This document shows, piece by piece, positions 1 through 64,000 of a stretch of 64,000 bases of DNA (positions are counted from its first letter, which is position 1; every line of letters begins with the position of its first letter). Origin of the DNA: a bacterium. Lineage in GTDB: Bacteria; CLD3; SB21. Under the pieces are notes generated by a model. It saw only the letters and a program-made list of their open reading frames with translations, had not been told where the DNA came from and searched no databases. A program made the translations under genes and the position numbers. The stretch is taken from positions 1 to 64,000 of the forward strand of contig JAIBAF010000008.1 in the NCBI GenBank assembly GCA_019695335.1. The letters run 5' to 3'.

Positions 1-52
1 GTTTAGTTAAAAAACGATTCAAATAAAAACCCTTGCTTGCATAAAGAACATT

Positions 53-961
53 ATGGTAGATCACACAACACGCCAATGGCTCGATGAAAATGAGGTTCTC
101 GAGCGCCATCTTCTTAATCGCTTGACCGCTGATGAAGTCGGCCGCCTTCAGAAACTCCTCCAATCTTTTCCGGAATTGACCGATGAATTGGAATTTCAAA
201 AAATGATCCTCGCCGGCATACGTCACACTGGACGCGTCGAACTGAAAGAACGGCTGAAATCCAATGTTGGACAATCGGAAAGCCGCCGCCCGAAGACATT
301 GGTTTTGTACAATTATATGAAAATTGCCGCTGCAATCGCCGTCCTGATTGGCGTTTCCTGGTTCGTATATTCCCGTATAGCTACAAAACCTGAACCGGTG
401 CCGTCTGCAGATTTTAAAAAGGAAATAACGATCCCAAAAGAAGAGAAAGCAGAACAGCCAAAAGTCGAGAAGCCAATCGAAAATAAAACCGGCAGTCAAC
501 AACAAATTGCGTCTAAAAAAAGTACTGAAAAACAAAACTTGCAGGAAAAGCCGATTATCGTTTCAACTCCTTCAGAGACCACAGCTGTGAAGCATAGTCA
601 GAAATTGAATATAGAGTCGTTAAAATTTCTCAAACCCAACGAATTAACCGTAACGGTAAATATTCTTGAAGAAAATAAAACACTCGAAACTAAATTATTT
701 TTTAAGAATCCAACCGATTTAACGGCAGTCAATATTAAAGAAACGCAAGGCGAAAAAGACGGCCAATTGGAATGGTTTTACGTCATCTATGAAAACCGGG
801 TTCTGAATCTTTATCTCGATAATACGCATTATCTTAAAGTTTTCAAGAATGCAGTCCTCGATGAAACTGCAGCTACTCTAACCATCAAGACTTCAACTGT
901 TCAGTTCAATATCGACCTGAAATCAAAAGATAAATTCAAAAAGGCCGTTTTAACAAAGTGA
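53..961 (+). CDS. anti-sigma-factor-like single-pass membrane protein
   Basis: The 302-residue product has a charged helical N-terminus (about residues 1-75), one membrane segment at about 88-107 and a long Lys/Glu/Gln-rich stretch (about 110-190). A C-terminal, probably extracytoplasmic region of about 110 residues follows. The N-terminal pattern (short helices with a FPELTDELEFQ-like stretch ahead of a single membrane helix) resembles anti-sigma factors and their zinc-less relatives, but no HxxxCxxC zinc motif is present. The family call is therefore an inference from architecture. The partner sigma factor would be expected just upstream, outside the window. Its TGA stop overlaps the GTG start of the next gene, so the two are probably translationally coupled. 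There is no clear Shine-Dalgarno before the ATG. Confidence 0.8.
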   Translation: MVDHTTRQWLDENEVLERHLLNRLTADEVGRLQKLLQSFPELTDELEFQKMILAGIRHTGRVELKERLKSNVGQSESRRPKTLVLYNYMKIAAAIAVLIGVSWFVYSRIATKPEPVPSADFKKEITIPKEEKAEQPKVEKPIENKTGSQQQIASKKSTEKQNLQEKPIIVSTPSETTAVKHSQKLNIESLKFLKPNELTVTVNILEENKTLETKLFFKNPTDLTAVNIKETQGEKDGQLEWFYVIYENRVLNLYLDNTHYLKVFKNAVLDETAATLTIKTSTVQFNIDLKSKDKFKKAVLTK

Positions 962-1557
962 ACGGATTAGGCGGGATTATTCTATTGGGCGGAAAGTCCG
1001 AAAGAATGGGTACGGATAAGTATCTACTCCCGTTTTTTAATCTTACGCTTATTGAATATCTTTGTGATGAACTGAGCAAAGTTACAGATGAAATTATCTG
1101 CGTAACCAATGAGCCTGAAAAATTATACTTCTTATTTCATCATAAAGTAAGCGACATCCAACCCGTTCCGTCGGCATTGACCGGCATCCACGCGGGCCTT
1201 GTACATTCAAAATATCATTATAACTTTATTCTTGCGTGCGATCTCCCGCTTTTTCATGCTGAAGTTGTCCGGATCATGATAAAGCATGTTCGCGACGACA
1301 CGCAAATCGTTGTACCACATTCTGAAAAAGGTTATGAATCTTTATGCGGAATTTATTCAAAAAAATGTATACCGCTGATTGAAAATCTCATTTCATCGAA
1401 CGATTTACGTATTTCAGATTTATATACACAGACGCCAACGGTTTTAATCGAATCGAGTGAAATCGAAAGCACGACACATTCGGATGTTTTTTTTAACATG
1501 AATACGCGCGAAGACTATGTTTTAGCTTTGGAAAAATTTCAGAAAAGATGGGTTTAA
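958..1557 (+). CDS. mobA: molybdenum cofactor guanylyltransferase (MobA-like nucleotidyltransferase)
   Basis: MobA proteins attach GMP to molybdopterin in the cytoplasm to form the Mo-bis-MGD cofactor. The signature LLGGKSERMGTDK sits at residues 9-21 and binds the nucleotide phosphates. ACDLPLF at about 93-99 supplies the metal-binding aspartate. The length (199 aa) is normal for MobA. The start is GTG, chosen because it overlaps the upstream stop in a GTGA arrangement and places the signature at the expected distance from the N-terminus. No molybdoenzyme or other moa/moe gene is in the window. A related small-molecule nucleotidyltransferase of the same fold (MobA/IspD-like) cannot be fully excluded. 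Confidence 0.85.
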   Translation: MNGLGGIILLGGKSERMGTDKYLLPFFNLTLIEYLCDELSKVTDEIICVTNEPEKLYFLFHHKVSDIQPVPSALTGIHAGLVHSKYHYNFILACDLPLFHAEVVRIMIKHVRDDTQIVVPHSEKGYESLCGIYSKKCIPLIENLISSNDLRISDLYTQTPTVLIESSEIESTTHSDVFFNMNTREDYVLALEKFQKRWV

Positions 1558-1599
1558 AACAAAAAATCAGGTTGTCACGAAAAAAACTTCATGACAACC
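1557..1599 (-). terminator. intrinsic terminator after the lectin-TPR gene
   Basis: Perfect 8-bp arms GGTTGTCA (1570-1577) and TGACAACC (1592-1599) enclose 14 nt that can pair further. Read on the minus strand the stem is followed by TGATTTTTTGTTTT. This fits a Rho-independent terminator for the gene ending at 1611. The stem may also slow the converging plus-strand transcript. Confidence 0.75.
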
Positions 1600-1610
1600 C
1601 GCATTATTAA

Positions 1611-3431
1611 TTAGCGCATGCTGTTAGCATGATTCAGAGCTTCGTAGATATTGGGGTAATTATTACCGATACTGGGATCCAGTTGTAAAGCTTTTTCGAA
1701 CATGGGCACGCATTGTCCGTATGCCTGAGTATAATAATAAGAAAAACCTAAAAACATATACGTAAACGGATCGGTTTGATCATAGCTGATCGCCTGGTCC
1801 AAGTAATAAGCCGCTTCACCATACGCCTGATTGTTGTAAAGCTCCATCCCGCGTTGCCGGTAAATAGCAAACAACATTTTCATTAGTTCCCCGTTGCCAG
1901 GGGTCATCTCCAGACCTTGGCGGCAAAAGCTTTCTGCATCCGCCGTATTACCTTCCATTTCAAAGGAAATTCTGGCCATACCATAATAAGGTAGATAGTT
2001 TGCTGAACCGGTTTGAATCGATTGATTGAAATTATCTTTTGCATTTTCGATTTGATACAAATTTAGAAAACACATTCCGATATAGGCCAACGCATCTGCT
2101 TTACCAACAATATTATTATTTTGTTCTTCTGCACTCAGAACCTGCTGATACAATGACAGCGCTTCCTCAAACCGTAAGCCTGTATAAGCCGTAGCCGCTT
2201 CATCCCACATGGTGTAAGTATCGATATGCTGTTCATTGCTATAACTGTCATCATAGGTCTGCGATGCAGTAAGGCTCCTGACCATTAAATCCTCAATTTC
2301 AACTTTCATATTCACATTTAAAAGAAAACCTATTTTATCACCGAAAAACTCCTCGAAAGGCGCCGTATTGACATATTCGCCGTTAATATAAAAGGTATAT
2401 TGCGAACCTTCTTTTTTAATCGATAATAAGTTAGCTTCACCTTTCTTGATAGAAGAAGAGGCCGTCCAGTTGATTTGACTTACCCAAGTGCCATTTTGAA
2501 ATTTTCCGTATTGATAATACCCGGTTCCGGACACACCAAAATAATACAGATTATTTTCGTCTTGCAATCCCCACATCACGCCATAACCGTAATCATCGAC
2601 ACCTTTGGTTTTCCGCATCGACGTTTCGATAATGAAATCTTCATAAGTATTGATCGAAGCCGGGACCCAACTGAGCCATGTATTAACAGTACGTTTATGT
2701 TCGAAATAATATTTTCCGCTTTCAACTTTCATTGAACGGGATTTATCATCTCCCAAGGCCCAGTTACGTGAATTGTCAGCAAACGTTTCTTCAAAAATGG
2801 GTGTCCCGGTCGGAGGCTGTTTGACAAGAAGATTGTCAAACTCCACTCTGGCTTTTGTATTCAATGCAAATCCTACTTCAGAGCCTTTAGGATATTCGTA
2901 ATTGGTTTGTTCAACCAAATGATCATTGATATACAGTTTCAGTTGGTCACCTGATTTTTCAACCGTCAGCTTATTGAGCGAGTTATATTTATTGATATAC
3001 GATGATGCCGTCCATTGAATAAGACTTGAATAGGTTCCATTCTCCCATTTGCCGTATAAATAATTTCCATCCCCACTGATACCAAACATGTAACAATTAT
3101 TCGGATCTTTATATCCCCATAAAAGACCTAGACAATTGTTGTCCATACCGCTGGTTTTGAGCATATTCGTTTCAATCACAAAATCTTCATATTCGCTCAA
3201 ACCGACGGAACGCGTCATCATCCACGTTTTGGAGTTCTTGCTCTCAAAGATATATTTGCCGTAAGCAACTTTCAGATAATAATCTTCAGTATCGCCTTCG
3301 TACCATGAATGGCCATTATCGGTAAAATCATCATTATAGACAATTCGGGTTTGAGCATTAGCCACTGATGAAATTAGCGCTAATCCGATTAACGTCAAAG
3401 CGATTCGGAGGTAGGAATGTGTTGTTTTCAT
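1611..3431 (-). CDS. secreted protein with two concanavalin-A-like domains and C-terminal TPR repeats
   Basis: The 606-aa product begins with a signal peptide (hydrophobic core about 8-22, cleavage after ANA at about 26). Two homologous domains of about 175 residues follow (about 30-204 and 210-388). They share a DDFTDN/ETFADN opening, WGYKDPNN/WGLQDENN, FGISGDGNYLYGKWENGT/FGVSGTGYYQYGKFQNGT and a closing EFDNLLV/EIEDLMV strand. This is the layout of concanavalin-A-like (LamG or 3-keto-disaccharide-hydrolase type) beta-sandwiches. Residues about 405-606 are tetratricopeptide repeats. I chose the internal ATG because it directly precedes the signal peptide, and because a longer frame would run through the upstream gene's terminator. 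Likely a periplasmic or surface binding protein; ligand unknown. Confidence 0.85.
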   Translation of the reverse strand: MKTTHSYLRIALTLIGLALISSVANAQTRIVYNDDFTDNGHSWYEGDTEDYYLKVAYGKYIFESKNSKTWMMTRSVGLSEYEDFVIETNMLKTSGMDNNCLGLLWGYKDPNNCYMFGISGDGNYLYGKWENGTYSSLIQWTASSYINKYNSLNKLTVEKSGDQLKLYINDHLVEQTNYEYPKGSEVGFALNTKARVEFDNLLVKQPPTGTPIFEETFADNSRNWALGDDKSRSMKVESGKYYFEHKRTVNTWLSWVPASINTYEDFIIETSMRKTKGVDDYGYGVMWGLQDENNLYYFGVSGTGYYQYGKFQNGTWVSQINWTASSSIKKGEANLLSIKKEGSQYTFYINGEYVNTAPFEEFFGDKIGFLLNVNMKVEIEDLMVRSLTASQTYDDSYSNEQHIDTYTMWDEAATAYTGLRFEEALSLYQQVLSAEEQNNNIVGKADALAYIGMCFLNLYQIENAKDNFNQSIQTGSANYLPYYGMARISFEMEGNTADAESFCRQGLEMTPGNGELMKMLFAIYRQRGMELYNNQAYGEAAYYLDQAISYDQTDPFTYMFLGFSYYYTQAYGQCVPMFEKALQLDPSIGNNYPNIYEALNHANSMR

Positions 3432-3463
3432 TTTAGTGTTTTTTAAAGTGTCCGGTAGAGTTC

Positions 3464-3508
3464 TAAAACAAAAACCGTCCCACCGTTTGTATGTAACGGA
3501 TGGGACGG
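3464..3508 (-). terminator. intrinsic terminator after the 3.5-kb lipoprotein gene
   Basis: Arms CCGTCCCA (3475-3482) and TGGGACGG (3501-3508) form a GC-rich 8-bp stem with additional inner pairing (CGTT/AACG). On the minus strand it is followed by TTTTTGTTTT. It separates the lipoprotein from the lectin-TPR gene and argues against the extended start of the latter. Confidence 0.85.
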
Positions 3509-3528
3509 TTATTTTCATACGTTTTTAA

Positions 3529-4392
3529 TTAAGCCGGTGTGATGTCGCCTGTATCAAGATCCAGTGTGAACGTGAATCCGCCAAATTCGAGAATTGCTGT
3601 ATCGTCGCCATCAAATGTGATTTTACCTTTGACATTTGTCTCTTCGAATCCTGGAATATTGGGATCAACGCCGTACTTGTAAGTAAATTCAATGGATCCG
3701 CTTTCGAGGGGATAAGGGTCTTCTCCAGGGGCTATGGTTAATGAAATAAATTTGATACCGTACGAATATTCGAAATCGTATGTAGGTTGTCCCGGTTGGC
3801 TTGTAGTTTCGATGTTGATGCCAAACCCTGCCGTACCATTTACCACAGCATTCCCAGTTGCATTGCTGAAACCTTGAATTCCTGACACATTAAGATCAAC
3901 GTCGTAATTGTAAATAAATGTACCTTCACCCGCTTCGCTGAAATCCCATGCCAGATTTAAACCATAATCAAATGCATTGGTTTGGTCATTAGGATAGCCA
4001 TTTGCATCAAAATGGTCGAAATCAATTTCGTAATGAAAATCAAAATCGCCGCTGCCTTCTTCCGTAAAGGTAGTATCAAATGTCCAAAGACCGTTGCCTT
4101 GATATCCGTTGGCCATTGAAGCATTAAATTTTCTGAAGCCTTTGGTTCTCTTTAAAAAGATCCCACCAATATCATCAAAATCACCGGTAAACGAAACACC
4201 TTGTTGAGCTATGGTCAACGCTAATTGATAAGCTAACCCCATTTGGCTTTCGGCAGCGCCATTCCATGCGGTTATAGCTTCTTCCTGCGTGTCAAAATTC
4301 GTCGGCCCTGATTCGTCTTCCCCGCATCCGACAAAAGCAAATAATGCCAGCACCACGAGTGATGCCAAAAATAATGAAAATTTGGATTTCAT
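3529..4392 (-). CDS. putative lipoprotein, unknown function
   Basis: The 287-aa product has a lipoprotein signal peptide. A hydrophobic segment (about residues 5-21) ends in the lipobox FVGC, with Cys23 the predicted lipidation site. The mature part starts with an acidic, flexible GEDESGP stretch and a helical segment (about 35-70). The remainder is rich in alternating Asp, Gly, Phe and Tyr (FDFHYEIDFDHFD, YDFEYSYGIKF), as in a beta-strand-rich extracytoplasmic domain. I do not recognise a family. A strong Shine-Dalgarno (GGAGGAAG) precedes the ATG. The gene has its own candidate promoter upstream and a terminator downstream, so it looks monocistronic. Confidence 0.85.
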   Translation of the reverse strand: MKSKFSLFLASLVVLALFAFVGCGEDESGPTNFDTQEEAITAWNGAAESQMGLAYQLALTIAQQGVSFTGDFDDIGGIFLKRTKGFRKFNASMANGYQGNGLWTFDTTFTEEGSGDFDFHYEIDFDHFDANGYPNDQTNAFDYGLNLAWDFSEAGEGTFIYNYDVDLNVSGIQGFSNATGNAVVNGTAGFGINIETTSQPGQPTYDFEYSYGIKFISLTIAPGEDPYPLESGSIEFTYKYGVDPNIPGFEETNVKGKITFDGDDTAILEFGGFTFTLDLDTGDITPA

Positions 4393-4494
4393 ACTTCCTC
4401 CACTCTAATAATGAAAATGTTCCGCGTTATTGTTATTTCACGCGATTAATACCGTTTTATCACATTGGTAAACCGGTAATGGGTCTAGAACAAA

Positions 4495-4523
4495 ATTATA
4501 CGTTCAATTAACTCACTTGACAG
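4495..4523 (-). promoter_or_regulatory. candidate promoter of the lipoprotein gene
   Basis: On the minus strand, CTGTCA (4523-4518) and a perfect TATAAT (4500-4495) are separated by 17 nt, about 100 nt before the ATG at 4392. The -10 also reads TAATTTTG, matching the Bacteroidota -7 pattern TAnnTTTG. Sequence match only. Confidence 0.5.
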
Positions 4524-4547
4524 TGATTACCGTCACAAGCGAACCTC

Positions 4548-6956
4548 CTAATTCAGTAATTTGTATGCAAAGATTTCTTTACCGTCTACGTCAAACGCTA
4601 GCCCATTTTTGGGAGAGACAAGGACAGGCTGAACGGCATCGCTTTCTTTTTTGGCTTTCCAGACTACTTGGTGGGTCGCTTCGTCTATAAGATAAAAGTT
4701 TTTATTGGAGCAAATCAAGGCTTTATGTACATCTTTAAAAAATAGCATTACGGCGTTGGTTCCCGCACCAAGCTCATAAGCCGATGACGCTTTGTCGAAA
4801 CTGTCTTCGATTTTCCAGATAGATTTGCAAGGGTCGGATGCGTCACGCTGAATACCTGCAAGCCCATTACCGCCGCCCAATAATGTATAACCTGGACGTT
4901 CGTAAGTCACATTGACCGTTCCTAACTTGAGTTTATTCAATCTGCAATTGCCGTTTTGTGCTTTCTCCACCATTGCTTTATCGGTCATAACATCTACCAA
5001 ATAAACAGGATCCATACCTTCGAAATCCTGATATTTCCAAGCAATTTTCCCTGATTTGGCATCAACAGCCACAAAACCAAAATCGCCTTTATCGCCATAC
5101 ACTACCGGTTTAGGACTCTGCGATCCATAAAGGATATTCTCATCCAAATAAAATCCTGTACGACAATAAATCATGTTATCTTTAACAACCATACCCTGAC
5201 TGAACGGCAATTTAGCTACGGGGCCATTAACATCACAATCCCACAACTTTTTACCGGAATTCATGTCGATGGCAAATACTTTCTCATCGCCAGTAAGATA
5301 CATGACGCCGTTGCTGATGACAGGATCGGGATTCAAATTCGTAAACGTTGTATTACGCATGGCGCTGAAAGCACCGGAATAAGCTGAAATAATGCCCGTC
5401 GCATTGACGGGTGGAACGATAGAGTAAGGATACATCAGTTTGTTGTTTTCAAAAGTAAAATCCCCTTTCATTTCACCCATTTTTCCAGCAACCCACTTGC
5501 CTTCCTTTAGCAATTTTCCATCATTAAGCTGATAGACGCATAATCCCATGTTTGTAACCATGACAACGAGACCGGCTTCTTTCGAAAAATACGGGCCAGC
5601 AGCCACTCCTTCGATGGTAGTTTTGGCCGAATTGCCGATAACGGACGACCAAATCGCGCGCGATTGGTTATGCCAAACGATATTGCCGGTCGACATATTC
5701 ACACGATACATGTGAACGCCCAAATCTTTGTTCGTCATAAGGAAGGCGCGCTTTCCGGATACGACGATATGATCATCACCGTCCAGACGGATGACGCAAC
5801 AAACTTGTCCGACAAACGCTCCATCGGCCGTGCGCCATAATTTCTTTCCACTCGCCGGATCGAATGTCAACAACGCACCGTTGATGCTGATCAAACCGCT
5901 GACTAATTGTTTTTGATCGTTGGTAATTTCGTAATAATCGGCTTCGGCAATTTCATCCTCATCTTTGACCGTCTCTTGCCATTGCAGTTGTCCCGTCAGT
6001 GCGTTCACGCCGGCAATTTGTTTCTCCATGTAGATAACGGCTGTATTACCGACGAAATCAATGCAATCACCAGTTTTTTTAACGCCGCCGCGCTCTTCGC
6101 TTCCGCGCATCGCCGCGCTCCACAATTCTTTACCGTCTTTACCGCTGATCAGCACCGTGCGCTTTTTAAGAAAAACAACCACAGGACTGGTTTCCGCTTC
6201 CGACCATCCCCATGTATAGCGTAAATCACCATCCGTTTCTTCATTGGTGCTATACAGCGAATTACCGGAATTGAAATCAATCAGCGCGAAACCTTTTGAA
6301 TAAAAGGCGATAAAATTTCCTGATTTTAATTGGTGATACAGATCGGGAGTAAATCCTTGATCGTTACGATTCCACAAAGATTGTCCTGTTTTATAATCGA
6401 TCATGTGTACCGATTTAGAATAAAACGCGATAAAATTACCGTTCTCGAAAACCATATAATTTTTGGCTGACATATTTTGATCGTCGCGTTTCCATAATTT
6501 TTTACCTTGCAGATCGTAGAAGACCGTCGTTTTCTCAAATATTTGTAACAGACCGTATTTGGTACGCAATGTCTCGAATCCTTCGGATACTTCTACATCC
6601 GTAATCAGACCTTTCTCCGACCCGTCTTCCATGCTTAGGATCACAATACCTTTTTTTGTTCCGTACATAAATTGATCATCGTATACGGCACTGAAATATT
6701 TACTTTTGTATCCTTCGAGTTTCTTTTCCCACCGGATTTTACCGTCGGCGTTGATCACGGTAACATAATCATCTTCACGCGTGAAGAATGCTTTACCGCC
6801 GAGCACTTCGGTAAAATTTTCCAACTTATTTTTTGTTTTCAGGCTCCAGACCGGTTTGACTTCCGGAATATCACCAGCCCGAAGCGATGGAATTAAAAAT
6901 AAAAAAACCAGCCAGAATAAACGGCCGGACACGGTTATTGGATTTGAAGAAACCAT
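4548..6956 (-). CDS. secreted PQQ-like beta-propeller repeat protein
   Basis: After a signal peptide (about residues 1-26) almost the whole 802-aa chain is made of repeated beta-propeller blades. They show the pattern of a Gly/Asp turn, a short hydrophobic strand and a closing Lys-Leu-Trp (GKKLWDCD, GKKLWRTAD, GKELWSAAM, GKIAWKYQD). These are PQQ/BamB-like WD-related blades, probably two stacked propellers given the length. Such proteins are used as binding scaffolds or dehydrogenase-like domains. The tryptophan-docking blades are clear, but no catalytic calcium or disulfide signature of true quinoprotein dehydrogenases is obvious. The start at the internal ATG is fixed by GAGGAGGAG five bases upstream; the longer frame would begin at a TTG lying on that ribosome-binding site. 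Confidence 0.85.
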   Translation of the reverse strand: MVSSNPITVSGRLFWLVFLFLIPSLRAGDIPEVKPVWSLKTKNKLENFTEVLGGKAFFTREDDYVTVINADGKIRWEKKLEGYKSKYFSAVYDDQFMYGTKKGIVILSMEDGSEKGLITDVEVSEGFETLRTKYGLLQIFEKTTVFYDLQGKKLWKRDDQNMSAKNYMVFENGNFIAFYSKSVHMIDYKTGQSLWNRNDQGFTPDLYHQLKSGNFIAFYSKGFALIDFNSGNSLYSTNEETDGDLRYTWGWSEAETSPVVVFLKKRTVLISGKDGKELWSAAMRGSEERGGVKKTGDCIDFVGNTAVIYMEKQIAGVNALTGQLQWQETVKDEDEIAEADYYEITNDQKQLVSGLISINGALLTFDPASGKKLWRTADGAFVGQVCCVIRLDGDDHIVVSGKRAFLMTNKDLGVHMYRVNMSTGNIVWHNQSRAIWSSVIGNSAKTTIEGVAAGPYFSKEAGLVVMVTNMGLCVYQLNDGKLLKEGKWVAGKMGEMKGDFTFENNKLMYPYSIVPPVNATGIISAYSGAFSAMRNTTFTNLNPDPVISNGVMYLTGDEKVFAIDMNSGKKLWDCDVNGPVAKLPFSQGMVVKDNMIYCRTGFYLDENILYGSQSPKPVVYGDKGDFGFVAVDAKSGKIAWKYQDFEGMDPVYLVDVMTDKAMVEKAQNGNCRLNKLKLGTVNVTYERPGYTLLGGGNGLAGIQRDASDPCKSIWKIEDSFDKASSAYELGAGTNAVMLFFKDVHKALICSNKNFYLIDEATHQVVWKAKKESDAVQPVLVSPKNGLAFDVDGKEIFAYKLLN

Positions 6957-6982
6957 AACTCTCCTCCTCAAAAATGTGAATG

Positions 6983-7375
6983 CTAAATATCGTTTTGTTT
7001 GAATGTTTGTAATAAAGCTTGCTTCATTGAATCACTTTGGGCGTCCATTAAAACATAGTCGATTTCAATGTTGGAAACCAATTTAGCGGCCGTATTCCAA
7101 TTGGAAGCCGTAATAATCTCGCATCCTTCTTTGGCCAGAATTTGTCGAATGGCGGCTAATTCATCAATATCAGAATGAAAAATAAGAATGCGTTTATTCA
7201 CTGTGGGCTCCGGTAAGCGATTAAAATATAAGCTCGGGTAAAAAGCAGCACCGTAACCTGGTAAAAACGATGCCAACTGATGCCCGAGCTTTGTGCGTGC
7301 CTCAAGATTCCACAAAATCAGAGTTAAGTGGTTAAAGGTATCAATAAACAATACAATCTTCGTACCCGCTTTCAA
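6983..7375 (-). CDS. small protein ending in a truncated response-regulator receiver-like domain
   Basis: The reading frame has 130 codons from a TTG. The last 72 residues, beginning at an in-frame GTG at 7201 preceded by GGAG, match the first half of a CheY-like receiver. Strand KRILIFHSD is followed by a helix, strand EIITAS, a helix and strand DYVLMDAQ, whose Asp would be the phosphoacceptor. The chain stops shortly after, so the later strands with the conserved Thr and Lys are absent. The first 58 residues include FLPGYGAAFYPSL, which looks like a strand-turn-strand motif, so the longer product may be real. It sits between the sigma-54 regulator and the propeller gene on the same strand. 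Function unknown; a start at 7201 is the main alternative. Confidence 0.55.
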   Translation of the reverse strand: MKAGTKIVLFIDTFNHLTLILWNLEARTKLGHQLASFLPGYGAAFYPSLYFNRLPEPTVNKRILIFHSDIDELAAIRQILAKEGCEIITASNWNTAAKLVSNIEIDYVLMDAQSDSMKQALLQTFKQNDI

Positions 7376-7457
7376 TACTATTTAATTTTGATGAATTTAA
7401 GACCGAGTCCAGGGAGGTTTTACTAGAGCAATAGAGAGCGAAATACGACAAATGGCT

Positions 7458-7483
7458 CAATAAATAAGTCGCGAATATGCGAC
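7458..7483 (-). terminator. possible weak terminator after the sigma-54 regulator
   Basis: GTCGC (7468-7472) and GCGAC (7479-7483) form a 5-bp GC-rich stem. Read on the minus strand it is followed by TTATTTATT. The position directly after the stop at 7485 fits, but the stem is short and the U-run interrupted. Confidence 0.35.
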
Positions 7484-7484
7484 A

Positions 7485-9221
7485 CTATTCAGTTATTCCG
7501 AGTTGATTGAGCATACGAAAAAAATGCGTACGATTAATCCCAAGCAATTCAGCGGCTTTGGTTTTATTGTTGTTGACTTTACGTAAAATGCGAATAACGT
7601 ACCATTTCCGAAAGTCTGTTTCTGCAGCATCCAATGTCATGTCCTGTTGAATACGATAACCGCTTTCAACTTTGGCAATAATTTCCAGCGGCAAATCGTT
7701 GATCTGGATTGTTGTACCGTTGGCTAAGACAATCGCGCGCTGAATAACATTTTCCAATTCACGAATATTACCATCCCACCGGTAATTTTCAAGTACGTCG
7801 AGCGCTTCGTCGGTAATCATCATCGCCTGGCCACTGGAATGTTTTGAAATAAAATAATGAACCAGCAGACTGATGTCTTCTTTGCGCTCGCGTAAAGGCG
7901 GTATATCGATTTCAACAACTTTAAGACGATAATAAAGATCTTCTCTGAATTTTCCTTCTTTGATCGATTGCTGAAGGTTCTTATTCGTCGCAGAAATAAT
8001 ACGAATGTCTATTTTTTTGATTTCAGTACTGCCGAGCCTTTCTAATTCTTTCGTTTGTACGACACGCAAAATTTTCGCCTGCAAATTGATCGGCAATTCG
8101 GCTACTTCATCCAGAAACAACGTCCCGCGATGCGCGAGTTCGAATTTACCGGGTTTACTTTTAACAGCGCCTGTAAACGCGCCGGGCTCATATCCAAAAA
8201 GTTCGGACTCTAATAGATCCGGCGGAATAGCGCCGCAATTAATCGCGACAAACTTTTTATCGAACCGATCGCTGTTAAAATGAATAGCGCGCGCAATCAA
8301 TTCTTTTCCGACACCGCTTTCGCCAAGAATCATCACCGTTGCCTCAGACGGAGCAACTTTTGCGGCAACTTCCAACACTTTCACCAATTTTTCACTTTTC
8401 CCGATAATTTCTTTAAAATTATAACGGTCGCGTAATTCCTGCATCCGGTTGTGATCGCGTTTTTCCATTTCTGCTTCTTTGGCGATGATTTCTTTTAGCT
8501 CATTCACGCGGTAAGCGATTTGTTTAGAAAACGCCATCACAAACGCCAGATCGTTTTCAGAAAACCCTTTCGCATCCTCTTTGCGATCGAGGTAAATCAC
8601 GCCAAGCAATAATCGACGGTAAATGATTGGGACGGACAACACCGAACGCAGACCCAATCGCATAAAACTTCCTTTTTCGGCGAGGCTTTCTGTCAACTGA
8701 TCGTCATCGACTTTGACAGGCTGTAAGAGTTCTTGGGTTTTTTTAATAACGGACGTACTCACTTCTTGCGCCGGATCATCGATGTTCTGACCTTCAAAGT
8801 TTTTACTTACAAAATATTCACGTTCGCCGTCCGTGTTAATTAAAATAAGAAAGCCTCGTTCAGCCCGAAGATGGTAGGTAATCTGATCCATTGCGAATTC
8901 GATCAGGCCTTGCAATTCCGATTCCGTAGAAAACATCATACCGGAATTGTATAATGCCTTGAATTGCTCTTTCTCCGTTTGAATCTGATTGAATTGGTTC
9001 TCCATTTTTTTCACATCAGCGGCCAAACGCGACACTTGGATATTAATTGCCCTGTGCTTTTCGATATAAAGTTTAAACAGCTCATTGAGCAACTTTTCGG
9101 CTTGAGCAGAATTATTGCTTCCGACAACGTTATTCAACTCGCCCAATCTCTTGGATAATTCTTTGAACTCATCGTCTAATGTTTGCTGCAGATCTGAAAG
9201 TGTGTCAGATAGTTTATTCAT
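7485..9221 (-). CDS. sigma-54-dependent transcriptional activator with GAF sensor domain
   Basis: Bacterial enhancer-binding proteins use an AAA+ ATPase to open sigma-54 promoter complexes. In this 578-aa protein residues 1-95 are helical/coiled-coil, about 96-240 a GAF domain, and about 272-500 the AAA+ module. Walker A is GESGVGKE (300-307), the sigma-54 contact loop GAFTGA (347-352) and Walker B TLFLDE (about 367-372); an arginine-finger region follows. A Fis-type helix-turn-helix (KTKAAELLGINRTHFFRML) closes the chain. There is no receiver domain, so the input is probably a small ligand or protein bound by the GAF domain. Its target is not evident: I found no -24/-12 element in the gaps from 4.4 to 9.3 kb. 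Confidence 0.95.
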   Translation of the reverse strand: MNKLSDTLSDLQQTLDDEFKELSKRLGELNNVVGSNNSAQAEKLLNELFKLYIEKHRAINIQVSRLAADVKKMENQFNQIQTEKEQFKALYNSGMMFSTESELQGLIEFAMDQITYHLRAERGFLILINTDGEREYFVSKNFEGQNIDDPAQEVSTSVIKKTQELLQPVKVDDDQLTESLAEKGSFMRLGLRSVLSVPIIYRRLLLGVIYLDRKEDAKGFSENDLAFVMAFSKQIAYRVNELKEIIAKEAEMEKRDHNRMQELRDRYNFKEIIGKSEKLVKVLEVAAKVAPSEATVMILGESGVGKELIARAIHFNSDRFDKKFVAINCGAIPPDLLESELFGYEPGAFTGAVKSKPGKFELAHRGTLFLDEVAELPINLQAKILRVVQTKELERLGSTEIKKIDIRIISATNKNLQQSIKEGKFREDLYYRLKVVEIDIPPLRERKEDISLLVHYFISKHSSGQAMMITDEALDVLENYRWDGNIRELENVIQRAIVLANGTTIQINDLPLEIIAKVESGYRIQQDMTLDAAETDFRKWYVIRILRKVNNNKTKAAELLGINRTHFFRMLNQLGITE

Positions 9222-9305
9222 GGGTCATTACTCAGGTCAAAAAAATGGTAATTAAAATACAATGAATTGAGTCAAGTTCGCAAGATTTTTAATCAATAGC
9301 CATTA

Positions 9306-10181
9306 TCAGCGAATTGATGCATTCAATCGCTCTATGTGTTTCGGTGTAGTTCCACAACAACCACCGATGACAGTTAATTTAAATTTTTCCAGCCACTGCT
9401 GAACTTTTTCAGCATAGGCACCGGGCGATAAGTTTGAAACTGATTTTTGAGGGTGAAGAATATTGGCATAAGCTCCGATAGGAAGATCGGTATTTTTTTG
9501 TACCGCCTCTAAATTTTCTTGAATGGTGTCGACGTCAGAACAATTCAATAGAATAGCGGTTGGCCGATGAAAACTGACGGCTCGAATCGATTCTTCAAGC
9601 ATTTCGCCGCTCAATAATTTTCCATCCCTTTGAGTTATGAAACTTACCAGTACCGGCAGTTCCGTTTGTACCGCATACTCTGTTGCAATCAACGCTTCGC
9701 GCAACGTATTCATCGTTTCAATCAAAAGACAATCAACTTTAGCTTCATACAAATAATCAATGTGCCGGCGGTGTTCATCACGCAGTTCATGATCAGCCGG
9801 AACTTTTTCGGGATGGTAGCAATCTTCGACCGGCGCAATTGATCCGGCGATCTTTACACGTTCTTCTGCATCGGCCCGTTCAACGGCTCGTTGGGCGATT
9901 TCCACAGCTTCACGAGTCAAGCTCCGAGCCTGCGATTCCATATTTTCTTTTTTTAAAGTTCTGTAATTGGTCCGAAACGTGTTGGCCGTAATGATATCCG
10001 CGCCGGCCATCGCGTATTCAAAATGAACATCGTTTAAAACCTTCTTGCCATCATTCGTAAGCAGCGCAATTGTCGACCACAATGGCAATGTAACAGAAAC
10101 GCCACGAGATTCCAGTTCAGAACCTGTGGCGCCATCCAATAAAATAATTTCTTTTTTACTAAGCCTGTCGGCTATGGTCAT
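9306..10181 (-). CDS. homocysteine S-methyltransferase family protein
   Basis: These zinc enzymes transfer a methyl group (for example from S-methylmethionine) to homocysteine, giving methionine. The 291-aa chain has the opening LLDGATGSELESRG (14-27). The zinc-binding cysteines are visible as Cys214 (NCSD) and Cys275-Cys276 (GGCCGT). The length equals the stand-alone Hcy-binding domain (MmuM/BHMT-like), without the folate or cobalamin domains of MetH. The methyl donor cannot be inferred. It lies 5 bp downstream of valS and is probably co-transcribed with it. Confidence 0.9.
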   Translation of the reverse strand: MTIADRLSKKEIILLDGATGSELESRGVSVTLPLWSTIALLTNDGKKVLNDVHFEYAMAGADIITANTFRTNYRTLKKENMESQARSLTREAVEIAQRAVERADAEERVKIAGSIAPVEDCYHPEKVPADHELRDEHRRHIDYLYEAKVDCLLIETMNTLREALIATEYAVQTELPVLVSFITQRDGKLLSGEMLEESIRAVSFHRPTAILLNCSDVDTIQENLEAVQKNTDLPIGAYANILHPQKSVSNLSPGAYAEKVQQWLEKFKLTVIGGCCGTTPKHIERLNASIR

Positions 10182-10186
10182 ACACT

Positions 10187-12889
10187 TTATCCCAATGCAT
10201 TCAATTGCTTCAGGTTAGCTTGCAATTTCTCAATGGATTGATTGAAGTTATCGCGTTTGGCATTTTCTTTTTCAATCACTTGCGGAGGGGCTTTTGCGAT
10301 AAAATCATTGTTTGAGAGTTTTTGTATAATACTTTGCACTTGTCCTTCAAGCCGAGTTATCTCTTTTTGGAGCCGCGATTTCTCTACAGCAACATCAATA
10401 ATTCCTTCGAGCGGAATGAACAATTCCACACCGGATACCACAGCGCTCGCACATAATTTAGGTTTGACCGGCTTGGTTTCGACGGTCAACGCTTCGACAC
10501 GCGCTAAATTCTTAAAATAACCGGCGTGATTTTGCAAAAGCTTGACCGTTTCCGCATCGGAAGATATCATAATGGCGTCGGTTTTTTTAGCCGGTGGAAC
10601 ATTCATTTCGGAACGTATATTGCGAATGGACACGATCAAATTTTTGACTACTTCCATATCTTTTTCTGCTGTGTCATTGTAAAATGCCTGATCGGTATAT
10701 TCCCACGATTGACACATGACACTTTCGCCATCATTGCGGGGTTTCAAACGTTGCCAGATTTCTTCGGTTAGAAAAGGAACTATCGGATGCATGAGTTTGA
10801 CAATACCTTCCATTACATACAACGCCGTCGACAACGTTTGTCTTTTTGTATTTTCGTCGCCGTTATACAAACGGTCTTTGATCAATTCAAGGTACCAATC
10901 GCAAAAATCCGACCAGAAAAATTGATATACGGAATTCATCGCGTCATGAAGTTTGTATTTTTCAAGGCCTTCTGTAATTCCGTTCACCGCTTTATGATAA
11001 CGGCTGAGGATCCACTGATCGGCCAATTCGTGAATACGTGAAATATCCGGTTTAGCGGGTTCCGTATCGGATAGTGTTTGCGCTTGCATCGCCAAAAACC
11101 GGAAAGCGTTCCAGACTTTATTGGAAAAATTTCGGCCAAGTTCAAATTGCCGCTCGGCCAGATGAATATCCTGGCCTTCTGCACTCAGATCGACGAGTGT
11201 AAACCGCAATGCATCGGCCGAATATTTCTCGATCACGTCGATCGGATCGATACCGTCGCCGAGCGATTTACTCATTTTACGGCCGTGTTCGTCGCGAACA
11301 ATTCCATTAAAATACACTTGATGAAACGGCGCCTCGCCGGTGAACTCCAACCCGGCCATAATCATCCGCGCGACCCAGAAGAAAATGATATCGGGTCCGG
11401 TAACAAGAAGGTTCGTGGGATAATAATATTTTAAATCATCGGTTTTATCCGGCCAACCAAATGAAGAAAAAGGAACCAGCCATGAAGAAAACCACGTATC
11501 CAACACATCTTCGTCCTGACGTATATCTTCAATTTTTAATGTCTCATTTTTAGTTTTTAATTTTTGGTAGGCTTCTTCTTTATTATGAGCAACCGTACTA
11601 TTTCCATCCGTTGCATAGTACGCCGGAATTCTGTGTCCCCACCATAATTGGCGTGAAATACACCAATCCCGAATGTTCGTCATCCAATGTTCGTAGGTTC
11701 GAACCCATTTTTCAGGATGAAATTTTATATCACCTTTCAAAACCTTATCGAGAGCAGCTTTAGCCAGTACTTCCATTTTCAAAAACCATTGCTCAGACAC
11801 TAAAGGCTCGATCGGGACATTACCGCGCTGCGAATAACCGACACGGTTGACATGGTCTTCTATTTTTGCTAAGAAACCAAGGCGATCCATTTCTTCGACA
11901 ACTTTTTTTCGCGCCGCAAAGCGTTCCATACCCTGAAATGCTGCCGGGACATTGTGATTCAGCGATGCATCGGGATTCATGATGTTGATGAATTCCAAGC
12001 TATGGCGTTTGCCCATTTGAAAATCATTCGGATCATGAGATGGAGTAACTTTGACGGCGCCACTTCCAAAATCTTTATCAACATACGTGTCTGCGAAAAT
12101 CGGGATTTCACGGCCAACAATCGGCAAAATAATTTTTTTTCCTATCAGATGCATGTAACGCTCATCGTCCGGATGCACCGCCACGCCGGTATCGCCGAGC
12201 ATGGTCTCAGGCCGGGTTGTTGCAACGGTGAGAAACTCAGCCGAATCTTTGACCGGATATTTAAAATGCCAAAGTTTCCCGTTGATTTCTTTATAGTCGA
12301 CTTCTTCATCGGAAATAGCCGATTGAGAAAACGGGCACCAGTTGACAATATAATTGCCTTTATAGATCCATCCTTTTTCATAGAAATGAATGAAAACTTC
12401 CTGAACCGCGTGCGAAAGATGGTCATCCATCGTGAACCACTCGCGATCCCAATCGCATGAACAACCCATTTTTTGCAATTGCCCGATAATTCGGTCGCGA
12501 TAGGTAATTTTATGTTTCCACACCTCAGCGACGAAAGCTTCACGGCCAATTTTTTTCCGATCCTTGCCTTCTTTGGCCAATTGTCTTTCAACAACTGTTT
12601 GCGTGGTGATTCCCGCGTGATCGGTCCCGGGTGTCCACAAAGCCTCGTAACCCTGCATGCGTTTAAAACGAATGTAGATATCCTGGATGGTGTTATTATA
12701 GGCGTGTCCAATGTGTAACGCACCGGTCACATTCGGAGGCGGAATGACGATAGTAAATGGCTTTTTATGGGTATTAACTTGTGAACGAAACAATTTATGC
12801 TTCATCCAATACGCATACCATTTGTCTTCCACAGTTTTAGGATCGTAGGCTTTGGGAATTTCGGTTTCCGTTTTTTTAGAGTCGCTCAT
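10187..12889 (-). CDS. valS: valyl-tRNA synthetase
   Basis: This class I aminoacyl-tRNA synthetase charges tRNA-Val with valine. The HIGH signature occurs as HIGH at residues 59-62 within PPPNVTGALHIGHAYN, and KMSKS at 538-542. The editing (CP1) domain lies between them (about 200-350), including ATTRPETMLGDTGVAVHP. The C-terminal part holds the anticodon-binding domain and a final coiled-coil arm (about 830-900) typical of ValS. The length (900 aa) is standard. It starts with ATG and is followed closely by the homocysteine methyltransferase. Confidence 0.98.
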   Translation of the reverse strand: MSDSKKTETEIPKAYDPKTVEDKWYAYWMKHKLFRSQVNTHKKPFTIVIPPPNVTGALHIGHAYNNTIQDIYIRFKRMQGYEALWTPGTDHAGITTQTVVERQLAKEGKDRKKIGREAFVAEVWKHKITYRDRIIGQLQKMGCSCDWDREWFTMDDHLSHAVQEVFIHFYEKGWIYKGNYIVNWCPFSQSAISDEEVDYKEINGKLWHFKYPVKDSAEFLTVATTRPETMLGDTGVAVHPDDERYMHLIGKKIILPIVGREIPIFADTYVDKDFGSGAVKVTPSHDPNDFQMGKRHSLEFINIMNPDASLNHNVPAAFQGMERFAARKKVVEEMDRLGFLAKIEDHVNRVGYSQRGNVPIEPLVSEQWFLKMEVLAKAALDKVLKGDIKFHPEKWVRTYEHWMTNIRDWCISRQLWWGHRIPAYYATDGNSTVAHNKEEAYQKLKTKNETLKIEDIRQDEDVLDTWFSSWLVPFSSFGWPDKTDDLKYYYPTNLLVTGPDIIFFWVARMIMAGLEFTGEAPFHQVYFNGIVRDEHGRKMSKSLGDGIDPIDVIEKYSADALRFTLVDLSAEGQDIHLAERQFELGRNFSNKVWNAFRFLAMQAQTLSDTEPAKPDISRIHELADQWILSRYHKAVNGITEGLEKYKLHDAMNSVYQFFWSDFCDWYLELIKDRLYNGDENTKRQTLSTALYVMEGIVKLMHPIVPFLTEEIWQRLKPRNDGESVMCQSWEYTDQAFYNDTAEKDMEVVKNLIVSIRNIRSEMNVPPAKKTDAIMISSDAETVKLLQNHAGYFKNLARVEALTVETKPVKPKLCASAVVSGVELFIPLEGIIDVAVEKSRLQKEITRLEGQVQSIIQKLSNNDFIAKAPPQVIEKENAKRDNFNQSIEKLQANLKQLNALG

Positions 12890-12905
12890 TCATCCTCCGG
12901 TTACA

Positions 12906-13214
12906 TCAACTGTTAATCGCCTGTGCATGTTCCTGCACTACGTCTTGCGGGCATAGCCGCAAAAAGAGTTTAAGTATTACTATTAATAAACCAATATCGT
13001 CGACAATGCCGAAAAACAAGAACACTGACTCGGGTATGAAATCCAGTGGCGAAACAATATAAAAAATCGACATAAAAAACAACAACTTCAAATAGACCGG
13101 CACACGCTTGTCGTGCAAAAGTCTCCAATACAGTCGTCCAAATTTTTCAGCATGACGTGCAATACTGAAAATCGAAATCCATCGCGACTGAAATAATTTT
13201 TCAAAATTGGTCAT
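12906..13214 (-). CDS. DUF1232 (YkvA-type) small membrane protein
   Basis: The 102-aa product matches the DUF1232 pattern. A positively charged N-terminal part is followed by a membrane stretch containing IVSPLDFIPE and then FFGIVDDIGLLIVILKLFL. The family function is unknown. The two hydrophobic segments (about 45-60 and 65-85) suggest an inner-membrane location. It lies 16 bp upstream of valS on the same strand and is probably in the same transcript. Confidence 0.88.
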   Translation of the reverse strand: MTNFEKLFQSRWISIFSIARHAEKFGRLYWRLLHDKRVPVYLKLLFFMSIFYIVSPLDFIPESVFLFFGIVDDIGLLIVILKLFLRLCPQDVVQEHAQAINS

Positions 13215-13245
13215 AGATTAGCTATCGACTGAATCATTCGATACG

Positions 13246-13860
13246 TTATTTGTTGACGTGGCTTGAAGTGATATTAAATTTGCTCTTCGATACATAGGGA
13301 TTATTATGAATAAAAAAACGGTATCTTTTATCCGTACCAACCCGAATTCCAATGCGCGGTGATCGCCGGATTTTGAAACCTGTAAAACCATCATCAACAA
13401 TATGCAAATCGTTTCCGAGCAAATCAGCGCCATTGAGTTCACGGTCGATATGCAACGCAAGACACAATTTGCCCGGTCCGTTGCTCAGATCATAATGGTG
13501 TTCCGCTCGCCGGCGCTTTTCCATTATATCAACCCCACTGACCGGTTCTAGTGCACGAATCAAGCACGCTCCGGCAACACCGTCACGCTCCGTGACTACA
13601 TTCACACAGTAGTACATGCCATAAATAAAGTACACATAGGCATATCCCGGTTCGCCAAACATAATGGCATTACGTTTAGTCCGGCCGCGAAAGGCATGGG
13701 ACGCCGGATCGTTAGTATTCGTGTACGCTTCAACTTCTACGATTCGTCCAGACGTTATTATTCCCCGATGGCGGCGAACAAAAATCTTTCCTAATAAATC
13801 GGGAGCAACTTCGAGCGTGGGGCGGTGATAGAACGATCGCGGTAAAAGGCGGTCAGGCAT
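13246..13860 (-). CDS. DNA-3-methyladenine glycosylase (AAG/MPG family)
   Basis: This base-excision repair enzyme removes alkylated purines. The 204-aa chain shows the family core: DLLGKIFVRR near the start, GRIVEVEAY with the catalytic glutamate, DPASHAFRGRTKRN, and FGEPGYAYVYFIYGMYYCVNVV, which lines the damaged-base pocket. LSNGPGKLCLAL follows later. The length is normal. Its ATG overlaps the stop of the upstream 600-aa gene in ATGCCTGA, indicating translational coupling. Confidence 0.93.
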   Translation of the reverse strand: MPDRLLPRSFYHRPTLEVAPDLLGKIFVRRHRGIITSGRIVEVEAYTNTNDPASHAFRGRTKRNAIMFGEPGYAYVYFIYGMYYCVNVVTERDGVAGACLIRALEPVSGVDIMEKRRRAEHHYDLSNGPGKLCLALHIDRELNGADLLGNDLHIVDDGFTGFKIRRSPRIGIRVGTDKRYRFFIHNNPYVSKSKFNITSSHVNK

Positions 13861-15655
13861 GATGATTGGCTTGTTTCAGCTTACTGAAATTGTCATTGAT
13901 CTCGTCGAGCAGAAAATCAACCTGCAGCATAAATCTTTCCGAGGCACATCCGCGGCGCTTGCATTCGCGGCATGGAATTTTCAATTTACATTCAATCGCA
14001 TCTTTATGTGATTTTTCAATTTCACTAAACGCCTCGTGTAATTCATCTTCGTGGGCTTCTTGTTTTTTTGACGGCTCAACTTCCTGAACAAGCTTGGCCC
14101 ATTTCAAATGCAGCATCTCTTCAAGGTCTTTGATACGACCGAGATATTGGCTCATCGCAGCACGCCAGATCATCACAGCTTTATTCAAAACGGATTCATC
14201 GATCGGCTCGTCCGACTCATGCGCCTCGTCGTCAAATTTAAAATTCTTCAAATCCAGAATATGTTTGATCATGCCTTGAATCTGATCGAGTTCCTCGAAG
14301 ACTTCTTTTTTTGTATCGAGATACAGGCTACTGATCGAGCCTTGAAAATGCTGAATGGCTCGATTAATGTGCGCTTGCGCCGCCTGATCGCTTTCAGGCT
14401 CCACTTTCGTATTCTCGGCACGGAATTGCTGCAGATAATTCAGAGCGGTTTTCAAAACCTGAATCGCATCTTTTTGATCGTTAATCCGCGAATAGCCTAA
14501 CGATTGAAAAATCACATCAAAATAAGCATTGACGCTGATTTCAATCTCTTTCATTTTTTTATTCAACCGTTCAGCTTCTTTGAATCGGACTTCTTTGACG
14601 CGGCCCTGAATCTCTTCATCCGGATGTTTTTCCATTAATTTCAGAACGCTGTCGACAATGCGTCTTGGCGTGGATTCATCGGATACCAATTCGAAAATAT
14701 CGTCTAATTGCAAAATTTCTCCGGCGCGGGCGCTGATTTCTTTATCCGGCTCGAGGTGCATGAATGCGAGTACGCTGAGATTAAAAAAGTCGGAAGGATC
14801 CTGAACGCTACGTTCTAATTCGCGTAATTTGCGATTCCTTAAACTATTGCGTAAGCCAATGCCGGCGCCGGTCGGATCGGTACGTTCAGCTGAACCCAAC
14901 ATCTGATTGGATTCAAGCGCTTTTAAGACCATCTTAACGGCGGCATGTAAAATATTAAATACATCGATCCCCGTTGCTTGTGGCAAACGTCCGCGAATCT
15001 TATCGACCACTTCATCATCGTCGAATATTCTTTTCAAAAACGCTGATGGGACAGATGACACGGCATTATTGGCCGCAGCGACGATTTGTGAATCATCGTC
15101 CGCCAGGTAAGTAAAGAGCGTGATCAGCGTACCTTCCGTTATCGCTTCCCGCGTAATGGCCTGAATGTCACGCGCTTTGATAATACGCCGGCTGCGTTTT
15201 TTCATCACCAACTGCGCTTGTTTGAGGATCTTATCGTCTTCGCGGTCGATGTCGCGCTCTTTGATCAAATTGATGTAATCAAAAAGTACTTTTGTCGGCA
15301 AGCGCGGATTATTAAAAACCGCTTCCAGCACCATTGAGTTTTTTTCGAATAACAGAAACAGGGCAAGCTTTTCCGGCTCCGATTCGTGGGCAAATTTTTC
15401 CCGTTCAACTTCGCTGAAGTCAAGCACTTCGATGTATTTACCGACTTTACTCCAAAATCCATCGTTCTGAATCGCCATCCGGACGTCGGGCGGCTGTTCA
15501 TTGAAAGCTTTATAGACTTGAATGTCAAACGGTAACGATTGGCGATAAAATGTCGTCAAAAGATCTTTGAGGAACTGGCTGTCGCTTTTGCTCCACTTGG
15601 CTTCGGCTTCGGTTAGTTCTACCAACGGATCTTTATGTTCTTCGGAATTCTTCAT
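13853..15655 (-). CDS. large helical protein of unknown function with a C-terminal cysteine cluster
   Basis: The 600-residue product is not recognised. It is almost entirely helical and charged, with stretches such as FNNPRLPTKVLFDYINLI and SARAGEILQLDDIFELVSDESTPRRIVDSVLKLM. These look like HEAT-type repeats in the first 350 residues. Coiled-coil-like helices fill about 350-560. Near the end it carries C-x5-C-x2-C-x4-C (CKLKIPCRECKRRGC), a plausible metal or Fe-S site. No signal peptide or membrane segment is seen. I prefer the ATG at 15655 to a TTG two codons earlier. It abuts the MBL hydrolase gene upstream and overlaps the DNA glycosylase gene downstream, so the three genes form a tight operon. 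Confidence 0.85.
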   Translation of the reverse strand: MKNSEEHKDPLVELTEAEAKWSKSDSQFLKDLLTTFYRQSLPFDIQVYKAFNEQPPDVRMAIQNDGFWSKVGKYIEVLDFSEVEREKFAHESEPEKLALFLLFEKNSMVLEAVFNNPRLPTKVLFDYINLIKERDIDREDDKILKQAQLVMKKRSRRIIKARDIQAITREAITEGTLITLFTYLADDDSQIVAAANNAVSSVPSAFLKRIFDDDEVVDKIRGRLPQATGIDVFNILHAAVKMVLKALESNQMLGSAERTDPTGAGIGLRNSLRNRKLRELERSVQDPSDFFNLSVLAFMHLEPDKEISARAGEILQLDDIFELVSDESTPRRIVDSVLKLMEKHPDEEIQGRVKEVRFKEAERLNKKMKEIEISVNAYFDVIFQSLGYSRINDQKDAIQVLKTALNYLQQFRAENTKVEPESDQAAQAHINRAIQHFQGSISSLYLDTKKEVFEELDQIQGMIKHILDLKNFKFDDEAHESDEPIDESVLNKAVMIWRAAMSQYLGRIKDLEEMLHLKWAKLVQEVEPSKKQEAHEDELHEAFSEIEKSHKDAIECKLKIPCRECKRRGCASERFMLQVDFLLDEINDNFSKLKQANHHA

Positions 15656-15661
15656 AGTCAA

Positions 15662-16450
15662 TTAGTTTAGAATAACAATATCGCCAACTCGATGCTGATG
15701 CGCCAAACCGATATCCACGTGTGAAAACATTACGGCACTAGCCATCAAATGTTGATACAAAGTTTCAATAGCAACCGATGGACGGTTATTTTCTTCGCTC
15801 AAATGCGCCAGAATGACGTGTTTCAATTCGGGATGGATCGATTCTTGAATCAGGGCCGCCGCCTGTCGGTTGGACAAATGGCCCAATCGCCCCGCAATAC
15901 GCTGCTTCAAAGGCCAGGGATAACTTCCTTCCATCAACATGCGTTCATCATGATTCGATTCTATAATCAATACGTGACTTTGTTTAATTTTTTCTTTGAC
16001 TAATTGCGTCGCATAACCGAAATCCGTCAACACACTTGCTTTTTTGCCTTGATAATGAAAACAATAGCCGACCGGATCGATAGCGTCGTGAGAAATGGAA
16101 AAAGGTTCAATCAACATTTGTTCGACGGTAAATGTATCGTCAAAAAGATGAACGCGGGTTTTATTTGATACCATCGAACCGGCATGCAGATACATGCTTT
16201 GATTCATATGTACTTCTACGGTATATTTTTTCGTAAACACCGGAAGTCCTTGAATATGATCGACATGTTCGTGCGTCATAAAAATATGACGGATTTTTGC
16301 AGCGTTTGTCCCGATGGTATTCAATCGTTTTTCAATTTCCCTGCACGAAAGTCCCGCGTCAATCAGGCATTCCGTTTCGCCGGCTTTGAGATAGACACAA
16401 TTCCCTTTGCTGCCGCTGGCCAGAACGCATATTTTAAATGTTTCAGACAT
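15662..16450 (-). CDS. metallo-beta-lactamase-fold hydrolase (YycJ/WalJ-like)
   Basis: The 262-aa product begins with ICVLASGSKGNCVYL, typical of the YycJ/WalJ branch of MBL-fold hydrolases, which resemble nucleases. The metal-binding motif is THEHVDH with His60, His62, Asp64 and His65. A further histidine-containing region (LGHLSNRQAAALI, then VILAHLSEENN) supplies the remaining ligands. It is probably a cytoplasmic, metal-dependent phosphoesterase or exonuclease-like enzyme; the substrate is unknown. It is the first gene of the unit with the 600-aa unknown and the DNA glycosylase, which is compatible with a role in DNA metabolism. Confidence 0.9.
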   Translation of the reverse strand: MSETFKICVLASGSKGNCVYLKAGETECLIDAGLSCREIEKRLNTIGTNAAKIRHIFMTHEHVDHIQGLPVFTKKYTVEVHMNQSMYLHAGSMVSNKTRVHLFDDTFTVEQMLIEPFSISHDAIDPVGYCFHYQGKKASVLTDFGYATQLVKEKIKQSHVLIIESNHDERMLMEGSYPWPLKQRIAGRLGHLSNRQAAALIQESIHPELKHVILAHLSEENNRPSVAIETLYQHLMASAVMFSHVDIGLAHQHRVGDIVILN

Positions 16451-16489
16451 GTCTAAAATAAGTTAGGAATAAATCGGCGCGACCTCAAA

Positions 16490-16509
16490 TAAAAAAGTTA
16501 AGACTAACT
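16490..16509 (-). terminator. possible terminator after pyrE
   Basis: AGTTA (16496-16500) and TAACT (16505-16509) form a short stem at the pyrE stop. On the minus strand it runs straight into TTTTTTATTTG. The U-run is good, but the stem is only 5 AT-rich pairs. Confidence 0.35.
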
Positions 16510-17090
16510 CAGGATTTGAGAGAACGACTTCCGGGCTTAATAGCAGGAACCTTGCCCTCGCGACATAATGGGCAATCAGAAGGGTCGTATTTTTTAACGT
16601 CCATGGCCAGCAATGAAAATTGAGGAACGCCAAACTCAACAGTTCCGTTGCTTCGATCAACAATGTAGCCCACGCCGATAACATTCGCGTCGCGATCGCG
16701 GCAAAGCTGGACAACTTCTTTCACCGATCCGCCCGTCGTCACAACGTCTTCGACTACGAGCACATTGTCGTCACGATGAATTTCAAATCCCCGCCGCAAT
16801 TGCATGACGCCGTTTTCCCTTTCGGCAAAAATGCACCGCGCATTCAAAGTCCTGGCCACTTCGTGGCCTACAATGATACCGCCGACGGCCGGCGCTACAA
16901 CCGCCTGAATTTTGTGCGCCGCAAAGTGCAGCCCAATCTCGCCGCATAAAATCTGAGCATAATTGGGATATTGCAGTACTTTGGCGCATTGAAAATAATT
17001 AGGACTATGCGCTCCGGACGTCAAAATAAAATGTCCTTCAAGCAGCGCGCCGGTCTTTCTGAATATGTTTAAGACTTCTTCCGAATGCAC
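16509..17090 (-). CDS. pyrE: orotate phosphoribosyltransferase
   Basis: PyrE joins orotate to PRPP, giving orotidine 5'-monophosphate in pyrimidine synthesis. The PRPP-binding loop is VLVVEDVVTTGGS (110-122), with the acidic pair Glu114-Asp115. The N-terminal part contains LTSGAHSPNYFQ, the usual substrate-binding region. The length (193 aa) is normal. It lies 8 bp downstream of the GH2-like gene on the same strand; no other pyrimidine gene is nearby. Confidence 0.95.
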   Translation of the reverse strand: MHSEEVLNIFRKTGALLEGHFILTSGAHSPNYFQCAKVLQYPNYAQILCGEIGLHFAAHKIQAVVAPAVGGIIVGHEVARTLNARCIFAERENGVMQLRRGFEIHRDDNVLVVEDVVTTGGSVKEVVQLCRDRDANVIGVGYIVDRSNGTVEFGVPQFSLLAMDVKKYDPSDCPLCREGKVPAIKPGSRSLKS

Positions 17091-17098
17091 GTCGCTCC

Positions 17099-19765
17099 TT
17101 ATTCGAATGAATAATTCCGGCTTTGGTATACTTTTTCAGTATAGTCCATAAGATTGAACATATCGTGATTGCGCGAGTATCTGATACTGATAACCATGAT
17201 GGCCGCAATCAGCAACCCGCCAAACACGATCAAAATCTTATTCCATGAAACATCGTATATGATTTTTAAAATCCGGAACATGCGCACTATGTGCCACATT
17301 ACCATGATCAAACATATAACGACGGCTGTGGTCATAAAAAAATCCAAACGCATCAATCGTTGAAATAAAATAACACACGGCATTAGAAAAAGGTAATGCG
17401 AACTGCTCCATAAGCCGGCCAAAAATGTTTGTTGAAAATAAACCTGAACACGGAATACAAATGTAAATAATTTGATCAATAAGCCAGTTACTATAAAGAA
17501 AATTAAAAACAATCCTGTGAATGACGTGATAAATATTTCAGGACTCCATGCTATACTGTCGATCCACGCTTTAAAACCGTTGTCGACCAATACGTTGGCT
17601 ACAAATTGATCGAACAATTGATTTCTTCTCAATTCAAAAAAAATCAGCGACATCATGGCCGCCATGGACAAACTGCTCAAAAAAGCTACAATCAATGCGG
17701 GCCAAATAGCAATAACCCGATTCTCGCGAACGTCTGTATAAAAAGTTAACACCTTGGTAATTGAACGAAAAACACTGTTATTGAATTTGCCGCTCTGGCG
17801 ATAAAATGTCACAAATACCAAGACTAATAATAGCCCTACTACCGGAAATGTTTTCGGAAATGGGTTTTCAAACGATCCGATCGGGATACTTTCGATCTTG
17901 TCATTGCTGTACAATGCTTTGGCAAAGTCGTAAGCGAAGCGCTCTTTACGTTGATAGGTTACCATCCCGGATGTATAAATGTCCTGATCGTATAACAGAT
18001 ATGCAAATCCGTAGGTACGATTAGTTACAAAATCATTGTAAGAGCGAATAATCCCGCCCGCCACTTTCCATTCGCTTAATTTTTTGTAAATATCAATCAG
18101 ATATTTTGCCTGAAATTTAGTCGAAGTCGGGTCGCTATAGCCGTTTTGATTGTTCGGAAAAATTTGAACGCCGTAGGTACAAATGACCGCACGATTCGGC
18201 CACCGGGAAAGGCTCTTGGTTGCAAAAATATTAGCCTCCAGGAAATTATTACTGCGCAGGCTAAGGTTGATAATATCGACCTGATCCATATAAACGTCTT
18301 GCATACCGAAAATCGACGTGCAAAATGTGGGGCGATCATCAAGGCTCTTGATGAGTTGCGACATCTGGTTCAAGTAAGCATTCATATCTTTTGAATTGTG
18401 GTCATGTGCAGAGCCCAATCCCCACGCAAGAATACATGGATTGAGTCTGTCATTTTCGATCATCGTACGATAATACGGTTTCAATTCCTCTGCATATGCA
18501 TTATCGCGCAGTACATTGGGAGTAAAACCAAACGCCGGCGCTTCATACAAAAGGAACAGTCCGTATCGATTGCATAATTCAAGAAAATACGGATGAGGAG
18601 GATGATGCTTGAAATAAACGGCATTTGCGCCCATTTTTTTGATACGCAAAACATCCGATTCCATTACGGCAAAGGATAAAGAATTACCCTCATCGGGATA
18701 ATCTTCATAATATTCGACGCCCCGTATGGTAAGCGGTTGAGAATTGATCAAAATGACATTATCCTGCACACTGACTTTACTCAATCCGACATACGTTTGA
18801 GTCTGATCGACTAATGTATCGGCCTGAATCAAAGAAAAAACTATGCGGTAACGATAGGGGCTTTCGGCATTCCAGAAAATCGGTTTTTCCAGAGTAAATT
18901 TAGCCTCCAGATTCGCAAACCGATTTAACACGATTCGACCATCGGGATTAAGCTCTTTGATTTTAGGAATTTCCCATACGTTACGATAACGTTTATATCG
19001 ATTGGTATAAACCGGTTCCGGGTCATCTTCATTAAACATTTCAATCACGTAACGTACGTCTGAAGTTTTTTCAAGAATACTGGCGCCGGCACTGGTATCT
19101 TTCTGTTGATATCCGAAGTCGTAATTACGCAAATCCAGACCGATTGTAAAATCACATTTTCGTAGATCGTTGGAAATAGCATAGCGTACGGACCATTTGT
19201 CAATGGTCAGTTTTGGCGTAGCCAATAAGAAAATTTCACGGAAAATCCCACCGTAAGTTTTTGGCTGCAAGAGAGAGGATCGTCTCGGAATAGTGTTATG
19301 TGCGTTGAGTGCGCTATTGACCGTAATTTCAATCGTATTCGTTTCGCCGACTTTAATAAGCCCGTCGCTAAGGTCAATCTCGCGGCGAAGATAGCCTCCG
19401 TTATGATTCGCCACAAATTCGCCGTTGATTCTTATTTCGGCTGCAAAATTGATCCCGAATGAAACAAGACGGAAATGCAAATTTTCAAATTCAGGACCAG
19501 GCACAAACGAACGACGGTAAACAACTTTACCCTCGTAATCATAATTGCTCGGGACAAGAATTTTAGTCTGGAAGTTTTCATAAGTAATGGCCCACTCGCC
19601 CGCAAGATCCAGCACCTGACGATTGTCTGATAGCGATAGATAATTGCGCAAAAGTTGTTCGTCATAACCACTTTTATCGCCATAAACTTTGAATTCGTCC
19701 ACAGCATGAACGGAGGTTGCCAGAATCAAAAATATCCCAACAACCGGTATCGTCAATATTCGCAT
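17099..19765 (-). CDS. GH2-fold (beta-galactosidase-like) protein fused to a six-helix membrane domain, catalytically degenerate
   Basis: The 888-aa product has a signal peptide (about 1-19), a jelly-roll sugar-binding domain, an immunoglobulin-like domain, and then a TIM barrel recognisable as glycoside hydrolase family 2. The barrel shows IRGVEYYEDYPDEGNS and MGANAVYFKHHPPHPYFLELC. Residues from about 640 to 870 form six hydrophobic helices. At the two catalytic positions the expected glutamates are missing. The acid/base motif WSLGNE reads WGLGSA (Ser452-Ala453), and the nucleophile motif SEYG reads CTYG (Thr530). It is therefore probably a non-enzymatic carbohydrate-binding membrane protein. 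The start is the ATG before the signal peptide, with GGAG upstream; the longer frame would overlap the arginase gene. Confidence 0.88.
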   Translation of the reverse strand: MRILTIPVVGIFLILATSVHAVDEFKVYGDKSGYDEQLLRNYLSLSDNRQVLDLAGEWAITYENFQTKILVPSNYDYEGKVVYRRSFVPGPEFENLHFRLVSFGINFAAEIRINGEFVANHNGGYLRREIDLSDGLIKVGETNTIEITVNSALNAHNTIPRRSSLLQPKTYGGIFREIFLLATPKLTIDKWSVRYAISNDLRKCDFTIGLDLRNYDFGYQQKDTSAGASILEKTSDVRYVIEMFNEDDPEPVYTNRYKRYRNVWEIPKIKELNPDGRIVLNRFANLEAKFTLEKPIFWNAESPYRYRIVFSLIQADTLVDQTQTYVGLSKVSVQDNVILINSQPLTIRGVEYYEDYPDEGNSLSFAVMESDVLRIKKMGANAVYFKHHPPHPYFLELCNRYGLFLLYEAPAFGFTPNVLRDNAYAEELKPYYRTMIENDRLNPCILAWGLGSAHDHNSKDMNAYLNQMSQLIKSLDDRPTFCTSIFGMQDVYMDQVDIINLSLRSNNFLEANIFATKSLSRWPNRAVICTYGVQIFPNNQNGYSDPTSTKFQAKYLIDIYKKLSEWKVAGGIIRSYNDFVTNRTYGFAYLLYDQDIYTSGMVTYQRKERFAYDFAKALYSNDKIESIPIGSFENPFPKTFPVVGLLLVLVFVTFYRQSGKFNNSVFRSITKVLTFYTDVRENRVIAIWPALIVAFLSSLSMAAMMSLIFFELRRNQLFDQFVANVLVDNGFKAWIDSIAWSPEIFITSFTGLFLIFFIVTGLLIKLFTFVFRVQVYFQQTFLAGLWSSSHYLFLMPCVILFQRLMRLDFFMTTAVVICLIMVMWHIVRMFRILKIIYDVSWNKILIVFGGLLIAAIMVISIRYSRNHDMFNLMDYTEKVYQSRNYSFE

Positions 19766-19781
19766 GGGGTGCTCCGGATTT

Positions 19782-20690
19782 CTAAATGATACTTTTGCCG
19801 AAAAATGAAGCAATGAGTTCGACGCCGACTTTGGCGGTTGCGTTACGAACATCGAGAATCGGATTGGTTTCAACGTATTCCAGTGAAAGCGCTTTTTTAG
19901 ATTCACATAAAGTTTCCATGACATAATGCGCTTCGCGGTAGGTCAGTCCGCCGTTGACGGGAGTACCCACGCCCGGTGCGAGCGAAGGATCAAGACTGTC
20001 GGCATCGAAACTGACATGTACGCCTTCGGTATGGCGTGATGCAATGTCGATAGCTTTTTCCATAATCCTGTGGATTCCCTGTTGGTCAATATCCCGCATG
20101 GTAAAAATCGTGACTCCCATTTTCCGGATATTTTCGATTTCGCCTTTATCCAACGTTCTGATCCCGACAAGAACCGTATTGGCCGGATCAACTTTGGCAA
20201 AATCGCCCCCGACAGCGGTTAATTTCGAATGCCCCACGCCGAGCGAAACGGCCAGAGGCATCCCGTGAATATTTCCGGAGGGAGACGTTTCAGGCGTATT
20301 CATATCCCCGTGGGCGTCTACCCAGATAATTCCGATTTTCTTGTGGCGTTTACGGAAATGAGAAGACACGCCTGCCACCGTACCGATAGCGATTGAATGA
20401 TCTCCGCCGAGTACCAGTGGAACCTCATGATCATCGAGGGTCTTTTCAACGATTTCAGAAAGTGCAGTTACGCCTTTGACAATTTCATTCAAGTATTTAA
20501 GTTTCTCATCACCAACTTTAAGAATCTCAGGCGCTTTAGTAACAATGTCGCCTTTATCTTTGATGGTATAACCCAATTCATTTAGACGCTCCGCCAGACC
20601 AGCTATACGAAGCGCCGATGGTCCCATATCCGTACCACGGCGGCCCGCGCCCAAATCAAGCGGAACACCAATAATTCTGATAACCGACAT
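19782..20690 (-). CDS. rocF: arginase
   Basis: Arginase hydrolyses arginine to ornithine and urea using a binuclear manganese centre. The ligand motifs are all present in the 302-aa chain: GGDHS with His98, WVDAHGDMN with Asp125, His127 and Asp129, and SFDADSLDP near residue 230. The early GVPLDLGAGRRGTDMGPSALR is typical of true arginases rather than agmatinases, as is the length. Agmatinase or formiminoglutamase remain less likely alternatives. It sits between the polysaccharide locus and the GH2-fold gene, both on the same strand. Confidence 0.92.
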   Translation of the reverse strand: MSVIRIIGVPLDLGAGRRGTDMGPSALRIAGLAERLNELGYTIKDKGDIVTKAPEILKVGDEKLKYLNEIVKGVTALSEIVEKTLDDHEVPLVLGGDHSIAIGTVAGVSSHFRKRHKKIGIIWVDAHGDMNTPETSPSGNIHGMPLAVSLGVGHSKLTAVGGDFAKVDPANTVLVGIRTLDKGEIENIRKMGVTIFTMRDIDQQGIHRIMEKAIDIASRHTEGVHVSFDADSLDPSLAPGVGTPVNGGLTYREAHYVMETLCESKKALSLEYVETNPILDVRNATAKVGVELIASFFGKSII

Positions 20691-20747
20691 GCTAAAACTG
20701 ATTTGTTTGGATGGAAAAAAATGCTGAAGAATATATTTTTTTTGAGG

Positions 20748-22436
20748 CTAATAATCAAGCTTATAACCGACTACGAGGCGGTTTTGGGTTAATGTCCGAC
20801 CTTTGGTATTCTGGTAATTAGCCGTGTGCGAATGATTGGCAATTGCAAAAAAGTAGTGATTGTGAAAAGTTTCGACCTGTATATTCAACCCAAAGGCATT
20901 TTTTCGTTCGTTGATTCCTTGTAAGAAATGCTTTTTTTGTTTTCCTGGAGGTAAATCAACAAATCCCTCTTCATAACCAAACCGGTAAATATCGCCCGTC
21001 CCATGACGTGTCAACTCGTAATTGACAGCAATGTTATAACGGCGCGCCGGCCGGTACCGAAATTCAAAAAAATAATCGTCTGAATTCGGTTGTAGAAAAG
21101 AACCAAGGCCTTTCCCAAAATGAGTGTAGTTAATGAGATCCCATTTGTGCGCATAAACAAACGGCTCAATCCGGGAATATTCGAAACGAAAGTCCAGATC
21201 ATGTAATTGAAACGGCTCGACCCAATACGTGCCAAATTGAAATGCCCAAGTCTGCTTCCAATAAGTAAAGGGATTTAAAGAAGTAGAAAAATCATCTAAA
21301 TAAAGCGACGCATACATTTTAAAATTCTTAAATGGAAAAGCTGTCACATCAAAACTAATTGTATTATTATCCTTATCTCCAAGATATTGTTCGGTAATAT
21401 GATAAACCGTTATAGGGTTTAAGTAAGCCACCTGCACTCCACGTTGTCCATAAATCACGCTTTCGTTACCGGCAATAAATAGCCATGGAAAAACTTTAAA
21501 TTCCAGCCGATGCGCCACAAAGTATTTCTTTTCGCTGCTGTCACCGGCTGCATTGAAAACAAACCGGTCACTACGGAGCCAGCCGTGAATATAGGTAAAC
21601 TTAATTCTCTCAAATGTCACATCCATTCGGAGATTATCAAACGGGGGCGCATTGTCGGATAAAATCAAATTGCCGCGTTTAGCCGGTCCCAAGCTCAATC
21701 CGTCCTTCCCAAATTGCAAACGAATCCATCTCGGTTGAATAACGGCATACGCATTGGCTTCGAGCGAATAAACGTTTTTAGACGCCGGATTAAAATTAAT
21801 ATTCCCGCCGCTTTGTTCAAGCTCGCCAAAACTGTATTTCCGGTCCGATCCCTGAATTAATGTACTGGTGAATTCCGAATAAAAAGCTACGGAATTTTTA
21901 ACAATGCCCCGTGCACGTCCTAGTACGCCGGTAAAACTGACATTGTCATTCAGAGAATCTTCTTGGCCGTTATAGCGTGTCAGTTCAAAAGATTGATTGA
22001 AGAGCGCATCACCGATAACATAACTCGGCTCATCTGCCGTATCTTCAAAATTAATCAAATGTTTCTCGACTTCGACTTCCGGAACTTCTGCAGCAAGCTG
22101 TTTCAATTCGAAATAAAATTCGCCTTTTAATTTCATGAATAAATCAAACTCTATTCGCGTCAGCAAATCAGTATGAATTTTTAATTTTTCATCTAAGGTA
22201 AGAATCAATTTCAGAACAGCATTGCGCGTGTAGGGTTTGTTGCGCCACTCAATAGAAGTGGGGATCACCCCTTTGGTTTCAAGGCGTTCAATCCATTCAT
22301 AAACGAAATGGTTGAGGGGAATATTTACGGAAGGTTGTTTTAAGAATGATTTAACTTTTTCATCATCAAGATTTTGGGCACTAACAGAAGAAATTCGAAA
22401 CACTAAAAAAACCACTAATGCTAAATAAAAACGCAT
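20748..22436 (-). CDS. outer-membrane beta-barrel protein, capsule-assembly Wzi-like
   Basis: The 562-aa product has a signal peptide (about 1-20) and a short helical N-terminal domain (VYEWIERLETKGVIP, then RNKPYTRNAVLKLI). A long series of amphipathic strands ending in an aromatic C-terminus (VVGYKLDY) follows. This is the architecture of Wzi-like outer-membrane barrels, in which an N-terminal helical bundle plugs the barrel. Wzi proteins hold capsule at the cell surface. The position as the last gene of the polysaccharide locus supports this role. It has a Shine-Dalgarno AAGGAG before the ATG. A generic capsule-independent porin is the alternative. Confidence 0.78.
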   Translation of the reverse strand: MRFYLALVVFLVFRISSVSAQNLDDEKVKSFLKQPSVNIPLNHFVYEWIERLETKGVIPTSIEWRNKPYTRNAVLKLILTLDEKLKIHTDLLTRIEFDLFMKLKGEFYFELKQLAAEVPEVEVEKHLINFEDTADEPSYVIGDALFNQSFELTRYNGQEDSLNDNVSFTGVLGRARGIVKNSVAFYSEFTSTLIQGSDRKYSFGELEQSGGNINFNPASKNVYSLEANAYAVIQPRWIRLQFGKDGLSLGPAKRGNLILSDNAPPFDNLRMDVTFERIKFTYIHGWLRSDRFVFNAAGDSSEKKYFVAHRLEFKVFPWLFIAGNESVIYGQRGVQVAYLNPITVYHITEQYLGDKDNNTISFDVTAFPFKNFKMYASLYLDDFSTSLNPFTYWKQTWAFQFGTYWVEPFQLHDLDFRFEYSRIEPFVYAHKWDLINYTHFGKGLGSFLQPNSDDYFFEFRYRPARRYNIAVNYELTRHGTGDIYRFGYEEGFVDLPPGKQKKHFLQGINERKNAFGLNIQVETFHNHYFFAIANHSHTANYQNTKGRTLTQNRLVVGYKLDY

Positions 22437-22471
22437 CCAACTCCTTATTCAATTTTCAATTCTTAATTGAT

Positions 22472-23872
22472 TCAATACCCTTTGGTGTCAATCTTAATCA
22501 TTTGCCAGACGGTCAGCAAAATAATCTGGATATCGAGCCAGAATGTCCAGTTTTCTATATACCAAATGTCATGCTCAACGCGTTTTTGCATCAGGATCGG
22601 ATCTTTGGTTTCGCCTCGATAACCGCTTACTTGCGCCCATCCGGTCACTCCCGGCTTAACGAGATGGCGTAATAAGTAGTTGTCAATAATTTCTTTCGAT
22701 TCCAAATTAAGCGGTGTCGGATGCGGACGAGGACCAACGACAGACATTTGGCCTTTGAGGACGTTCCAAAATTGCGGCAGCTCGTCCAGATTCGTTTTTC
22801 TAAGGAATCTTCCGATTTTAGTTATACGTGGATCATCCTTGGTAGCTTGTTGGTATTTGCCACAATCATCAATATCCTTACTATCAGCACGCATAGAACG
22901 GAATTTATAGCATATAATTTTCTTATTTCCACGTCCCCATCGTTCTTGTTTAAAAAACACGGGGCCAGGTGAACTGAATTTAATCATCAGCACAATCAAA
23001 GGCCACAGCCATAAAAAAACTAATATAAATAACATCACCGAAAATGCGGCATCAAAAACCCTTTTTAATACATACCAGTGCAGTTCATCCAGTCTAATCG
23101 TACGAACAGAAATGACCGGAAATCGATCAAACATGCTGATCTCAAATTTCTCAGACATAAAGCGAAAGTAATCTGGAATAATTCTCACTCGCGTCGGATA
23201 ATTATCGCACGTTTTAATCACCCAGTCCAGTCTTTCAGTTGCATACGTTGGTAAAGCAACAATCACATCATCAACGACACTTGTCGAAAGAATCTTATCC
23301 AATGCGTCAATCGTACCTAAATATTGACCGTTCAGATAATTTTTCGACTGGTCATCTAAAAATCCGATGACTTTATAACCAAAGTGTGGATTGGAGACTA
23401 CAGCATCAAAAAAATTTCTGCCAACCTCACCTGCCCCAACGATAAGGATTTGCCTGAGATTTCGTCCACGCCGACGTAACAGATTCAAAACTCTGCGGAT
23501 GATAAACCGTTCAATGGTTAATCCGCAGAATAGACCAAATGCATAGATGAGTACAAATGAGCGTGATAAAGTAATTTCCTTCATAAGAAAAATAATAACA
23601 ACAATAGAAATGACTTGAATCAAAACATTTTTTATAACAATGATCAATTCAAAACTGAAGTTACGTGAACGAAATTCATTGTATAATCCAGTCATACGTG
23701 ATGAAAAAAACCAACTAACGAGCAGAGAGAACAAAAGGAAATAATCGCTTAGAAGTAACGGACGGGATTGAGTAGTGGAAATAAAATAAATGGAACATAG
23801 AAATGATATGGATAAACTTATAATGTCAGAAACAACCCTGACAACATGTAATAACTGACGATGAAAATGCAT
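22472..23872 (-). CDS. polyprenyl-phosphate sugar phosphotransferase (WbaP/WcaJ type) starting the repeat unit
   Basis: These membrane enzymes transfer a sugar-1-phosphate from UDP-sugar to undecaprenyl phosphate, the first step of repeat-unit assembly. The 466-aa chain has four to five N-terminal membrane helices, a CoA-binding-like domain (LIVGAGEVGRNFF), another helix (about 275-300) and the C-terminal catalytic domain. That domain shows SPGPVFFKQERWGRGNK, YKFRSMR, LRKTNLDELPQFWNVLKG, MSVVGPRP and LVKPGVTGWAQVSGYRG. This is the full five-domain form. The sugar (glucose, galactose or another) cannot be told from sequence. Confidence 0.93.
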   Translation of the reverse strand: MHFHRQLLHVVRVVSDIISLSISFLCSIYFISTTQSRPLLLSDYFLLFSLLVSWFFSSRMTGLYNEFRSRNFSFELIIVIKNVLIQVISIVVIIFLMKEITLSRSFVLIYAFGLFCGLTIERFIIRRVLNLLRRRGRNLRQILIVGAGEVGRNFFDAVVSNPHFGYKVIGFLDDQSKNYLNGQYLGTIDALDKILSTSVVDDVIVALPTYATERLDWVIKTCDNYPTRVRIIPDYFRFMSEKFEISMFDRFPVISVRTIRLDELHWYVLKRVFDAAFSVMLFILVFLWLWPLIVLMIKFSSPGPVFFKQERWGRGNKKIICYKFRSMRADSKDIDDCGKYQQATKDDPRITKIGRFLRKTNLDELPQFWNVLKGQMSVVGPRPHPTPLNLESKEIIDNYLLRHLVKPGVTGWAQVSGYRGETKDPILMQKRVEHDIWYIENWTFWLDIQIILLTVWQMIKIDTKGY

Positions 23873-23996
23873 ACATCTTCAATCCACAGTATAGATTCTT
23901 AAGTTAATTAAGCTGCAAGGTAGTATAAACGCGGCGTAATGTATGTTTTTTTATTCAAAATTTAAATAGGAAAAACTACATTTAAAAAATCGAATT

Positions 23997-24767
23997 TTAA
24001 AATGGCTTTCTAAGAATGAATTTATGTTTTAGAAAAAGATAAATAAAACAAGTATTGGTAATTAAATAGCGCTTCCATAGTCGCCTTGGCTCTTGGCATA
24101 GTCGATACAACCAGTGAAAACCTGATTTTTGAATCCATTCAGGCGGTGCTTTTAACACGCCCGCATGGATATCAAAAGCCGATCCTACAGCAAGCAACGG
24201 AGCTTGAATTTTGTCCAAATGGTTACCAACCCATACCTCCTGCCTTGGACACCCTCGACCAACCAAAATGATATGCGCTTGAGAATTATTAATTCTTTTA
24301 ATGTCTTCCATATCTTCCGTATCGGTGGCTTCTCGAAATCGATCGGCTTGTACGCCACAAATACGAATATTCGGAAATTTTTCTGTTATAAATTCTGCAA
24401 AAAGATTCACTGTCCTCTGAGTGCTTCCGAATAAATAAATACCAAGGCCATACCGATCGGCTTTTTTTAAAATCTCAAAAGTCAATATTGGACCATGAAC
24501 CCGGTCTTTTAAAGCAATTTTGTAAAAACTATTTAATGCCCACCGAACAGGATGACCATCTGGAACAATCATGTCGATTTTTTTAAGCTGTCGGTAGATT
24601 TCTGGCTGTAAAATAGACTCTATTAAGCCATGCACAGCAAGCGCCGAAAGTCCAAAACTTACTCTGTTTATTGCTTTTTCAATTACGATATCACTGCAAT
24701 AATTATAATCGACGATAGAGTAGTTAACTCCAAATAACGATCTGCTTTCCCATTTATTAGTTTCCAT
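23997..24767 (-). CDS. WecG/TagA/CpsF family glycosyltransferase (GT26)
   Basis: GT26 enzymes transfer N-acetylmannosamine or its uronic acid to a lipid-linked acceptor on the inner face of the membrane. The 256-aa protein contains IDMIVPDGHPVRWALN, DRVHGPILTFEIL, LVGRGCPRQEVWVG and VGSAFDIHAG, all characteristic. The usual C-terminal basic helix with the WLYRLCQEPRRLWKRYL motif mediates membrane contact. A ManNAc-type donor fits the WecB-type epimerase in this locus. Confidence 0.92.
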   Translation of the reverse strand: METNKWESRSLFGVNYSIVDYNYCSDIVIEKAINRVSFGLSALAVHGLIESILQPEIYRQLKKIDMIVPDGHPVRWALNSFYKIALKDRVHGPILTFEILKKADRYGLGIYLFGSTQRTVNLFAEFITEKFPNIRICGVQADRFREATDTEDMEDIKRINNSQAHIILVGRGCPRQEVWVGNHLDKIQAPLLAVGSAFDIHAGVLKAPPEWIQKSGFHWLYRLCQEPRRLWKRYLITNTCFIYLFLKHKFILRKPF

Positions 24768-24801
24768 GCGATACCTACAATTAGAGATGGTAGGTTAGAG
24801 T

Positions 24802-27534
24802 TTATTTTAAGAAAGTTATTTTCTTTGCCAAAGATGTTTTCATTTTACTTGATAAACTTTTTGCACGCAACAAAACAACGTAGACGCCGCTTGCTAAATT
24901 CTGTTCTGGTCGCCATTGTATTTCATACTGATCCGCCTCAAATTCGCCTTTGGACAATACGACTATGCGTTGCCCTAATACATTATAAATTTCCAATTCA
25001 ACGAAACTTTTCTCGGGCAAATCGAAACGAATTGTCGTTGCCGGATTAAATGGATTAGGATAACTACTTTCCAATGCATAATTTTTTGGAACAAGTTCTG
25101 GATTGAGTACACGTTTCAAAGTATAAAATTCATTGGTATCTATTTCTGAACTGAAGTGTACGCCATCAAACGCAGCTACATACCATTTGTATTTAGCATT
25201 TTCCTTGAAAACACTTCCATCGATTATTACAGAAGTATCAGTGATACCCGTAATCATTGAATCCAAACCATCGCCAAAAATTCTAAATGCATAGTCTAGT
25301 GCGCCTGATAAATCTGGATCAGACGATTTCGTCCATATAAATGTCCGAGGAATCGGAAACTTATATAACGTTAGTGCATCCTCTTGTAAAGGATACAAAA
25401 GCTGGACGGATAGCGGTTCTTCGTTTTTCGAGACGCGCAGATTATAGCTTTGAATTCCTATTCCTTGATGATTATCCCGAACAAGTATCGTTACTAAAGT
25501 ATCACCCACAGCTTCACGTATCGGTTTTCCCATAACTACACCTGAAATACTGTCAATAGTAAGCCAAGTTGGCGCAGTTAATAGATCATATCGTAGGGTG
25601 TCATGGAATAGGAGGCTATCCTGATCTTGTGCATGCGACTGATAGCTGTATAAAATACCTTCTTTGGCTGATGTTTCAGGAATTGACACAAAAACCGGTA
25701 TTATATTTTTTCTGGTAGCGAAAGTAAACACGTCACTCCAGGCAGCATCAGTTCCCACATCCAGAACTCTGACGCGCCAAAACAATGTGTCGATGTTTGA
25801 GAATTGTGTACGGTAAATCGTGTCGGTCAAATTCGATATTTGGATCAGCGGATTTCTGAAATCAGAGTTTCGATTGATTTCAAGCTCATACGTATGCGCG
25901 CCGCTGTTATATAGCTCCCACGCAAGGGATAGTGAATCTTCCGCCAGAACGATACCGTTGTTTGCAACGCTGGAAAGTGAAGGTATAAAATAGTTGATAG
26001 GCAGGTGTATCGAATTATTCATCAGAACTCTGCCGTCACGCCGAATTTCGATCGTGCGGTTTAGTGCCCCGCTCCCCAGTGAAGACGGATTAACCGATCC
26101 TAGTACGGGATTCGTTGCTTTAGAAAGGCGTACTACGTAAGGCAGCACGGACGGAAATGTCACCTCAATATTATAATTACCGGTTTCCGGTATTCCAAAA
26201 TGGGTCGCATATTGGTTTTGTGATAAGTACTCTTGCCCGAGTCCGACAACTTTTGTATACATCATTGTATCCGTTCCGGCATCGTAAATTCGTATTGTTG
26301 CTCCAAATTGATTCTCATTCCCGTTTTGATCGGTAACTTTTACAAAAATATAGTTATCGTTATTCAAGTGATTTTCGAATAAGATCGGCGCATTCGTGAC
26401 GAATGCCAATTGCCCGATAGCAACATCCATATCGCCGTCATTATCATAATCTGCCCAGGCCGGAGTTGTATAATTTGTTTGGTTTGGCAATCCAAGTGAC
26501 GATGTCGAATCGGCAAAGTTTTGGCCGTTGTGATTTTTGAACAGTGTGAAAGGGTCAGTGCCGTTATACATTGAACCGTACCAGATATCGAGCCACCCGT
26601 CATTATCATAGTCAATAAAGCCTGCACCCCAGTTGACAGTATGCGGTAATCCATATAGATCCGTGACATCCTGAAATGTCCCGTTCCCAAGATTCTTATA
26701 CAATTTTGTATATCTATCTGGATGTTCGCAAATAAGCAGGTCGATGAATCCGTCATTGTTGAAATCACCTGCCGATCCGCCTTCGTCAAATGAATGAGGC
26801 AGCCCGGCAGTAGCTGTGACATCTGTAAACGTTCCATCCGAGTTATTGCTATACAACGTCGCACTTAAATATAAGTCCAGATCGGAGTCGTTGTCGTAGT
26901 CAAAAATCATTGTAGCTTCAGCATTTACAAAAGTGGAGATACCGGATGCTGCCGTGACATCTGTGAAACCGTTCTTGCCATCGTTACGAAAAAGATGATT
27001 ACCCGTAGGCGGGTTAGATGTTCTATAAAAAGGCATGATCACATCAAGATCGCCGTCGCCATCGTAGTCAAAGAAACGGGGCGTTTCTCCGTCGCCTGGC
27101 AAATTTAATCCGGATTGCGGAGCCACATCCAAGAACTTACCGTCACCGAGGTTTTTAAATAGTTGCGATCGTGCAGACGCAAAAGCTTCTGTCCGGCTCA
27201 GCAGGATAAGATCGGGCCATGAATCGTTGTTATAATCTCCCCATGAACCACTGACGATGGAAATGCCAGAATTCAGACCGGCCTCCAAAACCATATCACT
27301 AAAGGATCTGTTCTTATTATTCAACATGAGATGATATTGTCCGAGATTACCATCCCTGATAAAAATATCCTGGAACCCATCTTTGTTATAATCGCACCAT
27401 GCTCCATTCAGCATTCGATTAATGCCAATATTAAATCCCGAGGATACGGACTCATCGGAGAACGTCTGCGATATAGCGTTCTCAGTTATTAGTATGGACA
27501 GGATGAGTAGCAGGAGATTGCGGTTTCGGGCCAT
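24802..27534 (-). CDS. secreted FG-GAP/VCBS repeat protein with T9SS C-terminal sorting domain
   Basis: The product of about 910 aa has a signal peptide (MARNRN followed by a hydrophobic core). Seven or so FG-GAP/VCBS blades follow, each with a calcium-type D-x-D-x-D loop (DYNKDGFQD, DYNNDSWPD, DYDGDGDLD, DYDNDSDLD, DFNNDGFID, DYDNDGWLD, DYDNDGDMD). After them comes an ASPIC/UnbV-like segment (NQFGATIRIYDAG, IEIRRDGRV), then immunoglobulin or cadherin-like domains. The last 85 residues are a type A T9SS sorting domain (SYPNPFNPATTIRFDLP and LEIYNVLGQ). It should be exported across the outer membrane and anchored at the surface. An earlier ATG at 27567 has a weak Shine-Dalgarno and is an alternative start. 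It lies within the polysaccharide locus. Confidence 0.9.
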   Translation of the reverse strand: MARNRNLLLLILSILITENAISQTFSDESVSSGFNIGINRMLNGAWCDYNKDGFQDIFIRDGNLGQYHLMLNNKNRSFSDMVLEAGLNSGISIVSGSWGDYNNDSWPDLILLSRTEAFASARSQLFKNLGDGKFLDVAPQSGLNLPGDGETPRFFDYDGDGDLDVIMPFYRTSNPPTGNHLFRNDGKNGFTDVTAASGISTFVNAEATMIFDYDNDSDLDLYLSATLYSNNSDGTFTDVTATAGLPHSFDEGGSAGDFNNDGFIDLLICEHPDRYTKLYKNLGNGTFQDVTDLYGLPHTVNWGAGFIDYDNDGWLDIWYGSMYNGTDPFTLFKNHNGQNFADSTSSLGLPNQTNYTTPAWADYDNDGDMDVAIGQLAFVTNAPILFENHLNNDNYIFVKVTDQNGNENQFGATIRIYDAGTDTMMYTKVVGLGQEYLSQNQYATHFGIPETGNYNIEVTFPSVLPYVVRLSKATNPVLGSVNPSSLGSGALNRTIEIRRDGRVLMNNSIHLPINYFIPSLSSVANNGIVLAEDSLSLAWELYNSGAHTYELEINRNSDFRNPLIQISNLTDTIYRTQFSNIDTLFWRVRVLDVGTDAAWSDVFTFATRKNIIPVFVSIPETSAKEGILYSYQSHAQDQDSLLFHDTLRYDLLTAPTWLTIDSISGVVMGKPIREAVGDTLVTILVRDNHQGIGIQSYNLRVSKNEEPLSVQLLYPLQEDALTLYKFPIPRTFIWTKSSDPDLSGALDYAFRIFGDGLDSMITGITDTSVIIDGSVFKENAKYKWYVAAFDGVHFSSEIDTNEFYTLKRVLNPELVPKNYALESSYPNPFNPATTIRFDLPEKSFVELEIYNVLGQRIVVLSKGEFEADQYEIQWRPEQNLASGVYVVLLRAKSLSSKMKTSLAKKITFLK

Positions 27535-27753
27535 GACGATGTATAAAAAAATTATCAAATTGTCCATGTTGCCTCTGAAAATGTAGTTGATATTCAGGCT
27601 CCAAATATTCAATTTCTATGCCAAAAATAAACTTGTAGTCAATCATATCAATGTTGATTTTATTCGTTTAAGTGTATCCTTGATTTGACAAATTTTCCCC
27701 AATGACGGAAAGGCCGTCACAAGATACACTCTTTTGTATTTACTGAAAAAGAT

Positions 27754-28869
27754 TTAATGCAAGTGACCTTTCATTTCATTGAATAGCGCCCTGTACTGAG
27801 ATACAATTCGTTCCCATGTATATTTTTCCTGGATACGTTGAGCAGCCTTTTGACGGTAATTGTCGCAAAGTTTCGGTTCCGATAGCGACTGGCTGATCTG
27901 CCTACTAAGGTCTTTTGTGTTTTTTTTGAACAACATACCGAATTGATCGTCCGCCAAAACTTCTCTAGAAAAAACAGTATCAATTGCAAGAATACAACAC
28001 CCTGCCGCTAAAGCTTTTAAGAGCGCAGGGTTTGTCCCTCCAAATTCATGGCCGTGAATATAAGCATAACAATGTTCATACAACTGCATTAACAGACTTT
28101 GATCTTTGACATAACCTGGAAAAATAATGCGTGTGTCTTTTGTCGATCGAACTTTCTCGGCATACGGATCTTTATAGGGAACATCTCCCAAAATGATCAG
28201 TTTATGACTTGTTTTCACTTTTTCAAAAGCACGAACGACAAGTTCTACGTTATTATCGGGGATCAGACGGCCGACAACAAGAAAATATTTTTGGGGTTCA
28301 ATGCCAATTTCGGCCAAGCGATGTGTATCTTGCGTTTTGACAATTGGATTCGCACCGTAGGCAATGACAGTGGAATCTTTACCAAATTCATTTAAATAAA
28401 CTTTACGCATTTCATCGGCATCGGTAATAACACGATCATACAGCTTGGTTGATAACCATGAAGCAAACCAGAAATATTTCGATCCGAGCCCGGCCCACTT
28501 TGGCCGCATCCATTCTAAACCGTCCACGTTGATCGCCGCAGGAATCCTAAATATTCGCGCCAATATGCCAAAAGGACCGTTCGCAGAGTTGACCGTTAGG
28601 ATAATATCGGCGTTGCGGGTAATACAGATATGCAGCATAGACAAAAAAGAGTGTGAAAATTGGCCGAGTGTTTTTGTTTCCAAACATGACATGTACACCA
28701 GCTCGATTCCATTATGTTTTTTCGGCCTTGCCGAAAAAAGACCCCGATGACAATAAACAACTACCTCATAGTCCATTTTTACCAAACGTTCAGCAAGCTC
28801 TTTTACAAAAGTCTCATAGCCGCTATAAACATAAGGGTACCCTCTGGTTCCTATTATGGCAATTTTCAT
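27754..28869 (-). CDS. GT4 glycosyltransferase with DUF1972 N-terminal domain (rhamnosyltransferase-like)
   Basis: The 371-aa protein opens with MKIAIIGTRGYPYVYSGYET, the DUF1972 form of the N-terminal domain found in Cps2T/RgpA-like transferases. GLEWMRPKWAGLGSKYFW follows. The C-terminal Rossmann half has VVGRLIPDNN and HGHEFGGTNPALLKALAAG, the nucleotide-sugar binding region. It probably adds a deoxyhexose or hexose to the repeat unit. The start is the ATG at 28869 because longer versions would overlap the methyltransferase gene and lack a ribosome-binding site. Confidence 0.9.
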   Translation of the reverse strand: MKIAIIGTRGYPYVYSGYETFVKELAERLVKMDYEVVVYCHRGLFSARPKKHNGIELVYMSCLETKTLGQFSHSFLSMLHICITRNADIILTVNSANGPFGILARIFRIPAAINVDGLEWMRPKWAGLGSKYFWFASWLSTKLYDRVITDADEMRKVYLNEFGKDSTVIAYGANPIVKTQDTHRLAEIGIEPQKYFLVVGRLIPDNNVELVVRAFEKVKTSHKLIILGDVPYKDPYAEKVRSTKDTRIIFPGYVKDQSLLMQLYEHCYAYIHGHEFGGTNPALLKALAAGCCILAIDTVFSREVLADDQFGMLFKKNTKDLSRQISQSLSEPKLCDNYRQKAAQRIQEKYTWERIVSQYRALFNEMKGHLH

Positions 28870-28897
28870 TTGTGTCATTTTTGTCAGTTTTAAATGA

Positions 28898-29641
28898 TTA
28901 CTGCCGGCAAATGAAGAGGGCTTGCGTTGGTGAATATTTTTTCCCAAAAAAAACGCGTTCAAATTTTAGGAAAGACGAGTACGATAGAACAATTGAAACA
29001 GCCTTAACAAGAAATCGTAAGCACCTGCTACGATTATTGTTGATGAATGCTAGTGAGTAGCCGGAGTAAATAACCTCACTAATTTGCAGGTTAGCCTTTG
29101 ATAGCAATTTGGTTATTGTCTCATCGGAATAATCCCGGGCATGATTCGGGTCTTCACTTTTGTCAGATGAATATTTAATTGGAACTTGCAAGTACATTAA
29201 TCCTGTATTTTTGAGTAGTTTATATTTCTGCAAAATAAAGAAGTTGTCGTCCGGAACATGTTCAAGTACATGTGAAGAAATAACAACATCGTATTTTTCC
29301 TTAACAGGAAATTCTCCAATTCCATCGTAATGGACCGTTTTTATGCTTTTCACACCCAAAATCTTCGATAACTCCATCAAAAAAGCAATGGCCGATTGTG
29401 AAAGCTCAATACCGCACACCGTATTTTTTTTTCCTAACATTACCAAATTAGTACCCCAGCCGAAACCAATTTCAATGATCGTTTTACCCTGACATGACTT
29501 CAGTTGTGACATAATAGGTGCTACTTTAGTCAGCAAATTAAAAGAAAACCATTTATTCCATACATATTTCAAAATCGGGAATCTTCTCCGATACACCTTG
29601 TCATAAAACGTTTTGTTTACAGTAATTATCCGTTCATTCAT
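28898..29641 (-). CDS. class I SAM-dependent methyltransferase
   Basis: The SAM-binding motif I is TIIEIGFGWGTNLVML, followed by an acidic residue at the end of strand 2 (VCGIELS). Motif SSHVLEHVPDDNFF matches the Methyltransf_11 group. The length (247 aa) is normal. The likely substrate is a sugar or lipid-linked glycan of the locus; a terminal methyl cap is possible. It overlaps the next upstream glycosyltransferase by 8 bp. Confidence 0.88.
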   Translation of the reverse strand: MNERIITVNKTFYDKVYRRRFPILKYVWNKWFSFNLLTKVAPIMSQLKSCQGKTIIEIGFGWGTNLVMLGKKNTVCGIELSQSAIAFLMELSKILGVKSIKTVHYDGIGEFPVKEKYDVVISSHVLEHVPDDNFFILQKYKLLKNTGLMYLQVPIKYSSDKSEDPNHARDYSDETITKLLSKANLQISEVIYSGYSLAFINNNRSRCLRFLVKAVSIVLSYSSFLKFERVFFGKKYSPTQALFICRQ

Positions 29642-30833
29642 ACACTGCCTTTACATGATTAATAAGTAATCGAGTCTTTCGAGCCCAACTAAATTCCTCT
29701 GGTATTTCAAACAACGGCCTTATATCAGCCAATTTTTTATCAATCAAGCTTGAAAACTGTGAAGCATCATTTGCGATACTTACGTATTTATTCAAATCAT
29801 TTATTCCATTTACGTTTGTCGTAACGGTTGGTTTTCCGGCCGCGATGTACTCATAAATTTTTATAGAATCCTGGCCGTGTTCCTTATTCCCTACAACGTA
29901 TGGTAATATACAAACATCAAAATTCGTTACATAAGCAGGATACAAATCATAGTGTTTATCGCCTAGATAAAATAAATTTGCTTGTGGTTTGATCGCATTG
30001 AATTTCTCTTTATCCAGAATCTGTCCGATAATAACGAAACTTTTGTCCGCATTTGATTTAACAACAATATTAAGAAGATCAGCGTCAACGAGGTGTGTAA
30101 TCTTGCCACCAAATCCAACTATTGGTCGTTTAATTTTGATTAAATCGTTAGGAATTGGATATTTCATTTTAAATTTTTCCACGTCAACCCCGTTTCGAAC
30201 TACTTCACAATTCTTTACATTAAATTCATTCATGAAATCCTGTCGGTTTTTCTCTGAATTAGTGGTCCATATTTTTGAAATATCAGAATAGATCAAATAA
30301 TTTTGTTTAATCAAACGGCTCATATGGCCGTACTGAGGGAAACGCATAAAATTATCCCATGCATCGAATAAACACCGACCAACGTTAAGCTTTTTACATA
30401 ATTCAGCGGCAAAAATATTAAAACTAATTATAGTCGGCTTTTGAAAACCCAAGGCATCAATATGATATTTTACTTCATCAATAAAATGCTTCTCGCCAAA
30501 AGCAGAAAAAAACCATCGTTTCCCTTCAATAAGTTGAGGCAGAGGATTTAAGTGCAGCGTGTCAATCACATACATTTTTTCAGACAACTGAACGAGTTGG
30601 GAAAATCGCCCTTTATTGACAACTTGACCTTTAGTTTTCCAATTTGTTTTGCGATAAATCATTTCAGCTGGGGTAATTGGCCGATTGATCACCACCACTT
30701 TATTTATATCTGGGCAAAGGCCTAAGTGCTCAATGATATGTGCATCGCGCGTTCTGGAGCCTTCTTGTTGTATTTTTCTCCAGTCATGAAATGGTATCAC
30801 ACTAATATCCATTTGCTTGTTTATTTCTGTCAT
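29634..30833 (-). CDS. glycosyltransferase, GT4/GT1-like
   Basis: The 399-aa product has a two-Rossmann (GT-B) pattern. VVRNGVDVEKFKMKYP is the usual linker between the halves. IVGFGGKITHLVDADLL and FVIIGQIL are followed by FDVCILPYVVGNKEHGQDSIKIYEYIAAGKPTV, with the donor-binding KIYEYIAAGKP. No signal peptide is present, so it acts on the cytoplasmic face. Donor and acceptor are unknown. It overlaps both neighbours (8 bp and 4 bp), showing tight coupling. Confidence 0.88.
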   Translation of the reverse strand: MTEINKQMDISVIPFHDWRKIQQEGSRTRDAHIIEHLGLCPDINKVVVINRPITPAEMIYRKTNWKTKGQVVNKGRFSQLVQLSEKMYVIDTLHLNPLPQLIEGKRWFFSAFGEKHFIDEVKYHIDALGFQKPTIISFNIFAAELCKKLNVGRCLFDAWDNFMRFPQYGHMSRLIKQNYLIYSDISKIWTTNSEKNRQDFMNEFNVKNCEVVRNGVDVEKFKMKYPIPNDLIKIKRPIVGFGGKITHLVDADLLNIVVKSNADKSFVIIGQILDKEKFNAIKPQANLFYLGDKHYDLYPAYVTNFDVCILPYVVGNKEHGQDSIKIYEYIAAGKPTVTTNVNGINDLNKYVSIANDASQFSSLIDKKLADIRPLFEIPEEFSWARKTRLLINHVKAVYE

Positions 30834-32194
30834 AGGACGAATTCATTTTTGAGATCAATCCCGTTTTCTGATATCGAAATTAGTGACCCCATAAAAATCC
30901 AGAAAATAAGGTTCATTGGATACGCTTCAATGGTTGATCCCGTAATACCGGTGATCAAAATAATAAGGAGCATTCCTGCAAAAATCACAGCTGAATGGCT
31001 GTCTTGTTTAAACAATTTCCAGATACTTCGCAAAAAAAATACAAATAAGTAAACGAATACTGCCAATCCAAACCATCCCATCTCTATCCCTGCTTTTAAG
31101 AACATGTTATGCGTTGTCATATGAAACCGGTTTGTCGGCTCAAAATAAAATTCCATTGCATCCCCTCCACTGCCCATTCCGTATCCCAAAGGAGCTAATA
31201 CTACTGCGTTCACACCGTTATCATAGACGTCAAAACGGGATTGCAGACGATGATCGGACGATACATTTTCGAAATCTGATATCGTTTCCAGAACCTGACT
31301 AACTTCTGTAAATTCCGTTAAATAATAACTCATAACAATGTACAAAAATATCATCATGACGAGAATAGACAAAAAAATAATCATTTTATCTTTCTTTACA
31401 AAAAAAACAAAAATGATTACAGCCGAAACGGCCAAAGCAATAATGCTGCTTCGGGTAAGGCTGACCAGAACGGAGAAAATGGCAAGAATGGATATCCATA
31501 AATAAATTTTTTTTCTCATTTTCCTATAGAGCGAAAAAGACAACCAAAAAATGAACCCACCAAAAATCCCTAAATGAAAAGGACCATTAAAAATACTAAA
31601 AGCTCTTATTCTGTCAAATATCGAGTAGGATAGTATATCCGCGGTATTGCTTTCTATCAATTTTTCATCGAATTCAGACATATTAAAGAATTGTTTAATG
31701 GCATAGATCAGAACCGGAGTAGATATAATCACTAAGAACTTGACGATAGAAAAAAGGGTTCGTCGATCCGTGATGACGCTTAGTCCAATAATTACTCCAA
31801 ACATTTGAAATGCCAATCGTCGATATCCTTCCATGCCTACGGCGACTCCAGGGATATTCGGATGAAATATCGCGACAATTCCCAGAATCATGAACGCTAA
31901 CACCCATTTTTCTATTTTATGAAGTCTTTCTCTGTGAGACCATTTCTGATACAAAAAGTGGACTGCAAAACATAATGTAAAGCCATCTGCAAACAGCGTA
32001 AAGAAACGGCTGCCCAAAACAACTTTTGTAACATTGATATAAATAATAACAAGTAAAAGTGCTTTTAGAATAATAACATTTCGGCTTTCGACCTGTATTT
32101 TATTAGCCGATTCAAATGTTGAAAGTTCTGATATCACTGTGGACTGTATCTGGTTAAATTGTTTTTTGTATAAAATCAAAGAAGGAGCTGGCAA
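30830..32194 (-). CDS. O-antigen ligase/polymerase family membrane protein (Wzy-like)
   Basis: The 454-aa protein has about ten to eleven membrane helices and a large extracytoplasmic loop late in the chain (about 285-375). The Wzy/WaaL-type signature SLTRSSIIALAVSAVIIFVF lies just before it. In the context of a Wzx flippase and Wzz it is best called the repeat-unit polymerase, though ligase function cannot be excluded. The start is uncertain. The listed TTG overlaps the upstream gene by 41 bp; an in-frame GTG at 32140 is the main alternative, and neither has a clear ribosome-binding site. Its stop overlaps the next start by 4 bp. Confidence 0.85.
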   Translation of the reverse strand: MPAPSLILYKKQFNQIQSTVISELSTFESANKIQVESRNVIILKALLLVIIYINVTKVVLGSRFFTLFADGFTLCFAVHFLYQKWSHRERLHKIEKWVLAFMILGIVAIFHPNIPGVAVGMEGYRRLAFQMFGVIIGLSVITDRRTLFSIVKFLVIISTPVLIYAIKQFFNMSEFDEKLIESNTADILSYSIFDRIRAFSIFNGPFHLGIFGGFIFWLSFSLYRKMRKKIYLWISILAIFSVLVSLTRSSIIALAVSAVIIFVFFVKKDKMIIFLSILVMMIFLYIVMSYYLTEFTEVSQVLETISDFENVSSDHRLQSRFDVYDNGVNAVVLAPLGYGMGSGGDAMEFYFEPTNRFHMTTHNMFLKAGIEMGWFGLAVFVYLFVFFLRSIWKLFKQDSHSAVIFAGMLLIILITGITGSTIEAYPMNLIFWIFMGSLISISENGIDLKNEFVL

Positions 32195-33311
32195 TGTTCT
32201 CTGAAATAAAACTGCCCAGGACTCTTTTTCTTCCCTGCTCGCCTAATCGTTTGCTTAGATTCGTATCTTCCATAAGCAAAATAATCTTTGAAGCAACATC
32301 CTCTGCCGAATTAGGGTTTGCATAAAGTCCGGATTTGCCGTCCTCTACCGCATCGCGGGCGCCGCCGTCGCCTCCTATGGAAGGCTTTCCAAAAATATTT
32401 GCTTCAATAAATACGATGCCAAATCCTTCTGTTGTTTCGCCTCCCCGTTCATATTCTATCCTGTTCGGGAGAACGAAGACATCGCAGGACATGATGAACT
32501 TTTTTTTCGTTTCCTCTGAAACCGAACCCACAAATGTAACAAACGACTCAAGTTCTGATTGTAATACAAGGCGTTGATACCATGTCATGTCAGGCCCTGA
32601 ACCAACTACATAATAATGAATATTGGCGTTAGTTTTCACAAGGAGTTTCATGGCATTGATCATTGTGTCGATCCCTTTATAACGGGATAACGGTTCAAGG
32701 CGGGCGATGGTCAAAAGAATTTTCTTTTGTGTATTTATTCCCAGATCACGGCGTGACTGATCCTGGGACAAAACCGACGCAGTCTCAAAATAGTTTTTTG
32801 AAACACCGGGTGTGAAAATCACAATCTTTCTTGCGTCAATTCCTTGGCGGAGCAATAATTCTTTGGCATACTTGCTGATCGCAATGATCGTTTTTGCGCC
32901 ACCAAATACTTTTCTTTTGAAACCATGGGAATCTGAAGTGGTTATCTCCATCCCGTAAGCAAAAAGCCTGTAAGGTTTTCTAAAAATTTTAGATAATATG
33001 AATACTACTAAACCTGATTGAACCTGTTCTGCGTGAATTTCTTTAATCTTTCGATCAACAACTAATTGCCAGAAACCTGAAATAAAAAGAGGAATCGTCG
33101 CCCATTTTCTTTTCTGCATCCACTTTGAATATATCCCAGTTCTGACCATATCGTATTGACATGTTTTGTCAAACGACTTTTGATCCGGGTGATAATAGGT
33201 TATAATGGTTAATCTATCGGGACTAAAGTATGAGTAGATATCAAAAATATAAGATGATATACCTCCGAGCGTGGGATAAAACTCACGGGCAATTAGTAAA
33301 ATCTTATCCAT
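32154..33311 (-). CDS. GT4 glycosyltransferase
   Basis: The 385-aa GT-B enzyme opens with ILLIAREFYPTLGGISSYIF, the acceptor-side glycine-rich loop. IVIFTPGVSKNYF marks the domain linker. ILLTIARLEPLSRYKGIDTMINA and EGFGIVFIEANIFGKPSIGG are the donor-binding motifs, with the E-x7-E pair in EGFGIVFIE. Retaining transferase acting in the cytoplasm on the lipid-linked unit; sugar unknown. It overlaps asnB by 8 bp. Confidence 0.92.
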   Translation of the reverse strand: MDKILLIAREFYPTLGGISSYIFDIYSYFSPDRLTIITYYHPDQKSFDKTCQYDMVRTGIYSKWMQKRKWATIPLFISGFWQLVVDRKIKEIHAEQVQSGLVVFILSKIFRKPYRLFAYGMEITTSDSHGFKRKVFGGAKTIIAISKYAKELLLRQGIDARKIVIFTPGVSKNYFETASVLSQDQSRRDLGINTQKKILLTIARLEPLSRYKGIDTMINAMKLLVKTNANIHYYVVGSGPDMTWYQRLVLQSELESFVTFVGSVSEETKKKFIMSCDVFVLPNRIEYERGGETTEGFGIVFIEANIFGKPSIGGDGGARDAVEDGKSGLYANPNSAEDVASKIILLMEDTNLSKRLGEQGRKRVLGSFISENIASSFFDFIQKTI

Positions 33312-35196
33312 CCAGATTCTCCTGCAGCCATAACTCCAAAACAGTGATAGCCCACAACTTCATAAAAACCTGATGCGGCAGTTTATCGTGATGTCGGCTG
33401 TAAACAAAACTAAGAAAATTGTTTACGTGGGTTTGAGAAAAAATATTTCTGTTCTTAAACTTTGTACTTTCCAGCGTGTCACAGATTAAAGATTTATACT
33501 CAGGCAAAAATACCCATTTTTCAAACGGAAAGCCAAACCCTTTTTTCTTTCGATGAATAAGTTGAGATGGTAGAAATTCTCTAAACGCATCCACGAGAAG
33601 GCTTTTCTGATTATCCGGATCAAATTTTACAGCAGCAGGCAGTGAATAAACAAATTCAAATAATCGGTGAGACAAAAACGGCGATCTGACCTCTAAAGAC
33701 GAATGCATACTGAAAACATCAATGGCAGGAAGAAGCAAATAGGACATGTAGGATTGTATTTCACGTAGGGTTATCCTTCCGATATGATCGCTTCCCAAGT
33801 CCGGGACCAGATCGTTCAGTTTATCCAGAGGTGAATGCCTGTAAGAATGATCAAGAAATTCATCAGAAAAAATGGTTTCAAGTTCGGAGCTTCTGTAAAA
33901 TGTTCGCGCCAGTTCATGCTGAAGACCCTCTGTCTGGAAAGCACCTCCCGCAAATGCCAATACACGCATCTTCCAATTCGCCTGCATTGACGGCGTTAGA
34001 GATTTGAAAACTCGTCCGGATAATTTTTTCAGGGGAACCGAAGCGAATTTGAGTTTTTTAAGAAGATGCATAAAACGGAAGGTGCTGTACCCTCCGAATA
34101 ACTCATCGCCTCCGATCCCGGACAGCGCCACCGTAAACTTTTCCCTCGCGAACATTGAAACAAAATAGGAATTGAACCCATCAACGATGGGGAAATCCAT
34201 TGCCTGAATAAAGCGGGGTATGTGATCCAATACTTCCATTGCTGATAATTTGAAAGCATGATGCTGAAGCCCGTAATAGGCAGCGCCTAATGCAGCCATG
34301 TCGCTTTCGTCATAATCATTCTCTTCAAATCCGATCGAGAATGAATGCAGTTCCTCATGTTGAAACTTCCTGACCAGCGCTGCGATAACCGACGAATCGA
34401 TTCCACCGCTGTAAAAAAGCCCAAGCGGAACATCGCTGATCAGCCTTTTTTCAATAGACTCATTTAGTAAATGCCTGACTTGTTCTACTGCTTCTTTTCT
34501 CGTAGTACGAAAAGACGGTATGGTTTGCAGTTTCCAGTAGGGAACTTGTTTTGGTTTACTATCCATAACATAATGGATATAGTGACCTGGTTTTATTCCT
34601 TCAATGTCCTTGATAACTGATTTCCCATAAACACTTGTGCCAAGCCAGGGATACATGTATAGTCCTAAAGTATCCAAACTTGTTGAAACCATGCCGGTCC
34701 GGAGAAGTGTTCGAATTTCCGACGAAAACGAAATTCCCTGTTCACGTTCTACATACCAGATCGGCTTTTCCCCAAATCGGTCCCTAGCCAAAAAGAGTGT
34801 CTTTTCTTTAGAATCCCAAATTGCCATGGCAAACATACCGTCCAGATGCGGCAGCATCTCCGCTCCATATTCCATGTACAAATACAGAACGACTTCCGTA
34901 TCCGTTCTGCTTCTAAGAGTATGTTGAGGTTCAATTAACTTACGCAATTCCTGAAAATTATATATCTCGCCATTGAAGATAATCCAATAACGCTGTGATC
35001 GATCAGTCATGGGTTGATGGCCGTTTTCAGAAAGATCGATGATACTTAGCCGGTTAAATCCGAGAAAAGCATGGTTATCCAAATACTCTCCGTTATCATC
35101 TGGCCCTCGATGCCGTTGAACGGTGTAGAATTTGCGAAGTTGGTCCGTATCAAATCTGTGCACATCCTTATCAACTACTCCAAAAATACCACACAT
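33304..35196 (-). CDS. asnB: AsnB-type glutamine-dependent amidotransferase in the polysaccharide locus
   Basis: The 630-aa protein has the two domains of glutamine-hydrolysing asparagine synthase. The N-terminal class II glutaminase has the nucleophile Cys2 (MCGIFGVV) and RHRGPDDNGEY. The C-terminal synthetase has the pyrophosphate loop YSGGIDSS and GIGGDELFGGY. All key residues are present. Cytosolic asparagine synthesis is possible. However, homologues in O-antigen loci (such as P. aeruginosa WbpS) are linked to amidation of uronic acid sugars. With Ugd and a WbpA-type enzyme in the same locus, amidation of a uronic acid is the more likely role. Confidence 0.92.
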   Translation of the reverse strand: MCGIFGVVDKDVHRFDTDQLRKFYTVQRHRGPDDNGEYLDNHAFLGFNRLSIIDLSENGHQPMTDRSQRYWIIFNGEIYNFQELRKLIEPQHTLRSRTDTEVVLYLYMEYGAEMLPHLDGMFAMAIWDSKEKTLFLARDRFGEKPIWYVEREQGISFSSEIRTLLRTGMVSTSLDTLGLYMYPWLGTSVYGKSVIKDIEGIKPGHYIHYVMDSKPKQVPYWKLQTIPSFRTTRKEAVEQVRHLLNESIEKRLISDVPLGLFYSGGIDSSVIAALVRKFQHEELHSFSIGFEENDYDESDMAALGAAYYGLQHHAFKLSAMEVLDHIPRFIQAMDFPIVDGFNSYFVSMFAREKFTVALSGIGGDELFGGYSTFRFMHLLKKLKFASVPLKKLSGRVFKSLTPSMQANWKMRVLAFAGGAFQTEGLQHELARTFYRSSELETIFSDEFLDHSYRHSPLDKLNDLVPDLGSDHIGRITLREIQSYMSYLLLPAIDVFSMHSSLEVRSPFLSHRLFEFVYSLPAAVKFDPDNQKSLLVDAFREFLPSQLIHRKKKGFGFPFEKWVFLPEYKSLICDTLESTKFKNRNIFSQTHVNNFLSFVYSRHHDKLPHQVFMKLWAITVLELWLQENLDG

Positions 35197-35199
35197 ATT

Positions 35200-36348
35200 T
35201 TATCTCAATAATGATGAATAAACATTCTCTAATTTCTCCACAACCTGTGGCCAAGCATGTTCGGTCTCGACTTTTTTCCGTGCACGAGTAATCCGCATTT
35301 GTGTTGCGGATGCATCCGACAAAGTCAGCATGATCTTTTGTGCTAGATCGTGATGGTCGTTCACATCAAAAAGCAATCCATCCTCGTTTTCCTTGACCAC
35401 CCATGGTATAGCCGAACTTCTGGCCGCCACCACTGGTAAATAAGCTGCCATAGCTTCGATAAGTACCATTCCAAAAGCCTCATAGCGGCTTGGGAAAACA
35501 AATATGTCGGCATTTACAAATGCACTGCACACTTCCTGCCGGTCCAACTTTCCGGTGAAAATAAGGTTATTTGCCACGCCTGTCTCTTCAGCCATGGTCT
35601 TGAGTTCGGTCATCGCTCCGAAATCTTCACCGATAATGCAGCACTTGACTTCCGGATATTTTTTTATAACTTCCGGCAAAGCCTTGATGAGTATATCAAC
35701 CCCCTTACCGTGGTCCAATCGCCCTACGAATAGAAGTACTCTGTGATTTTTAGTGTCAAAAAATCGTTCAAATACATTATCGGGCACCTGATCAAATTCT
35801 TCGGTATTCACACCCGGCGGGATAGTCTCAAAACGTGTTACAGAGCTGACGTATTTCTCAATCTCAATTTTTTCATATTCGGTCAGGACTAAAACTGCCC
35901 CTGCACTGAGTGCAAGCCGGTTCAGGAGCTTTCGAAGTGTTCCGAAACGCCCATTAGCACGTAATGCAAAATAGGGACTCAAAACAAAAGGCTTCCTCCT
36001 AAGTTTACCAATCAATCCTGAGATATCAGCTGAAAAATAATATAAAGAATGTGCGTGAATAAGATCTGCAGATGAACGAAAAAGCTTTGCGGCCATAGCA
36101 GAAAAAATCGGATAGTTATCATTTCGTGTAAGGTATACAGGTCGGTAGCGACAAATGCTCACACGATGGTCCATTTCTTGGTTCGGCAATCCAATTATCA
36201 ATTCTCTTTGATAATTGGATTTCAGACTTGAAGTATGTACTTGGATCAAATGTCCCCTTTTCTGAAGGAACCGAACCAAGGTTGCAGCATAAAACTCCCC
36301 GCCGCCTTGGGATGGAGGATACCGGTTTATGACAAAGTCGATCTTCAT
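35200..36348 (-). CDS. GT4 glycosyltransferase
   Basis: The 382-aa GT-B enzyme has RYPPSQGGGEFYAATLVRFL at the start. HAHSLYYFSADISGLIGKL follows, and FETIPPGVNTEEFDQVP forms the inter-domain linker. LLFVGRLDHGKGVDILIKAL and SRYEAFGMVLIEAMAAYLPVV are the donor-site motifs (E-x7-E). It lies 3 bp from asnB. Cytoplasmic, retaining transferase of unknown sugar. Confidence 0.93.
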   Translation of the reverse strand: MKIDFVINRYPPSQGGGEFYAATLVRFLQKRGHLIQVHTSSLKSNYQRELIIGLPNQEMDHRVSICRYRPVYLTRNDNYPIFSAMAAKLFRSSADLIHAHSLYYFSADISGLIGKLRRKPFVLSPYFALRANGRFGTLRKLLNRLALSAGAVLVLTEYEKIEIEKYVSSVTRFETIPPGVNTEEFDQVPDNVFERFFDTKNHRVLLFVGRLDHGKGVDILIKALPEVIKKYPEVKCCIIGEDFGAMTELKTMAEETGVANNLIFTGKLDRQEVCSAFVNADIFVFPSRYEAFGMVLIEAMAAYLPVVAARSSAIPWVVKENEDGLLFDVNDHHDLAQKIMLTLSDASATQMRITRARKKVETEHAWPQVVEKLENVYSSLLR

Positions 36349-36378
36349 TAGATTAAATTTGTTAAACTGCCAAATTAT

Positions 36379-37236
36379 TCATTTTGTTTTTCTCGCAACT
36401 ATAAATATAGTTTCAGAATAATTTGATTTGAATATTTTCATGATCAGAACATAAATAAAATATTTTAAGGCCGTCTTCCAATTTGGATTCGCAAAATGAT
36501 CATCAATGCCGGCATATTCCACGTTGAATCTGCTTTTTTCCAGAAGAAAACGGAGTGTGTTCATATTAAAATACGAAAGGTGTATCTCAGCACCCGGTAC
36601 CAGTTTCGGATATAAAAGATCAGGGTTTTGTTTTTTCAAAAAAAAGAGAGACTTCAATGGACGGTGATAATTATTTGGAACAGCGATTATCAACACACCG
36701 CGTTCTTTAAGGCATTGATGAAATTTCTCCAGAAGCCCTCTGGGAGATCCTACATGCTCAACCACATGCCATGCTGTGATGGCATCATAATAATCTTTAT
36801 ACCCGTTTGCTAGGAGTATTGGTTCATCATAAAGTTCGATACCATAAGTTTGTTGGGCAATAGTTTTTGCTGATGTTGATATTTCCGTTCCGTAGACCTC
36901 CTGTCCTCCCAATCTTGCGTATTGCAGAAAAGTTCCAATTCCTGCGCTGTAGTCTAAAATTTTGGACTTGGGGTTAAGGAATTCCTTAGTTCGATCGTAT
37001 CTTTTTTTCCACAACTTTTTCCTGCCTTCGATACCGAGCAACCACCCGTCATAAAAACCGTCGACGGAGTATGCATTTTGAATCTCATTAAATGTCGGTC
37101 TTGGAGAAGCAAATACAAAACCACATCGGTCACATGTTCGGATATGAGAAGGGGCGTACAAATCTGAGTTTTCAGTTGAACCGCATAAATCACAAATTTT
37201 TACTTCTTCAAACTCTTTGAATTCCTTCATTTCCAC
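36379..37236 (-). CDS. SAM-dependent methyltransferase with N-terminal zinc-ribbon-like motif
   Basis: The product of about 285 aa begins with CDLCGSTE and, 15 residues later, CDRCGFVFASPRP. These four cysteines are typical of the zinc-binding N-terminus of sugar or lipid methyltransferases in surface-polysaccharide loci. The SAM site follows (ILDYSAGIGTFLQYA), then AWHVVEHVGSPRG. I chose the GTG at 37236 because AAAGGAG lies exactly 6 nt before it. This also removes the 17-bp overlap with the upstream gene produced by the longest frame. An ATG two codons later is the other option. Confidence 0.85.
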   Translation of the reverse strand: MEMKEFKEFEEVKICDLCGSTENSDLYAPSHIRTCDRCGFVFASPRPTFNEIQNAYSVDGFYDGWLLGIEGRKKLWKKRYDRTKEFLNPKSKILDYSAGIGTFLQYARLGGQEVYGTEISTSAKTIAQQTYGIELYDEPILLANGYKDYYDAITAWHVVEHVGSPRGLLEKFHQCLKERGVLIIAVPNNYHRPLKSLFFLKKQNPDLLYPKLVPGAEIHLSYFNMNTLRFLLEKSRFNVEYAGIDDHFANPNWKTALKYFIYVLIMKIFKSNYSETIFIVARKTK

Positions 37237-37258
37237 TGCATTCTCCTTTTGAACATAG

Positions 37259-37927
37259 CTATGGCTTACTTGCAAGAATCACCGTATTTCCTCTATACAA
37301 TAAATCCAAACGTGTAATTTTATATATGAACCATTTGATCACCCGCATCCAAAATAACTTTATAATATTCTTATCATGCAACGGCAAGTTTGAATCGTGA
37401 CTTTGTAAAATTGCAAATCCAATATGCTTTAGCATTTTTTCAAGCAACACCCTGGGATAGGGCCTGACGTGAGTCAAATCGAGCCAAAAATATAACGTTA
37501 TTATTTTAAGATCCTCGGGATTAGGTGTGATGATCAGGAGCCTTCCACCGGGTATCAACTTGTCAAAACATTGGCACAAAAATTCAAGTGCGGAAGCAGG
37601 TTCAAGATGCTCAATAAGATGTCCGCAGCATATCGCGTCAAACTTTTGATCTGTACCTCCCACAAAATTCAGGACGTCCGTCTGAGAACATTCGAAACCT
37701 TTTTGGAGACAAGTTTGAACCATAGACAGCTCCGAGTCACACCCCATGGCATTGATGCCTCTTTCCCGTAGCATTTCGAGTAAAATACCGCGACCGCAAC
37801 CCACATCCAGTACGTTGTTACATCCATCAAAATATTGAAGCAGAGGCGCATACTCTTTGCGAACGCTTTCTTCATTTGGCCCCACGTGCTCTATATCAAG
37901 GTAACGATGTATTTTCGATTCGCCCAC
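37259..37927 (-). CDS. class I SAM-dependent methyltransferase
   Basis: The 222-aa product has motif I as VLDVGCGRGILLEMLRERG, the acidic residue in MGCDSELS, and CCGHLIEHLEPASALEFL with the Methyltransf_11/23 pattern. GGRLLIITPNP closes the core. It lies just upstream of another methyltransferase and downstream of the flippase. Probably modifies the glycan; substrate unknown. Confidence 0.9.
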   Translation of the reverse strand: MGESKIHRYLDIEHVGPNEESVRKEYAPLLQYFDGCNNVLDVGCGRGILLEMLRERGINAMGCDSELSMVQTCLQKGFECSQTDVLNFVGGTDQKFDAICCGHLIEHLEPASALEFLCQCFDKLIPGGRLLIITPNPEDLKIITLYFWLDLTHVRPYPRVLLEKMLKHIGFAILQSHDSNLPLHDKNIIKLFWMRVIKWFIYKITRLDLLYRGNTVILASKP

Positions 37928-37939
37928 TTTTTGGCCTCC

Positions 37940-39382
37940 TTAAGAATTAGGAATCCTCCGAAATAATGAAGTCAACATTTTCTTTTCATTTGAGGTAATA
38001 ATTTTAAAGGCAAAAATGGAAGTCACGTAGCAACACAAAAAAACAGCAGACGCAACAATCGGGTCATTTATTTTTGCCAAAATTGCAAGAACAGTTAGAA
38101 CCAAATTTATTAAGACGATCCGCGATAGTTTTCCGACATCAAAAACACGGTATCCTAATTTCATCAGATAAACACAGACATAAAGGAACATGACCATTTC
38201 CGCAATAATCATCGATAGAGTTGCTCCAAAATAGCTATATCTGGGAATAAGCATAAAACTTAAAACTAGAGTAACAATGAACCCTGCTAAATTAATCGCA
38301 ACTGCGGTTTTTTGTTTGTCAATGGCCAACACAAATAAGGCTAAAACCGACTTGGAAGACCAAATAAAAAACCACATGATCCATATAGGCCAGATTGCTG
38401 CCGTCTCTATATATTTGTCGCCATACAATAGAAAAATAATCTCCGATCTAAAAAAAAACGAAAACAAAATTACCGGCAAACTTATAAAGCAAACTAATTT
38501 CAGGATCACATCGAGCTTACCAACCGAATGGGAATCTCCCTTTTTATAGGACCGGGAGAACAATGGATAAAGTATCGTGCCGACGGCGCCAGGAATAAAC
38601 ATGAAACCCTCCACGATGCGCATGGCAGCTGAATAAACCGCTACAGCGCCTGTTCCAGAATATTGTTCGATCAACGGTACAGGGATTTTCAAAGCAACCC
38701 CTCCGACAATAAATGTGATCGAAAAAGGAATTGTAGCGTATGCAAAATTCACAAGAAAGGTTTTGGATACTTTCAACTGAACGGGTTCAATTCTATTCCA
38801 ATATGTAAAAAGGGCTATGAACGCTATGAGAACATTTGAAAAGAACATAATCAGGACGATAAAATCAAACTTAGTTCTAATAATAATTGCCGTAATAATA
38901 AGTAACGCATTGATCAATGCGGCGATGACGGAAAGAACCGCTTCAAATTTGAAAGCCTCACGTGCCCGAAAAAAAACGATGATAGTATAAAACATAATTT
39001 GAAGAAAATATTGCCCGGCGCCTATGAAAACAAATACCCATATTTTAAGTGGCTGATCAAAAGCGCCCAGTAGCCATAGCGTGACAGTTGCAAGAGGAAG
39101 TATTAAAAAACCTATTATGACCTTAAACAAAAAAGTCGCCGACAGGTATCTCACAGAAAGCGAATGATCTCTGGCGACTTCCCTCACGGACATTGCGCCA
39201 GTTCCTCCTTCAATGAATACAAGTACAATGCCCCAGAAAGAGAGTGCATAATTGAGCAATCCGTATTCGTCAACTGAAACATATCTCGCAAGCCAAACCA
39301 ATGAGACTATGGCGAGAGCTTTAGCGATGACCTGTCCGGAAATAAGGTAAATACTGTTTTTTGCTACCGATTGAAAACCCAA
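37940..39382 (-). CDS. Wzx-type polysaccharide flippase (MATE/MVF superfamily)
   Basis: The 480-aa polytopic protein has about 12-14 hydrophobic helices. It starts with VAKNSIYLISGQVIAKALAI and VSVDEYGLLNYALSF, typical of the Polysacc_synt/Wzx family that moves undecaprenyl-linked repeat units to the outer face of the inner membrane. The YSGTGAVAVYSAAMRI helix in the middle is also characteristic. The genomic setting (Wzy, Wzz and glycosyltransferases on the same strand) supports the role. Confidence 0.92.
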   Translation of the reverse strand: MGFQSVAKNSIYLISGQVIAKALAIVSLVWLARYVSVDEYGLLNYALSFWGIVLVFIEGGTGAMSVREVARDHSLSVRYLSATFLFKVIIGFLILPLATVTLWLLGAFDQPLKIWVFVFIGAGQYFLQIMFYTIIVFFRAREAFKFEAVLSVIAALINALLIITAIIIRTKFDFIVLIMFFSNVLIAFIALFTYWNRIEPVQLKVSKTFLVNFAYATIPFSITFIVGGVALKIPVPLIEQYSGTGAVAVYSAAMRIVEGFMFIPGAVGTILYPLFSRSYKKGDSHSVGKLDVILKLVCFISLPVILFSFFFRSEIIFLLYGDKYIETAAIWPIWIMWFFIWSSKSVLALFVLAIDKQKTAVAINLAGFIVTLVLSFMLIPRYSYFGATLSMIIAEMVMFLYVCVYLMKLGYRVFDVGKLSRIVLINLVLTVLAILAKINDPIVASAVFLCCYVTSIFAFKIITSNEKKMLTSLFRRIPNS

Positions 39383-39409
39383 CTCGATTCCCTTTCAATG
39401 AACGCTTCG

Positions 39410-40444
39410 TTAAGCCATTGTCTTCAGAGAATTCAGTTCTTCGGTGATCATGATACGAACGAGATCATTAAACGAAGTTTTGTTCTTCCATCCCAGTTCG
39501 AGTTTCGCCTTTGAAGGATCGCCAATCAGCAAGTCCACCTCGGCTGGCCTGTAGTAATCGGGATTAACCTTGATTAGTGTGCGGCCGGTTTGAGCATCCA
39601 CTGCTTTTTCAGAATCGGCTTTGCCTATCCACTCCAATTCAATATCCGTGGACGATATTGCCAAGTTAATGAAGTCGCGAACCGAATGCGTTTCACCGGT
39701 TGCTACCACAAAATCATCGGCCACAGAATGTTGCAGCATCTGCCACATCGCTTCGACGTAATCGACAGCATAACCCCAATCCCGTTTTGCGTCCAGGTTG
39801 CCCAATTCTAAAATGTAGTCATTGTCATGTATCAGATTAAAAATACCACGTGTAATTTTCCTTGTTACAAATTCAAAGCCTCGACGAGGTGATTCATGAT
39901 TAAACAAAATGCCGCTGACCGCAAAGAGGCCATAACCTTCACGGTAATTTCGAGTAAGATCAAATCCTGCTACTTTCGATATACCATACGGCGAGCGCGG
40001 ATGAAACGGTGTCGTTTCTTTTTGAGGAACTTCGCGTACTTTACCAAACATCTCACTGGAACCCGCAAAATAGAAACGGGTGGATGGCGAGGCTTCTTTG
40101 ATGGCCGCAAGAATATGATGAGTACCGTTGATATTGGTGTTTAATGTAGAAAACTCATCCTCAAACGAATAGCTGACAAAACTTTGAGCAGCTAAATGAT
40201 AACATTCTGCCGGCTTAAGGTTGTTAACGATCCTGAAAATACTAGGATAACTTTCCAACGATCCCATGTGTAACTGAATATCTTTTAGAAGATGACGAAT
40301 CCTCCACATTCGATGATCCGGATCTTCTAATGCCACCCTTCGTACAACACCATGAACCTCATATCCTTTTCCTAAAAGAAATTCAGCAAGGTATGATCCG
40401 TCTTGACCTGTAATTCCAGTGATCAACGCTATGGGATGACTCAT
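39410..40444 (-). CDS. gmd: GDP-mannose 4,6-dehydratase
   Basis: Gmd converts GDP-D-mannose to GDP-4-keto-6-deoxymannose, the precursor of GDP-fucose, rhamnose, perosamine and related sugars. The 344-aa SDR protein has GITGQDGSYLAEFLLGKGY, which binds NADP. AAQSFVSYSFEDEF follows, then AGSSEMFGKVREVPQKETTPF with the catalytic Ser and Glu. SPYGISKVAG carries the YxxxK pair. NHESPRRGFEFVTRKI is diagnostic for Gmd. AAGGAGG precedes the ATG. The reductase or aminotransferase that should follow (Fcl, Rmd or Per) is not in the window. Confidence 0.95.
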   Translation of the reverse strand: MSHPIALITGITGQDGSYLAEFLLGKGYEVHGVVRRVALEDPDHRMWRIRHLLKDIQLHMGSLESYPSIFRIVNNLKPAECYHLAAQSFVSYSFEDEFSTLNTNINGTHHILAAIKEASPSTRFYFAGSSEMFGKVREVPQKETTPFHPRSPYGISKVAGFDLTRNYREGYGLFAVSGILFNHESPRRGFEFVTRKITRGIFNLIHDNDYILELGNLDAKRDWGYAVDYVEAMWQMLQHSVADDFVVATGETHSVRDFINLAISSTDIELEWIGKADSEKAVDAQTGRTLIKVNPDYYRPAEVDLLIGDPSKAKLELGWKNKTSFNDLVRIMITEELNSLKTMA

Positions 40445-40518
40445 GAATCCTCCTTATAAAATTATAATAAAATCTTTTTTTAAAAACGTGTGCTTTTACA
40501 AAAAATCCTTAAACACAA

Positions 40519-40547
40519 ATAATATATTGTTCTACATTGTCTTTCAA
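40519..40547 (-). promoter_or_regulatory. candidate sigma70-like promoter before gmd
   Basis: TTGAAA (40547-40542), a 17-nt spacer and TATTAT (40524-40519) on the minus strand lie about 70-100 nt before the gmd ATG. This is the 173-nt gap separating gmd from the Wzz gene. It would start a second transcript within the locus. Confidence 0.5.
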
Positions 40548-40617
40548 TACAGTTCCTGTTTTGATTTTGTAAAACCAACATAAAGTTGTTTCCTATTTTT
40601 TAACTACGGTTAAACTT

Positions 40618-41817
40618 TCATAATACAAATCGATCCACTCCTGTTTTCTTGATCAATATCTTGAGGTTCTGATATTTGGGATCTTCCTTTTGCAATAATA
40701 CTTTGATACTCTCGTTATTAAATGCTAGAAAAACAAACATCAAGAAAGTTAGAAACCCTGCAACTACTACCACAATTTTTTTTTTGGGTTTTACTGGATA
40801 ATCCGCAGCCACAGCCTTATCTAAAACTAACAAAGTCGGAGTATCTTTTGCTTCTTGAATTTTTGCTTGTTCATATTGCGGAACCAATAATTCAAGAATC
40901 TTACTATTTATTTGAACTTCTCTGTATAGTCTGAAATAACGCAAACCGAGATCCGGCGTATTCTTAAATGGAATAAAAACACTTAAATCAATTCCTCCAT
41001 ACTCCATTTGATTTTTACTCTTCTTTAGTTCTACTAATTGGGACTCAAGCCTTATAATATCGGGATGGTTTTCACCCAAAGTTTTTTTCTTTACATTATA
41101 CTCCGTTTCAATTAAAACAATCTCAGCTTGCAGTTTTGCTGCTGCTTCTATTCCAACCTTGGTTTGTTCCGTAAGCGCTATTACACCGAACTTATTTTGA
41201 AAAACGTTTAAGGAATCCTCTGCATTTCTCAAATCTTTTTTTGCACTGTTATACCTTTGCTCAATAAAAACTCTAGAAAATCGAGCTTGTTCAGTTGACA
41301 ATTCGCGATTAATCTCATCTAATTCTACGACCGCATAATTCGTTATTTCAGCGGCTTTTTCCGGATCATTTGCATATAGTATAGAAATTAATATCGTTCC
41401 GTTTTTTTTATCGTTTTCCACAGAAAAATTCTTTTCCAATTCTACCAGAGCATCCTCCATGTTTTTTGAATCATATACGCCCATCAGATCAAATTGGTTA
41501 ATCACAGCTTCCCTTAGTCGTCTGCTATTCAGAATAGCTATGTATCTAGAAGTTTGCAATGCAGCTCCGCCTAGGATACTTGCCCCGATTCCCAAATTTC
41601 CAGTCAGCATTTCCAAAGGGTTCGACGTTTTTTCAGGCAATAAAATGACCGCTTTGGATTCAAACCATTTATTCATTAGCAAGGTCACTATTCCCGTAAC
41701 TGACATTATTAAAATCATCGATGTGATGATGATTTTTTTTCTTTTAAATAAAATAAAAATAATGTCTATCATTTTTTTATCTTCTTTGATAAGATTAGTT
41801 TGATCTCTCATTTTCAA
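40618..41817 (-). CDS. Wzz-type chain-length regulator (polysaccharide co-polymerase)
   Basis: The 399-aa protein has an N-terminal membrane helix (about 27-48) following a basic stretch. A long periplasmic region with predicted coiled coils comes next (about 130-290), then a second membrane helix (about 345-365) preceded by the Pro-rich DYPVKPKKK motif. This is the Wzz/PCP arrangement that sets polymer length. It ends about 35 residues after the second helix, so it lacks the cytoplasmic tyrosine-kinase domain of Wzc. Base composition is visibly AT-rich. Either ATG (41817 or 41811) could serve as start. Confidence 0.9.
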   Translation of the reverse strand: MKMRDQTNLIKEDKKMIDIIFILFKRKKIIITSMILIMSVTGIVTLLMNKWFESKAVILLPEKTSNPLEMLTGNLGIGASILGGAALQTSRYIAILNSRRLREAVINQFDLMGVYDSKNMEDALVELEKNFSVENDKKNGTILISILYANDPEKAAEITNYAVVELDEINRELSTEQARFSRVFIEQRYNSAKKDLRNAEDSLNVFQNKFGVIALTEQTKVGIEAAAKLQAEIVLIETEYNVKKKTLGENHPDIIRLESQLVELKKSKNQMEYGGIDLSVFIPFKNTPDLGLRYFRLYREVQINSKILELLVPQYEQAKIQEAKDTPTLLVLDKAVAADYPVKPKKKIVVVVAGFLTFLMFVFLAFNNESIKVLLQKEDPKYQNLKILIKKTGVDRFVL

Positions 41818-42003
41818 TTTCCTCTATATGTTAGAGATTCGACTATTTTTTTCTTATCCTAACACTCGCTTTTTCCATCCCATAAGGATTATCCACTTAA
41901 GCCATCCTTTCATTCAGACTTATGAATCAGCAAGCGATTCGTTTCATACACAATCTTCCAGCCAGTTTTGCCATTGCACCCTCACTACCTTCCATGCGTT
42001 CCA

Positions 42004-42350
42004 TTACATCATACATGACAAGGATCGGTTTTCCGAGATGATGCTCAACAGGAATTTGAACTTTTTGATGAGTCCGTCGGGCTGTTTAAAGCCTTTGCCC
42101 TTGCCAGCTTTTTTCTTAGTATTCCAAGTATTGAGTAACCCTGCTTCTTTAAGAATGCGGCAGCTCACTGGAGGGCTGACAACTATGACATTTTCATCCA
42201 GCATGCGGTCGTGAGGCAGCGATAGTCGTCTCGAAAAAAATGGACCGTATTCCGATAATGTTCTTTGGCAAATTGCACGATTCGCCCTTCTCCCGACAAT
42301 AGGCCATGTTCCTTAGGCTGCCTCCCGTTATGTCGATTGGGCATATTCAT
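42004..42350 (-). pseudogene. decayed, frameshifted transposase/integrase fragment
   Basis: The 576-nt gap from 41818 to 42393 has no intact gene. Two overlapping minus-strand frames look like the N-terminal helix-turn-helix part of an IS3/IS481-type (rve) transposase. The first (42350-42183) has EGRIVQFAKEHY and DDYRCLT. It is then shifted into the second (42204-42004) with MLDENVIVVSPPVSCRILK, EAGLLNTWN and GKGKGFKQP. In intact relatives these join as YRRLTWMMLDEDVVAVSPSTVYRILKEAGLL-type sequence and continue into the DDE catalytic domain. Here that domain is absent. No terminal inverted repeats were found. The rest of the gap (41818-42003 and 42351-42393) shows nothing recognisable. Confidence 0.65.
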
Positions 42351-42393
42351 GCGGATTCTTCCATCTTTTAAAAAAATATCTTAACTCGTTAAC

Positions 42394-43560
42394 TTAAGCC
42401 GCTATCACAGATTTACATTTGTCAATCACAGCTTTAATTAATGAATCTTCCATTTCCGGATATATTGGCAAAGCCAATGACTGAACGGATGCTGCTTTCG
42501 AATTAGTAAACTCGTTGTGGTCGGCTTTCAAATACTCAAAACACTCCTGTTTATACAACGGCGCAGGATAATAAACTTCGCACCCAATACCACTACCCAA
42601 TAAGTGTTTTTGAACTTCATCACGATTTTCAATCCGAATCACATATTGATTGTAAATATGATAATTTGGATGACCATTGTCTTTATAAATAGCTTTGGGC
42701 AATAAGATTTTATTCTTGGTATCAAAAGCAGTTTTACCTTCAATTTCAGCTAAACCGGCTTCGATAAATAGTTTTGAATACAATTCCGCATTTTTGCGGC
42801 GCTTAGCTGACCACTGATCGAGATACTTCAATTTGACATTCAGCACCGCTGCCTGAAGCGCATCAATACGGAAGTTGCCGCCAATATATTTGTGATGATA
42901 TTTCGGTTTGGCACCGTGGACACGTAAAATTTTTAATTTTTCTGCAAGTTCATGATCGTTGATTGTCACCAGGCCTGCATCCCCAAATGCGCCAAGATTT
43001 TTACTTGGAAAAAAAGAAAAACATCCGATGTCGCCGATGGTACCAACTTTTTTCCCATCTTTATATTGAGTCCCGATAGCTTGCGCTGCATCTTCGACAA
43101 CTTTTAGATCAAACTCTTTTGCAATGGCCATAATTTCTGTCATCGCCGCACTTTGGCCAAACAAATGTACCGGCATAATCGCTTTGGTCTTTTTTGTGAT
43201 TCGAGAACGAATTTTCTCAGGATCGATGTTAAACGTCAGCGGATCTATGTCTACAAATACAGGAATCGCTTGTAATCGAGCTACAACCCCGGCTGTGGCA
43301 AAAAATGAATAATCCGGTACGATAACTTCGTCGCCTGGTTGAATGTCCAAGGCCATGAGCGCTACCAGCAAAGCGTCCGTTCCGGAAGAAACCCCGATGG
43401 CGTACTTACATCCTAAGTAATGGGCCAATGCGTTTTCCAATTGCTCGACTTCCTGACCAAGAATAAAATGTTGCGATTCGACAACACGAAAAATCGCTTC
43501 ATCGATTTCATTTTTAATTGACCGGTATTGGGCTTTCAGATCGAGTAAGGGTACTTGCAT
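42394..43560 (-). CDS. DegT/DnrJ/EryC1/StrS aminotransferase (WbpE/WlbC-like)
   Basis: The PLP-dependent sugar aminotransferase (388 aa) begins at MQVPLLDLK, which matches the usual family N-terminus. The longer frame would overlap the upstream gene. SSGTDALLVALMALDIQPGDEVIVP binds the cofactor phosphate, VEDAAQAIG carries the pyridine-ring aspartate, and FFPSKNLGAFGDAG holds the Schiff-base lysine. Next to a WbpD-type acetyltransferase it most likely converts UDP-3-keto-GlcNAcA to UDP-3-amino-GlcNAcA. Four bases separate it from that gene. Confidence 0.92.
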   Translation of the reverse strand: MQVPLLDLKAQYRSIKNEIDEAIFRVVESQHFILGQEVEQLENALAHYLGCKYAIGVSSGTDALLVALMALDIQPGDEVIVPDYSFFATAGVVARLQAIPVFVDIDPLTFNIDPEKIRSRITKKTKAIMPVHLFGQSAAMTEIMAIAKEFDLKVVEDAAQAIGTQYKDGKKVGTIGDIGCFSFFPSKNLGAFGDAGLVTINDHELAEKLKILRVHGAKPKYHHKYIGGNFRIDALQAAVLNVKLKYLDQWSAKRRKNAELYSKLFIEAGLAEIEGKTAFDTKNKILLPKAIYKDNGHPNYHIYNQYVIRIENRDEVQKHLLGSGIGCEVYYPAPLYKQECFEYLKADHNEFTNSKAASVQSLALPIYPEMEDSLIKAVIDKCKSVIAA

Positions 43561-43564
43561 AGAT

Positions 43565-44158
43565 CTAGTTATCGGTAATTTCACGCACTGAATGATTTTC
43601 CAATTTATATTTTTTTTGGGACCGCTCGCAGTAAGCATAGCCATCTTTATCAAAATGCAATCGTTGTCCTGCTTCACTCATCCAGCCGATCACTCGACCT
43701 GGATTGCCAACTACCAAAGCAAAATCGGGAATGTTTTTGGTCACCACAGCCCCCGCACCGATCATGGCATGCCGGCCGATGGTGTGACCGCAAATTATAG
43801 TACAATTTGCGCCCAACGATGCCCCCTCTTTGACAAGTGTTTTGACATAAAATTGCGACCCTGCTTGAGGATATTTGCACCTCGGATTCAAAATATTCGT
43901 GAACACCATCGACGGCCCGCAGAATACATAATCTTCTAATTCCACGCTTTCATAAATTGAAACGTTGTTCTGAATCTTACAATAATTGCCGATAATAACA
44001 TTGTTGCCAATATTGACATTCTGACCTAACACACATGTTTTTCCAATTTTAGCGCCGGATTGCACATGACTAAAATGCCAGATTTTTGTTCCTTCACCGA
44101 TCTCCACTCGATCATCGATAACCGCACTTGGATCTACAAAATAACGAACTTCAGTCAT
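43565..44158 (-). CDS. left-handed beta-helix N-acetyltransferase (WbpD/WlbB-like)
   Basis: The 197-aa protein is built of hexapeptide repeats (VIDDRVEIGEGTKIWHFSHV, IGKTCVLGQNVNIGNNV, IGNYCKIQNNVSIYESV). FCGPSMVFTNILNPRCKYP, diagnostic for the WbpD/WlbB group, follows. These enzymes acetylate the 3-amino group of UDP-GlcNAc(3NH2)A with acetyl-CoA. The catalytic acid/base region of the trimer interface is preserved as far as can be seen. It sits directly upstream of the matching aminotransferase. Confidence 0.92.
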   Translation of the reverse strand: MTEVRYFVDPSAVIDDRVEIGEGTKIWHFSHVQSGAKIGKTCVLGQNVNIGNNVIIGNYCKIQNNVSIYESVELEDYVFCGPSMVFTNILNPRCKYPQAGSQFYVKTLVKEGASLGANCTIICGHTIGRHAMIGAGAVVTKNIPDFALVVGNPGRVIGWMSEAGQRLHFDKDGYAYCERSQKKYKLENHSVREITDN

Positions 44159-44173
44159 CTTGGAAGTTACTCA

Positions 44174-45829
44174 TTAATTGTTCTTAATCGTGAAGTAAAC
44201 TAAAATTATTGTCGATGTGATAGCAGCCAATTGACCGACAACGGACAAGGTATCCAGAAATACCTTCCAACCGTCTTTTGGATCGCGTTCCGGAATAAAG
44301 ATCACATCCCCGTCTTCAATGATATCGCTGTTGTCGGCATCCTCCCATCGTTGCGCTAATGCTTTAATAATTTTAACATCGCCGCGTTTCGCATATTCTT
44401 TATATCCGCCGGCTTTTTGAATATAATACTTATAATTTTTATTAGGTTCCCAATCTAGGATACCTGGAAACAAGGCGCCGCCGACTATCGTGACGGTTTT
44501 TTTTATGGAAGGTACGTACAAGGAATCATTATTCTTCACCAGAATATCATAGTTCGGATCCGCCTTGCCATTAGCCATTAACTTCCTAAAATCAGTCTGA
44601 ACTGTCGGAAATGTTTCACGCGTTTTTGCCTTAAAATACGCTTTTTCAATTTCATTCATATCCTGAATGGGAGTCAATTTTAGGCGTTCAAATTCCTTAT
44701 CGGATCCTTCAGTATATTTATCACGATAAAGCTGCATTCTTCCTATGGAAGCAAATTGTGTATACCCTCCGGCCGCTTCGATGACTTCACTGATCCGTGT
44801 CTTTCCTTCAATAATCGGATATGTTCCGGGATGTATAACTTCACCCATGACGGTCATGACAGCCTTGGGATGGAACATTGATTGCTTTTTGATGAAAATT
44901 CTGTCATCGGGTAAAATTCGCATGTCTTTGGTTGTATCCCCATGCATGATATCTTTCAGCGACAAAACATAACTGACAGTTGTCCGGCCTGTATCGTTTT
45001 TAAAGCGAACTAATTCCACTTCACTCGAATCGGCGCCAAACTCAAGCCCGCCGCTCAATTCGATCAGATCAGAAATCCGCTCTCCGCGAACATATTCGTA
45101 AACGTCAGGAATATGAACTCCGCCATATACGCCAACCCATGCCATCACCGGAGGTACGAAAATAACATCGCCATTGGATAGCGAAGGATCGCAACTAACA
45201 TTACCGGTGTTGTTACGACGAATGAGATCGGCACGAACGATTGAGCCATCCTTCCTCCGCAACTGTATATTGCGTTGTGACGATTTCAAAGAGTCCGCAA
45301 AACCACCGGCCTGCCTGATAGCTTCCGAAACACGATCAACGGACGAAACAATTACCGATTGATTGAGCCGTGTCAGGCCGGTTATATTGACTTTAAAAGT
45401 TCGGATGGCAAGAAGATTAATGGAAACATCCGTATTGACATACACTTTTGTAATCTCAGTTTTCATCTTGGCTTTTGCCTGAGACAAAGTAAGATTCCGC
45501 ACATCAATTTCTTTTACAGACGGAATGACTATCATACCCTCCGGAGAGACAAAACAAGGAAAGGACTCATTGACTTGCCCCCAAATTGAAATAACGAATT
45601 GATCGCCCGGTCCGACATAATATTGATCGGGATCTATGATAGATTCCAATACTGTATTTCCGCTCGTATTGGCGGAAGTCAGAGAACTTGGCTGATTAGA
45701 TTGTCTTTGATTGGATTGATTGTTTTTATCTGTCGCGGATGTCGAAGATTTAAACTGACCATTCACTGAGCCTACAATGATCAAAAAACATATCGCAAAA
45801 AAAAATTTCTTAAAAATATCCATTGTCAT
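44174..45829 (-). CDS. Wza-type polysaccharide export protein with SLBB domains
   Basis: The 551-aa OPX protein has a signal peptide (about 5-25) and a Ser/Asn/Gln-rich linker. The Poly_export domain follows (YYVGPGDQFVISIWGQ to about 150), then three or more SLBB domains (ITGLTRLNQSV, VYGGVHIPDVYEYVRG, VMGEVIHPGTYPI, IVGGALFPGILDW). A C-terminal membrane segment (about 522-547) closes the chain. It forms the channel or periplasmic conduit for exporting the polymer. The C-terminal helix may insert in the outer or inner membrane. It lies 5 bp downstream of the epimerase gene. Confidence 0.93.
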   Translation of the reverse strand: MTMDIFKKFFFAICFLIIVGSVNGQFKSSTSATDKNNQSNQRQSNQPSSLTSANTSGNTVLESIIDPDQYYVGPGDQFVISIWGQVNESFPCFVSPEGMIVIPSVKEIDVRNLTLSQAKAKMKTEITKVYVNTDVSINLLAIRTFKVNITGLTRLNQSVIVSSVDRVSEAIRQAGGFADSLKSSQRNIQLRRKDGSIVRADLIRRNNTGNVSCDPSLSNGDVIFVPPVMAWVGVYGGVHIPDVYEYVRGERISDLIELSGGLEFGADSSEVELVRFKNDTGRTTVSYVLSLKDIMHGDTTKDMRILPDDRIFIKKQSMFHPKAVMTVMGEVIHPGTYPIIEGKTRISEVIEAAGGYTQFASIGRMQLYRDKYTEGSDKEFERLKLTPIQDMNEIEKAYFKAKTRETFPTVQTDFRKLMANGKADPNYDILVKNNDSLYVPSIKKTVTIVGGALFPGILDWEPNKNYKYYIQKAGGYKEYAKRGDVKIIKALAQRWEDADNSDIIEDGDVIFIPERDPKDGWKVFLDTLSVVGQLAAITSTIILVYFTIKNN

Positions 45830-45834
45830 TCGAT

Positions 45835-46926
45835 TTATGCCAGTTTAATAAAAACATTTGTAATACGCTCTGCCGCACGACCATCCCATAATTCTGGGAT
45901 ATTCCCTTTTTTATAAGTTCCATTCAAAACTTCATCAACTTTTTTGTGAATCAATGGTTCATCCAAACCTACAAGCGTATTCGTTCCGACTTCAATTGTA
46001 ATCGGCCTTTCCGTATTCTCCCGCATCGTAAGGCAAGGAATGCCTAAGTAAGTCGTTTCCTCCTGCAGCCCTCCTGAATCTGTAATAGCCATTTTTGCAT
46101 AGGCTGTTAAACCGACAAAATCAAAATATCCCACAGGATCCATTAGCTTTAGATTCTTCATTTTTGCAACTTTATCCGTTAAGCCAAACGTCTCAATCAT
46201 TTTCCGTGTACGAGGATGAATTGGAAACACAACTGGTAACTTTAATTGGATTGCATGCAATATTTCAAAAATTTTCGATAATGATTTCAGATTGTCAACA
46301 TTCGACGGTCGGTGAAGTGTCGTAATACAATATGATTTCTCAGAGAGTTTCAGATTGGCTGCTGTTTGTGACTGGCTGATTTGCGGTTGAGCAAATACAA
46401 GTGAATCAATCATCACGTTGCCGGTAAAATATATTTGTTTTTCCGATTTTCCTTCTTTTAATAAGTTTTCGTTACCGCTTTTTTCAGTTGTAAAAAGAAC
46501 TTCGGCGATTGCATCCGTGACCAGTCGGTTAATTTCTTCCGGCATCGAACGATCAGAGCTCCTTAATCCGGCTTCAACGTGCGCGACCGGTACATGGAGC
46601 TTTGAAGCTGTTACTGAACAAGCCAACGTCGAATTAATATCACCCAATACGACAACCCAGTCCGGTTTTTCCTGCAGCACAACGGTTTCAAACCGTTTCA
46701 TGATTTCGGCTGTTTGTTCAGCATGAGTTCCGGAACCAACATTGAGATGAATGTCGGGCTCAGGTATTTGTAACTCCTTAAAAAAAATATCCGACATTTT
46801 GTTATCGTAATGTTGCCCTGTATGCACCAGTTTCGGTTGAAGTGATGGATGCTTTTTCATTTCTCTCAGGATAGGCGCAATTTTCATAAAATTCGGACGA
46901 GCACCTGCAACACACAATAGTTTCAA
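45835..46926 (-). CDS. wecB: UDP-GlcNAc 2-epimerase (non-hydrolysing; WecB/WbpI-like)
   Basis: The 363-aa enzyme equilibrates UDP-GlcNAc with UDP-ManNAc or, in the WbpI branch, the diacetamido-uronic acid pair. Family motifs are GARPNFMKIAPILREM, HTGQHYD, VLGDINSTLA, HVEAGLRSSD with the catalytic residues, PEEINR, and TDSGGLQEE with the UDP site. The start is TTG at 46926, set by GGGAG 8 nt before it. The longest frame would overlap the upstream dehydrogenase by 92 bp. WecB versus WbpI cannot be resolved by eye; the neighbouring WbpD/WbpE pair favours WbpI. Confidence 0.9.
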   Translation of the reverse strand: MKLLCVAGARPNFMKIAPILREMKKHPSLQPKLVHTGQHYDNKMSDIFFKELQIPEPDIHLNVGSGTHAEQTAEIMKRFETVVLQEKPDWVVVLGDINSTLACSVTASKLHVPVAHVEAGLRSSDRSMPEEINRLVTDAIAEVLFTTEKSGNENLLKEGKSEKQIYFTGNVMIDSLVFAQPQISQSQTAANLKLSEKSYCITTLHRPSNVDNLKSLSKIFEILHAIQLKLPVVFPIHPRTRKMIETFGLTDKVAKMKNLKLMDPVGYFDFVGLTAYAKMAITDSGGLQEETTYLGIPCLTMRENTERPITIEVGTNTLVGLDEPLIHKKVDEVLNGTYKKGNIPELWDGRAAERITNVFIKLA

Positions 46927-46942
46927 AGAACGGCTCCCTTTT

Positions 46943-48280
46943 TTAGAGTTTGTGATCCCACTGGCCTGATCCGAGTAACGCAATTTTTTCTCGATATTGT
47001 GTAATGTCCTTGGTGGCATTACGAGCATCGACAACCACTTTGCTATTTTCGACGATCATTTTGAAATCGTATGAACTGTGATCCGTCCCAACAAAAACAC
47101 AGTCGACACTACTCAGAAATTCTTTTGATAAAATTTGTGAACGGAATTTTTTTCCAAATAATTCAACTTCCGGGACATGTGGATCATTGTACATCACTTC
47201 GCCGAAACCTTTTTGAATCATGATTTCCATGACTTTCAGTGACGGAGAATGGCGAATATCGTCGACGTCTTTTTTGAACGCAGCCCCTAACACAAGAACT
47301 TTAGCTTTGGATAAAGCCGCACCACGCATCGCCAGCGCTTCAACAATCATTGAATAGGCATAAAACGGCATATTTTCATTAACTTCGGCGGCTAGTTCGA
47401 TAAAATTCGTATGGAAATCATACCCGCGGGCTTTCCATGAAAGATAATATGGGTCAATCAGAATACAATGTCCGCCGATGCCCGGACCCGGATAAAACGG
47501 CATAAATCCAAACGGCTTAGTGGCGGCGGCACTAATGACTTCCCACATATTGATACCACCCATTCGATCACATAATTGCGCAAGCTCATTCACTAATGCA
47601 ATATTAACACTACGAAATATATTTTCGAGTAACTTGCACATTTCAGCGACTCGCGGATTGGATACCGGCACGACTTTTTCAATGATTTGTGAGTTGATCA
47701 GGCAGGCCAATTCAGTACACGTTTTCGTCACGCCTCCAACGACTACGGGTGTGTTAGCCGTAGTAAATTTTTTATTTCCCGGATCGATGCGTTCAGGAGA
47801 AAATGCCAAATAATAATTCACGCCAACTTTTTTCCCGGTACGATCGAGAATCGGTTGAACGATTTTTTCAGTGGTTTCAGGAAAGGTTGTACTTTTCAAA
47901 ATGATTAATTGTCCGTCTCTTAGACCTTTTGCTATTCCTTCCGCTGAATTAACAATGTAAGAAACATCGGGTTCCTTATTGTCAGTAAAGGGCGTCGGGA
48001 CGCAAATGTAAATAACGTCCAGTTCTTTTACCTTATTATAATCGGATGCCGCTTTTAAAAGTCCTGACTGATGGCATTTCGCAAACCGATCGTTAGGAAT
48101 ATCTTCGATATAATTGCGACCTTCATTGACATTTTTCACTTTTTGTTCGTCAAGATCGATCCCTAAAGTTTGATAGCCATTGGCGGCAAATTCAACAGCG
48201 AGCGGTAATCCGACATACCCCAACCCGACGACACCGATCACGGCTTTTTTGTCTTTGATTTTATTTTGTAAACTCTCCAT
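46943..48280 (-). CDS. wbpA: UDP-N-acetyl-D-glucosamine 6-dehydrogenase (WbpA-like)
   Basis: The 445-aa NAD-dependent dehydrogenase oxidises C6 of UDP-GlcNAc to the uronic acid. VIGVVGLGYVGLPLAVEFA binds NAD. SFSPER-like FSPERIDPGNK follows, and the active-site stretch is PGPGIGGHCILIDPYYL with the catalytic cysteine. YVGLPLA together with SPERIDPG is typical of the WbpA/WecC/TviB group rather than Ugd. It is the entry step of the diacetamido-uronic acid pathway seen downstream. Confidence 0.9.
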   Translation of the reverse strand: MESLQNKIKDKKAVIGVVGLGYVGLPLAVEFAANGYQTLGIDLDEQKVKNVNEGRNYIEDIPNDRFAKCHQSGLLKAASDYNKVKELDVIYICVPTPFTDNKEPDVSYIVNSAEGIAKGLRDGQLIILKSTTFPETTEKIVQPILDRTGKKVGVNYYLAFSPERIDPGNKKFTTANTPVVVGGVTKTCTELACLINSQIIEKVVPVSNPRVAEMCKLLENIFRSVNIALVNELAQLCDRMGGINMWEVISAAATKPFGFMPFYPGPGIGGHCILIDPYYLSWKARGYDFHTNFIELAAEVNENMPFYAYSMIVEALAMRGAALSKAKVLVLGAAFKKDVDDIRHSPSLKVMEIMIQKGFGEVMYNDPHVPEVELFGKKFRSQILSKEFLSSVDCVFVGTDHSSYDFKMIVENSKVVVDARNATKDITQYREKIALLGSGQWDHKL

Positions 48281-48335
48281 AGACTCCGTTTTGTTATTTG
48301 AAGTGCGCGCAAAGTAAACTTTTTAGCACAGTAAA

Positions 48336-49664
48336 TCAAGAGTTTATTGGTGCATAACCGCGTCCAACCCCGAGATAATTGATCCCCAGTCCCTTCACTT
48401 CATCAGGGTTATAGACATTGCGACAATCGACCAAATTCGGTTTTTTTAACAAGCTCTTAATCTTGGGCAAGTCAAGCTCACGGAATTCATTCCATTCTGT
48501 AACCAGTACCAAACAATCGGCATCTTTAGCCACATCGTAGGCGTTATTAGCATAGACAATGTTTGGAAAAATACTTTTGGTCGCTTCATGGGCCACCGGA
48601 TCATAGGCTTTTATATTCGCCCCGGCTTTGAGCATTTCTTCAATGATAACCAACGCTGTCGCTTCACGGATATCATCAGTATTGGGCTTGAAAGCCAACC
48701 CTAAAAGGCCAATTGTTTTGCCTTTCAAATCGCCCACCAATGTTTTGATCTTATTGACCATCACATGTTTTTGATGATCGTTGGCTTCGATAGCCGCCCG
48801 TACAACAAGATTTTGCACGCCGGTTTCTTCCGCCGTTTTGACTAAAGCTTGGGTGTCTTTAGGAAAACAAGAACCTCCAAAACCGCCGCCTGCATGCAAA
48901 AATTTTGGACTAATGCGACCGTCCAGCCCCATGGCTTTAGCGACCACTTTCACATCGGCGCCAATTTTTTCACAGATATTAGCGATCTCATTGATAAAAG
49001 AAATTTTAACAGCCAAAAAAGCATTTGAAGCGTACTTAATCATTTCTGAAGATTCGACATTCGTTATCACCATAGGCGTTTCATTTAGATAGAGAGGTCG
49101 GTAAACAACTTTCATAATTTCCGTTGCACGATCGCTGGTGCTTCCGATGACCACTCTGTCCGGTCTTAAAAAATCATTCACCGCCGAACCTTCGCGCAAA
49201 AATTCCGGATTGGATACTACGTCAAATTCCGAGCCTTTAGGCGCTTTCTGCCCGATGATTTTTTTAACTTTCATTCCGGTTCCCGCCGGAACGGTACTTT
49301 TAGTCACTACTACTTTATAACCGTTTAAATTGGCAGCAATATTTTCAGCCACCTTAAATACAATGGACAAATCAGCCTCGCCACTCGTTCCCGGCGGAGT
49401 TCCTACAGCAATAAAAATCACTTCGGTATCACGAATGGAAGCGGCAACGTCGTTCGAAAAGAAGAGCCTTTCTTTTTCAACATTGCGTTTGACGACTTCT
49501 TCCAAGCCGGGCTCATATATCGGAATAATGCCTTGTTTCAACTTATTAATTTTGTCGAGATCAATATCCGCACAAATCACATGATTGCCAAAATCGGCAA
49601 GACAAGCGCCGGACACCAAGCCGACATACCCTGTTCCAACCACACAAATACGTTTCACGGTCAT
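48336..49664 (-). CDS. ugd: UDP-glucose 6-dehydrogenase
   Basis: The 442-aa enzyme makes UDP-glucuronic acid from UDP-glucose. It has ICVVGTGYVGLVSGACLADFG for NAD. Substrate and catalytic motifs follow: VSNPEFLREGSAVNDFLRPD and GGGFGGSCFPKDTQAL with the catalytic cysteine. AFKPNTDDIREA lies at the end. This set is typical of Ugd. It lies 10 bp downstream of rnc, so the polysaccharide locus may be read as a continuation of the fab-rnc transcript. Confidence 0.95.
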   Translation of the reverse strand: MTVKRICVVGTGYVGLVSGACLADFGNHVICADIDLDKINKLKQGIIPIYEPGLEEVVKRNVEKERLFFSNDVAASIRDTEVIFIAVGTPPGTSGEADLSIVFKVAENIAANLNGYKVVVTKSTVPAGTGMKVKKIIGQKAPKGSEFDVVSNPEFLREGSAVNDFLRPDRVVIGSTSDRATEIMKVVYRPLYLNETPMVITNVESSEMIKYASNAFLAVKISFINEIANICEKIGADVKVVAKAMGLDGRISPKFLHAGGGFGGSCFPKDTQALVKTAEETGVQNLVVRAAIEANDHQKHVMVNKIKTLVGDLKGKTIGLLGLAFKPNTDDIREATALVIIEEMLKAGANIKAYDPVAHEATKSIFPNIVYANNAYDVAKDADCLVLVTEWNEFRELDLPKIKSLLKKPNLVDCRNVYNPDEVKGLGINYLGVGRGYAPINS

Positions 49665-49674
49665 CTCCGAATAT

Positions 49675-50493
49675 TTAATTTGAACTTTGTTTGATTTTTT
49701 TTAAGGCTTCACGCGCAGCCTGCTGCTCTGCGTCCTTCTTCGTCATACCTTTTCCTGTTCCATATACTTCATCTTTTATTTTCACTTCGACGGTAAACTG
49801 TTTACTATGTTCAGGCCCTGTTTCGCTAATGACAATATAATGCGGCATACCCCACTCACTACTTTGGCTAAATTCCAAAAGTTCGCCTTTAAAATTAGTA
49901 TTCATTTCATCGCTCAACACCCGCATCATATCGACTAACACAAATTTTTGAATAAACATTTTCGCTTCGGGAAACCCGCTGTCCAGATAAATAGCGCCGA
50001 TCAAAGATTCTAAAACATCCGATAAGATCGAAGGGCGGTTTCGGCCTCCCGAACGCTGCTCACCTTCGCTCAGGAGTACAAAGTCACCCAAATTGATCCG
50101 TTCAGCACAGTTCGCCAAAACTTTTTTATTGACCAATAAAGCTTTACATTTGGTCAATTCACCTTCTTCTTTGTCCGGAAACTGACGAAATAAACTTTCA
50201 GAAACGATCATATTCAGAATCGAATCGCCTAAAAACTCCAGCCGTTCGTAAGATGTAATGCGTTCGGCATTAGTCACATTCAGATACGAACGGTGCTTTA
50301 ATGATTGTACAAAAAGCTGGTGATTATTGATCGAGTAGGATATGTTTTTTTCCAGACGCGATAATTGTTCCCTCAATATCCGGTCATTCTTAATCTCTTT
50401 CGGACGCTGTAGAAAACCACGTCCTAAAAAAAATTGTTTCAGCTTCGATAGAAGGTTCCCGGAGTTTTTTGAAATCTGTTTATTCGAAGTCAT
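49675..50493 (-). CDS. rnc: ribonuclease III
   Basis: RNase III cleaves double-stranded RNA in rRNA and mRNA processing. The signature ERLEFLGDSILNMIVSESLF holds the catalytic acidic residues. VLESLIGAIYLDSGF supplies the second metal-binding site. The C-terminal double-stranded RNA-binding domain begins at about residue 195 and ends with GKGMTKKDAEQQAAREAL. The length (272 aa) includes an N-terminal extension of about 30 basic residues. It follows fabF, as in many bacteria. Confidence 0.96.
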   Translation of the reverse strand: MTSNKQISKNSGNLLSKLKQFFLGRGFLQRPKEIKNDRILREQLSRLEKNISYSINNHQLFVQSLKHRSYLNVTNAERITSYERLEFLGDSILNMIVSESLFRQFPDKEEGELTKCKALLVNKKVLANCAERINLGDFVLLSEGEQRSGGRNRPSILSDVLESLIGAIYLDSGFPEAKMFIQKFVLVDMMRVLSDEMNTNFKGELLEFSQSSEWGMPHYIVISETGPEHSKQFTVEVKIKDEVYGTGKGMTKKDAEQQAAREALKKIKQSSN

Positions 50494-50520
50494 TGACTAT
50501 CTGCATCTGCTACCTGTAAT

Positions 50521-51765
50521 CTACGGTACGTAGCGTTTTACGGCCAAACATGTATTGTGGCCTCCGAATCCAAACGTATTGCTGATAGCGGCATTAATTT
50601 TTCTCTCGATCGCTTTATTCGGTATATAATTCAAATCGCATTCCGGATCCGGTTCTTCATAATTGATCGTCGGCGGCGCTACCGAATGATGAACAGCCAT
50701 CGTGATCGCAATGAATTCCACGCCACCTGCAGCGCCAAGTAAATGTCCCGTCATCGATTTGGTCGAACTGACCAGTAACTTATACGCATGCTCGCCGAAA
50801 ACAGTCTTGATAGCGGCGGTCTCGTTTTTGTCGTTGTATTCCGTCGAAGTACCATGCGCATTGATATAATCGATGTCTTCAGGTTTAAGTCCTGCATCTT
50901 TTAGAGCAATGGTCATAGCCCGGGCAGCGCCTTCACCGCCTTCAGCGGGCGCCGTAATATGATAGGCATCATCGGTATAACCGACGCCGGCAATTTCCGC
51001 ATAGATTTTAGCGCCGCGCTTTAAAGCGTGTTCCAGTTCTTCAATGACGACAATTCCCGAACCTTCGCCCATGACGAATCCGTCGCGATGTTTGTCAAAA
51101 GGACGGCTGGCGTGTTTGAAATCGTCATTACGTGTAGACAAAGCCTTTAAAGCATTAAATCCGGCAACTCCCATGCGGCAGATTCCCGCTTCCGTGCCGC
51201 CGCATACCATCGCGTCGGCGTCACCGCGTTGAATCAACATGAAGGCATCGCCAATCGCGTGGCTGCCCGTCGCACATGCTGAAACGGTAGCATAATTCGG
51301 CCCTTTAAGACCAAACATAATAGCCACCTGTCCGGCAGCGATGTCAATAATCATCATGGGAATGAAAAACGGGCTGACCCTTTGTGCGCCCTTTTGTAAA
51401 TACGTTTCAAATTGTTCTTCGAATGTATTGAATCCGCCGATACCACTACCGATAATACAACCGATCCGGTTGGCATCCAGAGATTTGGCATCAAGCTTGG
51501 CATCGTCAATAGCCATTTTTGCCGCTGCTATGGCAAAATGCGTGAACCGGTCATTACGACGGATCTCTTTTTTATCCATGTATTGACCGGCATCAAAATT
51601 TTTTACTTCCGCTGCAAATTTGGTTACGTGATCTTTCGTATCAAAAAGCGTGATCATGTCTACACCGTTTCGGCCCTCCAGCATTCCCTTCCACGTCTCA
51701 TCAGCACTATTACCAATGGGAGTGACAGCGCCTATTCCGGTCACGACGACCCGACGTTTTTGCAT
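50521..51765 (-). CDS. fabF: beta-ketoacyl-ACP synthase II
   Basis: FabF condenses malonyl-ACP with acyl-ACP in fatty acid elongation. The 414-aa thiolase-fold enzyme has the nucleophile cysteine in [13 protein letters not shown]. The two catalytic histidines are in [11 protein letters not shown] and [11 protein letters not shown]. The start at [12 protein letters not shown] is supported by AAGGAG at the right distance. The longer frame runs into the strong hairpin that separates this gene from acpP. Confidence 0.97.
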
Positions 51766-51797
51766 GAACGACTCCTTACTTGCCAAATGTTTGATTG

Positions 51798-51850
51798 GAA
51801 AAACCAAACCGATAGGATTTATAAAACCTGCTTTATAAATCCTATCCGGT
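51798..51850 (-). terminator. strong hairpin with U-run between acpP and fabF (terminator or attenuator)
   Basis: Arms at 51807-51825 and 51831-51850 pair over 19 bp with one bulged G (ATAGGATTTATAAA against its exact complement, plus AACCG/CGGTT). They enclose a loop of about 5-6 nt. On the minus strand the stem is followed by TTTGGTTTTT. It should end many transcripts after acpP and let only part continue into fabF, rnc and the polysaccharide genes. Confidence 0.85.
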
Positions 51851-51882
51851 TATTCTTACAAATTATAAACCAAGCGGTTATA

Positions 51883-52134
51883 TTATTTACCTAACTTGTT
51901 AACTAAATACTCAATAGTCGAACCGACAGTGGTGAGTTTTGCTGCTTCTTCTTCCGGAATTTTTTCGCCGAGACTGAACGAATCTTCGAATTCCATTACT
52001 AACTCAACCTGATCCAGTGAATCCGCACCTAAATCTTCAACATAAGAAGCAGCCGGTGTTACTTCAGCTTCCGTCACGCCAAGTTTCTTGACGATGATCT
52101 CTTTTACTTTTTTCTCGATTTCTTCTTTGCTCAT
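51883..52134 (-). CDS. acpP: acyl carrier protein
   Basis: The small acidic protein (83 aa) carries growing fatty acyl chains on a 4'-phosphopantetheine arm attached to Ser39 in [12 protein letters not shown]. The helical pattern and length match AcpP. Of two in-frame ATGs, the second (52134) is preferred because AAGGAG lies about 9 nt before it but only about 3 nt before the first (52140). The following strong hairpin probably allows its high expression relative to fabF. Confidence 0.97.
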
Positions 52135-52204
52135 GATCATTTCTCCTTAATGAAGGTTATGTGAATGTTTCTTCCCTTATTATAAAATCTTATCTGAGTT
52201 TCCA

Positions 52205-52954
52205 TTATCGTATGACGCGCCCGCCGTCAACCTGAATTACCTGACCGGTAATATACGCGGCTTCATCCGAAGCCAGAAATTTTACTGTATAAGCTACTTC
52301 GTCAATAGTACCCGATCTTCCCAACGGAATATATTTCAATACTTCGGCGACTGTTTGCTCAGAAAAATCTTTCGTCATATCGGTAAGTATATACCCGGGC
52401 GCGACGGAATTAACCGTTATCGCGTAGGGCGCCAGTTCTTTTGCCGTAGCCATCATCAATCCGTCAATACCGGCTTTGGAAGCGGCATAATTGGCTTGAA
52501 ACGGGTTGCCTCCGAGCGCCACGACGGATGACATGTAGATAATTCTTCCGTATCGTTGTTTCATCATTGTTTTAGCAGCCAGACGTGAACAGATGAAAGC
52601 GCTTTTTAGATTATTCTTCAGCACCCAATCCCATTCATCTTCATTCATCCGCGCCAATAAGCTGTTTTTAAATACGCCTGCGTTATTAACTAAAATATCC
52701 AAACGACCAAATTTTTCCTGCACAGTATCAAACAGTTTTTTAGCTTCAGTCCAGTCGGAAACGTCCGCCTGCACAGCCTGCAAATGATCGTTCGAAGCGA
52801 ATGAACGCAATTCCTGTTCGGCGATTCTCAACCGCTCCGCATCCCGGCCGTTAATCACCACCGTTGCACCGTTTGTCAAAAAACATTGCGCGATAGCCTT
52901 GCCGATTCCGCGAGACGAACCGGTCACTACCGCTACTTTATCACGCAGTACCAT
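52205..52954 (-). CDS. fabG: 3-oxoacyl-ACP reductase
   Basis: FabG reduces beta-ketoacyl-ACP with NADPH. The 249-aa short-chain dehydrogenase has GSSRGIGKAIA for cofactor binding, NNAGVF, the catalytic Ser in YMSSVVALGG and the YAASKAG pair. The C-terminus is QVIQVDGGRVI. Its ATG shares one base with the fabD stop (TAATG), indicating translational coupling. Confidence 0.96.
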   Translation of the reverse strand: MVLRDKVAVVTGSSRGIGKAIAQCFLTNGATVVINGRDAERLRIAEQELRSFASNDHLQAVQADVSDWTEAKKLFDTVQEKFGRLDILVNNAGVFKNSLLARMNEDEWDWVLKNNLKSAFICSRLAAKTMMKQRYGRIIYMSSVVALGGNPFQANYAASKAGIDGLMMATAKELAPYAITVNSVAPGYILTDMTKDFSEQTVAEVLKYIPLGRSGTIDEVAYTVKFLASDEAAYITGQVIQVDGGRVIR

Positions 52955-53883
52955 TAATGCTGGAACTTTACTAATTCATCCGCCTTGCCAATGCATTCAC
53001 ACGGAATGTTCTTATCGATACGTTTAACCAATCCTTGCAGTACATTGCCTGGACCGATTTCATAAAATTTGTTTGCACCGTCGGCGATCATGTTGACAAC
53101 GGTTTCATGCCATTTGACAGGAGCAGTAATCTGATCGACTAATAGTTTTTTAAATTCATTGCCGGATTGAGCCGCGCGCGCTGTTACATTTGGATAAACC
53201 GTCAAAGCGGTATCCCGGAAAACCATAGTGTTTAATAATTTCTGTACTTCTTCTTTAGCGCTTTCCATTAATGGCGAATGGAAAGCACCGCTGACGACTA
53301 ATTCTTTGACCATTCGTGCGCCTTTTTCTTTGGCCAACTCCATCGCTTTTTTGACGCCTTCGATCGACCCGGAAATCACAATTTGACCGGGCGAATTATA
53401 ATTAGCGCACTGCACAATGCCGGACGTGTACGCTTCACAACAAATTTTTCCAAGTGGTTCTGCATCCATACCAATTACGGCGGCCATGGTACCTTTGTTG
53501 ACTTCGCCGGCATGTTGCATAGCTGCTGCACGAACTTTGACAATTTTCAAAGCATCTTCAAACGACAGAACTCCGGCCGCCACCAGAGCCGAATATTCGC
53601 CTAAGCTATGTCCGGCCGACATTTGAAAACTCATGTCTTTAAATTTTTCTTTTAATATTTCAAGCGTCACGATGCTATGAACGAAAATTGCAGGCTGCGT
53701 TACTCTCGTTTGTTTCAATGCGTCTTCAGGGCCTTCAAATGAAGTCTTAATAAGATCAAATCCTAAAATTTCATTCGCTTTGTCATACATCGTTTTAGCT
53801 ACAGGGAAAGAATCGTAAAAATCTTTACCCATACCAATATATTGCGAACCTTGTCCCGGAAATATAAATGCTATTTTTGACAT
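52954..53883 (-). CDS. fabD: malonyl-CoA:ACP transacylase
   Basis: FabD moves malonyl from CoA to ACP. The 309-aa alpha/beta hydrolase-like protein has FIFPGQGSQYIGMGKDFYD at the N-terminus, the nucleophile serine in GHSLGEYSALVAAG and a catalytic histidine in VSGAFHSPLM. The length is normal. It lies 12 bp from fabH. Confidence 0.97.
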   Translation of the reverse strand: MSKIAFIFPGQGSQYIGMGKDFYDSFPVAKTMYDKANEILGFDLIKTSFEGPEDALKQTRVTQPAIFVHSIVTLEILKEKFKDMSFQMSAGHSLGEYSALVAAGVLSFEDALKIVKVRAAAMQHAGEVNKGTMAAVIGMDAEPLGKICCEAYTSGIVQCANYNSPGQIVISGSIEGVKKAMELAKEKGARMVKELVVSGAFHSPLMESAKEEVQKLLNTMVFRDTALTVYPNVTARAAQSGNEFKKLLVDQITAPVKWHETVVNMIADGANKFYEIGPGNVLQGLVKRIDKNIPCECIGKADELVKFQH

Positions 53884-53895
53884 ATTAAGTTTTAG

Positions 53896-54894
53896 TTAGT
53901 ACGCCCATTTCAATAAAATACTGCTACAGGTAAATCCTCCGCCAAAGGCCGCGATCACGACAATATCTCCTTTTTTCAAACGACCGGTACTGACCGCTTC
54001 CGATAAACAAATCGGAATGGTCGCTGCCGTCGTATTGCCATATCGATCAATATTCACCATGACTTGCGATTCATTCAATCCCATTCTTTGAGCCGCGGAA
54101 TCAATGATCCGTTTGTTAGCCTGATGCGGTACGAATAATCCCACATCCTTGCCGGTCAAACCGTTGCGTTCTACAATCAGCGCAGATGCCTCGGACATAC
54201 CTTTGACGGCGTATTGATAAACATTTTTACCATCTTGAAACACGTAATGCATTTTCTTGTCGACGGTTTCATGCGTCGGCGGGTTCAAGCTGCCACCGCC
54301 AGGCATATTCAAATATTGAGCCCCATTACCATCAATGGTGTTGTAAAAATCCAGTATGCCCACGTTCTTTTCTTCAGTACGTTCAAGCAATACTACTCCG
54401 GCAGCGTCGCCGAAAAGGATGCACGTATTGCGATCAGTATAGTCCACGATCGAACTCATTTTATCGGCGCCCACGACCAGAACTTTTTTGGCCGAGCCGC
54501 TTTCGATAAATTGCGCTCCGATGACCAGAGAATATGCAAACCCGCAACAAGCGGCCGATACGTCGAATCCCCATGCATTCGTCATGCCTGTTTTCGCTTG
54601 AAGTAAACAGGTTGCCGAAGGAAACATCATATCCGGCGTCACGGTACCAAACACGATCACGTCGATTTCCTCGGGATTGATCTTATGTTTTTCAAATAGC
54701 ACTTTGCACGCCTCCGCGGCCATATCGGACGAAGCGCCTTTTTCCATAATGTGGCGTTCTTTGATGCCGGTACGCGACGTAATCCATTCGTCGTTGGTAT
54801 CGACCATTTTTTCGAGATCGGCGTTCGTCAACAATTTATCCGGCGCCCAGTGAGCTACGGCCGTTATCGCGGCACGAAATTTCTTTTTTTCCAC
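53896..54894 (-). CDS. fabH: beta-ketoacyl-ACP synthase III
   Basis: FabH begins fatty acid synthesis by condensing acetyl-CoA (or a branched starter) with malonyl-ACP. The 332-aa enzyme has the catalytic cysteine in DVSAACCGFAYSL. The histidine lies in FVPHQANKRI and the asparagine in DRYGNTTAATIP. TNDEWITSRTGIKER near the start is diagnostic. The starter-unit preference cannot be read from sequence by eye. Confidence 0.97.
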   Translation of the reverse strand: MEKKKFRAAITAVAHWAPDKLLTNADLEKMVDTNDEWITSRTGIKERHIMEKGASSDMAAEACKVLFEKHKINPEEIDVIVFGTVTPDMMFPSATCLLQAKTGMTNAWGFDVSAACCGFAYSLVIGAQFIESGSAKKVLVVGADKMSSIVDYTDRNTCILFGDAAGVVLLERTEEKNVGILDFYNTIDGNGAQYLNMPGGGSLNPPTHETVDKKMHYVFQDGKNVYQYAVKGMSEASALIVERNGLTGKDVGLFVPHQANKRIIDSAAQRMGLNESQVMVNIDRYGNTTAATIPICLSEAVSTGRLKKGDIVVIAAFGGGFTCSSILLKWAY

Positions 54895-54907
54895 GCAATA
54901 CTTTCAG

Positions 54908-55912
54908 TTAGGATAATTTTATTTTTTCACGAATAACTTCATTGATTTTTTTCTCAACCATTTCCTTGGCTACATGAATAGCACGGTAGAGCGCCTTACC
55001 GGAGGAACTGCCGTGGCCGATGATAACGACGCCGTTGACGCCAAGCAGCGGCACACCGCCGTGCGATTGGTAATCCCAATCGCTCATGCTTTTAGTGAAA
55101 AATTCTTTGAATGTCTTTCCGGCTTCAGCTCCGGCTTGCTGGGCAAACCCGCCGATTTTTTGCTGCAACACTTTCACGAAACTTTCAGTCATTTTCAAAA
55201 CGACATTACCGACGAACCCATCGCATACGACAACGTCGGAAGAACCCATCAAAATATCGCGTCCCTCAACGTTGCCGGCAAATTCGAATAATTGTTTTTC
55301 ACGAAACAACTGGTTGGCCTGGATGGTCAGATTGTCGCCTTTGGAATCTTCTTCGCCAATGCTCAGAAGTCCGACTTTAGGAGTAGGAATATTCATCATC
55401 GCGTGCATGTATATGCTTCCCATCACACCGAATTGCAATAAGTGAACAGGTTTTGAATCAACATTTGCGCCGACATCGAGTACCAGACTCTTGCCTTTGA
55501 TGGTCGGAAAAAAAGCGCCGATGGTTGGACGTTGTACACCTTCGATACGACCAAGTCCCATCAACCCGCAAGCCATCACTGCGCCTGTATTGCCCATGCT
55601 GACAAACGCATCACCTTCGCCGCGTTTAACCATTTCAATTCCAATATGAATCGATGAATGCATTTTTTCACGTAAGGCCGTCGTCGGCGATTCGCACATT
55701 CCGATCACTTCATCCGTGTGAACGATATCGATGCTTTTACCGACCAGATCATTCCCCTCACAACGGTGGATTTCCTCCATGATCTTTTCCCGATGACCGG
55801 TCAGAATAACCTGGTGGCCCTGCGATAGAAATTCCCTCGCGGCTTCCACCGCTCCGTCTACGATTTTTTTTGGGGCTTCGTCGCCGCCCATGGCGTCTAC
55901 TATGATTTTCAT
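54908..55912 (-). CDS. plsX: phosphate acyltransferase
   Basis: PlsX makes acyl-phosphate from acyl-ACP for phospholipid synthesis. The 334-aa chain starts with MKIIVDAMGGDEAPKKIVDG and has MGNTGAVMACG, LDVGANVDSKP and VVCDGFVGNVVLKMTES, all typical. It follows rpmF across a gap with a terminator-like hairpin and precedes fabH, the standard order in this cluster. Confidence 0.96.
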   Translation of the reverse strand: MKIIVDAMGGDEAPKKIVDGAVEAAREFLSQGHQVILTGHREKIMEEIHRCEGNDLVGKSIDIVHTDEVIGMCESPTTALREKMHSSIHIGIEMVKRGEGDAFVSMGNTGAVMACGLMGLGRIEGVQRPTIGAFFPTIKGKSLVLDVGANVDSKPVHLLQFGVMGSIYMHAMMNIPTPKVGLLSIGEEDSKGDNLTIQANQLFREKQLFEFAGNVEGRDILMGSSDVVVCDGFVGNVVLKMTESFVKVLQQKIGGFAQQAGAEAGKTFKEFFTKSMSDWDYQSHGGVPLLGVNGVVIIGHGSSSGKALYRAIHVAKEMVEKKINEVIREKIKLS

Positions 55913-55990
55913 CGTTCTCGCTCTTGGGATGATATAAAAGATACCCGCAACTTATCGCTTTTTACGGGTTTTATCAAACGAAACCTGCAT

Positions 55991-56041
55991 AAAAAACTGT
56001 GCCTGTCGGTGTCAGCATCAGTATGATAACAAGGACAGGCA
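55991..56041 (-). terminator. terminator-like hairpin between rpmF and plsX
   Basis: Arms TGCCTGTC (56000-56007) and GACAGGCA (56034-56041) form a perfect 8-bp stem around a 26-nt loop that can itself fold (ATCA/TGAT). On the minus strand it is followed by CAG and six T residues. It may attenuate readthrough from yceD-rpmF into plsX and the fab genes. Confidence 0.6.
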
Positions 56042-56062
56042 TTCGTAAAATTCGACCTGGAA

Positions 56063-56245
56063 CTACGCTTCTTTTGTCAGCGTAACTTGCCGCTGATCAT
56101 AGTAACCGCAATTAGGACAAACACGGTGAGGTAATTTAGGTTGATGGCAATTGGCGCAGGCCGATAATCCCGGCGTATCCAATTTCCAATGTGTTCTGCG
56201 CTTATCGCGGCGTTGCTTTGAATGTCTGCGTTTTGGATTAGGCAT
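56063..56245 (-). CDS. rpmF: 50S ribosomal protein L32
   Basis: The 60-aa basic protein starts MPNPKRRHSKQRRDKRRTH and ends in a zinc ribbon with CANCH and CPNCGYY, typical of L32. It binds 23S rRNA in the large subunit. AGGAGG lies 4 nt before the ATG. It follows yceD by 12 bp and is the usual partner of yceD and plsX. Confidence 0.97.
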   Translation of the reverse strand: MPNPKRRHSKQRRDKRRTHWKLDTPGLSACANCHQPKLPHRVCPNCGYYDQRQVTLTKEA

Positions 56246-56257
56246 GTTTCCTCCTGT

Positions 56258-56758
56258 TTATATTTTTTCATTTACAATTTCATCATAATGCCGGCAAAGG
56301 CTATCATTCCAATTGACACCGCACTCAGGGCATAGGCCTTTGCAATCTTCACGGCAAAGCGACTTCGAAGGCATCGCGAGCATTAAGGTATCCATTACAT
56401 CTTTGTCTAAAACGATATCATTCGTTTGCCGCGTATCGATCGATCGAACTTCCGCGTCTTCATCGTCGGTCCGGGTTCGTGATTCCGCAAATACCATTGA
56501 AAAGTCACCGGCAATTTCCCGACGAATTTCATCCAAACACCGGTCGCATAACAAATGCGCCTGTGACGTAACGCTGAATTTAACGTAATACGTATGACCT
56601 GATTTATTAAGAACAACATTCGTTACGACATCCCGGTCGAAAATTTCATGACCCTCAAAATCTTTGAGTTCGATCCCAAGTTCAGATCCCGGTATCGCAT
56701 AATGGAACCGGTGTTCACCGTCGTCTAAACTTAAAATTTTTTCGATCCGAATCTTCAT
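56258..56758 (-). CDS. yceD: YceD/DUF177 family protein
   Basis: The 166-aa product matches DUF177, a conserved family encoded next to rpmF that is linked to 23S rRNA accumulation in several bacteria and plants. The N-terminal beta-rich part is followed by LLCDRCLDEIRREIAGDF. The diagnostic C-terminal cysteines are in CREDCKGLCPECGVNWND, a probable metal site. First gene of the cluster, with a candidate promoter upstream. Confidence 0.92.
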   Translation of the reverse strand: MKIRIEKILSLDDGEHRFHYAIPGSELGIELKDFEGHEIFDRDVVTNVVLNKSGHTYYVKFSVTSQAHLLCDRCLDEIRREIAGDFSMVFAESRTRTDDEDAEVRSIDTRQTNDIVLDKDVMDTLMLAMPSKSLCREDCKGLCPECGVNWNDSLCRHYDEIVNEKI

Positions 56759-56780
56759 TAAGAAGTCGTAAGTTCAATTC

Positions 56781-56795
56781 GATAAATCATTTATC
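56781..56795. repeat. short perfect inverted repeat in the yceD leader
   Basis: GATAAAT C ATTTATC has 7-bp arms around one base. It lies 10-25 nt downstream of the predicted yceD start of transcription. It could be an operator; AT-richness makes chance occurrence quite possible. Confidence 0.3.
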
Positions 56796-56811
56796 AAATT
56801 TTAAGCCGGTG

Positions 56812-56840
56812 AAGATATATTTTTTTTGTCCGATAGTCAA
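56812..56840 (-). promoter_or_regulatory. candidate promoter for the yceD-rpmF-plsX-fab cluster
   Basis: TTGACT (56840-56835), a 17-nt spacer with an A-run and TATCTT (56817-56812) lie about 55-80 nt before the yceD ATG in the divergent gap. Sequence match only. Confidence 0.45.
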
Positions 56841-56942
56841 GCTTAAATTCGACCTTTTGAAGGCCGGCAAATGCCTAAAAAAAATCATTCTTTATCAAGT
56901 ATTTTTAAGTAAAACCCACCAGATTTACACGAAAGTTTGACC

Positions 56943-56971
56943 TTGCCCTCAAAATTTTAAATGCCTATTTT
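56943..56971 (+). promoter_or_regulatory. candidate promoter for the S46 peptidase gene
   Basis: TTGCCC (56943-56948), a 17-nt spacer and TATTTT (56966-56971) lie 35 nt before the ATG at 57006. The surrounding TATTTTTC is also near the Bacteroidota -7 pattern. The rest of the 247-nt gap shows nothing else clear. Confidence 0.3.
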
Positions 56972-57005
56972 TCGGCGCTTTAATACATCAACTTACAGGT
57001 GAAAT

Positions 57006-59075
57006 ATGATTCGGAAAATACTGTTCCTTACGCTGGTGCTATCCTTTCAATCGGTTTTTGCTGATGAAGGCATGTGGACATATGACAATTTGCCATTCAA
57101 AATTCTCAAAGAGAAATACGGGTTTGAACCTACTCAGGAATGGATTGATCATTTGCGGCTTTCAAGTGTTAGATTTAATGACGGTGGATCGGGTTCATTC
57201 GTAAGTTCCAACGGATTGGTCATGACCAACCAGCATGTTGTGCGCGGGCAACTTCAGAAATTACTGACAGCCGATCGCGATTTACTGCGCGACGGTTTTT
57301 TGGCCACTTCACAGGCGGATGAATTGAAATGCCCTGATCTTGAGCTGAACGTTCTCGTAACGATGGAAAATGTTACTGCAAGAATTCAGGGCGCGGCCAA
57401 ACCGGGCATGAAAGAGCAAGAAGCGCTTACAGCACGTGCCGTTGAAATGGCGGCCATTCAAAAAGAAAGCTTTGAATCCACCGGATTGCGTTCCGATGTT
57501 GTAACTTTGTATCATGGCGGTGAATATTGGCTCTACCGATATAAAAAATATACCGACGTTCGGCTCGTCTTTGCACCCGAACAGCAGGTAGCGTTTTATG
57601 GAAGTTTATGGGACAATTTTGCGTATCCCCGCTACGAAATCGATTTTGCTTTCGTACGAGTTTATGAAAACGATAAGCCTGCTCAAAGCACCCATTACTT
57701 ACGTTGGAACAGTGCCGGAGCAAAAGAAGATGAATTAGTATTTATTTCCGGACATCCCGGAAAAACAGAGAGGCTTTTGACGGTAGCACAAATCATTACC
57801 CGGCGCGATCTGGAATATCCGGCCGACCTGAAAATTGCCCGCCGCCGTCTCGAAGTATTTAAGCAATACGCCAGTTTAGGTAAAGCGGAAGCCAGCCAAG
57901 TTATCAATGCTATTGCCGGTACCGAAAACGTTATAGAAGCCGACAGTGGTGCCTATCAAGGATTATTAAATTCCACCTTGTTTAATAAAAAAGTTGCCGA
58001 AGAAACCGACTTCCGCAACCGTATCGATTCAAAATCGGAATGGAAAAAAAATTACGCATCCGCTTGGACCGATATGGCCAACGTGCAAAAAAAATACGCC
58101 GAGATATTCAAACCGTTTAAATACCGCCGAATTCCTACACGTACGTTAGCTGACAAGGCCTTGTCCATCATCAAATATAGTGAAGAAATACAAAAATTGG
58201 ACGACGTACGTAATTACGGCTTTCATAACGATCAACTCGAATCATTTAAGTTTCAGATGTTATCGCCGGTTCCTTTTTATTTACCTCTTGAAGAACGGCT
58301 ACTGGCCGCATGGCTTCAATTGACTTTGGAGGAATTGGGTGCCAACGATCCATTTGTGAAGACAGCGTTGAACGGGCGTTCGCCGGACGACGTAGCCCGA
58401 GATATTTTCTCAAAAACCAAGCTCAACGACGTTCAAGTTCGTAAAAGCCTGATCGAAGGCGGCACTGATGCCATTCAAAAATCCGACGATGCATTGATCG
58501 TGTTTGTTCGTAAACTTTACCCTGTTATTCACGAGATTCAAACAACGTATGCGGAAAAAGTTCAAAGCGTCGAATCAGCCGCGTCTCAAAAAATCGGTAA
58601 GGCACGTTTTGAAGTGTACGGAAAAAATGTATATCCGGACGCTACATTTACGTTGCGCCTCACTTTCGGTATTGTCAAAGGTTATCCGATGAACGGAACT
58701 TTGGCTGCTCCAATGACGACCTATTACGGGTGGTACGATCGTTCCCTCGGCTTTGGACAGAAGCCGCCGTTCAATTTGCCTCAACGTTATTGGGATCGCA
58801 AAAATAAACTCGATTTGTCGACCCCTTTAAACTTTGTGAGTTCGTGTGACATCATTGGCGGCAACTCGGGCTCGCCCGTTGTCAATGTCAAAGGCGAAGT
58901 TGTCGGAATCGTGCATGACGGTAATAACGAAGGCCTCGTCGGTAATTTTATTTGCAATGACGAATCAGGAAGAGCGATCGCTAATCACGCCGGCGGTATT
59001 ATTGCGGCGTTGAGGGTTTTGTACGACGCCGGACGCATCGCCGACGAACTGGAGAATAGTCATGACACAAAATAA
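57006..59075 (+). CDS. S46 family dipeptidyl-peptidase (DPP7/DPP11-like)
   Basis: S46 enzymes remove dipeptides from the N-terminus of peptides in the periplasm of bacteria that live on peptides. The 689-aa chain has a signal peptide (about 1-19) and then DEGMWTYDNLPF, the family hallmark N-terminus. The chymotrypsin-like halves carry His77 in VMTNQHVV and the nucleophile Ser621 in GGNSGSPV. The helical domain typical of S46 lies between them (about 270-560). By eye, the specificity region near the C-terminus (HDGNNEGLVGNF) has a glycine where DPP11 has arginine. This would favour hydrophobic P1 residues, but the alignment is uncertain. It overlaps the next gene by 14 bp. Confidence 0.94.
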   Translation: MIRKILFLTLVLSFQSVFADEGMWTYDNLPFKILKEKYGFEPTQEWIDHLRLSSVRFNDGGSGSFVSSNGLVMTNQHVVRGQLQKLLTADRDLLRDGFLATSQADELKCPDLELNVLVTMENVTARIQGAAKPGMKEQEALTARAVEMAAIQKESFESTGLRSDVVTLYHGGEYWLYRYKKYTDVRLVFAPEQQVAFYGSLWDNFAYPRYEIDFAFVRVYENDKPAQSTHYLRWNSAGAKEDELVFISGHPGKTERLLTVAQIITRRDLEYPADLKIARRRLEVFKQYASLGKAEASQVINAIAGTENVIEADSGAYQGLLNSTLFNKKVAEETDFRNRIDSKSEWKKNYASAWTDMANVQKKYAEIFKPFKYRRIPTRTLADKALSIIKYSEEIQKLDDVRNYGFHNDQLESFKFQMLSPVPFYLPLEERLLAAWLQLTLEELGANDPFVKTALNGRSPDDVARDIFSKTKLNDVQVRKSLIEGGTDAIQKSDDALIVFVRKLYPVIHEIQTTYAEKVQSVESAASQKIGKARFEVYGKNVYPDATFTLRLTFGIVKGYPMNGTLAAPMTTYYGWYDRSLGFGQKPPFNLPQRYWDRKNKLDLSTPLNFVSSCDIIGGNSGSPVVNVKGEVVGIVHDGNNEGLVGNFICNDESGRAIANHAGGIIAALRVLYDAGRIADELENSHDTK

Positions 59076-59973
59076 CATGCAGGAATTTGCCGCACACGAT
59101 GCCACTCCTTTCAGTTTGAAATCGTCGGTTATTTTACTGATCGTAGGCGTAGGCTTCGGTTATATGGTTACATCGATGTTTGCTGCGGCCAGTTTTGCCG
59201 TATCCTATTTCGCCAAATTAGCGTGGCTTGGAAATTTCATTTCTAAATTCGGACTTTTGACCGGAACATTGGCTTTTATTCTTCCCGCTTTTTTCTATAT
59301 GAAACGTCAGCGAAAATTATTGGCGCCAACGTTTCGCATGAACGCTATTTCTGCAAATGTTCTTTTGTCTACATTGATTTTTTCATTGGGATTATTTGTT
59401 GCAACGGATGCGATCGACCGTATCATTGCGCCGATGATCAATGGATTTCTTGATCGGACAATCGGCACGTTATCGCCGGAATTGATGTCAGACCACATTC
59501 TGAAAAGACTGATGGAAGAATTCCAAATTTACGATTGGATAAACGGAATGCTGCTGATCTTAGCCGCCGTGCTCGCGGCAGGATTTGCCGAGGAGATGTT
59601 GATGCGCGGCATGTTTCAAGGCGCTTTGGAAAAAAAATATTCGGCAATGACGGCCATTATTATTTCCAGCCTTGTTTTTTCAATGATTCATCTTAACCCG
59701 TGGGGCGGCATTCAGATTTTTGTTATTGCATTATTTTTGGGAATTGTCGCGTGGCGGACGAACAGCATTATCCCGACGATTATTATGCATGGAATGAATA
59801 ACGGGTCAGTCATTCTATTCAATAATCTCGAGCCGGAAACCATTGCGTGGTACGGAGATACGACTCACATGGAAACAACCGTAGTTATCGTCGGATTATT
59901 ATTGGCTTTGGTAGGTTTGGTTGGAATATTTCTCTTCACGAAAAAACCAGAACAGTCAATAGCAAGTAAGTGA
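59062..59973 (+). CDS. CPBP-family intramembrane glutamic endopeptidase (CAAX/Abi-like)
   Basis: The 303-aa protein has about seven to eight membrane helices. It carries the three family motifs: EEMLMRG (EExxxR), FSMIHLN (FxxxH) and HGMNN (HxxxN). These form the catalytic site of Rce1-like glutamic proteases within the membrane. Substrates of bacterial members are mostly unknown; some process signal peptides or confer bacteriocin immunity. The ATG lies inside the end of the S46 gene, so the two proteases are made together. Confidence 0.93.
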   Translation: MTQNNMQEFAAHDATPFSLKSSVILLIVGVGFGYMVTSMFAAASFAVSYFAKLAWLGNFISKFGLLTGTLAFILPAFFYMKRQRKLLAPTFRMNAISANVLLSTLIFSLGLFVATDAIDRIIAPMINGFLDRTIGTLSPELMSDHILKRLMEEFQIYDWINGMLLILAAVLAAGFAEEMLMRGMFQGALEKKYSAMTAIIISSLVFSMIHLNPWGGIQIFVIALFLGIVAWRTNSIIPTIIMHGMNNGSVILFNNLEPETIAWYGDTTHMETTVVIVGLLLALVGLVGIFLFTKKPEQSIASK

Positions 59974-59989
59974 CACTCCCAACTATTTA

Positions 59990-60862
59990 CTATTCACTTT
60001 TTCTTGCATCCTCACCCCAACGCAATTTCGCTCGCAGTACTTCAAAAAAAGTTCGCTCGCCTAAGCGGATGAGATGAACTTTATGCGCAGCCTCCCGAAT
60101 CGTGACGATCGTTCCTTCGTCAATTTCCGCTTCTTCCTGCCCATCGGCAGAAAAAAGCGCCGTATAGCCTTTTTCCACATGGAGTGTAATGACTTGATCG
60201 GAATTAATGACCAATGGACGTACTGTCAGCGTATGCGGACACAGTGGATTGATAATAAAAGCCTGCAAAGTCGGACTCAGAATCGGGCCATTGGATGAAA
60301 GCGAATACGCAGTCGATCCGGTGGGAGAAGAAACAATCAGGCCGTCGGCTGTATAGGTATTCAAAAATTCTCCATTCACTTCTGCACGAATTCTGATCAC
60401 GCGGGCAGCGTCGCGGCGAACAATGACGAAGTCATTCAATGCAAAATCTTTGCGCAACGGATCACCCCAACTGGCTTCCAGTACCATGCGTTCTTCGGTT
60501 TGATAATCTCCGTGTTGAATTTTTTCAACCGTATGATACAATTCTGTGACCTCAACTTCCGTTAAAAATCCCAGTTTGCCGATATTCACTCCCAAAATAG
60601 GTTTCTGCAAAACCCCCACAGCCCGCGCGGTTGAAAGCAATGTTCCGTCGCCGCCGAATGACAGGACACAATCAACGTCGCGAACTAAAGTATCCAAATC
60701 CAAATATTCATTCATGCGCGGCCATGAAAATTCAGCAAAAGCGGCCTGAGCTTCAGTATTGATCACAAAGTCGATTTTTTTGGATTGCAATTCTTTTAAA
60801 AACGGATGCAACAATCCGAAAACATGACCTTTGTCGATATTGATGACAATTCCAAATCGCAT
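59990..60862 (-). CDS. nadK: NAD kinase
   Basis: NadK phosphorylates NAD to NADP. The 290-aa protein has the catalytic FGGDGTLLSTAR with the conserved aspartate. LGVNIGKLGFLTEV follows, then NTYTADGLIVSSPTGSTAYSLSSNGPIL, the nucleotide-binding signature. The length is normal. It lies downstream of the BatD-like gene with a ribosome-binding site (AAAGGA), and converges on the CPBP gene with a 16-bp gap and no obvious terminator. Confidence 0.96.
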   Translation of the reverse strand: MRFGIVINIDKGHVFGLLHPFLKELQSKKIDFVINTEAQAAFAEFSWPRMNEYLDLDTLVRDVDCVLSFGGDGTLLSTARAVGVLQKPILGVNIGKLGFLTEVEVTELYHTVEKIQHGDYQTEERMVLEASWGDPLRKDFALNDFVIVRRDAARVIRIRAEVNGEFLNTYTADGLIVSSPTGSTAYSLSSNGPILSPTLQAFIINPLCPHTLTVRPLVINSDQVITLHVEKGYTALFSADGQEEAEIDEGTIVTIREAAHKVHLIRLGERTFFEVLRAKLRWGEDARKSE

Positions 60863-60927
60863 AATCCTATTCCTTTAAAACATGTCTTAGTGAATTATGA
60901 TTTTCGCTTGCTTTGAAGTCATGTTTT

Positions 60928-61884
60928 CTAATTTTTTTCTACAACGTTAAGTGGCGTGTCTAAATTAGCCATATTGATCCTAACCAGGTCGTATGCCTGA
61001 TCGAAGACTTCTTTACACTCATGCTGCGATGCCTGATATTTTGCAAATTTAACAAGGTCGCATACTTCTAAGAATCTTCTCAACAGCGCCGAGTAATTAT
61101 CATCTCTCAACCGCCTGCGGCGAAATTCAGTAATCAATTCGGACGTGGGCAATTCCAACGCCGGCATCTGAAATTTTTGTTCGATATATAATCGGATAAT
61201 ATTCGACACTTCAATATGGAATATCTTGAATTCACCTCTTTCAATCCATTGTTTTTGACGAACAGCATCCAAGTTCTCGATAGCAATTTCTTCAGGCGAA
61301 CGCAACGGCACCGGCGATATGTATTGGCCATGTTGATTTTTTTTAGTCTGGTAGCGTTTGTATAATCGATAGGCTCCGTACACGATCAATGTGAGAATCA
61401 ACAGTAATCCCACGCCTATCAAAACCAGCATTGTCCAGTTAATCTTTCCGGCAATCAAAGGTTTTTCAGGACGAATATCTTTGATCGCCGTATCCAGAAC
61501 GCTGGTTACAAAAACCAACTTCGGTTGTCCTTCGGCTGACAGCGTATCTCCACCCAATAGGAAAGCAATTTTCGGCGCACGAATAATGAACGTATCAACA
61601 CTGAATGTCGTAATGGTGTATTCTGTTTTTTCGCTAATCAACGCGCCTTGATCGGCGGGTTGATGTTTTTGAACCTGCACGATTTCGAATTGCGTCAAAT
61701 CCGTTATGGCTTCACCCAACAGCGTGATATTCTTCGGATGCTCCGTCGTGATACTATAGACAATGCGCTCACCGATGCCGATGCTGTCGCGATCAACATC
61801 AACTTTGACTGTAACTGTCTGCGCCGCCAATGACAACGGCAACCAAAGACAAACACCACTCCACCATCGTTTCATATCTGGCAT
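60928..61884 (-). CDS. BatD/DUF4381-like secreted membrane-anchored protein
   Basis: The 318-aa product has an N-terminal signal segment (about 5-20) and a beta-sandwich domain (about 22-140, with SIGIGERIVYSITTEHP as in BatD-type oxygen-tolerance proteins). One membrane helix (about 150-172) is followed by a cytoplasmic helical tail. The tail includes EEIAIENLDAVRQKQWIERGEFKIFHIEVSNIIRLY, reminiscent of DUF4381 or the C-terminal part of Bat proteins. No BatA, BatB or MoxR partner is in the window. An ATG three codons later is an equally plausible start. Confidence 0.78.
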   Translation of the reverse strand: MPDMKRWWSGVCLWLPLSLAAQTVTVKVDVDRDSIGIGERIVYSITTEHPKNITLLGEAITDLTQFEIVQVQKHQPADQGALISEKTEYTITTFSVDTFIIRAPKIAFLLGGDTLSAEGQPKLVFVTSVLDTAIKDIRPEKPLIAGKINWTMLVLIGVGLLLILTLIVYGAYRLYKRYQTKKNQHGQYISPVPLRSPEEIAIENLDAVRQKQWIERGEFKIFHIEVSNIIRLYIEQKFQMPALELPTSELITEFRRRRLRDDNYSALLRRFLEVCDLVKFAKYQASQHECKEVFDQAYDLVRINMANLDTPLNVVEKN

Positions 61885-61960
61885 TTTTAATTAAAAAACG
61901 TGGTGAAATCTATCAAAAAATAGATTAAACTGCAATAAGACTCCAATTACAATTGTTATC

Positions 61961-62269
61961 ATGGGGCCAACAAATTCTTTACCAACAATACCTCAAGAAA
62001 GGAACCATCGGTTTCTCTATTTTTTAATTTTTTTTTCAATCGCGATCGTGATCTTTTTTTACAAAATCGATTATCAGGATTTCGAATTTCGTAATGCTGT
62101 TTTAGTCGGTATAAACACGATCTATTCATCAACATCGAGGAGGAAGAAATATGCGAAAGTTAATGTATTACTTTACAGTTTTTTTTATGGGGATCTGCTT
62201 CTTATTAACAGCCTGTTCAGGCGAAGAAAATACAGATCCAAGATCAGATCCAGGAGCAGCTATCAATAG
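61961..62269 (+). CDS. doubtful small membrane protein frame
   Basis: The 102-codon frame has one convincing hydrophobic stretch (FLYFLIFFSIAIVIFFY, about 18-34). However, its last 40 codons lie inside the next gene in another frame and look like a shadow (RRRKYRSKIRSRS). There is no ribosome-binding site. It may be chance coding in the leader of the lipoprotein gene, or a short real protein. Confidence 0.2.
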   Translation: MGPTNSLPTIPQERNHRFLYFLIFFSIAIVIFFYKIDYQDFEFRNAVLVGINTIYSSTSRRKKYAKVNVLLYSFFYGDLLLINSLFRRRKYRSKIRSRSSYQ

Positions 62270-63140
62270 TTCATTATTATCAACGACCAATGTTAGTTCA
62301 GCCGTTGTCAATGGAAATTCTGTAATAATATCAGCCACTTTTAATAATGATTGTGGTGAGGGAGGGGGAGGAGCTAGTAAATCAAATGGCTCTATATACT
62401 ACATTCATATGGATATTAGGAGAATTTCGCCGCCATGGGACAACGGTTATGTAATAGCAGGCACCCCTTATAAAGAACATCTGGACAAATATTATGGAGT
62501 TGATCATCGAAATACTTGGCTGGGTGGACGGATCGGAGATGGCGAATGCGACACAATTTCAGTATCCTATTCTCTGCCTATATCCTCTTCACAAAACTTA
62601 GGTCAGGTTTCGGATACTGATAATAGTGATGCTATGAATTCTCTCTATAGTATGGCGGCTTATACTTATGATGGACATGGGAGCTATCCAGGATTCGAAC
62701 CTGGAAGTTATGAAGTCGCTATTTATCGGGTTTTAACCGCAGAACAAATACAACAACCTCTTGAACCACCCGTATGTTCTGCAACTTTTGAAATACCGCC
62801 CCCTCTACCTGTATTTTTGATTTCAGGATGTCCAACTGTTTCACCGGGTACATTGCCGCCTACTTATTCAGGATTTTGTGACTATAATCCCTTAGTAGAT
62901 GGTGCAGATCCGGTAATTGCAGGTTATTCGGTATGTATGAGTTATCAGGCTGTCGGTACAAACTCCAATGTTGATGTTTTTATTTACAGTAATTGTTCAT
63001 CTTCAGCTTGGGGAAAAATTGCCGTAAATCGGAAATATGGTATTTGGCCAACAGGCCAAGTAATCTGGACGGCAACATTCACTAAAGGAGTGCAAAGTTA
63101 TACCGTGACAAAGACAGTTCAATGTAGTGTTAATGAATAA
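62151..63140 (+). CDS. putative lipoprotein, unknown function
   Basis: The 329-aa product has a lipoprotein signal peptide ending in LTAC with Cys22. A low-complexity Asp/Ser region and an unusual acidic-glycine run (NDCGEGGGGAS, about 65-75) follow. Several cysteines are spread along the chain (DCGE, GECD, PVCSA, SGCP, GFCDYNP, SNCSS, VQCSVNE), suggesting disulfides. The C-terminal 100 residues look like a beta-sandwich (GYSVCMSYQ, DVFIYSNCSSSAWGKIAVN). No family recognised. The start is fixed by GAGGAGGAAG upstream. Confidence 0.82.
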   Translation: MRKLMYYFTVFFMGICFLLTACSGEENTDPRSDPGAAINSSLLSTTNVSSAVVNGNSVIISATFNNDCGEGGGGASKSNGSIYYIHMDIRRISPPWDNGYVIAGTPYKEHLDKYYGVDHRNTWLGGRIGDGECDTISVSYSLPISSSQNLGQVSDTDNSDAMNSLYSMAAYTYDGHGSYPGFEPGSYEVAIYRVLTAEQIQQPLEPPVCSATFEIPPPLPVFLISGCPTVSPGTLPPTYSGFCDYNPLVDGADPVIAGYSVCMSYQAVGTNSNVDVFIYSNCSSSAWGKIAVNRKYGIWPTGQVIWTATFTKGVQSYTVTKTVQCSVNE

Positions 63141-63226
63141 TGCATTTTCGAGGTAACCAACATACTACTATGGATGCACTGGAATCAAATTCTACCTATG
63201 AAAGAAAATTAATGAATACAATTTTT

Positions 63227-63256
63227 CCCGTTCATCAATTGATGAACGGGATTTTG
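63227..63256 (+). terminator. terminator after the lipoprotein gene
   Basis: A perfect palindrome of two 12-nt halves, CCCGTTCATCAA and TTGATGAACGGG (63227-63250), folds into a stem of about 10 bp with a 4-nt loop. It is followed by ATTTT. The rest of the gap up to 63352 shows nothing clear. Confidence 0.65.
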
Positions 63257-63352
63257 GGCCGCCTAAATGGGTAAAGAATTATACGCCTATGTTAAACCTG
63301 ATAAGGGTTACAGGCTTTAAGTTTTTTTTCAAATGATTCTTTAAAATAATGA

Positions 63353-63381
63353 TTGCATCGAACTGATTTTTTTTCTATTAG
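63353..63381 (+). promoter_or_regulatory. candidate promoter of the ClC gene, very close to its start codon
   Basis: TTGCAT (63353-63358), a 17-nt spacer and TATTAG (63376-63381) end only 8 nt before the ATG at 63390. Transcription would begin at or next to the start codon. No Shine-Dalgarno is present. Confidence 0.35.
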
Positions 63382-63389
63382 TAATAAAC

Positions 63390-64000
63390 ATGGATTCAGT
63401 TACTAAAGCGGAAAAAAAAACTTCGAGATCTTCGCGTTTTAACAAGCTTCTCGCTCAATGGACGTCGGGCGTCATTGACTATGCTAAGCTTTTTTCAAGG
63501 TTGCGTCACACGGACGCAGGGCTTCTTTTATCAGCTACGGTCATTGGTGTCGTTATTGGCTTATTTATCGTAGTCTTTCACTGGATGATGTTGTCGTTTG
63601 AAAGTGTTTTCCATTCAATTTTTGTCGCGACTTCTGAATTTCCCCTGATGCGATTTCTAGCCTTTCCTTTCATTGCCGGCCTTGGCGGTCTTGCGGTCGG
63701 ACTACTTAATCGTACCGTATTTCAAAATCTGAACAGTGAAGGCATTCCGACCGTTGTATATGCCATGCATTATGAAAAAGGTATAATCCGCGGATTACAT
63801 GCGGTTAAAACGATGCTGAACGCCGCATTATCGATCAGTTCGGGCGGGGGTGCAGGGCGTGAATCGCCGACAATCCTTCTCGGAGCTTCACTCGGTTCAC
63901 GTATCGGTCAACTTTTGCAACTGCGCACCGATCATTTAAAACTTCTGTCGGCGGCCGGGGCAGCGGCGGCTATTGGCGGTATTTTCAATGCGCCGTTGGG
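63390..64000 (+). CDS. ClC-family chloride channel/transporter, partial (3' end beyond the window)
   Basis: The open frame runs to the window end (about 203 codons). After a basic N-terminus it shows membrane helices (LLLSATVIGVVIGLFIVVFH, FLAFPFIAGLGGLAVGLL). The ClC filter region follows: SSGGGAGRESPTILLGASLG, which corresponds to the GREGP motif with the gating glutamate, then AAIGGIFNAPLG. ClC proteins move chloride, often in exchange for protons; fluoride-type members differ at the filter. The start is the ATG at 63390. The regulatory C-terminus lies outside the window. Confidence 0.92.
   Translation, partial: MDSVTKAEKKTSRSSRFNKLLAQWTSGVIDYAKLFSRLRHTDAGLLLSATVIGVVIGLFIVVFHWMMLSFESVFHSIFVATSEFPLMRFLAFPFIAGLGGLAVGLLNRTVFQNLNSEGIPTVVYAMHYEKGIIRGLHAVKTMLNAALSISSGGGAGRESPTILLGASLGSRIGQLLQLRTDHLKLLSAAGAAAAIGGIFNAPL

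Follow-up and report, generated by a model that had tools for sequence, protein, structure and literature searches.

The window, the whole 64,000-nucleotide stretch of DNA analyzed here, carries on its minus strand a gene for an 888-residue protein in which a glycoside hydrolase family 2 (GH2) fold lacking both catalytic glutamates is joined to a Yip1-like membrane domain. The gene begins with the ATG at 19765, and 17099 is the last base of its stop codon. The features discussed below are as follows.

17099..19765, minus strand: coding sequence of the pseudo-GH2/Yip1-like fusion protein, 888 residues (open reading frame, translation, GGAG before the ATG, homologues in the same family)
19697..19765, minus strand: predicted signal peptide, approximately residues 1–23 (MRILTIPVVGIFLILATSVHAVD; hydrophobic N-terminus)
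18782..19636, minus strand: jelly-roll and Ig-like domains of the GH2 fold, approximately residues 44–328 (matches to PF02837, PF22666, and PF00703; beta strands of the model)
17891..18781, minus strand: GH2 TIM barrel without catalytic glutamates, approximately residues 329–625 (PF02836, 1.1e-20; Foldseek)
18407..18412, minus strand: codons of S452-A453, at the place of the GH2 acid/base Asn-Glu (family alignment; end of model strand 445–453)
18176..18178, minus strand: codon of T530, at the place of the GH2 nucleophile glutamate (family alignment; end of model strand 526–531)
17102..17890, minus strand: six-helix Yip1-like membrane domain, residues 626–888 (PF04893, 1.4e-5; relatives above the gathering score; AlphaFold)
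19782..20690, minus strand: agmatinase/arginase-family gene, the upstream neighbor, kept within the window's own family (cluster c22; named from sequence)
16509..17090, minus strand: pyrE-like phosphoribosyltransferase gene, the downstream neighbor, kept within the same family (cluster c27; named from sequence)

A longer mechanical open reading frame reaches 19924 and overlaps the neighboring gene. The start at 19765 is preferred because GGAG lies immediately 5' of this ATG (CCGGAGCACCCCATG), because the predicted signal peptide begins there, and because the overlap with the neighbor is avoided. Homologues with 50–96% identity to the fusion protein exist within the same family, and at the signal-peptide position homologues are hydrophobic too.

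Family models for the jelly-roll, Ig, and TIM-barrel domains all exceed their gathering scores: Pfam Glyco_hydro_2_N matches residues 49–184 (E 4.7e-9), Glyco_hydro_2 residues 285–328 (E 3.7e-6), and Glyco_hydro_2_C residues 331–616 (E 1.1e-20). A phmmer search of the PDB picks out LacZ-type enzymes and beta-glucuronidases, and Foldseek with the AlphaFold model of the fusion protein (pLDDT 78, 10 sequences in the alignment) returns GH2 beta-glucuronidases and beta-galactosidases at E ∼1e-39, the top matches of the ectodomain being 8dhe, 3fn9, and 6xxw. The assignment of the barrel to GH2 in an earlier note, made from the letters of the window, is thus borne out by all three approaches, and the full jelly-roll, Ig, and TIM arrangement is the same as in GH2 enzymes of the GusA/LacZ type (PF02836, PF02837, PF00703). 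The fusion family differs from these enzymes in its lack of the catalytic pair, in a fixed C-terminal six-helix domain, and in its occurrence as a single copy.

In GH2 enzymes the acid/base Asn-Glu pair ends strand 4 of the barrel and the nucleophile glutamate ends strand 7. The barrel strands of the model comprise residues 347–352, 382–385, 404–408, 445–453, 480–484, 498–502, 526–531, and 570–573, so numbered that S452 and A453, within the motif WGLGSA (residues 448–453), end strand 4, and T530, within CTYG (residues 529–532), ends strand 7. That both catalytic glutamates are replaced, at exactly these residues, had been claimed in the earlier note, and the strand ends of the model and the family alignment agree with it. 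The barrel alignment comprises 72 family members and, as controls, 15 ordinary GH2 proteins that the same searches returned. Both catalytic glutamates are found in 0 of the 72 members versus 15 of 15 controls, and the N-E acid/base dyad in 0 of 72 versus 14 of 15. Taken singly, glutamate occupies the acid/base column in five of the 72 members and the nucleophile column in one, versus all 15 controls at either position. Otherwise the family has G, D, Q, N, A, W, and others at the acid/base column and G, S, R, I, N, L, D, Q, and others at the nucleophile column. A recently decayed enzyme or a sequencing error is ruled out, since the catalytic pair is absent from all homologues and the frame is intact in the relatives of 50–96% identity; on the evidence of the sequences this is a conserved family and not one decayed enzyme. 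That the fold is retained although no member has the catalytic pair speaks for selection on a role other than catalysis and, because both glutamates are gone, hydrolysis of glycosides by the GH2 mechanism would not be expected of the ectodomain.

It is very unlikely that the protein is still an enzyme that relies on E408, D497, or D578, or on an exogenous nucleophile, for catalysis. E408, which ends strand 3, is retained in 51 of 72 members, D497 in 58, and D578 in 69, but the controls keep these positions as well (E or D at the first in 15 of 15, and D497 and D578 each in 14 of 15), so that retention follows from the fold. The three residues are accordingly regarded as framework and do not point to an active site that has moved, although they are no proof against one. 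No substitute glutamate for the lost catalysts was found in the barrel, either in the model or in the 72-member alignment, and an intact glutamate elsewhere at the catalytic strands, which the earlier note had held would count against it, is likewise lacking, E408 being common to the controls. Moreover, every member has lost at least one true catalyst, and nearly all have lost the two.

Genome counts were obtained using a profile, A1, built from the membrane domain alone. A single copy is found in 8 of 9 genomes of the window's own phylum, and in four further phyla, named here after one genome each, in 28 of 39 (G015), 51 of 82 (G053), 5 of 5 (G059), and the sole genome available (G009). In a broad sample 23 of 386 genomes are positive, including families (f63, f82, f89, f245, and f252) outside the five phyla counted separately. 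The total spread is ∼100 genomes in at least six phyla. Two genomes, G493 and G473, have two A1 matches each, which are neighboring pieces of one gene. Nearly all A1 matches sit in frames of 810–980 residues carrying the GH2 part, and shorter frames occur, several of them at contig ends; both domains in one chain and one copy per genome characterize the family, apart perhaps from some of these shorter frames. Substitution and membrane fusion are therefore conserved together, a point on which the earlier note had called for a homologue search.

In a tree of the barrel, which is unrooted and has some long branches, one branch parts the 72 members from the 15 ordinary GH2 proteins (support 95/90; 94% of bootstrap trees), so that loss of the catalysts and fusion need at most one event. 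Barrel and membrane-domain identities over all pairs are correlated (Spearman 0.46), as expected if the fusion is inherited as a unit. A separate GH2 protein with C-terminal membrane helices (L018:658-3207, in G048:C52) has both catalytic glutamates intact and no match to the family membrane profile, and is an independent GH2-membrane fusion. No paper on a GH2-Yip1 fusion was found in the partial library searched, and the family looks to be so far undescribed.

The six membrane helices that had been noticed after the barrel, in a stretch put at about 230 residues, are present in the models at approximately residues 639–657, 687–712, 742–771, 789–806, 808–837, and 841–867, the membrane part being ∼250 residues. 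The AlphaFold model of this domain, from a 60-sequence alignment, has pLDDT 91 and pTM 0.87. PF04893 (Yip1) matches the window copy at 1.4e-5 with 25.5 bits, where the cut-off is 28.6 bits, a score that two relatives exceed (L104, 34.3 bits; L105, 33.9 bits); with the window copy just under the cut-off and these two above it, the domain is named Yip1-like. At E up to 1, PF04893 is matched by 29 of 60 members. Searches of the PDB with the membrane domain gave no match by fold (best E 0.84) and none by sequence profile, and the family profile gave no signal against one ordinary Yip1 protein of the window's own genome. That ordinary protein (67 bits; L153:1474-2205, G000:C26) is encoded beside a gene for a TolC-like outer-membrane protein. 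A second weak Yip1 match in the same genome (G000:C18) is false, being a KdpA-like potassium-transporter subunit. The fusion family shares with prokaryotic Yip1 proteins (PF04893) a membrane domain of six or five helices, the profile match ranging from weak to significant, and differs from them in that the domain follows a GH2-fold ectodomain predicted to be exported, is very divergent, and resembles no solved structure.

DUF4271 (PF14093), found in a Bacteroides control genome, is weakly matched by three fusion-family members (best 1.4e-7). DUF4271 proteins likewise have membrane helices behind an N-terminal part, but lack the GH2 part and have no match in the window's own genome; the profile matches suggest a possible remote relationship between the two membrane domains. 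DUF4271 genes (L156, L157, L158) adjoin a hemD-like gene, some encoding a long N-terminal part before the helices.

Average conservation within the protein is highest in the membrane domain (mean JS conservation 0.38, versus 0.375 for the jelly-roll, 0.34 for the barrel, and 0.23 for the Ig domain), where R667, R683, W740, P742, W786, P796, W824, and R828 are nearly invariant. The earlier note had suggested a membrane-anchored glycan sensor or a glycan-assembly scaffold, which is a possible reading, but the membrane part is more than a plain anchor: it is Yip1-like, and its conservation is no lower than that of the barrel. Positive charge exceeds negative in the loops at 658–686 (K+R 5.8 versus D+E 2.1) and 772–786 (1.9 versus 0.2), and the two are about equal at 713–741. 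Together with the signal peptide, these charges fit a topology in which the GH2 part would be periplasmic and the loop after the first helix cytoplasmic, according to the positive-inside rule. Permeation through the Yip1-like domain, which would act as a transporter or flippase with the pseudo-GH2 part as a fused ancillary subunit in the manner of rBAT/4F2hc for amino-acid transporters, is consistent with the conserved charged and aromatic residues in this most conserved part of the protein. The rBAT ectodomain is glucosidase-like with no evidence of activity (PMC9110406), and YIPF proteins have been suggested to be channels, transporters, or receptors (PMC6682643). However, no solved structure resembles the membrane domain, a review reports no function for prokaryotic members of the Yip1 family (PMC6682643), and no substrate gene is linked throughout the fusion family, so that we consider transport an improbable function.

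The surroundings of the gene differ among lineages. Up to five loci of the window's own family share one gene order: outer-membrane barrel, agmatinase-like, fusion gene, pyrE-like, and MBL-fold. A link to a polysaccharide locus had been proposed for the window; it stands for the window's own family, to which sugar-transferase and outer-membrane-barrel neighbors are confined (five loci), but not elsewhere, where the gene lies beside guaB, smc-GWxTD, or GWxTD and an ABC-transporter ATPase gene. Membership in a polysaccharide locus is thus ruled out as a general rule. Also in the window, on the minus strand at 24802–27612, a gene for a large secreted FG-GAP/VCBS-like repeat protein with a C-terminal sorting-like tail is flanked on both sides by polysaccharide genes. 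In the phylum of G015 most loci have guaB directly after the fusion gene, in many cases with an overlap or within 30 bases. In 13 of 59 loci (L078, L080, L082, L083, L120–L122, L128, L145, and others) the fusion gene has a divergent Na+/H+ antiporter-like gene (NhaC type, named from sequence) upstream of it.

A glycan sensor or receptor, in which the dead GH2 pocket would bind sugar and signal to the Yip1-like domain, is also unlikely in our estimation. The fold and part of the pocket frame do persist (W448 in 46 of 61 members, along with E408 and D497 at the frequencies given above), and Klotho, a GH1-like membrane-bound pseudoglycosidase without catalytic glutamates that acts as a receptor or lectin, is a precedent (PMC10628560). 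Nevertheless, residues vary freely at both catalytic positions, unlike a conserved sugar site, and neither a signaling gene nor a polysaccharide locus recurs in linkage across the family.

A neighbor that recurs in several phyla is a GWxTD gene, its identity confirmed by TIGR04514 and PF20094. The trio of fusion gene, smc, and GWxTD is found in 14 of 59 loci of several families (L126, L127, L136, L137, L140, and others), and in two further loci GWxTD follows the fusion gene directly. The trio is unusual in placing a chromosome-condensation gene together with two genes of the envelope. In the broad sample, GWxTD genes are present in 23 of 23 fusion-positive genomes versus 95 of 386 overall (hypergeometric 1e-15, uncorrected for shared descent). 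Because this value ignores shared descent, which confounds the gene-order and the presence-absence links alike, the association of the fusion protein with GWxTD is only suggestive. No paper on GWxTD was found, the library searched being partial.

Of the roles considered, we favor as reasonably probable a non-hydrolytic scaffold or binding protein of the cell envelope, seated in the inner membrane, in which a dead GH2 docking module is mounted on the Yip1-like domain. The protein would be exported via its signal peptide, with the GH2-fold ectodomain standing in the periplasm, where it most likely binds or docks a glycan or a partner protein. The six-helix domain would carry the ectodomain and is probably the functional membrane part. 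A possible partner is the exported GWxTD protein, whose gene lies close by in several phyla. A more ambitious version of this scaffold role, which we regard as speculative and rather doubtful, would make the protein a single-copy core machine of the envelope in several phyla that have been little studied; in it, the Yip1-like domain would move or organize lipid or glycan and the dead GH2 module, recruited once, would dock cargo or the GWxTD partner.

Klotho, with its single transmembrane helix, GH1 fold, and animal origin, offers an analogy only. The same applies to rBAT/4F2hc (SLC3), whose ectodomain resembles a glucosidase, has no known activity, and assists a multi-pass membrane partner (PMC9110406), but which are GH13-like, eukaryotic, and built with a single helix and a partner on a separate chain. 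What is new here is that the membrane part is Yip1-like and that the pseudo-GH2 fusion is conserved across phyla. Databases likely label such proteins as beta-galactosidase or GH2, which would be functionally wrong. By analogy, the family may be regarded as a bacterial counterpart of rBAT/4F2hc and Klotho, a pseudoglycosidase of the envelope that is conserved and present in single copy. It offers a route to understanding what prokaryotic Yip1 proteins and GWxTD proteins do, for neither of which we found a reported function.
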